A stretch of 64,000 nucleotides of DNA from Asterias amurensis (taxonomy: Eukaryota; Echinodermata; Asteroidea; Forcipulatida; Asteriidae), in assembly GCF_032118995.1 (NCBI RefSeq), contig NC_092653.1:24571202-24635201 (forward strand), given 5' to 3'. Of the stretch, positions 1 through 64,000 are shown one piece after another. Position 1 is the stretch's first letter; each line of letters begins with the position of its first letter. The notes beneath the pieces were generated by a model, which made no database searches, was not told where the DNA came from, and was given only the letters and a program-made list of their open reading frames with translations. Position numbers and translations under genes: made by a program.

Positions 1-1420
1 AACGTCGAGTTAAACCAACGGTTCTTTTTAAAACCACCCCAACTCATTTAGAGATTATTACATGGTGTTACCGCAAACTCTTCTATATCTTATCTCCACC
101 ATGCAAAGTTTCAAATCCTACTTAAATTACTGCAGTTAAGACCAATCGGATGGGCTCTTTATGAATTCGAGCCCTCTTGTGTCGGTTATCACTTTAAAAA
201 GTTTTAAGGCAAGGTGCATTATCTCAGTTCCTATATATAGAACAGTAGTTTCGTTATATGGGCTCATCAGCTAACTGATTCCTCCTAAGTTTTCGCAATT
301 TAATTCACGAATCATGATTCTTTTAAATTTCATTCAGTCAGACTAATAATTATTTAAAATTTGAAACATGCATCATATTACATGTAGGCTACACGGTACA
401 TATGTCTGCTTTATTCACACAAACTTAGCGCTTTTCCTAACAAGTTTTTCAGCGAGCAAGTTAGTCCATGGGGTTTCATGAACAGTTGTTTATTTTCCAT
501 CATTTATAGCAATACGTTTACACGAAGGCCAAAATCAAGTTTCCACAATATATACATACGCAATAAATATTATTTAATTAATTAATAGTAATATTTAACT
601 TTTTTTTGCCTATTTCTACTTCATTGGTTTTCCTGTTTGTCCGGTTGTCTTCCGTTTAGTTTTGTCCTTTGTCATAATTTCACCAGCCGTTTTTTATTTT
701 TACATTTTTATTGTGGTCCTTTATGCGGTAATTTTTTTCCCCTTTTTTTTTGTTCTCTTCTGTCTTGTGATATTTTCTGCGAACTATTATTTATAATTAA
801 ATTTGGTTATCGGACTAATTGCCAAGTTTGGAAAACCACATTGACGCAATCAAACTTTTGACTGTATTCCCTAGTGGTAAGGTTATACTTGAGAAGCAAA
901 TGGAAACGCTCTGCATTGCTTTGCTAATGGCTACTTAAAGAATTTATGCGGTTAAATAAAGTGCAATTAACAAATAATGGTGTTTGCGGAGACACACACT
1001 CCAATATATAATCCATATCTACATGCAAATTATGCTAAAATGTTTGAGCAAAAAGTAGTTCTATTATCCACTTATCAATCAGTTGGATACATTTCTACAT
1101 AGATAAGGCCATGCTTGTAATAATATGTATGTATACGATTTCGATTATTGATCTTTATTTACTACGTATTTTTGTTAATGTTTTATTAATTATGATACTT
1201 CAAAGTACCTGTGAGATACAATCCAAAATAGCAATAGAGTTGAGTTAACGCTCACATACACAACATTCACGGTTTTACTATAAACTAATCCATCTTTTTC
1301 GAAGAAATTTCAAATTTTGTATACAATCATATCGAATGACAGCTTTGACCACAAAATTTTTACATAAACATCGGTCCAATTTCAGCATTTCTTTAGGAAG
1401 GTCACTATGGTCAAATTGCC
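1..1420. other. 3' flank of the first receptor gene; no gene seen
   Basis: AT-rich DNA downstream of the receptor stop codon. It contains a histone-3'-end-like hairpin at about 18-39, described separately, and a poly(A) signal candidate for the receptor at 1154-1159 (minus). Nothing else is coding-like; the open frame at 637-861 is T-rich and low complexity. Confidence 0.5.
12..75 (+). repeat. Histone-type 3' hairpin-like repeat, copy 1
   Basis: GGTTCTTTTTAAAACC followed by ACCCCAACTCATT and TGGTGTTA. The same order of blocks recurs at 42817-42877. The hairpin resembles the stem-loop that ends replication-dependent histone mRNAs, here with a decayed loop. Confidence 0.4.
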
Positions 1421-4400
1421 TTAATTCAAATTGAGAACATAGCATGTGGTAGTTACACAAAATGATGTCAGTGTAACCACGGTGCTGATGAGTAAGGCTG
1501 TACGGTCAATCACCAAGGCAACATCCCGCCATACCGGACCCTTGGAGGCTCGATCATCACTAGCCTGGTGCCTTTGATCTTTGATTTCAGCGTGACGCTT
1601 CGCTCTTCCGACGGGAGAGCTGATGGTTTTTGACCGGTTGGTTGATGCATACTCTCGCCTCTGAGCAATCTGAAGAGTCTCGGAGTGAATTATGCGGTTG
1701 TCCATCCAGTCATCCAGTACCCGGCAAAGATGAGTATCTGAGGGCGGCATGTCAGAGTGGTTACTTGTCTCGAGCCCGGAGTCCAGACTGCCATTATTTT
1801 GGCAATTTTCACCTGCTGGTTCGGCATCGAGAGTTTCTTCGGGAGCTGGGTATCTTACTAACTTACCGAGAACTCTGAATGTGAGGTACTTTATCGAGCG
1901 AGGTATGGGATGCCGGTTGTCCCGAAAGTAAATGTTGAGGACGACTACGGTGATGATGACTGAGAAACATGACAGGGCGATCATGCATGTGAAGAAATAC
2001 CCTATTGGAAAAAATAGAAACAATAACATTCACTAAAACATGAAATATCATATTGGATTAATTGTGTTTTTTTACACGAGTGTCTTGTATAGAGAAAGAA
2101 TTTGTTCATTTTCTTCAAAGGAACTTCAAAAACGGTTTTCCTTTACAAAAACTGTTTAGATTTGTATGACGTTTATTTGGCAGGTAGAAACTTACGTAAC
2201 TTTTCGTCATAGAAAGGGTCATAGATTGGTAACTCCAAAACTATGGCTATGACTTTACACAATTACTTTAGCTGTGAGGATTACTTTAGCTGTTCAAAGT
2301 ATAGATCTTGAGAAAGGAATCCCTTCAAAGAAATATGGTTGGATACATTAAAATAAAATAAAATAAAAAAATAAAAAATGGCTTTGAAGGATCATTGAAA
2401 AGAAAGCTCAACGTTATTGATTTGTGATCTGATTGAATAAAGTCATCACCAGTTGTTGAAGAAGCTTTGAGGTTACTTGAAGAAAGCACAAAATCAAATG
2501 CTATATTCTCTTTCTCTCTTTGGCAAAATATGGTGGCCGTTTGTGGCTGGGTTTTTTATCAGCGTTTAGACACTGTTTTCAGCTGAAACTTTAACATGTG
2601 ACGTTAACTGCATAATTATGTCTTCGAAAATTGTGCACTATAAAAAGTCAGAATTACATTGACAAACAAATCTACGTCACTATTACACCTTTAAACTTAA
2701 CTATGAAATTTGCTAAATATTTACCAATTATTGGAGTGTTTTCTGATGTAGGAGGAAACAATGTCCCAATTAGCTGCTGAAAGAGAACCAGCGACAACAG
2801 GTTGGTCATACCCAGTGATATCTTCTCCCCTGACTCCGGGGGCAAGATAAACACCATGAGATTTAGAAGAGAAAGCAGAACACACGGGAGGAAAATCTGG
2901 AGCAAGAAGAAGAGAGGTCGTCTTCGCAGATGAATAAAGTAAGATAGCTCCGGGTAGGCAACCGGTCCGTCATACGACTTCAATTCATGCTGAATCTCTA
3001 TTTTGAGTAGTTCCCAAACCCCAACATCAGAGTAGTCGGCCTTTGGATCGTTCAATCCATCAGACTGTGTGAGATTGAGCTGGTGATTGCCATAAGCCCA
3101 TGATGTAAACTTGAGCTGGCAGACCTGGGTGTCGAAGGGGAACATACTGGCGTTGATACGGCATGCAGTCTTGAGTATAGCCGGCGTGGACCAATATACA
3201 CTTCCATCACTGTTCACAACTACTGGGATGTCCTTGTAACTTTCAAAATGTTTGTCAACGCTGCAACATAGAAACAAAATGCATTTCAGTTTCAGCGTAT
3301 GACACACCTTACAAAGTGTCAACTGTTCCGACACACCTTACAAAGTGTCAACTGTTCCGATATAGTAGTCGGAACAGCTTATGTTTTCGTCAAGATTTGT
3401 ATGTGTTTTCTTATTATTTCTTTCGCTCTGTCAAAAAACCCATAGGTTTTGTACACGCATTTTTGTTAGTACTAAAAATCATACTTGGCTTGTTTAAGAG
3501 TCAGTTCATATTAAAGCTTAGGTCATGAAGTTTATATACACTTAGTTAAATTATAAGCTTTACCTCTTAAGTTATTTTGCGCAGTAACAACGATACAAAT
3601 TTGTTAATTAGCCAATCTTGATACCGTCATGTCTCAATTGCTCCTTTCTTCCCAAGCCAATTTTGAGTTGATATTACTGTCGTAGGCCTATTCCTTATGT
3701 TTCTGTTTGTATTTGTGTATTTGTAGTTAATTTTTAAACCGATATTATGTATATAAATGTTTATGGGTGTGCGTGTATGTATGTGTATGTATTTATATTG
3801 TTATTTTATACCGTTTTTAAATACTTCTATTTCTATGGTTATTTTTATTTGTACAAATAGTCGTAATTCAACAGATGTCTGTGATGACTTTTTATCAATA
3901 AACCAACAACTTACTTTTTGTGTACAGTGGTATCTGGAAGCCATATTTTAGACCTGTCGATGTAAAGATGGTCAACGCCGTTGTAATCAATTGGATCCCA
4001 AGTTAAATACTCGTCCGACCATTGCTGGGAAAAAAAAAAGGCTGCATAAATAAGTCATAAATATTACAACAAATTATTTGTGTTGATCAGAGCAATGATA
4101 AAAATATCTGTCACACTGAACGCTACAATGGGTGCGTTCGTTTAGCTTCCCTGGGTCGACCCCGGTCTGCCCCGGTACGTTCGAATAGCTTCGACGGGGC
4201 TCACCCGGGTCAGCCCCCAGTGTCCTACTTGTGGAGTGGGCACTTGGGGGTGACCTGAGGTGCATGCCGTCACCACGAGAGGGTGAGTGTGATCGTTCGA
4301 TTAGCTCTTGTCAGGGGCTCACCCGAGTGAGCACTGCGGGGTCGACCCAGGGAAGCTAAACGAACGCACCCAATATTAAAAGTCTCTCTTTTTACAGCCA

Positions 4401-7347
4401 TCACAACTCAACGAGATAGTTGATTTACCTTGACTTGTATTATCAAAAAGCAATTGTTCTATACAATCGTTTTAAAACCAATCTCGAAATTTTAATATGG
4501 ATTTTAGTCAAACCATATTGAATTACTGTTTAAGTTAAAGACACTGTACACTATTGGTAATTGTCAACGACCAGTCTTCTCACTTGCTGTATCTCAACAT
4601 TTATGCATAAAATAACAAACCTGTGGAAATTTGTGCTCAATCGTTCGTCAAAGTTGCGAGATAATAATGAAAGAAAAAACACCCTTGTCACACGAAGTTG
4701 TGCACTTTCAGATGCTTGATTTCTCGAAATCAAATTCGTGGAAAATTACTTCTTTTTCGAAATTTACGTCACTTCAGAGGGAGCCGTCTCTCACAATGTT
4801 TTATACTATCAACCTCTCCCCATTACTCATTACCAAGTAAGGTTTTATGCTAATAATTATTTTGAGTAATTTCTAATAGTGTGCATTGCCTTTAACGAGT
4901 AATGAGTGAATTATATCAGAAATTAATTTATCTTTTTCAATGGTTGAATCTTGCATTTGTTTACGAGTTTGTAACTACATACCTGAGTTAACCAAACTCC
5001 CACCTCTACTGTCTGATATCGCTCACTCTGTGAAGAAAAAGACAAAATAATGCAATTGTTTTAGTCATGTGTCAATCAGGCACCATGGGCACTGGATGGA
5101 CATATTTTGGTAGTTGTCAAAGACCAATATTCTCATTTGGTGTAATATAACATATCATTTGCACACAATAAAAAAATCTGTGAAAATTGTTGACTCAATT
5201 GGTCATCACAAGATGTGTTTGCTTTCAGACGCATAATAAAAGGCTGCAGGCCTAATATGTTTTTTTAAATTACCCAATTTCTCAAAAACTACGTTACTTC
5301 AGAGGGAACCGTTTCTCAAAATGTTTTTTACTATCAAAAGCTATACATTGCTCATTATCAAGTCAGTTTTCATGCTAACTGTTATGCTGTGTATTTACCA
5401 GTAATGTCCAGTGCCTTAAATCCTGACATTATAGTGTGGATAATACTATGGAATCAATTGGACCGTTTGGTGCTCAACATGGTACATTGGGTCCATCTTT
5501 TTGTGTCTAAACTGTGGGTTTCATTGGAGGGGGGGGGGGGGGGGGACTTCTGGGCAAGAGGGAGGTAGTCTGCAAAAATATGGGAACATCGGGGGATAAC
5601 CTCTGTCCCATATCGTGCATGGTGTAATTCAGATAAGCATTTACCAATTCAATGACTTGGATGAGTGTCAGACCAAATACCACCGTTGTAACATGTGATA
5701 AGTTATATACAGGTCGGGTTGATTGGAAACCGTAGCCCTCGAGTAGCTCTTTCAGAAGTACATTCTGGGCACTCATCTGACGACATTCTACACAATAAAG
5801 TAATAACATTTTATTATTCATGGTTGATTGATAACAAACAAAGTCATCACATAGCAGCCATCTGCTGAATTACGACCAATTGCACAAATAAATAAGTAGA
5901 AGTAATATTTATAAACGGCATAATATAATATGCACACACACAAAAAAATACACAAATATCAAATAACAAATACAAACAAAAGGACTATACGAAAGTACTA
6001 GGCCTACACCATGTATAAAAAAACTAAAAGTCTGTAAAGAAAAATATATGTAGGCCTATTTACAAGTACATACACTCAAAACACCAAAATGGTGATCAAC
6101 TGTAGCTAGCTGGGAAAACTGTAACTTAATGGCATTTTCATTTGACCATGTAAGGAAAAGCACTATTAGTATTAGCATGTCTCTAGCTTGGAACGTACAT
6201 TAGGAGTAGCCAATAATGAGTTACAATTAAAACTGGGCCATTAAATTCACCTCTAATTGTTTAGGAATCCACTCTCGAAATTCAGTTCGAAATGGGCTAA
6301 CCTAATTTGAGGCAAAAGTGTGGCGGCGTTGTTTCAGATCTTGCATTTTAAAAGCATGTATTAAGACAAGACCATTATGCTTTAGACTCAATTTCGCTAA
6401 GCAAAACAGTTAGCCTTTTTCATACGTCCAAGTGCATTGGGTTATTTTACTTAAAGGCAATGGACATTATTGGTGATTACTCAAAATAATTATTGCCATA
6501 AAACCTTTCTTGGTGACAAGTAATGGGGAGAGTTTGATGGTATAAAACATTGTGAGAAACGGCTCCCAGTGAAGTGCCATAGTTTTCGAGAAAGAAGTAA
6601 TTTTCCACGAATTTGATTTCGGACCTCAGATTTATAACTTGAGGTATCGAAATCAACCATTTAAACGCACACAACTTCGTGTGACAAGGGTGTTTTTTCT
6701 TTCATTATTATCTCGCAACTTCAAAGAACGATTGAGCTCAAATTTTCACAGGTTTGTTATTTTATGCATATGTTGAGATACACCAACTGTGAAGGCTAGT
6801 CTTTGACAACTACCAATAGTGTCCACTGCCTTTAAGACCTGGATGCCAGACAGGAACGGCATATTCTAACAGATAGTCGAATGAAACCCACATAAGTACA
6901 AGTAGATTACACACAAAAGGTGTTACCGCAAATAATTGATACCTCACCATGCAATGCCTCAGAAAAAGGAATCAATGACGATAGATAAAGCATGTGAAAA
7001 TACATGGTTTGTATTTTTCGATGAAAGACGACTAATTTAATTCAAACATTCCAACCGTCACACCCTAGACCGGAAAACTGATTTTTATTTTTCATTATTG
7101 AACAACTTACAGTAACCCTACTGAAGCCGAATAATTGAAGGACAAACAAACAACAATTATCTATTATTTAAAACAGGTCTGCACAAACAGAAACCAAAGC
7201 ACACACCATACCCGTCCACTTAGACGTAAGATTTAGGCCTAGGTCTATGTTTAAATGGTTTAAATCATGAAATAAAATCTTACCGCTCAAAGACGAAGAC
7301 GCTGTAATCAACAGGAGAGGCAGAACAATCCACCGCATAATTTCCAT
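1421..7347 (-). CDS. Cys-loop ligand-gated cation channel subunit (nAChR type), paralogue 1
   Basis: Six coding exons on the minus strand: 7284-7347, 5645-5787, 4983-5027, 3915-4024, 2725-3260 and 1421-2001. All have GT/AG borders and the frame closes to 492 residues. Residues 1-21 are a signal peptide (start MEIMRW). The Cys-loop is C154-C168 with the FPFD core and 13 residues between the cysteines; loop A is WLPD at 112-115, and the loop B tryptophan is about W175. TM1 is about 237-259, TM2 268-288 (preceded by GEK, the cation-selective signature), TM3 301-325 and TM4 near the C terminus. Family knowledge: a pentameric plasma-membrane channel subunit. Oddities: loop C (about 216-228) lacks the vicinal CC pair of alpha subunits, the usual loop A tyrosine is His119, and the outer-ring 20' glutamate is Thr. 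It therefore looks like a non-alpha or divergent subunit and its ligand is unknown. The introns carry several miniature elements. A possible poly(A) signal is AATAAA at 1154-1159 (minus). Confidence 0.93.
4130..4371. mobile_element. Palindromic miniature element with 3-bp AAT flanks
   Basis: Inverted ends GGGTGCGTTCGTTTAGCTTC continue inward for more than 35 bases (to GGGTCGACCC). AAT flanks both sides. About 242 bp, noncoding, in an intron of the first receptor gene. A left-end fragment of the same family lies at 52803-52839. Ends and size fit a non-autonomous DNA transposon; superfamily uncertain. Confidence 0.7.
4539..4891. mobile_element. TTAA-flanked miniature element, family A (diverged)
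   Basis: TTAA on both sides and ends matching AGGCAGTGGACACTATTGG with several changes. Carries the family landmarks CACAAACCTGTG-type and CGTGTGACAAGGGTG blocks in reverse order relative to 6455-6831, so it is inverted. Intron of the first receptor gene. Confidence 0.75.
5095..5415. mobile_element. Family A miniature element, badly decayed
   Basis: Internal blocks of family A (GACCAATATTCTCATTTGGTG, TCAAAACTACGTTACTTCAG-like stretches) and a right end GTCCAGTGCC before TTAA. The left end is not clear and the centre is reduced. Confidence 0.5.
5529..5545 (+). repeat. Poly-G run (17)
   Basis: Uninterrupted G17 in an intron of the first receptor gene. Confidence 0.95.
6455..6831. mobile_element. 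TTAA-flanked miniature element, family A
   Basis: Flanked by TTAA (6451-6454 and 6832-6835). Inverted ends AGGCAATGGACATTATTGG and CCAATAGTGTCCACTGCCT. Central palindrome around GACCTCAG..CTTGAGGT. About 377 bp, inside intron 1 of the first receptor gene. Confidence 0.85.
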
Positions 7348-7696
7348 AATTTCTGGAGAATGCGTGTATAAAAATATCCTCAACAGACGACGTCAATGTA
7401 AAAAATGACTTGGGATGAGATTGTCCCGTACAGTTTTGTACTAGGTCCAAAACGCAATATCACGTGAAACATGAGTATACCTTTTCATTAAAAATCCCAT
7501 GTGAGCCGTGACTCGAATATACTTGTTTATTTACTTAATAATATTATGTGGCACATGACCGTTGGGCGTGGCATGTTGGGGATAATCGCAAACGTGGTAT
7601 AAATTGACCAGTCTCTCAGATCCATTCGTGTTTATCTATTAGTCATTATGAGAATTTTGATGGTTTTATGTAATTGCTTAAACTGAGGACATACAT

Positions 7697-7976
7697 TATT
7701 AGGTGTTCGGGCCAACAGCCCGGAACACGTCTTATTTTTATTCGGTTTTTTTTTTTTAGGTGTTCGGGCCAACAGCCCGGAACACCTCTTATTTTTATTC
7801 GGTTTTTTTTTATTAGGTGTTCGGGCCAACAGCCCGGAACACCTCTAATTTTTGTTCGGTTTTTTTTTTTTAGGTGTTCGGGCCAACAGCCCGGAACACC
7901 TCTTATTTTTGTTCGTTTTTTTTTTAGGTGTTCGGGCCAACAGCCCGGAACACCTCTTATGTTTGTTCTTTTTTTT
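7697..7976 (+). repeat. Five-unit tandem array of hairpin plus T-run
   Basis: Five units of about 57 bases. Each holds GGTGTTCGGGC, a short loop and GCCCGGAACACC (a near-perfect hairpin), followed by a T-rich linker of 9-11 Ts. Short relatives of the edge (CCGAACACCTT) occur at about 13553 and 14554, so the hairpin is probably the end of a dispersed repeat. Open frames across it are by-products of the unit length. Confidence 0.9.
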
Positions 7977-7979
7977 TTA

Positions 7980-8450
7980 CTTCTTCTTCTTCTTCTTCTC
8001 AGCGTCCCTTGTCCGCTAACAAAAGCTCCTTTCCCAAATTCGTATGAACTTGAAACTTCACACAAAGTTAGCGATTTATTAGGAGAAGAAACCGTGTGAG
8101 TTACGTCATGATGACGTCATCAATTCAGTTATGAATATTCAAAGTTTATTAATTCAAAAAATCATAACTTTTGATCTACATGAGGGATTCTTACAATCGA
8201 AACATCATCGGAATCGTCATTGAAAACTCCGTAAACGCCCCACAGACATGACCCCATTTCGATGTTGTCTTCCGGCTCAAAAAAGAGGTTGAACATTTCA
8301 AAATTCACGTCTAAAGAACAACGTACATCCCCCGTTGGTATGCGCATAAACATTACACTTAGGCATACACACAACGTGCAATGTATTAGCTGTGCGGGAG
8401 AGTCACGCTCCAGTGATCATCAATAGAGCGCGAAAAAGCTTCCAAAAAAA
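7980..8450 (+). repeat. Dispersed repeat headed by CTT microsatellite, copy 1
   Basis: Starts with CTTCTTCTTCTT and GTCCCTTGTCCGCTAAC, and matches 13604-14065 along about 450 bases with few changes. Noncoding; class unknown. Confidence 0.85.
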
Positions 8451-8639
8451 TGTTGTCGTCTAAAACCCCTAAAGGCATCTAGTACTACATTTCAACCCTA
8501 CTTAATAGTTAAAGGCGTTAGCAGTTCATATTTAGTGACAATGTTCGCAAAATCATGACACAAGAATTATTTCACCGTATCATAATCTCCTCTGTTGATA
8601 CAAATACATGTAAACCCACGTATGATGCACCAGGCCCGA

Positions 8640-8705
8640 TGATCTAGTGGTCATCAGTCGCGCACACATCTCTGATACCTGCGAGTTCGAGTCTCCGTGT
8701 GAAAT
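8640..8705 (+). repeat. tRNA-like sequence, probably a SINE head or pseudo-tRNA
   Basis: TAGTGGTCATC resembles box A and GAGTTCGAGTC box B at tRNA spacing, but acceptor arms do not pair, so it is not called as a tRNA gene. Confidence 0.4.
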
Positions 8706-9771
8706 CAAAATATTTGTTTATCCCCCTAAAACTAAAAAATATTTATTTTTGTAATACATGTATTTAAGTTAGATTCTTATCTTTATATCGACAGTGTTGC
8801 CTTTTCTTTTTCTCAATTGTTAGCCAAACATAACCTGAGTGCATGCATGACACGATGATGTGAAATCAAGTCGTACTAGATCAAACGTCAAACCACCGAC
8901 CCCCAAAAAATAAAAAAATCGTAATTAATTAACCACGTGACCCATATTTGCATATTTAATTGTACAAGGGGACAAAGTTGTTGGAACTTCCTGTTGATGC
9001 TGACATCATGAGAACATCAGCATAAGTATTGGAATTGTACCTATTGAACCACTTGGAGTGTTCAAGGAGTCCAACACGTCAGTCTAGAGTCCAGCTCTGA
9101 TTGTAAAAACCAATTGAGGCATCATCTTCAATTTAATTTTATGCAACAAGCAAACTTATAAATTTTCTGATTTTATTTCAAAGGGTAACATAAATGGCTG
9201 TTAGCAAACGGTTTCCAACAAAACTACATGGTGTACGTGCACAATACTCTTACTTGCCTCGAGCATTTACCTCTAGATAATAAATTAAGCGTTCAGTTCA
9301 GAATGATAAAAGTTTGTTATTGCCAGATTATTCAGCGAACCATGAATCATACACAGCTACTATTCACAAGAAAATCTATGCGTGGAGGGTAACAGACAGC
9401 GCACAATGGAACGGGAGTTTAACAATGACAATACCAAAAGTGCAATCGTCAGCCCTTGAAGTTAATTATACATGGAGCTGATGGTGATCAAAAGGATAAA
9501 AGTCTGTTGTCGATACACAACCGCCCACTTATATTCACCAGACCATGAATCACGGACCATATGCACAAAATAAAATATTCAAAAGAATATCCATATAATA
9601 GATTTATCTGGTGTATTTAAACTAGCTGATGTCCCAGCCATGGGATTTTCGTGTGTTTTGTGCTAGATTCCTCGCTCCCCAACCAAAGTGACTACAAAAC
9701 GTCTCTATTGAATAGCAATGGTATATTTCGACATGGTTTTTATTTTCAGCTTTTCCATAGATCCTGTTTTT

Positions 9772-9956
9772 TACGACTCCCAAAAATAGCCGACCGTGTT
9801 AGTTCGCAAAGTAAAAGGAAAACCACGCAATTTCGAGGCAAATTTGTGTGGATCATTTTATTCTACTTTTACAACATCTTTCCAACCATTATGTATTCTA
9901 TAACAAACAGTTACAAACGCTTTTTATAGACCAACTCGTCCGATCCAAGGCAACGT
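9772..9956. mobile_element. Family C element, single arm, duplication copy 1
   Basis: One arm of the 30140-30521 palindrome, ending AAGGCAACGTGTTCCTTTA. Present at the same place in duplication copy 2. Confidence 0.75.
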
Positions 9957-10109
9957 GTTCCTTTAGCGCATATAATGTTATTTACATAAAATAAGAAAAT
10001 ACTGGAACCCAAAACCGGGCTAAGCATATACTAATTATGTATCGTTTGGAACCTCCTTAACATCTCCTGCCCTAGTGGTGCCCGATCCAAGGCGTCAAAC
10101 ATGACTTAA

Positions 10110-10302
10110 AGCCATTGGACCCTTTCGGTTAACGGTATTGCCCAAGGCCCACACTTCGTGTATCACAACTTCTATAACAAACCTGTGAAAGTTTAGGCTC
10201 AATCGGTCATCGGAGTCGGGAGAAAATAACGGGAAAACCCACCCTCGTATCCGCGCGTTTCGCCGTGTCATGACATGTGTTTAAAATAAATCCGTAATTC
10301 TT
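10110..10302. mobile_element. Family B miniature element, left half, duplication copy 1
   Basis: Begins AGCCATTGGACCCTTTCGG after TTAA and stops at CCGTAATTC, where the full element has its central palindrome. The same truncation is present at 12502-12682, so it predates the local duplication. Confidence 0.8.
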
Positions 10303-10429
10303 TTGGCCCAGAGGTGCTCGGTCCAAGTTGTCAAACATAATGGTAATGAAGTAAATTTAATCACAAACAATGGAACCCCCATGAGCGGGCTAAGCACGGG
10401 CTAATCATACTAATACTCTGGTAGCACCA

Positions 10430-10625
10430 TGTAATGCTTTACAAGGTGCTGTGGCGCAATTTTGCTGCCGATCGGACCGGGAATACCGGGGCGAAATCCT
10501 TCTCTTTTCGATAAGTACACTGGGTTTCTTTTATATGCGTTACATAACACATGGGACCAACGGCTTTACGTCCCATCCGAAGGACGAAGCAATGGTTAAG
10601 TGACATCATAATTTTGTAAAGTTAA
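10430..10625 (+). repeat. Dispersed repeat with CTTTTCGATAAG core
   Basis: GCACCATGTAATGCTTTACA through ACATGGGACCAACGGCTTTA to CGAAGCAATGG. Also present at 12810-13005, 59190-59405 and, decayed, 61705-61875. Noncoding interspersed repeat of unknown class. Confidence 0.75.
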
Positions 10626-10952
10626 GAAAACTCCTAAACATCTTTTGACCCAGAGGTGCTCGGTCCAAGTTGTCAAACATAATGATAACGATGTAAGTTT
10701 AATCACAAACAATGGAACCCCCATGAGCGGGCTAAGCACGGGCTAATCATACTAATATTTTGTAACCGTTGGAACCTACTTTATATCTTTGCCTGGTCAA
10801 ACATCATTTAAAGGGGCATTACAGTATTACATTTAGTTTTAGCCCGCAAACGTAAAGTTAAAAAGCATTATAAAGACTAGGAAATAGAGTGCTCTCATAG
10901 TGGTGCACAAGGTTTGATACACACACATCTCAACGCGTGTTCAGACTGTTAA

Positions 10953-11313
10953 AGCCATTATACACTTTCGGTAAACAGTATTGTCCAAGTCCCACACTTC
11001 GTGTATCACAACTTATATATAAAATAACAATCCTGTGGAAATTGAGGCTCAATCGGACATCGAAGTCGGAAGAAAATAACGGGAAAACCTACTCCTGTTT
11101 TCGCGCGTTTCGCCGTGTCATGACATGTGTTTATAACAAATCCGTAATTCTCGTTAACGAGAATTTATATTGTTTTACCGTTTTCTCAAAAAGTAAACCA
11201 TTTCATGGACTAATATTTCAAGAGAAGTCTTTCACCATTACCTTCTGTAAACCCTGTAAATTATTAATAAATCTGTGAACTTTTTTTTTCTGTACCGAAA
11301 GGGTCCAATGGCT
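10953..11313. mobile_element. TTAA-flanked miniature element, family B, with an empty-site partner
   Basis: Inserted at TTAA (10949-10952 and 11314-11317) within duplication copy 1. Copy 2 has the unoccupied site CTGTTAAGTCAA at about 13326-13337. Central palindrome AATTCTCGTTAACGAGAATT. The same subfamily as 24914-25281. A 111-codon open frame crosses most of it but is probably fortuitous. Confidence 0.92.
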
Positions 11314-12177
11314 TTAAGTCAACTTCTTAGTTTCTGTAAGTCGACTTGGTGAGATAAATTATGTCAGTTTATAGTCGACTGATCATTTTATCTTAGTCGA
11401 CTTGGTGAGATGGATTATGTCAGTAAGTCGATCTACTTGAATCAAGTCTACACCTCGTCCAACTCCCAAGTCTACACATCGTCCAACTCCGATTGTATTA
11501 GTCAATTCAGGCATCCTCTTCAATTTTATTTTATGTACTAAGCAAAATTATTAATTTACTGGTTTTATTTAAAAAAGGAAAATGGCTGTTAGCAAACTGC
11601 GTCCAACTAACATTACATGGTGTACATGTACTTGCAAAAAAGTGTTACTGGCCTCACGTTTTGACCCTACTAAATAGCTACGTGAGAAGAATGAGACAAT
11701 AAATCATGAATTCAGTTCAAAAGGATAAAAGTTTGTTTTCGTCATATTATTCATCAAACTATAAGCCTTAACCCAATTAAAATCTTCACAACAAAATGTA
11801 TGTATGGAAGGTACCAGACAGCACTTAACGGAGCCGAGTTGAAAAGTGACAATACCAAAGTGCAACCATCAGCCGTGAAGTTACATTATATATGATGGTT
11901 GTCAAAAGGATAAAAAGGTTGTTGTCGCCACAACCAACCCCCTTATATTTCAACGAACCATGTGAAGCTATTCAAACAAACAAAAACTTTTAAAGAATAT
12001 CCATGCATAGATCTGTCAGGTGCATACAATTATGTCCCAGCCAGCACTGTGATTTATGTGTGTTTTACTAGTTTCCTCGCTCCCCAACCAAAGTGACTAC
12101 AATACGTCTCTATTGAATAACAATGGTATATTTCGTCATGGTTTTTATTTTCAGCTTTTCCATAGATCCTGTTTTTT

Positions 12178-12358
12178 ATGACTCCCAAAAATGGCCGACC
12201 GTGTTAGTTCGCAAAGTAAAAGGAAAACCACGCAATTTCGAGGCAAATTTGTGTGGATCATTTTACAACATCTTTCCAACCATTATGTATTTTATAACAA
12301 ACGGTTACAAACGCTTTTTATAGACCAACTCGTCCGATCCAAGACAACGTGTTCCTTT
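12178..12358. mobile_element. Family C element, single arm, duplication copy 2
   Basis: Counterpart of 9772-9956 with a small length difference in the middle (the TTCTACTTTT stretch is absent). Confidence 0.75.
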
Positions 12359-12501
12359 AACGCATGTAATGTTATTTACATAAAATAAGAAAATACTGGA
12401 ACCCACGATCGGGCTAAGCATACTAATTTTGTATCGTTTGGAACCTCCTTAACATCTCCTGCCCTAGTGGTGCCCGATCCAAGGCGTCAAACATGACTTA
12501 A

Positions 12502-12682
12502 AGCCATTGGACCCTTTCGGTAAACAGTATTGCCCAAGGCCCACACTTCGTGTATCAAAACTTCTATATCAAATAACAAACCTGTGAAAATTTAGCCTGG
12601 AGAAAATAACGGGAAAACCCACCATCGTATTCGCGCGTTTCGCCGTGTCATGACATGTGTTTAAAATAAATCCGTAATTCTT
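12502..12682. mobile_element. Family B miniature element, left half, duplication copy 2
   Basis: Same truncated element as at 10110-10302, with a small internal loss near 12598. Confidence 0.8.
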
Positions 12683-13603
12683 TTGACCCAGAGGTGCTCG
12701 GTCCAAGTTGTCAAACATAATGATAATGAAGTAAATTTAATCACAAACAATGGAACCCCCATGAGCGGGCTAAGCACGGGCAAATCATACTAATACCCTG
12801 GTAGCACCATGTTATGCTTTACAAGGTGCTGTGGCACAATTTTGCTGCCGATCGGACCGGGAACACCGGGGCGAAATCCTTCTCTTTTCGATAAGTACAC
12901 TGGGTTTCTTTTATATGCGTTACATAACACATGGGACCAACGGCTTTACGTCCCATCCGAAGGACGAAGCAATGGTTAAGTGACATCATAATTTTGTAAA
13001 GTTAAGAAAACTCCAAAACATCTTTTGACCCAGAGGTGCTCGGTCCAAGTTGTCAAACATAATGATAACGATGTAAGTTTAATCACAAACAATGGAACCC
13101 CCATGAGCGGGCTAAGCACGGGCTAATCATACTAATATTTTGTAACCGTTGGAACCTACTTTATATCTTTGCCTGGTCAAACATCATTTAAAGGGGCATT
13201 ACAGTATTACATTTAGTTTTAGCCCGCAAACGTAAAGTTAAAAAGCAATATAAAGACTAGGAAATAGAGTGCTCTCATAGTGGTGCACAAGGTTTGATAA
13301 ACACACATCTCAACGCGTGTTCAGGCTGTTAAGTCAACTTCTTAGTTTCTGTAAGTCGACTTGGTGAGATAGTTGTAAATAGTTGCGTTAAATAAAAAGT
13401 TTACACTTGGCGCCTCATAAGGGAACGTGTTCCTTTAATTGTTAGTTGTTCGAGCAACAACCCTTTTGATGCTAAATTACCATAATACACATCGAGAAAA
13501 AAATCTTTTTAACAACACTTATTTCATTGACTCAAACGCTGACCTTGACGATATCCGAACACCTTGTGCTTGTTTCTACAAACACTAAATTCTAGTTCTT
13601 CAT

Positions 13604-14065
13604 ACTTCTTCTTCTTCTTCTTCTTCTGACCGTCCCTTGTCCGCTAACAAAAGCGCCTTTTCAAAACTCGTATGAACTTGAAACTTCACACATAGTTAGC
13701 GATTTATTAAGAGAAGAAACTGTGTGAGTTACGTCATTAATTCTTGAGTTATGAATATTCAAAGCTTATTAATTCAAAAAATCATAACTTTTGATCTACA
13801 TGAGGGATTCTTACAATCTAAACATCATCGGAATCGTCATTGAAAACTCCGTAAACGCCCCACAGACATGACCCCATTTCGATGTTGTCTTCCGGCTCAA
13901 AAGAGAGGTTGAAAATTTCAAAATTCACGTCTAAAGAACAACGTAAATCCCCATTCGTATGTGCATAAACATTGCACGTAGGCATACACACAACGTGTAG
14001 TGTATTAGCGGTGCAGCAGAGTCACGCTCCAGTGATCATTCATAGAGCGCGAAAAGGCTTCATGA
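13604..14065 (+). repeat. Dispersed repeat headed by CTT microsatellite, copy 2
   Basis: Same element as 7980-8450, in the same orientation. It lacks the ATGACGTC duplication found in copy 1. Preceded by CCGAACACCTTGTGCTTG, a sequence related to the hairpin array at 7697. Confidence 0.85.
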
Positions 14066-14689
14066 AGAATAGTCTTCCTTCAAGGCGGTTAAAACATACA
14101 TGCCCATTACAATCTTTTCTACAATCATCAATATTTTCTAAGTTCATATTTCCAAAACTACTTAAGCTATTTTGACAATCTATACATCATATGAAAGGGC
14201 TTTACGTACTTTACAGAAATGGATATGTTGGTGAACTTTCGTTGACCTTTTGACCTGTTTATACCAGAAGTGACTGTGAAATGATTTGAAAGGGTGTTGT
14301 TTAATGCCTTTTAGGTTGAAATCATGGAGGAGTAAAGAAATATATATCCTTTGATGCTTTACCATCACAGCATACAAGTCTGGCAAAGGTCTGGTTTAAA
14401 ACAAATATTACCGATGACATCACCAAACATCTTTTACTAGAGTAATCAGGTTGTTTTGACAGTTTTTGCAATTTGAATCATTTATTACAAATCTTGAGAA
14501 CAAAGCAAGGTTTAACTATTTGTTTTTTAATCCAGGCTTTTACTCCCCGGTAACCGAACACCTTGAGTTTGTCCACAAACTCTCAATCTCTAGTTACATA
14601 CATTAATTTTATCAACGCATGATGTCATGCTCTTATTTTGGGTCTGTTCAAAGTTATCCTTACTTTGGCGTACTTTTTAGGTATATTTA

Positions 14690-15125
14690 AAACCTTGGTA
14701 TAGGTCCCCAAAAGCAAAAACCAACGGGCCAAGATTTATATTTTTCGCTTTTTCCTGCTGATCTGAACAAGAGCGGTACAAAGATGTGTCCAATGTGTCG
14801 GTTCGGTGCCGTCGTTGCACAATTGTGACGTCTGATGTAGACTTTGTCTCTAAGATGTCCAACTACGATGTCTTTTCAGAGCCAACGCTCGCACTTAAGA
14901 GATTTACACTTGTTTTACCGGCAAGTTTATTATTTTTTATATTTTCATCCTATTTATTCACACCATGCAAAGTTTTAAACAATACGTAGGGCCTATGTCC
15001 AACTTCGTTTTAGTCACCTCAGATACAAATGTTCATGCAAGGCTTCAAGAGTTGATTCTTGCAACAGAATTATGATTCCAATTCTCTACATGAACGTTGC
15101 GAAGTGCGCCCTCTACTATAGTAAA
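14690..15125 (+). repeat. Local duplication, copy 1
   Basis: Segments TTCCTGCTGATCTG, GTCCAATGTGTCGGTTCGGT, GTGACGTCTGAT and GCGCCCTCTAC recur in order at 15500-15690. Confidence 0.65.
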
Positions 15126-15499
15126 CGAAAACATATGTAGTATACTACTTTGCTTTATACCTCGAAAACGTCTATAAACTACAATCTATCCGAATATGGG
15201 TCTATCTGACAGAGAACACATTTGAATCAGTTGGAATTAGGGTAATCAGTGTCCAGTCCATCCTGACCCATTGATCGGTCGGGTCCATTGTCACCCTGAA
15301 CCCGTTTCACCTCTGTTGTGGGTTTATTCATATAGTATAAAACATTTTGGGTAAAACTACACGATATTGACAATAAAAAAAGAAAAAAATCTATTTTTCG
15401 AAATAAAACATTACGGCAACCATCATAACCAGGTAAACTCCTACGACCACCAATTAAAAATGTTTTTTTGTTTTCCCAGACACACATACATCAGTAAAA

Positions 15500-15690
15500 T
15501 ACCAGCTCCCCGAAAGCAAACACTACTGAGAAAAGATTTATAGTTTTCGCTGTTCCTGCTCATCTGCTTGAGAGCGGTTCAAAGATTATTGTCCAATGTG
15601 TCGGTTCGGTGCCACCATTGTCTTGTGACGTCTGATATAGAATTGGTCTCTAAGACAGCCAACGTTGCAAAGCGCGCCCTCTACGAAAAA
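15500..15690 (+). repeat. Local duplication, copy 2 (shortened)
   Basis: Matches 14690-15125 in order with the middle part missing. Confidence 0.65.
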
Positions 15691-15782
15691 TAAGTGCAAC
15701 GAGTTTAGAAGACTTTTGCTTTACGCCTCGATGAACGACTATAACTTCATCTTTATTATTATATTCCTTGTTTGTTTACTAT

Positions 15783-15965
15783 ACACCCCGATGTGTTTTA
15801 GTACTGTATACTCAGTACTTTCCCGAGCTCTAAAACAGCACAGGCATAATATTACTCGGGTGGGATTCGAACCCAAGACATTTGCAACCCTAGAGCAGCT
15901 CCAACTTTATAAATACCAAGATCCAAGATTGGCCCTGTGATTGGCAACGCTCTCGGCCACTTTTA
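15783..15965 (-). repeat. tRNA-derived SINE-like element
   Basis: Minus-strand GGGTTCGAATCCCACCCGAG is a good box B; the flanking TACTCAGTACTTTCCCGAG is shared with 63809-64000. Confidence 0.6.
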
Positions 15966-15999
15966 CATCTTCAAAAAGCGAAATGTTCCTTTTAGATTA

Positions 16000-17002
16000 A
16001 CGTTTAGTTGCCTGTACATTATCCACTGACTTCCTGTTAATAACTCAGGTAAATACACCTTCTGGAAAAGTAAGTAAAAAGAAAATGTACTTACTCGAAT
16101 CCGATTAATGTATCAGTAACAGCCGAGCTAACCTGTGATTACGCTGGTGTTCGGTTCTCTTCTGGCAGTCATCATTTGCTGCGTAAGGTCAGATCTTGAG
16201 TAGGCCTATATTGGAATTAAAATAGATGAAATGAAGATAATCTATGAAAAAGAGAGTTGAAAGGCGTGTAGGTAAAATAGGATATCATTCACCCAGCGAA
16301 AGACTTCAAGTTCATGCCTTCATGTAGGAAGAAGGATGAGATGAACATGTGCAAAAACATGATAGCATCGGCCGTGAGATTTTAATTGAATTTTTTTATG
16401 TAGGAAGTAATTGTATTTTTAGCTATATCTTTACTGTACAGATTGCGTATACAGTTTGTACATTTAAGGATTTTGAGGATATCTATTTTTGTCATGGTGT
16501 GACTCTAATGCTTCAAATTCCTGTGAATGTTTTTTTTTAATTTGCTACAAACTATTCTATTCTATAGTTACTATATGCTGACTGGTGAGGGGGTGTTTCC
16601 TGGGTGTTCTAAAACTAAAGTTTTCCTCGTAACCCAGTTAAAGGGGATGTAACTTGACCTTGTACCCTATAAGATTCTAGTTTATAAGAGTGTAATTCCT
16701 GGAATTAGACCGCGAATTTAAAACGGAACAAAAGACAAAGATCACACTCGTTTGTTCGGCATTAATTTTTTATAAGCATACTATGGATACATTAAGACAC
16801 AGTAAAAAATAAGCATTGGTACGTCAGAGAACAATTCTACAGTCTGAATGTTTATTAAAATACAAAGGATTTGTTACAACAATTAAAACTTGTGACGAAG
16901 ATGCTATTGTTTACAAACTCCAGTTGCAAATCAAACCCGAATTCAAGCTTACGCATTTACAGAAATTAAATTGAAGGTATAAGTTTGGTATTCGCTGCTT
17001 AA
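16000..17002. other. No gene seen
   Basis: AT-rich intergenic DNA between repeats. Open frames are short and low complexity; no splice-consistent exons were found. Confidence 0.5.
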
Positions 17003-17368
17003 AGCCATTGGACCCTTTCGGTACAGAAAAAAACAAAAAAGTTCACAGATGTACAAATAACTTACAGGGTTTACAGAAGGTAGTGGTGAAATACTTCTTT
17101 TGAAATATTATTCCATGAAATGCTTTACTTTTTGAGAAAACAGTAAAACAATATCAATTCTCGTTAACGAGAATTACGGATTTATTTTAAACACATGTCA
17201 TGACACGGCGAAACGTGCGGATACAAGGGTGGGTTTTCCCGTTATTTTCTCCCGACTCCGATAACCGATTAAGCCCAAATTTTCACAGGTTTGTTATTTG
17301 ATATAGAAAGTGTGATACACGAAGTGTGGGCCTTGGAAAATACTGTTTCCCGAAAGGGTCCAATGGCT
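17003..17368. mobile_element. TTAA-flanked miniature element, family B
   Basis: TTAA on both sides, ends AGCCATTGGACCCTTTCGG and its complement, central palindrome TTCTCGTTAACGAGAA. Just downstream of the second receptor gene. Confidence 0.88.
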
Positions 17369-17824
17369 TTAAATTAATGGCAACCAACAAAAGCATTTGG
17401 CTTGAAGCCTACAGCAGCTTGTGATAGTAGTCAAGAATTGTGAGAAACAATTCACTTCGAATACATCAGAAAGCCGATTTCTTATGAATCGAACGATTGT
17501 CGTTATCCTGAAGAAGCAGAAGCTTCTCCACATTAATATTTATATACAACCTCTGTCATGTGGAATCTGGGACAACTCCAATATTGACTTTGGATTAACA
17601 GCCGGTTGGATTGGTCCGTATCAATGTCGTACTGCTGTATGGTTGGCTTTCAAGCTAACACGATAAAATTCTTTAATTTATTTTTCCTAAAGGTGAATTT
17701 AAGGGCTTTTCTTATTTTGTCCAACCCTTACTGCTTAATTTGTTAATTTATTTAATTATTTATTGATTTACTTTTCTAAATTGAATTTACATTAATAAGG
17801 CTTTCATTCGAAGAATAATATTTC

Positions 17825-20800
17825 CTACGAAATTAACAAAAACAGTGACACAGATACAGTAGCTGCGATGAGAGTCACGAGTGAAGATAAGACAAGGGCA
17901 GCCCGGTCAATCACGAGTGCTACATCCTTCCAGTTAAGAGCCCGATTGGTCTTGTGGTGCGAATCCACAGATCCATCGGCTCCGGCTTGGGTAGACTGGA
18001 TGATGGAGATACCAATGCCAATGTCGCCCTTCTGGTTGCTGATATCTTTTTTAGCACCCACTTGACTGGAACCTGGTTCAAACATCGCGTTAATACCTTG
18101 CTCCTTCGTAGCTGTGCTCACTTTTGAATAGGTCAGACCTTGTCTGCAACTTCGAGTAGTCGTGGATGATCCTTTTGAAGCTTTGTAGCGGACAAACTTT
18201 GACATGTGTTTGAGCACTACGATTTTGACCCATCGTGGTATGGCCTGCCGATTGTCGCGATGAAACAAGTTCAGAACGATCACGGTACATACGATGGAGG
18301 TACTAGCAAGGACTATCATCGGGCAGAAGAAATATCCTGCGATACAAGACAAAAGAAAATCAAATAAAGTTATTGAAATCGAGTGAAATTCAGTCACAAC
18401 TGCACACCGAAACCGTTTTACAATCCCAGATGAACACGCTTGAAAGCTTCAAGCTCCCCGATTATCATTTTTTGAAGATTGAAGTCTGAGTTTAATAATT
18501 TACCCTGCTAAAGCCCCACATACCGGTTAACCTTGAATGCATAATCTGGACCCGCACAATACAACAATGATGAAAGTATCAATTTGCCAAAGTCCGACAC
18601 GACATGTGGTAATATGACAGCTACCGTAACTATTACAAATGTGGAAGGCATTAGCCTCTTTGAGGTATGGTGGACATTATAGAAGTACAATGTTTGGTTT
18701 TGGTGTTTACAGACAAATTTACCCAAACCAAATAATGTCATAGTGTTGGTCAACCAAACCTCAAAATTGTCTTTCTTACCGACCAAAGAAAATGACTCAC
18801 CAATGATAGGTGCATTATCTGAAGTAGGGGGCACAGCGTTGCTGATCAGCTGCTGGAACAGAACCAGTGACAACAGGTTGGCCATACCCAGTGATACTTT
18901 CTCCCCTGACTCAGGGGGCAAGACAAACACCATCAGGTTGATTAGAGAGAGCAGGATACATGGAATGATGATTTGGACAGTGTAGAACATGGGTCTCCGT
19001 CTTAGATAAACGGTATATGTCAGTTCTTGGTAGGGAACGCCATCATAAACAGACTCGCTTCCGTTAACTATGACGTCACGAAGCTCCCAGACCCCAACGT
19101 CTTCGTACAGATTTTTGCTGTCTATCTCCTCTAGTATCTGAAGCTGTAATTCATAGCTGTTGTACACCCATGATGAGAATTTTAGCTTACATACTTGAGT
19201 GTCGAAGGGGAAAAGTCGCGCGTCTATCTTGCAGGAGCTTTTTAGAATGACTTGGGCCTCCCATCTCATCATGCCATTGTAGTTAACGACGACTGAGGTA
19301 TCTTTGTAGCTTTCAAAGTTTTTGTCCATACTACAAAAAAAGGATAGAATCAGAATGTTCAATATTACGTTGATCTGGAAACTCACGTTAAATTGTGTGT
19401 AATTTTTACGTTCATGAAGTTGTATAGAGAGCAATATAATACATAACAATTGACTGTTTCGAGTGACACGGTAAAGCTATGACTCCCGAGGTGATCCCCA
19501 AAGAGTCCTGCACAATACCTCGGTGGTCGAAGCGAGAGTGGTAGCTTACTTAAATCAGCACGAGTAAAAACAGTCAATATTTGTTTTACAACACGGCATA
19601 AGATACATTATAATAGACGCAGGTACAGAGAAACTGATGTTGTAACAGATAGGCCTACAGTACATCGGTTACTACGGGAATAGTACATTGGTTACCATGG
19701 GTAAAGAACACTGGTTGCTACAGGTACATTTTGTTGCCACAGGTACAGTACTTTGGTTGATATGGTTATAGTTGATAGAAACGTATAATTATTTGGTTTC
19801 TACGGGTATGGTACATTCGTTTCTACATGTGTAGTACACTCGTTGCTATTGGTTTAGTACACTGGTTGCTAAAGTTGTTGTTGCTACGGGTATGGTACAT
19901 TTGTTGCTACAAGTAAAGAACATTGGTTGCTTCGGGTATTCTATAATACAATGGTTGCTACGGGTATAGTACATTGGTTGCTACATGTTTAGTACATTGG
20001 TTGATACAGGTAGGTATGATACATCGGTTGCTACGGGTATGGTAAATCGGTTGCTACAGGTATTAGTACATTTTGGTTGCTTTGGGCAGACTATAGAACA
20101 ATGGTTGCTACGGGTATAGTACGCTGCTAAGGGTAGCCCATATAAAATTGTGCTTTTATTACGTTTTGAGTTCACGTACTTCGAAAGAATGAAATATCAT
20201 GAAAGTTACTTTACCTATTGTACAGCGTAATGTCCGGCAACCATATTTTGGATCTTGAAACAAAAAGTCGTTTTACTCTGTTATTTTGGTCAGGATCCCA
20301 GGTCATAAACTCATCCGTCCATTGCTGAAATGAGGAAATAAAGAGAACAAAACCATGCCGATTGTTTTTTTTTAATGATTCGTGAAAAAATTGATAAGGT
20401 TTGACAAAACCTTTATTACCAATAACGATCCGGGATATTGTTATTGGACGTCGTAACATTTTATTGAGGTTACTTTTTGAAACATTGTGGTTTTTAAATG
20501 AAACAAAGTGCACATTAACGTATTTCAACAATGCAAATTACATGCTTCAGGTACATTTATCTTGTGTATTCTGAACTTGACAAGCAAGAATATTGTGATC
20601 AAAAAAGAAGGTTATTTTGTGGCATAACAGCTTCTTGGAAATCCTAGCATGTTGATTTGTTATGGGAGAACATTAGGTTTAAATAAAACCATATAAGGCC
20701 AACCCATCCCTACATCACGCTCATCCACTTTCGGCCCTCCTTATGATAAGAACAAAATAATAATAAAAACAATAACGAGATACAAAACAACACTATGAAC

Positions 20801-22074
20801 AGCTTTTCTTACCTGAACGAACCACGTTCCAATCTCAAGAGTTTGATGTTTTTCATTCTGTAACAGATAAAACAATATTGGTACTAAAAACAAAACAAAA
20901 ATCGTAAATTTTGATTTTAAAGCTGAAGTCATAGATTGTGTGTTCGAAACAAGCAGTTTTAAAAAGGCAGTGGACACTACTGGTAATTACTCAAAATAAT
21001 TATTAGCATAAAACCTTAATTGGTAACGAGTAATGGGGAGAGGTTGATAGTATAAATGGGTGTGGGAATTGGCTCCCTCTGAAATTACGTAGTTTTCGAG
21101 AAAAAAAGTAATTTTCAACAAATTTTATTTCGAGACCTTAGATTTAGAAATTGAGGTCTCGAAATCAAGCATCTGAGAGCACACAACTTCGTGTGACCAT
21201 GGTGCGACAAGGATGTTTTTTTCTTTCATTAATATCTCGCAACTTCGACAACCGATTGAGCTCAAATTTTCACAGGTTTGTTATGTTATGCATATACCAA
21301 CTGTAAAGAATATAGTCTTTGACAATTAATAATAGTGTCCAGTGTCTTCAAGTAATGTTTGAAGAATAGGTGTAGACAACAATAAATAGTTCTTAACTTC
21401 AGTTATAACCGAGCTGTTACAGTCATGGTGTGAAATCTCATTTGAATATGAAATGTTAAACAGTTCCTACATAATTTTCAAGTTATCTTCTAACATAAAA
21501 AGAAAACTGTTCTTACCAATTCTATAACTTGTGTAAGTAAAAACATAAACTCCACACGGATGGCATCTGATGCATTTCTGACCGGCCGTAAAGTGGTGAA
21601 CTCATAGCCATCAAGTAAACTCCTCAGTAAATGTTGGGTGCTCCTTTGACCAAAACATTCTGCGAAGAAGAATTTAAAACAGATTTTCCATTTAGCTTTG
21701 TTCGTGTATAACGTACCGGCTTAGGAAACAGCTACATTTTTACAATTAACTTATATGTTTGTAAATCTTAAGGGGGGAAACCCAAGACATGCTAAACAGT
21801 AACATTTTCCCGTTACTGTTTTTCATAAAGGCTGATTTTTAGAAATTTGGTTCCACTTTGTCGTTGTTTACTATTTCATTCCCACTATACTAGGCCTCCT
21901 CTGCAATGTTTGAGCTGAAAAATGAACTCATGTGACAATTTATGACAAATTTTAATTATCAAACAGCTGTTTGTATGTCCCATCTTTCTCCACTGTACCC
22001 TACCAAGTAAATCACATTGATGGTTACTTACCGTGCATCAATGCTGCGGCTGTTAACAAGTGGCTCAAATTCAT
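17825..22074 (-). CDS. Cys-loop ligand-gated cation channel subunit (nAChR type), paralogue 2
   Basis: Six coding exons on the minus strand: 22032-22074, 21517-21659, 20813-20857, 20215-20324, 18801-19330 and 17825-18336, closing to 460 residues. Exons 2, 3 and 4 have exactly the same lengths (143, 45, 110) and all introns the same phases as in the gene at 1421-7347, so the two are tandem duplicates. A short signal peptide (MNLSHLL) is followed by loop A WLPDITLYN at about 105-113 with the aromatic Tyr kept, Cys-loop C147-C161 with FPFD, TM1 about 228-250, TM2 about 259-279 after GEK, TM3 292-316 and TM4 at the C terminus. Loop C (NGSESVYDGVPYQEL) has no vicinal cysteines; NGS is a possible glycosylation site there. 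The TM3-TM4 loop is short, about 110 residues. Expected role: subunit of a cation-conducting pentameric receptor; ligand not predictable. A likely poly(A) signal is AATAAA at 17759-17764 (minus), about 60 bases past the TAG stop. Confidence 0.93.
19640..20135 (+). repeat. Degenerate tandem repeat, about 21-bp unit, in receptor 2 intron
   Basis: Repeated GGTTGCTACGGGTATAGTAC with variable bases, roughly twenty units, in the intron between exons 18801-19330 and 20215-20324. Confidence 0.85.
20963..21350. mobile_element. Family A miniature element in receptor 2 intron
   Basis: Left end AAGGCAGTGGACACTACTGG after TTAA; the right end GTGTCCAGTGTCTTCA has lost the TTAA. The central palindrome is kept. 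Lies between the exons at 20813 and 21517. Confidence 0.8.
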
Positions 22075-22421
22075 CGTATATACGGTCCTCGAAACATCCA
22101 CCTAGATGAGCGACTTTAGCCGAATATCCACCCGTTGACAATCCAGTGGAAAGTAATTAGGCTATCGATGAAGCTTTAATATTCGCTGCAAGGCTATGCA
22201 CCGAGCTTGATTCAAGATCAAAACAAGCTTTACTCTAACGCAGGGTGTGGTTTATCACATGAAGAGTCGTTTAGACAGTCTCTCTCGAGAGTTTATTGCC
22301 GTGTGTTTTCAAAGCAGTATTCATTTTAATTTGGGGTTCACCATACAAGCTTTCAATACACGACAGTTCAGGACGCGCACAGTTTAAACAAGCTATGATA
22401 GGGGAGCAGTATTTAGATTAA

Positions 22422-22799
22422 AGGCAGTGGACACTATTGGTAATTACTCAAAATAATTATTAACATAAAACCTTACTTGGTGACGAGTAATGGGGAGAGG
22501 CTGATGGTATAAAACACTGTGAGAATCGGCTCCCTCTGAAGTGCCATAGTTTTTGAGAAAGACATAATTTTCAATGAATTTGATTTCGAGACCTCAAGTT
22601 TAGAACTTGAGGTCTCGAAATCAACCATCTAAACACACACAACTTCGTGTGACAATGGTGTTTTTTCTTTCATTATTATCTCCCAAGTTCGATGACCGAT
22701 TGAGCTCAAATTTTCACAGGTTTATTATTTTATGCATATGTTGAGATATACCAACTGTGAAGGCTAGTCTTTGACAATTACCAATAGTGTCCACTGCCT
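22422..22799. mobile_element. TTAA-flanked miniature element, family A (well preserved)
   Basis: Clean TTAA on both sides, ends AGGCAGTGGACACTATTGG and its complement, and a central hairpin with a stem of about 18 bases around TTTAG. Located just upstream of the second receptor gene, so it could lie in its 5' region. Confidence 0.88.
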
Positions 22800-23337
22800 T
22801 TAACGGTATAATACACTTATCAAAATGCCATACCCATCCTCAACCAACAAATATGCCACCATCCTTCAGTCTTTCATCCATATTAATTTTGATATGAAGA
22901 TATCATGCAGAAGAAATAAATTGGCTCTCAATTAAGGCATGAACAAACGAGTCAAATCAAATACCTACTCGAGTAATTCATAACCACCTTATAACCAAGG
23001 GAAACAGCTTATACGTTTAAACCAGTAATGAGACACTTAATAGACGTAAAGTAATTGAAAGCCTCTCTGTTTGCACCGTTTTATTAGTAGCAAGGACCTG
23101 TCAACAGATTGGGCGCTTTTGGGCTATATAAAGCGTTTGTTGTGAAAATATTGTGACGAGAAAGATAAGTTAAAAGTATTGAAAATGAGAGTTTTTTCAA
23201 AAAAAAATTTTTCCAATCACAAAACAACTGTAAACAAATCGCCATGATTTATATCTCGACTTTTGTTGATAATTAATTATAAGAAATGTTAAATTTTTGA
23301 TCGGGGATAAAGAATATTAACTTTTGTTTTTTTTTAC

Positions 23338-23405
23338 CCAAACACCGATGTGTGTTAAATACTCGGGTTGGATTCGAACCCACGACCCTTCCTTGCAATT
23401 GATAA
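23338..23405 (-). repeat. Fragment of the same SINE-like element
   Basis: ACACCGATGTGTGTTA and GGATTCGAACCCACGACCCT match 63820-63920. Confidence 0.5.
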
Positions 23406-23887
23406 TTGTTTATCTAAGTTATGTACCGCGATATTTCAAACAGCATACCCAGTAAAAATCTTAAACATTGTGTCATGTTTCTGTTCTTGGAATATCTCGA
23501 TACGATCACCTGTTCCATTCGATTTTACTTCATCGAAATATTATTTCGTCATGTGTGAGTTGCAATTAACTATTCACCCATGATATTATTTAAGATACAA
23601 TAGGAGTAATTGGCCCCATCATGCATGTGAAGCGTACCAATTGTTTCATTGACATCGTCAATTATTAATTCATGCATTTTACGCAGCACCACAAACAACA
23701 AATAACGGGGAAGGAGGGCAAACAGTGGAGCGGTATGTCGCAATAAAAGTCCATGTATTTTAAAGACTAGACTGCGCATTGGCATGTTAGTGCTACTTTT
23801 GAACGTCTATACTTTATTTATTAGCAGCAACCACGCAAAACTCCTCAACAGATACGCTATCAAACGAAGGCTAACCATGGAGGTTAA

Positions 23888-24041
23888 AGACAATGGATGG
23901 ACACTATCGGTAATTGTCACAGACCAGTCTTCTTACTTGGTGTATCTCAACATATGCATGAAACAACAAACCTGTGAAAGTTTGAGCTCAATCGGTCGTC
24001 GAAGTGAGTAAATAATGAAAGAAAAAACACCCTTGTCACAC
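23888..24041. mobile_element. Family A miniature element, left fragment of a split copy
   Basis: Begins after TTAA (23884-23887) and reads family A sequence up to TTGTCACAC, where the 4,588-bp element begins. The missing half resumes at 28630 with the same nine bases. Confidence 0.85.
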
Positions 24042-24913
24042 TAGCCTTGATCAAGGCGCTACAACCAGCCGCGACCCGCAAAATCCCAGTCCCAATCACT
24101 GAATTCCGCCAGCGCACTCCCATACACAACACAGTGCATATAATACGGGTACAGTGTATTTACACACCTGTACCTACTGTACATACACATTACCATCTAC
24201 ATGTATATGGTACACGTACGGTACATGAGTATTTCTAAAGTAGCGCCTTGATGGTTCTGTAACAGCAAAAATTTAGGGCGGAGCTCATTATGCTAATATT
24301 TACTAACAAACCGGTCTCATTGGTTGTTGGTTGACCTATAAACTCTCGCTGCGATATCCATCACAACGTTCTCCAAGCACACGCACGTGCTCTCCGACGT
24401 AACAACAAACCTTGTAGCTGCTGCGCAAAAAATTGCGATGGCGGCGGGCGCGAGGGAGAAGTTGTGTACTAAGTTGTGTACTGTATATCAATTGTACGGT
24501 GTATAATTTGCAACAGTACATCGTGGCACAGCTGCAGAAGCTTTCAACAAAATAAAACAACCAGGTTAATGCACCAATCATGGATTTAGAAATAATAAGG
24601 AAGAAAATTAGACCGTACATTGTGTGAAATGTGTTTGAGAAAGGTTCAAAAAGTATCAAGGTGTCATGGGTTTCCGGCAATCAATGGCAACTTGGTTAGA
24701 ATTCTTAGATGTTGGGCATACTCATCCTTGAAGCACAAAAACTTCATTACTGTTTTCCCCATTTCAGACCAGATGAGATAAGAAAACCAGCTGTTTATTT
24801 TGTCTAGACATATTATTTGTAACGTTTCTCGCGGTAAATCAAAGTTGGGGATCGAAAATAAATTATGTGTTGGTCGAAAACATACCAGACGGTTGAAGGT
24901 GGCGTGTGGCTTA

Positions 24914-25281
24914 AAGCCATTGGACCCTTTCGGTACAGAAAAAAAAAAAAAAAGTTCACAGATTTACAAATAATTTACAGGGTTTATAGAAGGTAATGGT
25001 GAAAGACTTCTCTTGAAATATTAGTCCATGAAATGCTTTACTTTTTGAAAAAACGGTAAAACAATATAAACTCTCGTTAACGAGAATTACGGATTTGTTA
25101 TAAACACATGTCATGACACGGCGAATTGCGCGAAAACAGGAGTGGGTTTTCCCGTTATTTTCTCCCGACTCCGATGTCCGATTGAGCCTAAATTTCCACA
25201 GGATTGTTATTTTATATATAAGTTGTGATACACGAAGTGTGGGACTTGGACAATACTGTTTACCGAAAGTGTACAATGGCT
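24914..25281. mobile_element. TTAA-flanked miniature element, family B, inside the larger element
   Basis: TTAA at 24910-24913 and 25282-25285, with the central palindrome present. Very close to the copy at 10953-11313 read in reverse. It lies within the 24042-28629 element and therefore entered it later or was carried by it. Confidence 0.88.
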
Positions 25282-25618
25282 TTAACAACAACTACAAGTA
25301 AAGATCAATTTCATAAACTAACTCTTGCCATACTACCACACTACAACGTTACACTTATAGTAAAGCAGCTTCCCATTCAGGGACAAATCTACCAGCTACA
25401 TTGTACTTATGATGCTAGTCCTCGTGTTATAATGAAACACAACACAACGGGGCCAAGGAACCCCTCCTCTCTTCGAAGTATTTCGTCACCGTACCGACCG
25501 AACGAGGCTTGTCCGGCTCACACCGGTGGCCTGTATACCGTCCGGCAGCGCATTCAGACCCATTATACATCATAGCGATTCCCATTCCATACAGCTAACG
25601 TACAGCGCACACACACAC

Positions 25619-26839
25619 AAGTCAATGGGAAACTACACAACCATACACAAGTCAATGGGAAACTACACAACCATACACAAGTCAATGGGAAACTACACAA
25701 CCATACACTAGTCAATGGGAAACTACACAACCATACACAGGTCAATGGGAAACTACGCCACCATACATAAGTCAATGGGAAACTACACAACCATACACAA
25801 GTCAATGGACACTTCACAACCATACACAAGTCAATGGGAATTGACACAACCATACACAAAACAATTGGAAACTACACAACCATACACATGTCAATGGGAA
25901 ACTACACAATCATAGACCAGTCAATGGGAAACTATACAACCATACACAAACTCAATGGGAAACTACACAACCATACACAAGTCAATGGGAAACTACACAA
26001 CCATACATAAGTCAATGGGAAACTAAACAACCATACACAGGTCGATGGGAAACTACACAACCATACACATGTCAATGGGAAACTACACAATCATGCATAA
26101 GTCAATGGGAAACTACACAACCATACACAAGTCAATGGACACTTCACAACCATACACAAGTCTATGGGAATTGACACAACCATACACAAAACAATGGGAA
26201 ACTACACAACCATACACATGTCAATGGGAAACTACACAACCATACACAAGTCAATGGGAAACTACACAACCAAACACATGTCAATGGGAAACTACACAAC
26301 CGTACACAAGTCAATGGACACTTCACAACCATACACAAGTCAATGGGAATCGACACAACCATACACAAGTCAATGGGAAACTACACAACCATACACTTGT
26401 TAATGGGAAACTACACAACCATACACCAGTCAATGGGAAACTACACAACCATACACAAGTCAATGGGACACTTCACAACCATACACAGGTCAATGGGAAT
26501 TGACACGACCATACACCAGTCAATGGGAAACTATACATACATACACAAGTCAATGGGAAACTACACAACCATACACAAGTCAATGGGAAACTGCACAACC
26601 ATTCACAAGTCAATGGGAAACTACACAACCATACACAAGTCAATGGGAATTGACGCAACCATACACAAGTCAATGGGAAACTACACAACCACACACCAGT
26701 CAATGGGAAACTACACAACCAAACACAAGTCAATGGGACAACCAAACACAAGTCAATGGGAAACTACACAACCATACACAAGTCAATGGGAAACTACACA
26801 ACCATACACATGTCAATGGGAAACTACACAACAATACAC
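25619..26839 (+). repeat. 30-bp minisatellite, left array
   Basis: About 41 head-to-tail units beginning GTCAATGGGAAACTACACAA. Variants (29-bp GGACACTTC unit, GGGAATTGAC unit) recur in order about 330 bases apart (25801 and 26131), showing higher-order structure. As 30 is divisible by three, long frames stay open on both strands; these are not genes. Confidence 0.95.
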
Positions 26840-26848
26840 CAGTCAATG

Positions 26849-27537
26849 TAGCCTTCCTCAAGGCAGTCAAATTATTCACTTCGAAAAAAGACCGCCGTTG
26901 TATAAAACCCACCTGTATTCACTACGCGTAACATCCCCCCGACATGAAGCCCCCGTACACTATCCGCATGCAGAGGCCATCAGGCCGACAGCCTTGTAGG
27001 GTCTGTGTTGAAGCCACTGACCTCATTACTATAATAAGCGAAGAGTTCCCACGGTCAGCTCATTACCATAATGCCCGCGAAAGACGAGACATGTCTACAT
27101 CATCACACACCACCACCAAGGACGCTCAGCGAGCATGATAGGCGTGCGTGATTGGACGTCAACATGAATAATTCATTTGCCTCCCATCCTGTGTTGGCTG
27201 ATAGGTCTGACAAATGATATACATATTCATGAGCTGCATACAAGCATATCCGAGAGCCCCCCCCCCCCAATTTTTTCCACTAGTGGAATTTTTTCAATAC
27301 AACACATTAAACCCAGAAAATACAGACCCGACAAAGCTATTGGCCTGCGGCCTCCGCATGCGGTTAGTGGTACGAGTGCGATGACTTGTGTAAACAGTTT
27401 TCGTACGAGTACAAGCTGACAGTGTGTATACGGTTGGGTCATGCGATGTGATCGCTCGCATCACAAACAGGGTATATGGGTGGGTTTACAGCGGCATCTT
27501 TTCCGAGCGAACGGTGCGACAGCCTTGAGCAAGGCTA
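26849..27537. mobile_element. 689-bp nested relative with 9-bp target duplication
   Basis: Left end TAGCCTTCCTCAAGGC and right end GCCTTGAGCAAGGCTA are inverted and matching continues for about 60 bases. CAGTCAATG, part of a minisatellite unit, is duplicated at 26840-26848 and 27538-27546. Noncoding. Confidence 0.88.
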
Positions 27538-27546
27538 CAGTCAATG

Positions 27547-28395
27547 GGAAACTACACAACCATACACAAGTCAATGGGAAACTACACAACCATACACAAG
27601 TCAATGGGAAACTACACAACCATACACAAGTCAATAGGAATTGACACAACCATACACCAGTCAATGGGAAACTATACAACCATACACAAGGGAATGGGAA
27701 ACTACACAACCATACATAAGTCAATGGGAAACTACACAACCATACACAAGTCAATGGGAAACTACACAACCACGCACACACGAATGGGAAACTACACAAC
27801 CATACACAAGTAACGGGTAACTACGCAACCATACACATGTCAATGGGAAACTACACAACCATACACAAGTCGATGGGAAACTACACAACCGCACACAAGT
27901 CAATAGGTAACTACTCAACCATAAAAAGTCAATGGGAAACTACACAACCATACACAAGTCGATGGGAAACTACACAACCATACACAAGTCAATGGGAAAT
28001 TACACAACCATACACAAGTCAATGTGACACTTCACAACCATACCCAAGTCAATGTGACACTTCACAACCATACACAAGTCAATGGGAAACTACACAACCA
28101 TACACAAGTCAATGGACACTTCACAACCATACACAAGTCAATGGGAATCGACACAACCATACACAAGTCAATGGGAAACTACACAACCATACACTTGTTA
28201 ATGGGAAACTACACAACCATACACCAGTCAATGGGAAACTACACAACCATACACAAGTCAATGGGACACTTCACAACCATACACAAGTCAATGGGAAACT
28301 ACACAACCATACACAAGTCAATGGGAATTGACACAACCATACGCAAGTCAATGGGAATATACACACCCATACACAATTCAAATGAGACACTACAC
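27547..28395 (+). repeat. 30-bp minisatellite, right array
   Basis: About 28 units continuing the array beyond the nested element. A block of about 185 bases (28102-28287) matches 26303-26487 including rare variants. Confidence 0.95.
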
Positions 28396-28629
28396 AACCA
28401 CGCACACGGATGTGGCATGATTGGTAGCAGTAATACGTCATTCTCAATCGCGTCTGTGATTGGCCAAGGTTTAGAATGATATGCCCAGATCATGCACGCC
28501 CTTTCATCGGAATTCCGATAAAGCTGTTACAGACCCATCAAGGCTCTTGTTTGAGCCACGTGTGCGAAGTTGAAAGTAGAAAGACACGACCGTACTCACG
28601 ACTTCGCCAACAGCCTTGAGTCAAGGCTA

Positions 28630-28864
28630 TTGTCACACGAAGTTGCGTGCGTTTAGATGGTTTGATTTCGAGACCTCAAGTTCTAAACTTGAGGTCTTGA
28701 AATCAAATTCGTGGAAAATTACTTCTTTCTCGAAAACTTCTCCACTTCAAAGGGAGCTGTTCTCACAGTGTGTTATACCACCAACCTCTCCCCATTACTG
28801 GTCACCAAGTGAGGTTTTATGCTAATAATTATTTTTTAGTAATTACCAATAGTTTCCACTGCCT
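28630..28864. mobile_element. Family A miniature element, right fragment of a split copy
   Basis: Starts with the duplicated TTGTCACAC and continues family A through the central palindrome to the end CCACTGCCT before TTAA (28865-28868). Together with 23888-24041 it forms one complete copy around the insertion. Confidence 0.85.
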
Positions 28865-29198
28865 TTAAACAACAAGAGGGCGCCATTTCAGGCAATAATG
28901 TGTTAACCATAGTGTAGATTAAAAGCCACAACCACAGACCTGGAACCAAGTCTAGCGACCGTCTAGCAACCAAAGAAAACCGATTTAGTCATTTTTCAAA
29001 AACATGTACACAGCTCTGAAAAAAAATAAATATTCAACATCGCCCTCTTGTGGTATGTACTGGGCCCCTGTCTTTATCCGCAAGGATAAAAGATAAGCAA
29101 GGATGTGGTATAATAGGAAGGCACTAAAAACTAACCTCTACAGCGGTTCGGAACTTTTCGTGTGCTCTCGGTACGGTTCGCGACGATGCCCCACGCAG

Positions 29199-29765
29199 CA
29201 GGTTTGGGGAGTTGTTACATAAAAGTGGACTAACCAGAAGGACCTGGTTGTTAATGATTTCATGTCTAAAAGATGCATGTACTGATTCCTAGACCTCTTT
29301 ATTCAAGTACATTTGTAGCAGCAGGTTTGGGGAGTTGTTACATTAAGAGTGGACTAACCACTGGGACCTGGTTGTTTATATTTTCATGTTTAAAAGATCC
29401 CAGCACTGCTTCAGACCTCTTTATTCAAGTACATTTGTAGCAGCAGGTTTGGTGAGTTGTTACATAAGAGTGGACTAACCACTAGGACCTGGTTGTTTAT
29501 ATTTTCATGTCTAAAAGATCAGTACTGCTTCAGACCTCCATATTAAAGTACATTTGTAGCAGCAGGTTTGGGGAGTTGTTACATAAGAGTGGACTAACCT
29601 CTGGGACCTGGTTGTTTATATTTTCATGTTAAAAAGATGCAAGCACTGCTTCAGACCTCTTTATTCAAGTACATTTGTAGCAGCAGGTTTGGGGAGTTGT
29701 TACATAAGAGTGGACTAACCACTAGGACCTGGTTGTTAAATATTTTCATGTCTAAAAGATGCAAG
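29199..29765 (+). repeat. Tandem repeat, about 120-bp unit, five copies
   Basis: Units start GCAGCAGGTTTGGGGAGTTG and end ATTCAAGTACATTTGTA; first and last copies are the most diverged or incomplete. Noncoding. Confidence 0.92.
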
Positions 29766-30064
29766 CATATGCAAAATGACGTCATAAGGTCATTCTCGCT
29801 CGGGTATTGCATGCATGGTGGACACGGTACTTGCTTGGTAATGTTGGTGTAGAATTTGGGAGGTCAAATGTGAATCTAACGCCGGTTTCACGCCGGTCTA
29901 TGGCGTTATTCACGTGCCTCGAAGTGTGACGTCAGGTGTTCAGGCTAAGTTTCAGCAAGTTATAATGCAATACATGTATAGACCATAGACTGGTACCATG
30001 TCTTTATCGGCAATGATAATGACAGGTATATGTACACACATAGGCTACTATGGGTATATTTTTT

Positions 30065-30095
30065 TCCTGAACCGAAAGGGTCCAACGGCTTTAAT
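30065..30095. mobile_element. Family B end fragment
   Basis: CCGAAAGGGTCCAACGGCTT before TAA matches the right end of family B; nothing more of the element remains. Confidence 0.5.
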
Positions 30096-30139
30096 GTCGC
30101 ATTTCTCTTTAATGATACTCACTATGGATTCCTTATTAA

Positions 30140-30521
30140 AGGAACACGTTGCCTTGGATCGGTCGAGTTGGTCTTTGAAAAGCGTTTGTAACCGTTTTTT
30201 ATAAAATGCATATGGGTGGAAAGATGTTGTAAAAGTAGAATACAATGATCCACACAAACATGCCTCGAAATTGCGTGGTTTTCCTTTTACCTTGTCGACT
30301 AACACGTCGGCCATTTATGGGGGTCAACATTTTGACTCCCATAAATGGCCGACCATGTTAGTTCGCACAGTAGAAGGAAAACCACGCAATTTCGAGGCAA
30401 ACTTGTGTGGATCATTGTATTCTACTTTTAAAACGTCTTTCCAACCATATGCATTTTATAAAAAACGGTTACAAACGCTTTTGTTTTGACCAACTCGTCC
30501 GATCCAAGGCAACGTGTTCCT
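30140..30521. mobile_element. TTAA-flanked foldback element, family C
   Basis: TTAA at 30136-30139 and 30522-30525. Ends AGGAACACGTTGCCTTGGAT. The two arms match along almost their whole length (about 190 bases each) and meet at GGCCATTTATGG..CCATAAATGGCC, so the entire element is one imperfect palindrome. Confidence 0.88.
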
Positions 30522-31086
30522 TTAAATGGAACTCACAATAATTATGATAAGTTTATACAAATATGCAAATGCAGGAAATCATTTGTATCGTTGTAAGAGC
30601 AAATTCTAGGGAGTAACACTATGCCATTACAGCATGTCTTCTCCAAGTTGTACGCGTACGTGTTGCAGGGGTGAAATTCATTGCTGACAAAAATGCCCGA
30701 TGTAAAAAAGTGTCAACAGTTTGGAAGGAAATGATAAAGTTTCGAAATTTTAGGAGGAAATGATGCAGTTTCCGGCTTTATGTCACCCTGGGGTTTAGCT
30801 TTAAGGAATAATTTCCAAAACAGAGAAGTGGATCAAAGAGCAGGATTTATTTAAACACTTATGTTCCGGTCGTTTTCCTTCGACGGGTGGATACACAAAC
30901 AAAATTTGAATTCAGAAATCAGGGAGCTAAACTTACCGATGTGGCTCCGGTCTCACTGGTGCTCCTGGTTTAGTCCGTGGATGCCTTTGAGTAACAACGG
31001 CTGTCTCATTTGATATGTTTTCCTGAAAATGAACGCACATTGGTAACAGTTAATTAATGACCATGAGAAGGGCACTCTCTTATGTT

Positions 31087-31121
31087 GGGGGGGGGGGGGT
31101 GGGGATGAGGGGGGGGGGGGG
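31087..31121 (+). repeat. Two G13 runs with a G4 between
   Basis: G13, T, G4, ATGA, G13. Potential G-quadruplex sequence. Confidence 0.95.
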
Positions 31122-31832
31122 TCTAGTACCAAACTGTGGTTGACACGAAGTTTGCCGACAGGATACATTTCGATTTCGACTCGGTGTTGTACGGTGGTAG
31201 TAGGAGCTGTGTTATTTTGGCTCGGTTATTATCGAGTCTCGGTTATTATCTATTGCTTCTCGAGGACTTCAGTTTTTAACCCTTTGGTAAACAAAGGGAT
31301 AATTTTCGAAACCTTACATAAGAAAAAACACGTGATTGGTTTTCTTTTTAATTAGATAAAGATTCATTATTAGTGTAGTACAACTAATACCTTTAAAAGT
31401 GAAAACAAATCGAGCTATATGCACTGCCCAAGGCATAAGGGAAGAAAAAGAGCGCCAGGATCGTTCACCCAGGGGAATAAATTTGCGGTTATTTCTGATT
31501 TTCTTGAGAGCTGTGACCTCGCTAACATAATTATGACGATCTATTAATAGTCTTGAAAATAAGACCACATCCCTTCAATGAATGTTGTGACCTTATTTTA
31601 TTCCTTAACTCATTGTTCTCTCATTCGCGCATAAATGTTCACCTTATAAAAAAATGTACTGTTGATAACAATTTATACAAACTTCTCCAACTCCATGTAA
31701 ATCTCTCATTACATTCAAAGGCTGTGAAAAATAACACATTTAATTTACGTATAACAGCACCCTAAGTTTAAAGGGCATAACAATTTACATGTAGATGATT
31801 TAGCTTTGGGCTATGTTTTCTTTGTAATAAAT

Positions 31833-31847
31833 GGGGGGGGGGGGGGG
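31833..31847 (+). repeat. Poly-G run (15)
   Basis: Uninterrupted G15 in intergenic DNA. Confidence 0.95.
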
Positions 31848-33079
31848 TAACTCGGGATTGATTCTGTATGTCCACATTCTCTACGCCATTAAAATCGACA
31901 ACTCGTTATAGAGCAACAGAAATTCCAGTAAAATTACATCAGTTAAAACAGTCGCTTGTTTTTACATTGACCTCTATTCAATAAACTTTCCTGCTGTAGT
32001 TTTAAAATTTACTCTTATCGGCTGATAAATACAGTCATTTTCGTTGAAAATGGTTAATTCTTGTTTCCAGATTAGTCACCAAGTTTCCAATCTTCATGAT
32101 TCAGGGACTTTCTTTGACTCAAATCTTTACGTGGGCGCTATAGATCATCATAAATAAATGTGTATTTGCATTAAGTTATCAGGTCAGTACTATTTTTATC
32201 AGCAGCGGAATGCAACAGTTCGTTTATGCACGGGTAAAGGTCAATATTTATGAGTCACAAATCAGACGGTTTTAAAGTTTTTCGGCCAAGAATCATCAAG
32301 AACTATAGTAGCCCTATATCCGACTTATTTGACACAGAACACCCTTTTTCACAAGGACTTCTTTTTTAACATCGATCTGTTTCCCTCTCCAGTGCTGTTC
32401 AAGGTCTTCCAATCACCAAAGGTGAAAATTTCATCGATATATAATATGTTTTAGAGAGAAGAGTAAAAGAGTGTCTTATAATTATTGTGTCAGAGTTGTG
32501 TGAACACTTACTTATTAATGCTCAAACGTGTGTTTAAATTAATATTATTATATACATATAAAGACAAAACCCCTGTTTACTTTGAATTTGCTCTATCAAG
32601 GTTTCTAGCATTAAATATCAGTCACAACAGCTATAGATACATTATTTCCTAAAATTCTACGAAAATAAACGTATGGGCGTTCCAAACCTTCTTCCGATGA
32701 TATCTCAAAAACCTTCTCAATCCTTCACTCTACTAAAGCAGGTTGGTTGTATACTGTGTTGTATAACTGAAGCAGTTTGTGAATGATTGGTAACCTTATT
32801 ACACCTTTAAATGTTCAGGGGGCTTCTATACAGCTGCTCAATGTAAAACATCATGCCTTGGTTTTGTTTACAATGCGTCATAGCTTTCGATGCTTTGGCA
32901 TACATTCACTTGGGATCACGTTTTTACCCACCGCGAATTTCATCTTGATTCAGCATTTTAAACACCAGAATCCAGGGAAGGGTTAAAAGGTTTCATCAAA
33001 ACCCAGGGAAGCCAAGACTGCATTTTGGAATTTTCCAAAATATCCGAGTTTGTCAGAACGTGTTCCTTCCTTCCCTGAG

Positions 33080-33830
33080 TGCTTTTGGAAGGTTGCCACA
33101 TTTTGCTCCGTTTGGTGCAGAAATAGCTAAGTGTTGGTGGAAGTGCTGGGTTTAGAACACACAGGATGGAGTTTCTTTCGGGCTTTTCTGATGTTGTTGG
33201 TTGACGCCAAGTTTTGAAAAGCTATAGATGCTATTTCGTCTTTCTTTTCTCTTATGTGTGTTCTTTTGGACGGTGGCTACATTTTGCTCCATTTAGTGCA
33301 GCAACAGTTAAGTGGTTTGGTGGAAGTGCCAGATTTAGAACATACAGGATGGAGTTTCTTTCAGGCTTTTCTGATGTTGTTGGTTGAGGCCAAGTTTTCA
33401 AAATGTTATTTTATGTCTTCTTTTTACTTTCTCTGCTGTGTTCTTTTGGATGGTGGCCACATTTTGCTCCTTTTAGTGCAGCAACAGTTAAGTGGTTTGG
33501 TGGAAGTGCCATATTTAGAACATACAGGAGGATGGAGTTTCTTTCGGGCTTTTCTATTTCGTCTTTCTTTTCTCTCTTGTGTGTTCTTTTGGACGGTTGC
33601 CACAGCTTGCACCATTTCGGTGCAGCAACTGTCAAGTGTTTGGTGGAAGTGCCAGATTTAGAACACAGGATGGAGTTTCTTTCAGGCTTTTCTATTTCGT
33701 CTTTCTTTTCTCTCTTGTGTGTTCTTTTGGACGGTTGCCACAGCTTGCACCATTTCGGTAAGGCAACGGTCAAGTGTTTGGTGGAAGTGCCAGATTTAGA
33801 ACACAGGATGGAGTTTCGTTATATTTTCTG
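33080..33830 (+). repeat. Tandem repeat, 140-200-bp unit, five copies
   Basis: TTTTGGACGGTTGCCACA, GTGGAAGTGCCAGATTTAGA and GGATGGAGTTTCTTTC recur. Unit length falls from about 190 to 140 toward the right; a sixth, decayed copy follows to about 34020. The long frames on both strands are repeat translations. Confidence 0.9.
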
Positions 33831-34082
33831 ATGTTATAGGTGAGGCCAAATTGTGAACATGAACATCGTTATGCTATGTCTATTTTTGTTGTATGTTATT
33901 TTGGAAGGTTGCCAAAGTTTCCAACAATTTTGATGCTGCAATCTGGGTGTTTAGGGAGAAGTGCCAGGTTTATAACATTCAGGGTAGATTTTCTGTCTCC
34001 TTTTTCCGATAATTGTTAGTTGATGCCATGTTTTTAACTTCAACATCGTTATGCAAACGTCTTAATCCTTATTTTAAAGCAG

Positions 34083-34317
34083 CCCCAATCCCTAACTCTC
34101 TCGAGGACACGTTGTTTTGGACGCCTTCTGTGGGCTATAAAAAGACTACAGACCGGATGGTCGAGTTAAACCTCCAGAACCCACAACCCTCCATTCTGAA
34201 CTCTTCGTCCAATATTAAGTGTCAGACTGTTCAGTTCAATGCATATAGGACATATCTTCGTCCAAATTCGACCGTCCATGTGAAAAACAAGTGCATCATC
34301 AATCACGTGCTCGTGAG
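34083..34317 (+). CDS. Possible isolated coding exon, product unknown
   Basis: An open stretch of about 78 codons runs from a CAG acceptor-like site to an AG/GTATGT donor. Its translation (for example DTLFWTPSVGYKKTTDRMVEL) has balanced composition unlike the AT-rich spurious frames nearby. No domain was recognised and no convincing companion exons were found on either side. It follows directly on the 33080-33830 tandem repeat. It may be one exon of an unseen gene, a pseudogene fragment or chance. Confidence 0.25.
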
Positions 34318-34862
34318 GTATGTCAGTCACCGAATATTAAACAGAAAGTTACGTTTAAGGGAAAAGAACTCTTACAATATTGTTATAAGTATTAATAATA
34401 ATAATGTTAACAACATTATAATTTGCGCCACATATCCAACAAATTGCCCAAACGCGCTATACATCAAAAGAAGAACACTTTACATTATCAAAAGCTTTAA
34501 AAAATGCTAAAAAGATAAAACATTATAAATTAAGCCAGGCAAAACTTCAAAAAGTACGGTACAAAGTACAGTTCATTGTGTTCAGTAATTTTGTCAAAAA
34601 CAAAATAAGTACACAAGTCTTCAGTGTCAGCTTCTTCAAGGTAAAAAAACGTTCCCAAAACATTTGGATCATAACTTAGCGAGATTTAGATCATAAAGCT
34701 TTTTTATATTTTTACTTTTGTATAGGTGAAGTCGATTTTCTTTTACGTTTTTTGCAGAAAATAATCACGAAAACAAAACATATTTGTATTGTGGCCCTGC
34801 CCAGCATCTTGAGTATGCTTCTTTCATCCTATCTAGCTTTCTAATTTTAGACTGAGTTTCGA

Positions 34863-34878
34863 CCCCCCCCCCCCCCCC
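34863..34878 (+). repeat. Poly-C run (16)
   Basis: Uninterrupted C16, intergenic. Confidence 0.95.
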
Positions 34879-35811
34879 AAACGTGTTTTTTTTTATACTA
34901 ACAACTGAAAGGTCATTTCTTTTTAATAGCATTAAAATAATTTGACCCGGAAATCGCTTTGCCGCAAGACGGATATGCTAATTAAAATGTATTAGAGAGG
35001 GCCCACTCACTGAATAAACAAATCAATTAAACTCATGACTTATAATGTATTGTCATCGCCCAAAAAGAGTTCAACCATGAGATTCAGAGATTAATGATGG
35101 ATGACTGATGTGTGGGTTCAAATTGGAGAAATTAACCGCTCCTGAACCTCAACTTCGTTAATGAGAGATGTAAGCAATATACACAAGTCAATATTTTGAG
35201 ATGAAGTTCCCTTATCATTGAGAACTGCCGGCGTTTAAAGTTATTTTTGATTAGTAAATGCAAACACACTTTGTGATTTACATTGTTCGAACTCGGTGGA
35301 TGCGTTTCAGTAAAACAACGAAATATTTCATATTGTCTTATAAATACCCAAGCGTTTCGACCCTAGCAGAGGGGATTTCATGAGAGCTAAGTGACGAGAA
35401 AGACTCATAGGGTCAAAACACCATACTACTAATATTTTGTTGCATTAACACCATTTGGTTGGTAAGCAGTTTGTAACAGCATTTTTTTCTTCTCATTTTC
35501 GTTTTAGTTAACTTTTCCCATACTGTTCGTAATCATGCTTTATTTGACAGCTGCATTAAAAAAACGATAATTTGCGTTGTCCTTGTATGGGGACCAGGGA
35601 ATAAAAAAAAGTGGGACGAGGTCTTGGACGTCTGTTACTCACCGGCAGCGTCGTGGCCGTGCGATAAAAAACCTCGGCCCGGTCCTTTATCACACGGCCA
35701 CTAGGTTACCCTGCAGGTTTTAAACGAAGGTTCAAGACCGAGTCACTACTCTTTGATTCTAATTCATAAATACCCCTTAAGTTTGATTAAACGCAGACAT
35801 GTTGGAAAACT

Positions 35812-35828
35812 GGGGGGGGGGGGGGGGG
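35812..35828 (+). repeat. Poly-G run (17)
   Basis: Uninterrupted G17, intergenic. Confidence 0.95.
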
Positions 35829-36020
35829 ATCAGTAATTTTTAAGTTCTTGTCATCATCTCATGCTCCGTTTCGTGAAGCGTCAACATGAATTAGTGACAT
35901 TAGTGGCATTTTGTCACCATGATCAAAAGCGTTTCTCGTTTTTCCTAATTTTCAGCATTCTGCTTTCGAAAAAAGATTAGCAGAAATTACGTGGAAAAGG
36001 AACGTTGAAAGGAAACGTTA

Positions 36021-36315
36021 AACAACTAGACACAAGTCAACATCGCACCGTAAATAACACACACTTATTTTATAATATTAACAAGGGCCCACATATTGAG
36101 CTGCTTAAACGCAAAACTAGCTTAGAACAAAACAAAATTATGCTTAGCGGAAAAGGATTCCACAGTCGTCATTAGTTCCTATGTCCTCAACCACAAAAGC
36201 TATTTTGACAGTCTCTACATCATAATATGAAAGGGCTTTACGTGCGAAGTCTGTTAACATTATAAAATAAGTCTGTGTTATTTACGGGGCGATGTTGACT
36301 TTTGTCTAGTTGTTG
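36021..36315. mobile_element. Palindromic miniature element
   Basis: Inverted arms of about 55 bases: AACAACTAGACACAAGTC.. at the left and ..GACTTTTGTCTAGTTGTTG at the right, about 295 bases in all. No clear target duplication. Confidence 0.7.
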
Positions 36316-36820
36316 CATTTCAAGCAGCCCGATGTAATTTCACAAAATAAGAATGACCAAAGTGACAAACCCTATTAAAAATGTAGCGTTTGTTGGTATC
36401 CTGCTTATGAGTGCTTAACAGAATGTTTAAAGCAATATTTTTTGCTTTTAAGCAGCCTCATGGCATTTGGCCCTGCCTGTACGGTCATTTTAATTGGACA
36501 TAGTGTGCCATATACATGTGTCCGACCAAACAGAATGCATGCCATGCTGTATAGGCGGGGAGGGGGGAGGAAAATCAGCGAATAGGACAGTGGTTCTATT
36601 TGTGTCTTTTTGAGGATGCAGAACGTGATTGAAGTAATTACGTACTTTGATGACGCACTACCTCCCCTTTACATCATGACCTGTTCCTAAAATACATTAT
36701 AACCATGCGATGATGTCATCTAAATGGAAAACGCACGGGTATTAACTTTCCCTTATTTATACATTATCAATTAGTGAACATTTTTTGAGATGGTTGTAAA
36801 GTGAAATTTTGTTAGATTAA

Positions 36821-37207
36821 AGGCAGTGGACACTATTGGTAATTACTATTTTTAATTAATTAAACAATTGTTAGCATAAATCTTACTTGGTGACGAGTAA
36901 TGGGGAGAGGTTGATAGTATAAAACACTGTGAGAAACGGCTCCCTCTGAAGTGACGTAGTTTTCGAGAAAGAAGTAATTCCACTAATTTGATTTCGAGAC
37001 CTCATATTTAGAACTTGGGGTCTCGAAATCAACCATCTAAACGCACACAACTTCGTGTGACAAGGGTGTTTTTTCTTTCATTATTATCTCGCAAGTTCGA
37101 TGACCGATTGAGCTCAAATTTTCACAGGTTTGTTATTTTATGCTTATGTTGAAATACACAAACTGTGAAGGCTAGTCTTTGACAATCACCAATAGTGTCC
37201 ACTCCCT
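36821..37207. mobile_element. TTAA-flanked miniature element, family A
   Basis: TTAA at 36817-36820 and 37208-37211; left end AGGCAGTGGACACTATTGG, right end with CCACTCCCT (one change). Intergenic. Confidence 0.85.
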
Positions 37208-37589
37208 TTAAGGGGTGAGTGTGACATTGTAGATAATGTTTGCCGCGTCCGGACAAAAGAAGATGTTTATCCCAACTTTTACAGTGTACATCATTCGATT
37301 AAAGTTCAAGAATTACATGTCCTTCTTATGCAGTATGTTTCTCCCAAGAGACTCAAACATCTTAATTGTTTTCAGTCATAAAATGACCACACAAAAAAAC
37401 ACGTAGTGTAAATGGTGAAATTCTCTTTGCAAGTCTCTTTCTTTAAAGTGACAGTGGTTTTTCAGCTGCTAAATATTGCTGCAGTTCGTTTTAAAATCCT
37501 AACTCTTGTTTTCACAATGAAATTTCCCATGAATTTGTTTCAGTATTTCAGAATGCCACCATTGACCCCCTTGAATTGGCTACCATCTT

Positions 37590-37700
37590 AGATGAAACAT
37601 GCACGCATGAAATGGTATCGCTGGCTCAGAGGTGCGCAGTGCGTACACGTGTATATCTTTCCATTGTTTTACATCAAAGATGGTGGTCAATGACGTCATG
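37590..37700 (+). repeat. Dispersed repeat fragment
   Basis: CCATCTTAGATGAAACATGC and neighbouring blocks resemble 43733-43812 in the carbonic anhydrase gene (ATCTTTGATGAAACGTGCAC). Confidence 0.45.
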
Positions 37701-38228
37701 CGCAGTCCATCTATTCCTATTTATAACTGGAAACTACGGCACATGACGGTCGTTGTCTGTGTTATAAGTGAGATATATTTTAGGCTAATAGATTGGTTTA
37801 ACGAGCTGGACACAAAGCCTTATCCGCAAAATAACAAACAAACACTGTAACCATACATCTAAATAGGATGCACGACATTCAAACAGACATTGATATAAAG
37901 TAACAGGAATTGATAAACAGTGACTGGTTCTTTGGCCATAATCCAGCATTTTCCAAAAGTGACAAAGGACATTGACATTAAGATGTGTTGTTGTTCCAAT
38001 AGGTCAAGGAACATGTCGACTCTTCCATCTACATGAATTTAACATTTCGTTCACAACCACAGACGAAATCTGAATTAACTCTAAACCTTTACAGCTTTGA
38101 TATTAAATCAACGAATGGAAGCATTCAAAGGACAGGGAAAGATCGTTGAGATGCAGTGGCGGATTGTATAAAAGTTGCATCTACATCCTGAAGCAACTGT
38201 TTGACGTCTACTGTGAATCAATTGTTAA

Positions 38229-38600
38229 AGCCATTGAACACTTTCGGTAAACAGTATTGTCCAAAGGCCAACACTTCGTGTATCACAACTTCTATATAAA
38301 ATAACAAACCTATGAAAATTTAGGCTCAATCGGTCATCGGAGTCGGGAGAAAATAACGGACCAACCCACCCAATTGTTTCCGCACGTTTCGTCGTGTCAT
38401 GACATGTGTTTTAAACAAATCCGTAATTCTCGCTATCGAGAATTGATAATTGTTTTAATATTTTCTCAAAAAGTAAAGCGTTTCATGGAATAATATTTCA
38501 AGAGAAGTCTTTCACCATTACCTTCTGTAAACCCTGTAAGTTATTTGTAAATCTGTGAACTTGTTTTTATTGTTTTCTGTTCCGAAAGTGTATAATGGCT
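38229..38600. mobile_element. TTAA-flanked miniature element, family B
   Basis: TTAA at 38225-38228 and 38601-38604; ends AGCCATTGAACACTTTCGG and CCGAAAGTGTATAATGGCT. The central palindrome is slightly decayed. Intergenic. Confidence 0.85.
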
Positions 38601-38604
38601 TTAA

Positions 38605-41600
38605 AGGGGGATCTGGGACCTACTCACTGAAAAAAGGGACGCGAAAACAATGGACTATACAAAATATTACTTTTGAAACAGTCTTACAAGTGTAAGCATT
38701 TGTCTTTATAATGCGAACATTATCAATTCAACTGTTGAATCCCTCTTTAACCTTTAAAAAGTTTCAGCATGTGCTGACATCAAACACCGAGGCATGACAA
38801 CCATACATGTCCCTCGCCAAAGGGTTTAACCGTAATGAATCGAGGAAAAACAGGAACTCTGTGCAAGTCTCGCGCGTATTAGAACTTCCGGGACCAAGAG
38901 TTTAAAGTACGTGCGCGCGCCACTGTTCCGTCGGATAGTTTTTCTTTAGTTTGTGGCTATTAAAACTATACATATTGCTGGGAATGGAGAATTTTACGAT
39001 TAAATAAGTGAAAGTAAAATAAAGCATACAAACAATGAAGAAAGCCGAGAATAATCACTTAACTTCCGTTTCCGGTTACGTGTAAACACGGGTTAGAAGT
39101 TTTGCCCAATGAGGTACGGATTCAACTTTGTTTTAGGTGATTGATCACACCTTCTGGCGTGATTAGAAACTATGGTTCCTCAATAAAATTATGCATCCTA
39201 GTCAAACGTTTTCACATTTGTTGCAATGTTAATTTGAACAAATTATTTTGTAACAAAATGTAATTTTTAAAGAGAAGATTTGTTTCACCGAAAAATATAG
39301 TATTCTTTCCAGTAGTTTTGTCATTGTCCAAAAATGTGAGACTTGCACACTCTATTCACTTGTAATTTCTATTCTTAATTCCATCTGGAGCCGGGTATAG
39401 AGGGCGTGGCAATGACATATTTTATCAAAAGAGGGAAGTGTTAAGATAATTCAGGCTTACACTGCACTTCAACCTGATGTGCGGATTCTAATTAATCGCT
39501 TTGTAGGAAATAAACCGAACAGCAGCCGTATCCATGATTTATTTGCCTCTTAACATGTTCCCTTAGTATTTTTTTAAAACTATGTATAGCCTCCATCCAC
39601 ACATGTCACATGCATTCTATTTTTACTTGAACTCATTGTAGGAATAAGAAATTACTTTAGGGAAGAATGTTTCGCGTCTGGTTTTCTTAACGGGGGCCAA
39701 ATTGGGGGTGGGGCATTCTTGAGTGCACAATTAGAACCGAATGGAATTTTTGTATGAACAGAAAGTACCACTCACTCATCACGATTGTTTGTTATTATGG
39801 ATACACTCTAACCCGGGTCAGAATTTACCCTGACTCCGGGTCCCGTGGGGCCTAACCTACTTATGGAGCAGTAAACCAGGAATATGAGTCAAAATGACCC
39901 CAAAGTGCGTTCAATTGACGCAGAATCCAGGTGAAAATCCCAGTTACCGGGTCAGCCTGGCCTAGACTCTGGCCCCGGAATCCGGATTAATTCTACCCAG
40001 TAAGTTTTTAGAGTGTACCACAAACACATTTTTACAAAAAAATATTATTATATTGTCTGGAGAAAACAAAAACCAAAGCTTCGGAAACGTAAACAACGAG
40101 TTTATCCATCACAACATGTTGAGCTTTTACCAGACTGGTCAACTTGAGCGTAATTGATTTAGGCACCTGTCTCATAGTAACGATCTTGAATTGACTGCTA
40201 TGGTGACAAGGCTTTTCGTGATTACTGATATAGATTTTATTTTGAGAAACCACACAAAAAACTGCGTGTAGGAAATGAGTCGATCCTGGTTGGGCGTTTA
40301 TTTTTACCCTCGAAGAAGGTACCTTAATCTTCAGATCCATATCAATAAAACAGAAAGTTTAAAATTTCAATGGCAAACTGTCTCTGGTATCTGTTTGAAA
40401 AGTTATTGAGAATAATTTCCGCAAGGAGAGGGCATGCCAGTCATTGCACAAAAAAACAAGTATCGGCGGTAATTTTGTAAGTGTGGTATGTAAGCCAACA
40501 ATAAATGAATCACTGAACTTCCAGACTGAAAGGTTTTACTACATGAAGTCTACATGTGACCTTTCACCGTGTGACTCTCTTGTTATGTGTGTAGATTATT
40601 TTCAAAGATTTTCAAAGACTTTCAACGGTTTACATACAGTTTTATTTTGCTCTTTTTGTTTTTTTTTGTGGTGCGTTTTATAGCAGTCCACTTGTAAGAG
40701 ATTTTATTTTAAAAAAAAAATCAAAATTATTAGTAATTAAAAATTCATTTGCTCCATCATTCTTGGAGTACCGCATACTTCAGGTAATTGAGGAAATGTA
40801 CTTTTCCTGTTTTTAAGTTATTAGAACGGAGATGGCCACAGCTTGTCAAACGCACGAGCAAGCCGACAGCTGATGAGTCCATGTTCTGGTTAACTTTCTT
40901 AAATTTGCATCCGACACCTTTGGGGATACTTGCCGGGGGGGGGGCAATTTTAAAGCTATAAATAACTTTTTACATCGTAAAGATGCTCTCAGATAAGATA
41001 ACACGCAATTGTTATATGAGACGTTAACATTCAAGATGGTTCAATTCAATTCAATTCAAAATGCCATGCCACAAACGCCAGAAGGGATTCAGACAAACTT
41101 GTACTTTAAGAAGAATTTGCTTAAATACAAAAGATTTCTAAAACTTTCTCAGCATAAACAGACCTACTTTTGTTATCAGAGCACACAGTAAATAGTTCCG
41201 GCTGTGATATCACGTTTTGCAACAATGCCTATCAGTCTGGCAGTAATTAGGGTTGATGGACAGTGAGGAACGCGTGATAGTGCACTCGCTAAGATGATCC
41301 CTACATCCCCCTTCTTTTACAGACAGTCTCAGTTTACGTCCGTTTCGTGGGTTCTGTAAGCATGGATATCTATAAGCGTCTAATAAGCTAGGGTTCATAT
41401 TAATAAACTTCATTTGACCTAACTGTCGACGTCTCATAATGATGTGACTCATTCCCACGACTCGATTTATCATTCTCCAGATTACCATTCGTTTCCTCCC
41501 AGTATAACGTGCATAAAATAAACCACATAGGGACACCTCAATGGATGCCTTAAATTTGCATATTTATCGACTATCCCTATACCCCTTCCCCAAGAAACGT

Positions 41601-41975
41601 TTTTTTAAGGGTTGTTAAAGGGCACTTGGATTTGCGTGGTCTTAATCATATCCTGGACTTTAAGGGACCTTCAACGTCTTGAGTATAATTCAGATATTTT
41701 CAGAATAGCGTGACGATATAATCACTCCATAGCGCCCCCTGTTGGTCATCTGCTCTGTCCACTAGCATCGACGTCCAGTTATTAAAATTAGTCAAAGCTT
41801 GATCTCTTAATTAGGTAGTAGGTGCAGGTGACCGAAACACGTCATGTACATAGGTCCCTTAGAATTAAGAATTCTATTTTCATCCCCCACGTTCTTGCAC
41901 ATGCAAGACACGTTTCCGGTTGAAGCCCCTTGCGTGATGTCCCCGTGATCCAGGGCAGGGGGAGGGGGAAGCGCA
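38605..41975. other. Intergenic DNA upstream of carbonic anhydrase; no gene seen
   Basis: Contains the inverted-end element 39799-40019 and a G10 run at 40935-40944. The minus-strand frames at 40032-40340 and 41210-41536 are about 100 codons but lack recognised domains and splice context. Confidence 0.45.
39799..40019. mobile_element. Inverted-end miniature element
   Basis: GGATACACTCTAA at the left and TTAGAGTGTACC at the right, with GC-rich subterminal blocks (CCGGGTCAGAATT against AATTCTACCCAG). About 220 bases. Confidence 0.5.
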
Positions 41976-41979
41976 AGGG

Positions 41980-41987
41980 TATATAAA
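41980..41987 (+). promoter_or_regulatory. TATA box of the carbonic anhydrase gene
   Basis: TATATAAA lies 108 bases before the carbonic anhydrase ATG, just after a GC-rich, G-run stretch (41950-41975). A transcription start about 30 bases downstream, near 42010, would leave a 5' leader of roughly 85 bases. Only the motif and its spacing support this. Confidence 0.6.
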
Positions 41988-42094
41988 CCCGATGCGGGCG
42001 AACGTCTTTATGTTGTTGTTCTTTCACGGCGTTTGGATTTTTGCGGGGGAGCGTCTGGGAAGTTTTGAGGAGGTGCCAACCATCTAGTTAAGTC

Positions 42095-45000
42095 ATGGAT
42101 ACTCTAATGCAACTGTGTGGATTATGTTTAATACTTTTGATTATTCCAGTTGTCCGTAAGTAGTTTATTTGTTTTTAATCAGTTTGATTTAATAACCATA
42201 CAAGCAAAAACATAATTCAGGAAGGTACAAGTTTTTTCCGAAGTAATTGCGTTTCTTTAAATCACAGATTTTATAACGCCATCTTCAGATTCAAAACCAA
42301 CTTAAATACGGCATAACCGACAGATTGTGCAAGTTTTATGTTTCTGATAATATGAAACAGTAAATGGGTACTCACAGGGTATGTTCATTTTTAATTATGT
42401 ATCGTCAAATTTAGCCCTAAACAAGGCATCACCTCTCACCAAAAAAATAGTCAAATTTTACATGACTTTCTTGGAGAAAAAAAAATCACTTATTCAGGAT
42501 CAATCACTTTACCAAGGAATGTGAATGTGACTGTGGTTTAACACCAGACGATGCATCACTTATATCACACACTCAAGTTTAATAGTGGCATCGTTGTCAC
42601 TCGTCAGACTGGGGACCCGGCCGACAACACGGCTGACACACCTTATAAAGAGATTGGTATGGCATACGACACGCATCATTACCACCCTATCCAATCCTTT
42701 AACTTTTAGTGTTTAAACAAATTCTGAATCTTTCGCATGGTGAAATTACATTTCAAGTATGTCTTGTGTGTATGATCGTAATGAAAGTTTCGGTGCAGAC
42801 ACCGAGAAGAGCTACACGAGTTGAAACCGACGGTTCTTTTCAGAACCACCCCCAACTCATTAGATACATGGTGTTAACTCTCTATATAAACAGCTACTTT
42901 GTTTGCAACGTTTGTCTCGCTTGCTGCAGACATCTTGTTTAACCTTTACTTTTGCTTTGTTTTGAACTTCAGATACAGTACCATGGGGCTACCCACAAAC
43001 AAAACCTGGTAAGTACAGCCAAAATATCTTGCTAAATCCAACTTTTAAGCCACTCCTAACACTAACAATGCCACAAGACGCTCATCTGTGTTAAAGACAA
43101 AGGAACCTGGTCATTCTAATCAGTGACGGAAATCAAATGAATCATCACAAAGGCTGCAATGATAATTCATTTATCAAGTTAACAAGTTGATGCTATCTGG
43201 TCCGAATCCATTAAATGATGAATCACAGAAATTATGCAGCAATTAAACACAGCCACGCCTGTTCAATTAGTCGCGGACGTGGCAAAGAGCGGGGGACCGG
43301 ACACAAAGGTTAAATACCCCATCCGCAAAACTACCGGCCCCTTCTGAAGTCAATTATTTGTAATGGTATCCCACAAGTAATTTCTAGTATCAAATAATAT
43401 CGTTGTCCAATTTCAGTTTAATACAAAGTTTACATCCAATCAGTACAAGATTTCCTGAACAACAGCGTTTACATGTACACCAAGAAAAGGTGATCGAGGT
43501 TTATTTCAAAAGCTATCAATTACCACATTTCCTGAGGAAAACAGGAGGTGAGAATAATGGTGAGACTGCCCCGCCCATTTCAGCCTACCACACCCAGATT
43601 AAAAAATTTAACTAATTGACTGAGGGTCTATTGTTTTAAACCATCTAGATTCCTTGCATTGGGAACAATCACTGACTCAAAACAAAGAAAACGTACAATT
43701 AAATAGGTCTTTATTTTGACCTCAGAGAGGGCGCTGTTTCCTATATTGGTCGCTATCTTTGATGAAACGTGCACGCGTGAAAGGCTATTATTGGCTGATA
43801 GGTGTGGGCAGTCCGTAAAGACCTATCTAATGAGGTTTGATGTCGAAACTGAGGCTCGAACTACCAAAACTTCGCGATATCTCAAGAATCTAGGACACAA
43901 AAGTCTCTGTCGAACTATTTTAAACCATCTTGACTTTACAGGTACGGACTACTGGCCTAAGATATATCCCATGTATTGTGCTGGTTTGAGCCAATCACCG
44001 ATCGACATAAGGACGACTGCTACTATCAAAACGGAACCCGTCTCGTTTGATTTGCTTGGATTTGGAGCCGAAGCGCCGAGAGGAGCTAGTATTGTTGTGC
44101 AGAACAGTGGCCTCAGCGGTGAGAAATAATTAGTTAGACTTTAGTCTTATGTTTAATTTTTTATCTGCAAGAGGTTCGCTTTGGGCTAATCCTAGACTTG
44201 GCTCAAGTCCAAATCCCGTGCCATCGCTTAGCATTCCCCCAAACCTGTTCCGCACGGGACCACTAATAGCTATATGGACCTCTCGCTCGAGAACGGGACT
44301 TGAATCACGTCTAGGCTAATCCTGGCTCTACCAGAATTATTGAGCTGTCTTTTCAAACTAAAGACTTTTCGAGAGCCTACAATCTAGTCTGATTTTGAAG
44401 AACATAACTCTTACAAAATATATTAAGTGATGTTAAAATTTGCATTGGGTAAAAATAATATTGGGGTCATAACCCATCGACCCAAAGATGCTCAGCACCG
44501 CGCCACGATTCAGGTGAAGGTTTTTTTATAGTTTTTTTAAATAAACTCACAATAATCTGCATGGAGACATAATATGCAGGGACACTGTTAACATTTAGTT
44601 TAAGTACAGAAATATACTTTAGTAGTTACTGTAACAGTAAGAAGCAGTTTTAACTATTATTTGAGTCAAATTGGTACCCGTGTTGCAAGAACCGTACTAT
44701 AGTAAGTAAAGCAAGTCGCGTTCATACTTCCAATGCCGAAATTGGGCAAGTTGAATGAGCGTCAATTTACTGCAAGAAATAAATACAATGGCCTGCCTAA
44801 CAGTAATCTAATTAAGAAAATCAGAAGATTACGGATTATTGTCTTACCTTTCACAGCTCAAGTAAAGCTCAAAGGTGATTACTTTGTGAGTGGGGGCGGG
44901 CTCCCTGGTGCACAATACAAAGCTGCAAGTATTCACTTCCATTGGGGCAGTACCAACGACAGAGGATCCGAACACACCGTGGATGGACGCCAAGCTCCTG

Positions 45001-48000
45001 CAGAGGTAATAATATGTAAAATGTTTAATCTTGGGAAAGTACATCAATGTTTCTCCTTCACTTTTGAGGAAATACATAACTCAAACAACGTGTGAGGAAA
45101 GTCTTCAAACTAGGTTATCAGTACTCTGCAAAGTCTTGGGTGTTAAAATGTACACCATGGGTCCGGGTACTGTCAAATGATACAGAAAAATAATCAAAAT
45201 GTACACAGAGGGTGTTAAAAAAAATAAAGAAATATGATATTTTTATTTCTTTGTTTTTCTCCTGTACGCAGACTTATTTGATTTAACAGTGTCCGGTTTT
45301 GAAGCTATCGATTGACGCTTAGGATTAAGTGTTTTACAAGTTGGCAATCCTATAGTCTATCACTAGTCCATGTTCTTACCGCTGGATTATGCGTCAATAA
45401 CCAATGACTTGAGAGATTTCGCGGATTTCCACGACCTTGACAGACACGTAAACATAAATCGGAGAGATTCTCGGCATTTCCATCGTCCACTGCTTCAGAC
45501 ATTACATTAACATGTGCTTATGAAAACTATTTTGTTGACATTATTTTGAATCATTTACTCCTAGATGCACATCGTGACTCACGACGTAAGATTTGCAACA
45601 GTTAGCGAGGCAGCTTATAAAGTGGACGGCTTGGCAGTTCTTGGATTCTTCATCGAGGTAAACCCATTAAAATCATTACTGCTATGGATCTTATGCACTG
45701 ACGTCATCTCGTCGCCATCTTGAGCAACGCGAGGCTCACGCGAAGAGCCATTGAGTTACCTCACCCTGCAGAGACGTCACGTGCATAAGATTTACATAAA
45801 TAGGTACGGAGGCCTATACATAACTGCATACACTTTCTTGTTTTAATTTAGGTTAGCATGATATCGGCAGTTTCAAGACAGATCGCACTGTCCTAAAACT
45901 TGTTTTTGTCTTTCAGTATTTGTCCTAAGATCTGAAGTATCCTTTATTTATATTGGTCTTCAATGTCTAAGTGCTCGCTAAAACCTTCAAGTACAGTTTC
46001 ATGTCAAGATGACAAATTGAGGACAAAATTAGCTATAAACACAACAATGCTTACCCGAAAAAATATATTACTAGCTGAAATACTATTTCACGTGAAGCAT
46101 CTGTGACTGTGGTATCCTGCTTATAGAGGCTAAATTTTAAAGCAGTATTTTCTTGATAGGGCCGAAAACTAACAAACATCCTTATCAGGTACATCGGCTA
46201 GAGCCACTAATTTAGAAGTGGCGTTATAAATTATTTTTAGACATTCATCGTCTCTATTCAATTTGACTCCTAAGGCTGGCTGTAAGAGCATGGAGGATGA
46301 AAGTCTAAATTTCTTCCTCCATGGTAAGAGGCAGACAGTAAAGCGTGTGACGTCAAGGCGAGAGGTTTTTTTAAAGAGTTGTTTTTCAACTTTATGTGTC
46401 TGCTGACTTTTTCTGTCTGCACATCACTTCCGGACAAATCCATTCCGGTGTTTGGGCGTTACCGGCTCTGTCACCGCCCAACTCGCATGGTAGTTTAAGC
46501 CATGTGACAATGAGGGGACAGATTGACATTGATAAGTTTTTTTTTTATAATAGATGATAAAAAAAAAGTATCGGGTGTGTCTTGCCACAAAACATTTAAT
46601 CAATAATTTCCTCTGTTGGGTTGTTATTTATATCATAATTTTCAAGTTAACAGATATTAGTTTATGTTTTAATTGTATATTTATTTTGTTATTCTTTCTC
46701 TTCTTAACACCAGATTCAAGCACAGGCTAATCCCAAATTCCAAGCATTAGTGGACGCACTTGGCAAGTTGAAATTCAACGGTATGTTGTTTATTTACTAT
46801 TCCAGTTCATCGACTTGTTATTGTTTACGCCATGTTTACAAAGTACATAGTCTTGACTTCGATCACTTTGTACACTATACAATTGTTGCACGCTGTGACG
46901 GGGTCCATGGCGTTTTGTACACCCGAGGGGGGAAATGGAACTCGAGGCGAAGCCGAGGGTGCCATATCCCCCGAGGGTGTACAAAACCCATGGACCCCAA
47001 TCACAGCGTACAACAATTGTTTTGTTATACCTTTCTATAATTGTTACTCCTCTTCGCGAAGTTCTGTTGTCATCTTCAAACATTATTACGACGGACGATT
47101 CATTGTTTAATAAGCAGACGCACAAGAACCAATTCCCTCGAACCCGCGGTTGTTTCGTACACAGCACTTGAAATCTACCAATGCTGGGAACGATCAAGGT
47201 GATGTACACCGGTGACATCACTTTCATGTTAAATACCCGGCCCGTTGAGCCATGTAACATGCGTATTTGTTGCACGGCACGTGATTGGTTCTCGACCAAT
47301 CAAACTTCACAATTTGTACAGAGGTATAACAAAGCTAAATGAAAGACAACTTGTTTTCCCCTTTGCAAATTTACGATGTTTTGATTTGAAAGATGAATGC
47401 TTGTATGCAGATTCATGTTTTGTAAAGTTATGTAATCTTAGTGGCTGGTAGTTATAATGGTAGTGCAGTAATTTGCCTGCCATAAAATGACATCGAATGC
47501 ACAACGGTCTATTGCTGTACACGGGTACAAAGTTATGTCTGCAAAAATTCTTAAGTTTCAGAGAAAAACGTTTTTAATTAAGTTAGTTATGTTACAAAAT
47601 ACATGTATACAAGCGTGCGATAACTTTTATCGTATGGCCTTACAATTTTTTTTAAAGACAAGTGAACTATTAAAAAGAACAGTTCCTTGCGCCTAATTGT
47701 TATTTTTCCCAGTGACTGATTTTCATTCCCTTTTAAACCAAACGACGTTTCATTCATTTTGATTAATGTCCTGAGTGATAGCCTCATGATCATGTGTAGC
47801 ATTGTTACATCCCAAAAAAAATTACATTTCGGAAACAGCTGATAGTTTAGTCACAAAAAAAGCAGCATTCCCGTTTAAATTATTTTTAAAAGTTAAATTC
47901 CTCGTTTTGGTTTGAATATAGGCCCTATATATATCACTATCTGTTTTACCTTAAAGTTTTTAAAAGCAAACAATACAAGAGTTAGCAAAGCTTACTGCTA

Positions 48001-48779
48001 TTTTTAACCCTTAATATTTTACATCCGTTCTCCTGCAGGTGACACATTCACTCTGCCAGCCCCGTTCGCACTCTCAGATTTACTGCCAAACACCAACATC
48101 ATGATGCCCTATTTTCGTTACCGGGGGTCTCTCACGACACCCACTTGTAACGAGGTTGTAGTGTGGACAGTCTTCAAGATGCCGATTCGTCTTTCCCAAG
48201 CACAGGTATTTTCAAAATAACTTTTTTTTATTTATTTACTGCATTGGAAAGTGCGGATGGAGTGCTCGAATTACCCTTTTGGGGGATTATATGAAGGGCA
48301 TTGTTTGGTTAGGGTGTATAAATAGACAAATTTACCCAATCCAAATAATAGTTCCCTACTTGTGTATCTCAAAACTGATAATGGCATTTCGATGAGCGCA
48401 AAGAGGGCAAACTCCAATGAAGATCTTCATACTTTATTTACTTTTTTAAGTGGATAAAAAAACAAGCACGTTTTACTAAGTTCTGGTGTGCCATACAGAC
48501 GAACTAAATAGTGAGGCCATTGGTTTTTAATTTGTTTTTGTTGTTGTTTAAGATTTGTTTGTTGTTGTTTGTCTTCAAACACAACTATTTTATTAAATGC
48601 TAATAAATGATGAATTTGTTTTTGTTCTCAATTGCCTACAGCTCAACGTCTTCCGCAGTCTTTTAGAAACCTCGCCAGGGGCACCTGTCGAAATACCATT
48701 GGTTGACAACTGGCGGCCGACACAGCCCCTCAACGGCCGATTAATATATCATTCTGCTGGTGTCTTGCGATCAAACTAA
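42095..48779 (+). CDS. Secreted alpha-carbonic anhydrase
   Basis: Eight coding exons: 42095-42155, 42973-43008, 43942-44118, 44857-45005, 45565-45657, 46714-46780, 48039-48205 and 48642-48779. They sum to 888 nt (295 residues plus stop) with every phase matching. Residues 1-20 are a hydrophobic signal peptide. The zinc ligands are His118, His120 (HFHWGS) and His143 (EMH); Glu130 and Thr227 (SLTTP) match the gatekeeper pair Glu106/Thr199 of human CA II. Cys45 and Cys231 sit where extracellular isozymes form their disulfide. There is no C-terminal anchor, so the product should be a soluble secreted enzyme hydrating CO2; in echinoderms such enzymes are linked to acid-base balance and calcification (family knowledge). 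Odd point: the residue aligned with the proton-shuttle His64 is Leu90 (motif NSGLSAQV), which predicts a slower enzyme than CA II. A TATA box at 41980 supports the start. Introns 5 and 6 hold palindromic elements. Confidence 0.95.
42817..42877 (+). repeat. Histone-type 3' hairpin-like repeat, copy 2
   Basis: GGTTCTTTTCAGAACC is a perfect six-base stem with the four-base loop TTTC-type spacing of histone 3' ends, flanked by CGAC and ACCCCC. It lies in intron 1 of the carbonic anhydrase gene. The shared downstream block (CAACTCATTAGATACATGG and on) with the copy at 12-75 shows that it belongs to a dispersed repeat or to histone orphon fragments. Confidence 0.45.
45688..45791. mobile_element. 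Short palindromic element in carbonic anhydrase intron 5
   Basis: ATCTTATGCACTGACGTC at the left is inverted at the right (GACGTCACGTGCATAAGAT). About 104 bases. Confidence 0.65.
46879..47030. mobile_element. Palindromic element in carbonic anhydrase intron 6
   Basis: Arms of about 50 bases starting ACAATTGTTGCACGCTGTGA and inverted at 46980-47030 (CACAGCGTACAACAATTGT). Overlapping frames on both strands come from the palindrome. Confidence 0.7.
47031..47336. mobile_element. Adjacent inverted-end element in carbonic anhydrase intron 6
   Basis: TTTGTTATACCTTTCT at the left and AGAGGTATAACAAA at the right; directly abuts the palindrome at 46879-47030. Confidence 0.5.
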
Positions 48780-50084
48780 ACACCGCATCGTGTTAACAGG
48801 GCTCAATTTCTTAGAGCTGCTTAGGCACAAAAAGCAGCTTAGCACAACACAATTATGCTTAACAGAGCAAGGTTACCAGCCAAAACTGCAGCTATCCTGC
48901 TCATCTCTGCTTAGCAGAAAAGTGTCCAGCAATATTTTCTGCTTACGCATCTCTATAAAATTGGGCCGTGGCGACACTGAGACGAATGGACGGTCGATTT
49001 GACAGATTTTAAGATGTAAGCTAAATGGGTTACAAAATTGCACATGAGTGCTTTTATAATTGTTGAACTTTTATTTATGGACTGACTAAATACAATTTAT
49101 ATTTGTGTGTTACTGGTATCGTAGATAAAGTACAACTAAAACTATTTTTAATACAAAATAACATTATATTTACTGCATAAAACAGACAATTGAACTTGTA
49201 CTGTTCTGCTTTTACAAAAAAGGTAAAACACATCACCTATTTTTTGTATATATTTGGTAAATATTAATGTGTGATTTACATTACATGAAGACAGGACAGC
49301 TACTCTTTCCTAACATCGCGCACATGTATAAAGCTGATAAGCTCACACAAAATGCTAAGAGTGCTATTCACACGCACAATTACAGACAACTGTATTATAA
49401 TTTCTGGGATTTGCATGGTTTTTGTTTCATATTGAAGTGTAAGATTTAAGTCCATGTATACTATTTTGAATAGTTTTGTTTTGCTTATAAAATTGGGTTT
49501 GGGCAATCGTACCGCATTTTGTGCACTCATGCTGTGATAATTTGGAATACTGGTTTTTATATTTCATTTAATAACTACTAATATTAGAATATATAACGGA
49601 GTGCAACTTGTATTTTACTTGGTTTTTCTCAAAGTCTATGTATCTTTCTAAACTGTATAAACATCTATTTTTATTGCTCAGCAATTTGACTGAGACGTAC
49701 TTTTTAAGAATTATCTTTGGCCTTGATTGACTCAAGTTTGTATATGAATGTAATTCGGCAAAATATCATGTGATAAAAATATTAAACAATGGCTGGCTCA
49801 TTTTGTTAACAAACACCGTCTCGTCAAACGGATATTGTATTGAGGTATTGATATACAACAACATGATCAGCATAGCCAAATTGAAACACATTCTTGTTGA
49901 GACAATGTTTACACGTTTACATCATTATAAACGGTAAACCTTCGTATACAATTTTTATCAGAGCTGCAATCGGTCAAATTATCATTTAAGCGTTACCGCT
50001 AAACAAAACAAACCACATTTTAAAACTTCTATTGTTTAAATAACTGGCTGTTTCTGCTGATCAATGTTGTACGTTGCCTTATCA

Positions 50085-50090
50085 AATAAA
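50085..50090 (+). terminator. Possible poly(A) signal of the carbonic anhydrase gene
   Basis: AATAAA followed at once by a GTGTGTG stretch, the usual GU-rich downstream signal. It lies 1.3 kb past the stop codon in AT-rich DNA with no competing gene, so a long 3' untranslated region is possible; earlier ATTAAA-like motifs exist and cannot be excluded. Confidence 0.3.
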
Positions 50091-50099
50091 GTGTGTGAA

Positions 50100-52150
50100 A
50101 GTATCGAAATATTAACAAAGTTCGAAATAATTACAAACCAAAAACATGACCATACAATCTGTTCCAATTTTAATTCTTTGTGAGTATTGAATACATTATT
50201 GATCAATAAAAATAAGACGATGTATTAATAGCACCAAACAACGTTCCAATCGGAAGAAATAATTTGACTATAAAGATTCATTGGTGTTTCTTTAAAATAT
50301 TTATTATAAATTATATTCTTGGTTTATTAGTCAAAAAAATAAAATATACACCTGACAAACATGATCCAACCATAAGAAATTTCAAACACCATGGCAGAAG
50401 CACTTTTACAGACAATAACAAAATCATGGTCACATGATTTAAGTGAGAGCTCAAAATCAAGTCACATCTTAGTGAGAATTCAATGATGCACGAAAAATTA
50501 TGAAATTGATATTCATCAGTAAAGCAACCGATTACAAAAAAAATTAAATTAAATAGGGCTGTCCATTCAACTGACGTAACTCATAAAACAGAAACCATAT
50601 TATACTCAGAACCAATCAATCAACACCCTTATATCTAGAATTGATTGTGCAATTCCACAACTACTGCTACATTCTGTCTGAAGTTTCCTCCATGCTCCAC
50701 CTATGTTAAGTTGTTGTCTGTTGATGGCAACAAATCTTACATGTCAAGTCACTAAAACCATATGAAGAGAAGTATGACTCGTGTGGGACCGCCCACCATC
50801 AGTGAGTAATGTAACCTTTAAGACATTTTACAGTAAACAACTGTCCCCACCTGTCCAACTCTATCAATAAAATTAAGAAACCTTGGGTTAGTGTTTGTTA
50901 AAGGCATTTCGACAAACGACACAAACTAGCACAATGAGGCCTAATAAAAGTTGACGTTCCATTCAAACACTCAACTGATGGGAAAAAAACTAATTAAAAT
51001 TACGATCTTTGGCTTTTTTCAATAATACTGTTCCATTTTAGAAGAAAACAAAAACATTTAACAAAATTAATGAATAAAATCGAATTTTTTACGAGTTGTT
51101 CATATTTTACTTTGTAATGACAGATTGGCAATAATGTATTTACCCTCCCTTTAAGAACAACCTGTGACATATGCCTGGGAGTCTGTGGCTCACGAATAGG
51201 ACTTTTGAGTCATCTCAGGGTCCTTATCCCTCAGGCCTAGAAAACCAAACTCTGTGTTTTCCCCCGTGGAGAACATCTTCCTTGAAGGAATTGCATTCTA
51301 TACTAAATCTGATTATGATATTTCAGTGCATATTATTTCAGTGCAAAATAATTCATCAAATCATCCCATTTGAAAACTTTTATGAGTTGTTTAGAATCAT
51401 TTACTTGCCTGTGATTCTGTGGCTCTTGAAACAAAGTTTTGAATCATCGACATAGTCATCTCAGGCTACCCCCTCAGGTCTAACAAATCAAACTGTGTGT
51501 TTCCCCCAAGAAAACATCTTCCTTGCCCTCAAGGAATAAGCTGTTTGCATGTTATATTTGAATACTGTCTGGTACAATGACGTGCTTGATCACAAGTTAT
51601 TACATAAATTTGAATTCCTCAGACTACCAAGACTATTGCTTTGTCACAAGGTTTTGGGCAAGCTTTTGGGTAACGCAGTTTGGAATGGATGCATATGGCA
51701 CAATAGTACCAGGGATTGCTCATCTGGAGGTTTCCATGCAAGCCTTGCACAGAACCATTTTACATAGTGACTGTCTCTAACAGACAGCATTAAATAACCC
51801 CTTTTTGCTATGAAAAGTCGCCATCTTGTAGGGCAAATCGTATGGGCGTCCAAACGCATAGATCATTGAAGCACGCAGCACCCAACATTCCCGGTTTGAT
51901 TTCAACGGCACATGCACGTACACATGCACATAAACACAAATGCACATGCGCCAACTTGTAGGTCAGATATTTTAACGGTGACATCATATTCAATACGGTC
52001 TATAGTCTGAGGAGTTCAAAAGTAAGCGGTACATTGTGACTAAGCAAGTCATGGTACCAGACATTATTCAAATCTAAATCGCAAAAGGCATGCATATAAT
52101 TAGATCTGATTATGTCAGTGCATAATTAATTGTACCATCCCCTTTGCAAA
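50100..52150. other. Intergenic or 3' untranslated DNA; no gene seen
   Basis: Partly the 3' end region of the Ly6-type gene. A short local duplication is visible: 51180-51300 and 51405-51540 share GTCTGTGGCTC-like, CATCTCAGG and AACATCTTCCTTG blocks in order. Confidence 0.45.
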
Positions 52151-53947
52151 CTATTTGAACAATATCATGGTGATCAATACAAAAGTATAAAAAGAAAGGT
52201 GAAAGGTCACTAGAGAAGCACCATTACAAAGTTCATGTTTACAACAGTAGCTCAAAATACAAGGGTCATCACCGATGCAATCAAAACTCAGCTCGAAACA
52301 TTTTGTGTCAGTTGGGGCTGAACATTGGCGATATGTGATGTCGGACACTCCCCCGGTTATTTTCTGAATGGATTGAAAGAAAAATAAATACAAAACATCA
52401 AAACACTAAATCAATGGTCAAACAGAATGCATAAATTACGAACATAGTCTGCAATAATTATGATTAAATTATATTGCAGCTTGGAAGTAAAAAAAAAATG
52501 AAATCTAAAAAAATACTAGATCTGGATCTAAGATTGTAAATTGTTGTGACAATCAACATGTGATTATCAGTGAAACATGAAAAATGTACAAACTGAAAAG
52601 TTCAAGGTGCTTTAAAGGTTTTGCAGAATACTCCACTATAAACCTTTCTCGTTTTGCATACTGATTGTTATTTAGAAATTCAATGTTTTCTGATGGAAGT
52701 TTAAACAATCATCAACGCAGGTTTTAAAAACATACATAGATCTCAAAAAAATGTTTTCCCTGCCTAATACAAACAACAGAGGGCTCACTTTACAATACAG
52801 TAGGTGCATTCGTTTAGCTTCCCTGGGTCGACCCCGATGTTGCGTATCTTATTTTTTTCCAGGACGCACGTGGGCACACAATTACCCCACGCTCGTCCTT
52901 GACCCCCCAAAAAACCCAGACTCGTCACCACGTGAGCCTTCCCGTGGTGATGTCAGTGCACCTCAAGCCAGCCCCAAGTGACCCAATCCACAAGTGGGGC
53001 TCTTGGTGCACTGATGTCACCACAGGAAGGCTCACGTGGTGACGTGTCTGGTTGTTTTTCCTGGTTCGAGGACGATAGTGGGGTAATTGTGTGACCTTAT
53101 CTCAGATACTCGGCAAAGTGTGTTTTGCTCAGAATACTGGGCTGAACTTGCTAGTTCTGGGCAGGCCCGCCTGGCCCCACCAACCGTGGCTACAACACAA
53201 CATGTAATGTTGATGTTCAATGTCATAGCGTAAACAACAAAACTTATCACTTACTATACATGATGTCACTCCATCGCTGCACGTTTCCTTCAACTTGGAT
53301 TCAAGATAGGGGTTCTCCATTCTGCATTCTTCATTGTCCTTGCTGTTACACTTCCAACATTCAAACGCCTTTGTGACAGCTAGAACTGCAAACAAATTTT
53401 GAAGAAATATTATGTTACAATATTGCATGTAATTAGTTACACTTACAATCTCCAGAATCTGTTATTCCCCCCCTTTTTTTTGTTCTTCTTTAGGGATCGG
53501 AATTGCCAGTATGGACCAAACTGAATTTGATTGAATTGTCAGGGCTGCACTGGACTCAAGCTCTGGTGTTTTTGATCAGAAGAATGGGGGTTAAATGTTC
53601 CATCCTTTAGATGGAAGGTGAAGCTATAGGTCCTGTGTGTTATGTAGTGAAACTAAAAGACCACAATTACACTTGTTGCTATAGAGAAGGGGTTTCCCCA
53701 CTCTAATAATTCACAACTTCAAAACTTTAAAAAGTTGTTCAAGCGCACTCAGCACCTTGTTAGTGGATACAAGTGGTACAACAGACATCAATATTCAGGA
53801 AACTGCACGTTGGCTCTGCATGAAATGACACAAAAACAATGTGGATCACTCTACAATGAACACCATAAAATTGGCCAATGAATACTAACCTTTCCCAAAG
53901 ATGAGCAGGAATAGAAGATACTTTCTAATTGTAGCTGTACCGTTCAT
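52151..53947 (-). CDS. Ly6/uPAR three-finger protein, quiver/sleepless-like, GPI-anchored
   Basis: Three coding exons on the minus strand: 53890-53947 (exon top 53952, five bases of leader), 53255-53385 and 52151-52363, giving 133 residues. A noncoding first exon ends at 54797 with a good GTAAGT donor, so the leader is spliced. Residues 1-26 are a signal peptide. The mature part opens with ECWKCNS (C29, C32) and holds 12 cysteines ending in CCKHELCN at 103-110, the diagnostic Ly6/uPAR finish; YRQCS around 74-78 resembles the quiver/sleepless branch. A hydrophobic tail (114-133) after NGAS fits a GPI signal. Expected place: outer face of the plasma membrane. Family members modulate ion channels or receptors, including nicotinic receptors, but no partner can be read from this sequence. 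The two extra cysteines beyond the usual ten may form an additional disulfide. Confidence 0.85.
52803..52839. mobile_element. End fragment of the GGGTGCG element family
   Basis: GGTGCATTCGTTTAGCTTCC and the following GGGTCGACCCCG match the left end of 4130-4371. Confidence 0.65.
52874..53092. mobile_element. Foldback element in intron 2 of the Ly6-type gene
   Basis: CACACAATTACCCCAC at the left is inverted at the right (GTGGGGTAATTGTGTG). The arms continue through CACCACGTGAGCCTTCC and GGTGATGTCAGTGCACC, so most of its 219 bases are palindromic. Confidence 0.75.
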
Positions 53948-54038
53948 CAGTTCTGAAGAGATAATGAAAAAATAATTAATTTGAATATAAGCAGGCAAAG
54001 CAATGCAGGGAATGGTGTGTTTACCAAATAAAAACTAG

Positions 54039-54312
54039 TCTTGGTTCCAAGACCATTGGTGTTGCGCGGTCACACACGTACACAACCAATGTTCCGATTA
54101 TGCACTGCAAAAACTGTACATGCTTGTAATGAATGAACGCTAGTGGGCACTCTGTTTCTCTGATTTAGATCTCATCTTGGTGAGATAAGGAAATCAGAGA
54201 AACAGAGCGCCCTCTAGCGTTCATTCATTACAAGCGTGTACAGTTTTTGCCGTGCATAACCGGAACATTGGTTGTGTGTGACCATGCAACACCAATGGTC
54301 TTGGAACCAAGA
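54039..54312. mobile_element. 274-bp foldback element in intron 1 of the Ly6-type gene
   Basis: TCTTGGTTCCAAGACCATTG at the left end is inverted at the right. Arms of about 130 bases include AATGAATGAACGCTAG and TCTGTTTCTCTGATTT, meeting at ATCTCATCTTGGTGAGAT. Confidence 0.85.
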
Positions 54313-54869
54313 ATAAATAAAAACATAACATGAACCCAACTTTTAATTATTATACAAAAAGTACAAAGCAAATAATGGCGCGGTTCTAACAGGCTTGAAC
54401 TGGCCTAAAAACACCACCATAATTTATAGCAATGACTTCACCAAGCATGCTTGATTAATTTAGTGCAATAAACCAAAAATCCAGCCCTATAAATACCTAG
54501 AATGAGAGGGGGAAGGGAGGTGTCATGGGTTTGAATCCCACCAGAGCAGTCTGGTAAGCCTTTCTTCCCGGTAGTACTAAGGAAAGCTTGGGTAGAGCTT
54601 ATTTCAATAATTATATTATTAGTATCACATCACATTCACAATACAAATAAATAGTTTAAAATTATGATCCATATAACAATACCAAAAGGTAAAAAAATGG
54701 CTTTACAAAAAAAATAACTGAAAATAAAAGTATGCCGAGAGACATAGATTGCAATTTATATATAAATTATAAAGGATGTTAGCTGTTATAACTTACCGTA
54801 GGGTGTCGGTGTTGAACAAGTTCTTCCTTCTTGTTGTGACTGTTCTTCATTCACTCAACCTCAAGCATT

Positions 54870-57290
54870 TTCACGATAACGATTGACAGTGTGTCCACAA
54901 CGGTCACAACGACAGTACACATGCATTTGTTGCGGAATGCGTCGCTGTAATAGTGTACAATACACTGTTTCTTTTGTTCGAATTTGAAAAACTAAAGCTG
55001 TGGACATCATGGGCAATACACTCCGCACCGACCTTTACACCCGCCGTTCGAAAAAGTATGATAACAATGACACGTGCCACTATCAGGTGACCTCGATCTA
55101 TTCTGAGCTAGCTGACGGACGCTTTCAACAGCGCCCTCTGCTGACTTGTGTGGGTTTTCTTTCATTCTGACACGTCAAAACATACAATAAAAGTTGTGGC
55201 GTTCCCAAATGGGACGGTAACAATGCAAACACGATAGATTTTTTGTTCATTTTTATTCTGCAATAATTTGGAGGCAGATACAGAGAAATATTTTCTCCCA
55301 ATTAGTTTATTTCCACTTCATTTGTGTATTAATTGTATTATTTTTTTTTGTTGGTTTTTTGTCAGGTTTTATTTGTTTTCTTTATTAATTTATTTTTATG
55401 TTTTATTTGTATTTGTTTATTTCTTTTATTATGTTAAGGTTTTTATTTATTTAATTTCATTTACTTTATTAAAGTCAAAATTGCCCCAGCAGGGGACTGC
55501 TTCTTATTTCACTACCCCCTTTTGTTATAGTAAACTTAAACAATTTCCTTCCACACTTGAGGATACAAAATGTTTCAATTACCAAATTTCTAAGATAAAC
55601 AATTTAGGTATAGGCCCTAACCAAAATAGACAATGAAGCCGCCCTGTCATTTTTTCAGGGAGTCATGTTCTTAAACTGAACAATAAACTCGAGTAGTTGA
55701 CCACCTATCGTGTGCATAATCATGGGTGTGTAAAACTTGGCAAGTGTTTTTTGGAACGGACTCATCTCTTTAAAATTATGCACAACAAAAACGGGGGGGG
55801 ACCATATTTCTATACTGATTGTAATGTTAATTTTACTAGAATTTTAAAAACTTGTCGTTACGCCTTTATTACTCTGCAACTAACTATACAAAAGACAAGG
55901 AGAAGTGACGATAAAAAATGTTGCGCTGTTTTTTTGTTCAAAAGTGGACTTGCCAAACAAAAGTACAACCTTAAAAATGACAAGGGATAATAATGGACAA
56001 ATTCTCCCCTCCATAAAATAACTAAGAGCACAGAGAGTCGGATTTAATGATAATTTTCTTGAGAAACTAAAACTGGTGTCAATAATATGAGGGAGACATG
56101 AGTTCAGGTCGAACAGACGACAGCGTCCATAGCTTTTGTACATATGTCGCGAGCAGACGATAACGCCCCGTAATGTGTACAATTCACGGGTCCGAACGAG
56201 TTGCGTTTCTGCAGCGAGAGTCACAGGTTGTCATTTTTTCTTTCATACAAACTAGAGTTTTTGACAGCATTTATGGCCAAATACTCATCCATTATTTGTC
56301 TATATTCCCTACATGTACATGTGAAGGGGTAGAATTCTTATTTCAGTGGTTGAAAAAGGTAAAATAACATGAATTTCGTGACTTACCGGTTTGTTGGTCC
56401 GAGGATGTTGCTGTTTTTCGCACGTGCGTTTCCTATGTGACACATGTGGGAGTGTTTACGTTGTGTGCATAGTTCGCGTACTTCACATGTGAAGTCCGTG
56501 ACGTAAGCTTTTGTTGGCCAATCAAGTATCAGTACGGGCTACATGTGCGTTTGCGCACTGCGACATGACCTACATCACGTGCATTGATCTCCATACTAGT
56601 TGTACATGTATAATGAGATCAATGATCACGTGCCTTTCTATTTATTTGGTCATTATTTTAATAAAACAATTTAATTAAGACTTCTTTGGATTAATTGTTT
56701 TAATTTTTCCTTCTATTAATAATTATAATAGTTACTTCTCTGTTTCCCCAGTACATTTCATCACTGGTTTGGGGGGGGGGGGGGGGGGCGTGGGGGGTGG
56801 CGGTCATTTTTCGTGAAGGGGCGTGTTTTCAAAAGGGGACGGGGTTATTCAATTATGCAAATCACATGATCACTGGCTGCCGTCGTCCACCCAGGGCACA
56901 TACTGCTTGATGCTGAGCTAAAGTGAACTTTTAGCGGGGCACCAGTTAAGTCCAGTCACAACAATGTAAATTTAGTGTAATTTTTGTTGGCAATCTGTTT
57001 CTGTTAAGCAAGACTTTTCTGTGCTTAGCATTTTTTGTGTGCTTTCAGGCTCTATGAAAATGTTCCCATGTCTTCACCATAATGGAAAAACATATATTGG
57101 TTCATGTACGCATTAAAATAAAGTTCAGTCACTTAAAGAATAGGGTAAATGACAATCAGAACAAAAAATATGTTATATATTTGGTGTTTTATTTTGAAAA
57201 AAATAAATAAATAAACAGGATATTATAAATCACAATTCTGTTTTATTTGTTTAATTCTTTTTTCTTTCTTCAAAATATAAAATGAGACCA
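54870..57290. other. Intergenic DNA; no gene seen
   Basis: Upstream side of the Ly6-type gene. AT-rich with an 18-base G run at 56771-56788. The open frame at 55268-55636 is dominated by Phe/Tyr/Leu codons from T-rich sequence and is not considered coding. Confidence 0.5.
56771..56788 (+). repeat. Poly-G run (18)
   Basis: The longest run in the window, followed by further short G runs to about 56800. Confidence 0.95.
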
Positions 57291-57464
57291 GGGGTGGATT
57301 TCACAAAGGTAGTCCTAACTTAGGACTAGTCCTAAGGCAATGCTAAGAGATAGGACTGGTCCTACGTTAGGACTAGTAACTCATCCTAACTTAGGACTGG
57401 TCCCATCTCTTAGCATTGCCTAGGACTAGTCCTAAGTTAGGACTACCTTTGTGAAATCCACCCC
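57291..57464. mobile_element. Palindromic miniature element with GGGGTGGATTTC ends
   Basis: GGGGTGGATTTCACAAAGG and its complement end a 174-base palindrome rich in CCTAACTTAGGACTAG. CAG lies on both sides if the ends are read from GGGTGG. A decayed relative is at 61883-62010. Confidence 0.8.
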
Positions 57465-57809
57465 AGCTTAGTTGACCCTGGATATCAAAAGTACCTTCCC
57501 AAATCAGTTGATTTGACTGTAGATGCTAGAACTTTAAGGTAAAATTTCAGGCCAGCTGGGCCTCTGACGTCTGTTTAATTAGTTTATGGATACCATAGAC
57601 CATAGGTAGAGCAGCTACTATATAAATGTGCTATAAACACAGGGGCAAGCTACACTTCTTTACAATTCTAAACCAGATTATTAAACGTGCATTACACAAT
57701 GCGCACAGGATCTTTGGCTTAATAAAAGATGATGTAATTATGATTAAATGTCATGAATGGCATGACTATCCCAAACTCAAACACTGACAACAACAGGCCA
57801 TAACTCCAT

Positions 57810-57885
57810 CATAATAATAATAATAATAATAAAGAATATTTATAGGGCGCCAAAATCCACCAAAATGAGGTGCTCAAGGCGCACA
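57810..57885 (+). repeat. (AAT)n plus GGGCGCC head of the same repeat type
   Basis: ATAATAATAATAATAA, then TTTATAGGGCGCCAAAATCC and GTGCTCAAGGCGC; related to 59050-59135. Confidence 0.55.
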
Positions 57886-58618
57886 GGAGGGGAAACCACA
57901 CACAGCAAGGAAAATAAGACAAATAGACCAGTTACACATAGGCGAGACAAAGTGGTTTTAAACAAAGTGGTTTTCAACTTAACCTTGAAAGTATTGATGT
58001 TAGACATATTGCGGATTGCGGATTTGTAGAGGCAAGTCATTCCAGAGTGTGGGTCCAGCATGGAGCTGCTTAAGCAGGGAATTATGCTCAGCAACTTTCT
58101 GTGTAGCAAAAATAAACATGATGTGATGGCAGTGGCCATAAATATGCACGTGCAGCATGCAGTGTTGGAGATCTCGGCCCAGGTCTCGGTCTCACCCTCG
58201 GACTGTAAGCTCTAAGGGCCATGTCACACGAGGCAATTTACGGGCAACCAGTTCCAGGCAATCTCCATGAAGAAAAGGCATTCACATTTGAATGTTCACC
58301 TATTTCTCTTGTGGATCGTAAGACAATGTTTGTAAATTGACCCGTGTGCTACCAAAGTGGTCATGTAGTATGCACTGCACTTGGTTGCCACCAAGTTGCC
58401 TGCAAAAGTTGCCTTGTGTGACAAAGCCCTAGGACTCGATCTCGAACTTTCAGGTCTGGACTACTTAACACTGACGTGCAGTCACAGTATAAGAGTGCAT
58501 CATTTCAAACACAGCCACAGGCCAGCAAGAATCATGGCGTCCTGCTGAATTCTTTAACAAACATTGATTAACAAATTTTGCTTAAATAATCTTCAAACTA
58601 ATATATTAGGCCGTGTCC

Positions 58619-58737
58619 GAAACGGCGACTTCGGCTACAGCTACGGCTACATCGCGCGCGTCTGCCTATTCTTCAACACTGGTAGACGCTCTGATCTAGA
58701 CGTAGCTGTAGCCCAAGTCGTCGTTTCGGACACGGCC
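58619..58737. mobile_element. 119-bp miniature element with TTA target duplication
   Basis: GGCCGTGTCCGAAACGGCGA at the left is inverted at the right (CGTTTCGGACACGGCC), with TTA at 58616-58618 and 58738-58740. The 3-bp TWA-type duplication fits PIF/Harbinger (family knowledge). Confidence 0.8.
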
Positions 58738-59049
58738 TTAGCTTCTAACAATGGTTTTAATAGTTACAAAAATATTCCTTTTAACTTCACTCTGTATACA
58801 AAATAACATTATTGCATGCAACATCTGTAAGAATTACCGGTACCAAGTTAGTGTTAGAAGTTCTACCTAAACAAAGAAGGTTTTAACCAAAAAATAATAT
58901 GCTATAATACTTTTTCTTCAAATAAAACTATATGCAAATTTGGCAAACAAAATGAAACTGAAACTATGCATAATGAACTAAGAACCAATGAGTTTTGTAG
59001 ATTAAAAGATCAAAAGGTGGGATGTCTATTGCTTTAAACTTCTTCCATT

Positions 59050-59053
59050 TAAT

Positions 59054-59089
<36 letters not shown>

Positions 59090-59405
59090 GTCTTATATAG
59101 CGCACGTGTCTACCAAACAAGGTACTCAAGGCGCTGAGTACATGCATATACAAACTTTCAGAAAGACAGGTTATTGCAGTGATGAATTTTGAGACCCAAT
59201 TAGTTAGCACCTTATAATGGTTTACAAGGTGCTACGGCACATACAGCAGCCACAGCCAGGAAAACCGGGGCGAATCCCTTCTCTTTTCGATAAGTGCACT
59301 GGGTTCTTTTACATGCGTTACACAACACATGGGACCAACGGCTTTACGTCCCATCCGAAGGGCGAAGCAATGATTAAGTGTCTTGCTTAAGGACACAAGT
59401 GTTTA
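59050..59405 (+). repeat. Dispersed repeat: (AAT)n, TATATAGCGC segment and CTTTTCGATAAG core
   Basis: About ten AAT units, then TCTTATATAGCGCACGTG and CTCAAGGCGCT, then the core shared with 10430-10625. A similar (AAT)n-TTATAGGGCGC head is at 57810-57885. This order of parts suggests a composite non-autonomous element. Confidence 0.65.
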
Positions 59406-60673
59406 GGAATTAATAAAAAAAAATAAATACCTTCTTTTGGTGCCCTATAAAACTACCAACCCCAACACCCTGCTGACCCATGATTAACGGTCAACGAAGT
59501 GCGGAATTCCCTTTTCCAGTAAGCGCCAATTCTTTGCTTACAGTAAACGTTGAAACACCTTGAGCGCCACTGAGTAATGGCGGGATATGAGTGGTTAAAA
59601 GCCACTATTATCAGAACCCAAATTCATCAAACAAAAAGTCTACTAAAACCAGACACATGCCACTAACTCAAGGTAATCTGTGACCGGGATCCTGCTATTT
59701 ATGCTAAGCAGAAAATTGGTTAGCAATATTTTTAAAGTGCTGCCTTGGTTACATTACTATGTATTCAATATTCTTGAAACTGTTGTGTACATTTTTAAAG
59801 TTGGTTAATAAGTTTAGCTATGTTTTACACACATTATTTGTAAATACACATCAATTGATTTGCTTAAAACCAAACGAATATATATATATATAACCCTGTT
59901 CTGACCCCCCCTTAAAAATAATGAAATTAAATAAGTAAAATCAAACATAAGATAGATGAAAAAAATGAAAACATTATTACCTGTTTTTCATCTCCACAAA
60001 GTAAAGGCTATGGGCTGTTAAAGTGCCTTAAAATATGCAACTGTTTTTCCCACAATTCTGATGTTAAAAAGTAGATACTAGACTTTCGATATGGTTTCGA
60101 TCGAAAATGTGAAAAGCTGAAGCAACATTTTTAGGTAACATGGGCTTTAGTCAGTAGTTTCACAATGTAAAATTTCGTCATGATTAAAATCTCTGTATAC
60201 ACAGCTTCTGTATACTCTCTTCTGAAAAATAAAAACTTCCTCCTGTTGAAATATTGCTTTGCGCTTTTGAAAAACTCAAATATTTAAAGGTCTGTATATG
60301 TTTGGTAACTTGACTCTGAAAATAAATGACAGTACAAACTTATTTGGTATAAAGTACAGCAGCTTTAAATAGAATAATGCTTTTTGAGAAACTTTGAACC
60401 TTGAAGTACTGTGGTTAGGGAAAAATATATCTATTTTTTGTGCACAAATTTGAATCTGAGACGCGTTACTGTTATAAGGCTTATGAGATTGTGTATTCCG
60501 GTTACAGATTATTCCTCCTGCGTAGATAAAACCGCTCTAGATTTTCAACATCTCCAAGAATGCCACCACCTTTCGCATAGAAATTTCCACAGTTTAGTTT
60601 TATGGTATATATACAACTATGATTGAAACTAACAGTGGGTTCAAATGACCAAATGTATACAATCCCTTCAAAA
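59406..60673. other. 3' flank of proline dehydrogenase; no other gene seen
   Basis: AT-rich DNA containing the 3' untranslated region of the gene and a short (TA)n run at 59879-59892. No coding signal. Confidence 0.5.
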
Positions 60674-63600
60674 TCATACCACTGTCGGTTTGTGAAACAT
60701 CTTCCCTTGTCGAATCCTATTTTTGAGTTCCATCCAGAGGAGTTGACGTTCCTTCTTGACCCCCTTCAGCATTCCTCGGTTCTCTAGGGCTCGTCTTGAG
60801 AGGTACGGTAAGACATCCTCCACTGGACCATAAGGAAGGTATTTATAAACAGCATAGTTTGACTGCCCTGTAATGAGAAACACATCAAGGTTAAAGGCAG
60901 TGGACACTATTGGTAATTACTCAAAATAATTATCAGCATAAAACCTCACTTAGTAATGAGTAATGGGGAGAAGTTGAAAGTGTAAAACATTGTGAGAAAT
61001 GACTCCCTCTGAAGTGACGTAATGAGAAACACATGCAAGGTTAAAAGGTTGGCTCATTCAGTCAGGTTGGCTCAGTGGTTTCTCTTTATACCTCTGTGGA
61101 CCCAGGTTTGAGCCCAGCGTTAGCCTTACATGTGGATCGAGTTTTTCAGTCCTTACCTGGCTACATGGGTTTTCCCTCCCTCGTCTAAAACTGAAATGTT
61201 TTTATTGTCTTGTCCACAAAAAGTTGGTGTGATCTTTCATTAGGATGATTTGCCGACTATATAATTCAAATCAGAATTTAAAAGACCAGTATCAAAGATG
61301 TTGAGAATTTGAAAAATCCTAAAAAAAACATGTTCGTAGGCCTGGGTTCCCATCTATTCTAGACCAAGAACCACCAAGATGTTACTGAGGAGGCATACAA
61401 ACTTAGTGCGTCACAAGAAATACAAAGTTTAATCTCAAATTCTAATGAATTAAAGTAGTCGGCTTACCCAGAGGGAAGGAGACCTGGTCACACATTCCAA
61501 GTAGCTGTCCAAAGTACACCAGACGATCTTCTGGCTTGATGTTCAACTGTTGCATTCTAAGTGAAATAATGATGTACATTAATAATGTGCCATGTCTGGC
61601 ATAAATCACACTCCTGGTGCTTAAGTATCAAATTTGGTAGAGCTTGTTAAGAATGATTTTATATGACGAACCAACCATAATACAAAACCTTGAAAAGTAT
61701 GCAAGAGGTAGGGCATCTTGCTGCCAGACCAAACCAGGCACACCCCATTTTCTTAGCAACAACTGTACTGGGTTCTTCTTACTTGCATCACGCAGCACCA
61801 AAGAGCATAGGCTTTATGCCCCATCCAAAGAACTAAGCAATATTGGTGAAGTGTCTTGCTTCAGTACACAAGTGTAAAGACCAGGGGTGGATTTCACAAC
61901 GAGTTAAGATTAGTCTTATCTCGAGTTAGGGCGAGTTACTCTTCCTAACTTAGGACTAACCTTACGATTTTTATATCTCCTAGGACCAGTCCTAAGTTAC
62001 GACTAAACCGAGCAATAGTTTATAAATTGAAGCAGCGATGTAATTTTGACCCTTGAAGTCTTTGCATGTCTTTTCTCATTTTGAATCTGGTTTTGTGAAT
62101 AAAAATTTAGACAAGTCAAAATTCCCAGCTACAAGCCCTGCGGTCTTGTGAATTATTTCCCCAAACTCGATCCATGTTACGGCCTTGAGTCAACTCTCCC
62201 TGACGTGGAGTCAACCAACTGCAGTGCACGCAAATGGAGCACTTTCTCAATCAATGCCTTATCCCCCCCCCCCCCAAAAAAAAGTGAATATTCAAATGTG
62301 AATGCCTTTCCTTCATGGACTTTGCTTGCAAATTGCCTTCTATGACATGACCCTAACACTAAACCTACCTCTCAACAGCGAATCGTATCGTTTCCTCATT
62401 GTGTGACGCAACCATAGTATTGACCTTTCCTCTCGTGTGTATCGTATGCAGCATGTAATCCAGGCATTGATGATACATAGCACCAGTTGCTTCATAGTTA
62501 TCATTAACGGGGTCATCGTAGCCAACTTCCTCTGCTCTTTTTCTCTCTTGATCCATGTAGGCACCGCGGACGAGCTTGGCACCAAAGTGGAACTCTTCAC
62601 GGTTGGCAAGCTCCATGTCTACCTTGAGATTGTTGAAGGTTTGCTTTTAGGGGGAACAAAATTATAATGATAATAGTAATGCATTTATAATGTGCCCTCT
62701 ATCTAGTGTACAAGACCCTATTCTGAGGCGCAGAAGAAATTGGTGGCAGCGGGTGGATTTTTAAAAATAATTGCTCAAATTTTCTGCTGATATAAAAAAA
62801 TTAATAGTATAATAAATTGCACTACTCTTCTCTTTTGTACATGTATATACGCCAGTAGCATAGAAAAAATGACCCCAAGCCAAAGTTATTATTAACTTCC
62901 TAGCTCTATTGTACATTCCCTTGTCATTTTGAATATTGTCTTACTCTGTATTGTATTATTGTCATGTGTTAATGCCAAAAACAAAAACTAAAAAATATAC
63001 AAAATATACACAAATAAAGCTTGCTTCGGTGATCATAACTCTGGCACATCATCATTTTTCGCTTACTTAAGCATGGATTATTCTACATTGGTTGGTTCGT
63101 CTCGTGTTCTTTCAAACAATTACTCAAAACATATTTGCTCAAAGTCAAATCCAAACTTTAAAATGTTTTTTTCTGCTCTTCACTTTTGCTTATTGTTGAG
63201 CCCTTTGAGTATCACTACGTGAGGGAATAGTGCCCTAAACGAAACCATTACTGTTTTTATTATTATTACTATTATTTATTCGGCATAAAAACACATACAA
63301 AATACAAACATAATCAAAACAAAACAAAAACCAGGGACATATGCCTGGAATTAAAAAAGTTTACCAAAAAAACTGTAGCCCGAAGGCCTTCAATTCCAAT
63401 ATCCCTGGTCATATATTAAAAATCTATAATTATTTACAATAAATCAATATGGGCATTAAGAACATCAGACAACAACAGAAAAAAGCAATGACGCTATTAT
63501 TTAGTGACCTTTAAAATGACCTACACGATTCAGTCCATTGCACAAACTTGAAGCCCGATATTGTTCAGTCAACTCTTATGCCCACCTCAACTAACACTCA

Positions 63601-63767
63601 TTGTGCATAAACCTACCTACCTTCAAATAGCACTGGTATGTGTTGAAGATAATGGGTCTTTCCTTGTTGAATTTCCGCATGAGTTCCACAGTAAGTCTGT
63701 TTATTGCGGGTTGGAAGTATGTTTGCTCAGCATCAATCATTAACCGTACTCCTTTATCACGAGCTCT
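60674..63767 (-). CDS. PRODH: Proline dehydrogenase, C-terminal exons (5' part outside window)
   Basis: Four minus-strand coding exons: 63621-63767, 62369-62643, 61468-61556 and 60674-60867. They join in frame to 234 residues ending at TGA; the N-terminal half lies beyond the right edge. The protein reads through the family landmarks in order: [29 protein letters not shown], a YEATGAMYH block, [29 protein letters not shown] and YLSRRALEN. The SRR arginines bind the proline carboxylate in the TIM barrel of this FAD enzyme (family knowledge). Reaction: proline to pyrroline-5-carboxylate on the mitochondrial inner membrane, feeding electrons to the respiratory chain. The C-terminal wording (ERQLLW, FHKP) is closer to PRODH than to the hydroxyproline enzyme PRODH2. 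Introns hold a tRNA-derived SINE and truncated miniature elements. Nothing in the visible exons looks damaged. Confidence 0.95.
60895..61020. mobile_element. Family A miniature element, 5' half only
   Basis: Starts after TTAA just beyond the last proline dehydrogenase exon and stops at GAAGTGACGTA. Near-identical 25-base direct repeats (AATGAGAAACACAT..CAAGG) flank the fragment at about 60871 and 61020. Confidence 0.75.
61055..61200 (+). repeat. tRNA-derived SINE in a proline dehydrogenase intron
   Basis: GGTTGGCTCAGTGGTT (box A) and AGGTTTGAGCCC (box B) at tRNA spacing, followed by an unrelated tail (GTTTTTCAGTCCTTACCTGG). Distinct from the 63809 family. Confidence 0.6.
61705..61875 (+). 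repeat. Decayed CTTTTCGATAAG-type repeat
   Basis: ACTGGGTTCTTCTTACTTGC, CCCCATCCAAAGAACTAAGC and GTGTCTTGCTTCAGTACACA match the 59190-59405 core with many changes. In a proline dehydrogenase intron. Confidence 0.55.
61883..62010. mobile_element. Truncated relative of the GGGGTGGATTTC element
   Basis: GGGGTGGATTTCACAACG and CCTAACTTAGGACTAA are shared with 57291-57464; the right end is lost. In a proline dehydrogenase intron. Confidence 0.65.
62263..62275 (+). repeat. Poly-C run (13)
   Basis: C13 followed by A8 in a proline dehydrogenase intron. Confidence 0.95.
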
Positions 63768-63808
63768 CTAAATAGAAACAATTCCAGACAAATATTAACT
63801 TATTTTTT

Positions 63809-64000
63809 TACCCATATACACCGATGTGTGTTAGCACTGTATACTCAGTACTTTCCCGAGTCCTGTGAAAAAAATATCACAGGCATGTTACTCGGGTGGG
63901 ATTCGAACCCACGACCCTTGCAATTCTAGAGCAGTGTCTCTAGCTACCGCGCAACCTCTGTAGTCTAGTTGACAAGACACTGCTCAAGAATTGCAAGGGT
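63809..64000 (-). repeat. tRNA-derived SINE-like element, best copy
   Basis: On the minus strand, GCGCGGTAGCTAGAG (box A region) is followed by GTGGGTTCGAATCCCACCCG (box B). The right edge holds an inverted repeat of the head (CCTTGCAATTCTAGAGCAGT at 63914 against 63980-63999). Runs to the window end. Confidence 0.65.

Follow-up and report, generated by a model that had tools for sequence, protein, structure and literature searches.

A non-autonomous DNA transposon of Asterias amurensis with self-complementary tips, nine-base target duplications and an internal minisatellite

What is inserted between positions 24033 and 28638 of the window (the whole 64,000-nucleotide stretch of Asterias amurensis DNA analysed here), and what moved it there? 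From the tips and the boundaries common to copies elsewhere in the genome, it is clear that the element, referred to as family 1, occupies 24042..28629 on the + strand (4,588 bp), with TTGTCACAC on each side as a 9-bp target duplication (left copy 24033..24041, right copy 28630..28638, both + strand and identical). The left tip, TAGCCTTGATCAAGGC (24042..24057, +), holds the palindrome GCCTTGATCAAGGC, and the right tip, GCCTTGAGTCAAGGCTA (28613..28629, +), is identical in the relatives. About 0.1 kb of the relatives is missing ahead of the right tip, at the junction 28607..28608: in the right-end search 37 of 41 rows end at 28607, and the relatives run on past this position with TATACTGTTC... 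up to the same right tip, the missing stretch being 116 bp by comparison with L022. The original prediction had claimed a 9-bp-flanked inserted element with inverted ends, which proved correct to the base, and it had recognised no transposase frame, in agreement with a Pfam scan of 7 of the 39 listed window open reading frames, none of which gave a match over the cut-off. The segment 24042-28629 is a non-autonomous cut-and-paste DNA transposon.

The insertion site lies in an older TTAA miniature element, which family 1 split, because the flanks joined with a single 9-mer align over the junction to five window sites (22793-22418, 6825-6451, 37201-36809, 4534-4895 and 21341-20963) with 78-88% identity. 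The split that had been proposed at the outset is therefore borne out by five intact copies that cross the junction, where four of them read TTGTCACAC and one reads TGGTCACAC. Family 1 thus landed in the older element and duplicated nine target bases.

The ends of family 1 are by no means confined to this locus. When the A. amurensis genome (491,506,623 bases in 23 contigs) was searched with a 28-base left-tip pattern allowing up to 3 mismatches, 370 matches were found (176 + 194), and the reversed control gave 0; the corresponding pattern for a second family, referred to as family 2, gave 2,344 matches (1,187 + 1,157) under the same threshold, with a control of 0. The possibility that the ends occur at one locus only is thereby refuted. 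Among the 40 scored of 423 candidates in the left-end search, the 39 that remain after exclusion of the window start at query positions 2-10; position 10, where the element begins, is the start of 27 of them, and position 9 that of 5 more. The matches that begin before the first element base share target bases. The family 2 search had 1,389 first-look candidates, with near full-length relatives among the 40 that were scored. Family 1 itself comes in several sizes: short copies of 1,483-1,592 bp are devoid of the minisatellite described below and have both ends as in copies with 68 units, L034 measures 813 bp, and the longer copies carry the array. Over its left 870 bp, the window copy shares 93.8-94.7% identity with 7 long copies and 89.2-90.3% with 6 short ones, and within-group identities over the same stretch are 96.6-98.3% (long) and 97.1-99.1% (short).

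We have tabulated the junctions of 22 insertions, each into a target sequence of its own; with the two window elements counted, 10 belong to family 1 and 12 to family 2. Perfect repeats of exactly 9 bp flank 21 of them, L049 being scored with its last tip base taken as G, and L045 has one mismatch; none has a 10-bp repeat. When the flanks were swapped among elements, 0 of 462 pairs matched at up to 1 mismatch, and these duplications, together with the 370 tip matches against a control of 0, rule out chance or a local artefact. Thus, the 9-bp repeats that were to be looked for at other copies are present at nearly all testable ones. Outside the 22 stand eight more copies of one amplified locus on contig C18 with the same duplication, GGTGTCCGT (L015-L021, L037), as well as L034, L012, the loci read at one end only, and 24 loci with odd tip context (26 places). 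L034 has a perfect 9-bp repeat, and at L012, where bases were lost at the junction, 8 of 9 bases repeat. Among the 24 odd-context loci, a second tip and a 9-bp repeat with up to 1 mismatch were found in 10 (L066, L068, L071, L073, L074, L078, L079, L081, L082 and L084); at L070 and L083 the repeat differs at two bases and at L065 and L076 at three, and the other 10 have no such repeat, so that older or odd-context copies fare worse. An apparent weak, symmetric preference was also seen, for T at position 4 and A at position 6 (18/44 each, with both strands counted). Duplication length by itself does not settle the superfamily.

The interior of the window copy holds three further features, all on the + strand. 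A minisatellite with the 30-bp unit ACACAAGTCAATGGGAAACTACACAACCAT was delineated by Tandem Repeats Finder at 25615..28400, its ~70 units divided between 25615-26848 and 27539-28400, and it ends 229 bp before the right end of the element; the relative L003/L089 has 68 copies of the same unit. In family 1 the array is confined to one side, unlike the tandem repeats in both long inverted ends of foldback-type elements. A 367-bp TTAA insert with ends AGCCATTG... occupies 24915..25281, with TTAA flanks at 24911-24914 and 25282-25285. Four relatives read at the insert site show GGCTTAACAAC without the 367 bp; of 36 loci, 28 jump from element position 873 to 1236 or 1243 because the window copy holds the insert there, the jump in L022 runs from 874 to 1271, and the remaining 7 do not extend over this position. 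Within the minisatellite, a family 2 element of 689 bp (26849..27537), recognised from its relatives, tip matches and fold, is flanked by its own duplication CAGTCAATG (26840..26848 and 27538..27546), which derives from the minisatellite unit. The strand 26849-27538 folds with -113 kcal/mol, whereas 20 shuffles average -79.7 (z -9.35). The minisatellite had been noted in the original prediction, but neither the TTAA insert nor the nested family 2 copy and its 9-bp duplication, nor the self-complementarity of the tips, had been recognised there.

The order of events at this locus is the TTAA host, family 1, an array of at least two units, and family 2 in the array; the 367-bp TTAA insert is later than family 1. 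The minisatellite is probably cargo that grew within the element, from 0 to ~70 units, and was spread by transposition. The TTAA insert and the sister element with like tips landed inside the family 1 element after it was in place.

The two families, otherwise different, have a self-complementary tip in common, of the pattern TAGCCTTG-N1to3-CAAGGCTA. In family 1 the palindromes are GCCTTGATCAAGGC on the left and GCCTTGA-G-TCAAGGC on the right; in family 2 the palindrome is GCCTTG-CT-CAAGGC, which is mutated to GCCTTC-CT-CAAGGC in the left tip of the window copy. The self-complementarity of each tip makes the ends direct repeats in addition to inverted ones, and a whole element could thereby collapse to a single palindrome. 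Exact matches to TAGCCTTGNTCAAGGCTA occur at three places in the genome (L075, L076 and L084). At L084 a bare 18-bp palindrome lies between perfect 9-bp repeats, AATAGTTCT, and it is the one such remnant found; L075 and L076 are copies of the same repeat, and no 9-bp repeat accompanies their palindrome. The simplest reading of this single case is that slippage or repair deleted the stretch between the two tips and a lone palindrome stayed behind. A broader proposal, that an undescribed transposase recognises the self-complementary tips and that elements can collapse to an 18-bp palindrome in the old duplication, as at L084, seems to us unlikely. Three other matches to tip-like patterns (L064, L077 and L080) were set aside as probable gene exons, with a readable A-L-I-K-A-L-E after a splice-acceptor-like TAG.

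Which transposase, then, moved these elements? The reading that we prefer, with a probability of about 0.6, is that they are non-autonomous cut-and-paste elements moved in trans by a source that most likely belongs to the Mutator superfamily and is perhaps Rehavkus-like; a trans-acting transposase would recognise the TAGCCTTG...TCAAGGC tips and cut the target with a 9-bp stagger. Mutator is favoured because of this stagger and because the minisatellite lies just inside the 3′ end. Nine bases fall in the range of 8-11 bp given for MULE duplications in excerpts of PMC6446971, where Rehavkus is described with a 9-bp duplication, a PHD finger, a minisatellite before the 3′ inverted repeat and inverted repeats of 26-400 bp. 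The duplication length here is that of Rehavkus, and the array-bearing family 1 copies have their minisatellite at the corresponding place, which is not so for the 1.5-1.6 kb copies or for family 2; the inverted repeat of family 1 (~16 bp) is below the range of 26-400 bp, and the ends of family 2 (~74-81% identity over 60-80 bp) would fall within it. The earlier assignment to the Mutator/foldback group fits the 9-bp length and stays a suggestion, as no transposase with TAGCCTTG tips was found among the tip matches listed (roughly the first hundred from each of the sets of 370, 2,344 and 907), where an intact partner may be missed.

The genome contains 12 matches to PF10551 (MULE), L051-L062, and within ~1.5 kb around them there are only loose tip matches (up to 3 errors) and no full-form tips; the wider flanks of L057 and L059 carry no TAGCCTTG tips. 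L052 and L056, to which L060 and L057 are near-identical, have MULE matches over the Pfam cut-off. Their PHD matches (20.5 and 20.4 bits) fall short of the cut-off of 24, and a FLYWCH match, seen in L056 alone, falls short of its own (19.4 against 23.6). L057, which together with L087 and L088 makes up the one copy followed to its two ends, carries a 16-bp minisatellite in its inverted ends, and its flanks CCCCGCATT / CGCCGCATT agree by eye at 8 of 9 bases. The 3′ ends of L051, L052, L055 and L060 start with GGATGTCGG, and GGA(A)TGTCGG, rather than TAGCC, forms the ends of those PHD-MULEs whose limits could be traced. No convincing match to the elements was obtained with the PHD-MULE proteins in tblastn (best E 0.36). 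Judged by their sequences, these PHD-MULE elements look like Rehavkus, without the tips in question.

Other sources of transposase have been weighed against the Mutator reading. The P superfamily, in the manner of Galileo, is quite unlikely to include these elements. There are 23 P-type matches (PF21787) in the genome. One of them, C1:29715210, has a family 2 tip 1.2 kb away (C1:29713942), and on C6 family 2 copies are located ~4 kb away from two P fragments that seem to be duplicates of a single locus. The tip on C1, however, has its opposite partner at 29714232-29714258, so that the two bound an independent ~319-bp element next to the gene, and this P locus was rejected as a partner since the nearby tip belongs to that element, outside the gene. 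P elements make 8-bp duplications, whereas the duplications here are 9 bp, and a junction repeat of 8 bp was found in 0 of the 22 tabulated insertions. Galileo foldback copies carry repeats in their long ends, according to an excerpt of PMC3573991. Merlin, which makes duplications of 8 or 9 bp and can have internal tandem repeats (the latter reported in excerpts of PMC8101967), would accommodate the nine bases found here and is present in the genome, with 6 PF12762 matches, 4 of them without internal stops. Yet its tips start with 5′-GG in the same source, whereas ours start with TA, and 2 of the 6 Merlin copies, read with ~1-1.5 kb per side, have no TAGCCTTG tips in that stretch; membership in Merlin, raised as possible in the original prediction, is therefore disfavoured and must be considered very unlikely.

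It is a doubtful possibility that a transposase of a superfamily beyond those tested, or an undescribed one, moves the elements, with the self-complementary tip as its putative binding site. The tips are not the own ends of any MULE or Merlin locus read, nor of the tested P locus, and the same self-complementary tip is present in two otherwise different families, both of which would suit this explanation. Against it, only a few transposase loci were read beyond 1.5 kb, and non-autonomous families often outlive their partner; a KDZ search gave no match and, its controls being equally silent, says nothing. The Mutator reading remains the one that we favour.

Elements of this general kind have been seen before. 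The TU elements of sea urchins are echinoderm foldbacks with tandem repeats, and they resemble the present families in these respects but differ in their 8-bp duplications and in long inverted ends that each contain 15-bp repeats. Sea urchin foldbacks are also mentioned, with a 1983 reference, in the excerpted PMC4079207, which deals with Tetris, a foldback of Drosophila virilis placed in Mutator by its duplication length and foldback form. Like our families, Tetris is known only as non-autonomous copies and has 8-10 bp duplications and tandem repeats, which feed satellite DNA, but its inverted ends reach 1,735 bp (PMC4079207), compared with ~16 bp in family 1 and ~60-80 bp, imperfect, in family 2. 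Tm1 of root-knot nematodes (Mutator/Foldback) shares mostly 9-bp duplications, variable tandem repeats, and MITE-like and nested copies, and has no clear target consensus; in contrast to our families, some of its members encode a putative transposase, and it has tandem repeats in both inverted ends instead of one side (excerpts of PMC3169594). Rehavkus resembles family 1 in the 9-bp duplication and the tandem repeats by the inverted repeat (PMC6446971), and Rehavkus-1_TC has satellite monomers in its inverted ends (PMC10218199, in excerpt); here, however, no PHD-finger transposase was found with the tips, the family 1 repeat is ~16 bp, and the tips are self-complementary. The kind is thus already known from Rehavkus, Tm1 and Tetris, and among the papers searched no name was found for this family or its self-complementary tips, although one may exist in Repbase or elsewhere in the literature.

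Taken together, two abundant related families with 9-bp duplications are documented in an echinoderm, at a locus that orders nested insertions and shows a 30-bp minisatellite carried around the genome by transposition. If the PHD-MULE elements are Rehavkus, that group would reach beyond the insects and annelids named in the excerpted PMC6446971. The self-complementary tips give a testable account of how elements may shrink to 18-bp remnants, and, if it is true, past insertions would be recorded cryptically in these remnants.

Among the copies of family 1, the 4,588-bp non-autonomous transposon at window positions 24042-28629, a single insertion is present nine times on one contig of the Asterias amurensis genome (C18; loci L014-L021 and L037), spread over 1.7 Mb between 5.15 and 6.89 Mb. 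All nine copies carry an identical target duplication; the whole locus was amplified after the insertion. Just to the right of the family 1 locus lies a 121-bp tandem array (window 29195-29767); another family 1 copy, at locus L012, seems to have inserted into this repeat.

Long reading frames, for example (SMGNYTTIHK)n, occur within the family 1 minisatellite (window 25615-28400), and they stay open because its 30-bp unit is divisible by three. A Pfam scan of two of these frames gave no domain match over the cut-off, and the open frames are taken as an accident. The 367-bp TTAA insert (window 24915-25281; ends AGCCATTG... and CTTTCGGTA) belongs to a TTAA family different from that of the split host element.

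At locus L084 (1501-1518), an 18-bp palindrome, TAGCCTTGCTCAAGGCTA, stands bare between perfect 9-bp repeats, AATAGTTCT, and is perhaps the smallest remnant of elements of the family 1 or family 2 type. Left tips resembling that of family 2, the sister family with self-complementary tips, were also seen at L085 and L086, with right-tip-like sequence 182-185 bp further on and tandem arrays of 127-129 bp farther inward; no 9-bp repeat was found at these tip pairs.

MULE transposases whose PHD match stays below the threshold were found at L051-L057, L060, L087 and L088, that at L056 having an additional, also sub-threshold, FLYWCH match. Where the ends of these elements were read, a 16-bp minisatellite, GTCACTTCGTACCCAA, lies within the inverted ends and the flank repeat agrees at 8/9 bases. 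At L059, L061, L092 and L093, a long open frame encodes a MULE protein whose CG-1 and Ulp1-type matches fall below the threshold; next to it, a 115-bp unit is repeated in tandem about 10 times. The PHD-MULE elements would be Rehavkus-like, with an echinoderm as their probable host. Their presence in Asterias amurensis would extend the host range of this Mutator-superfamily group past that named in PMC6446971.
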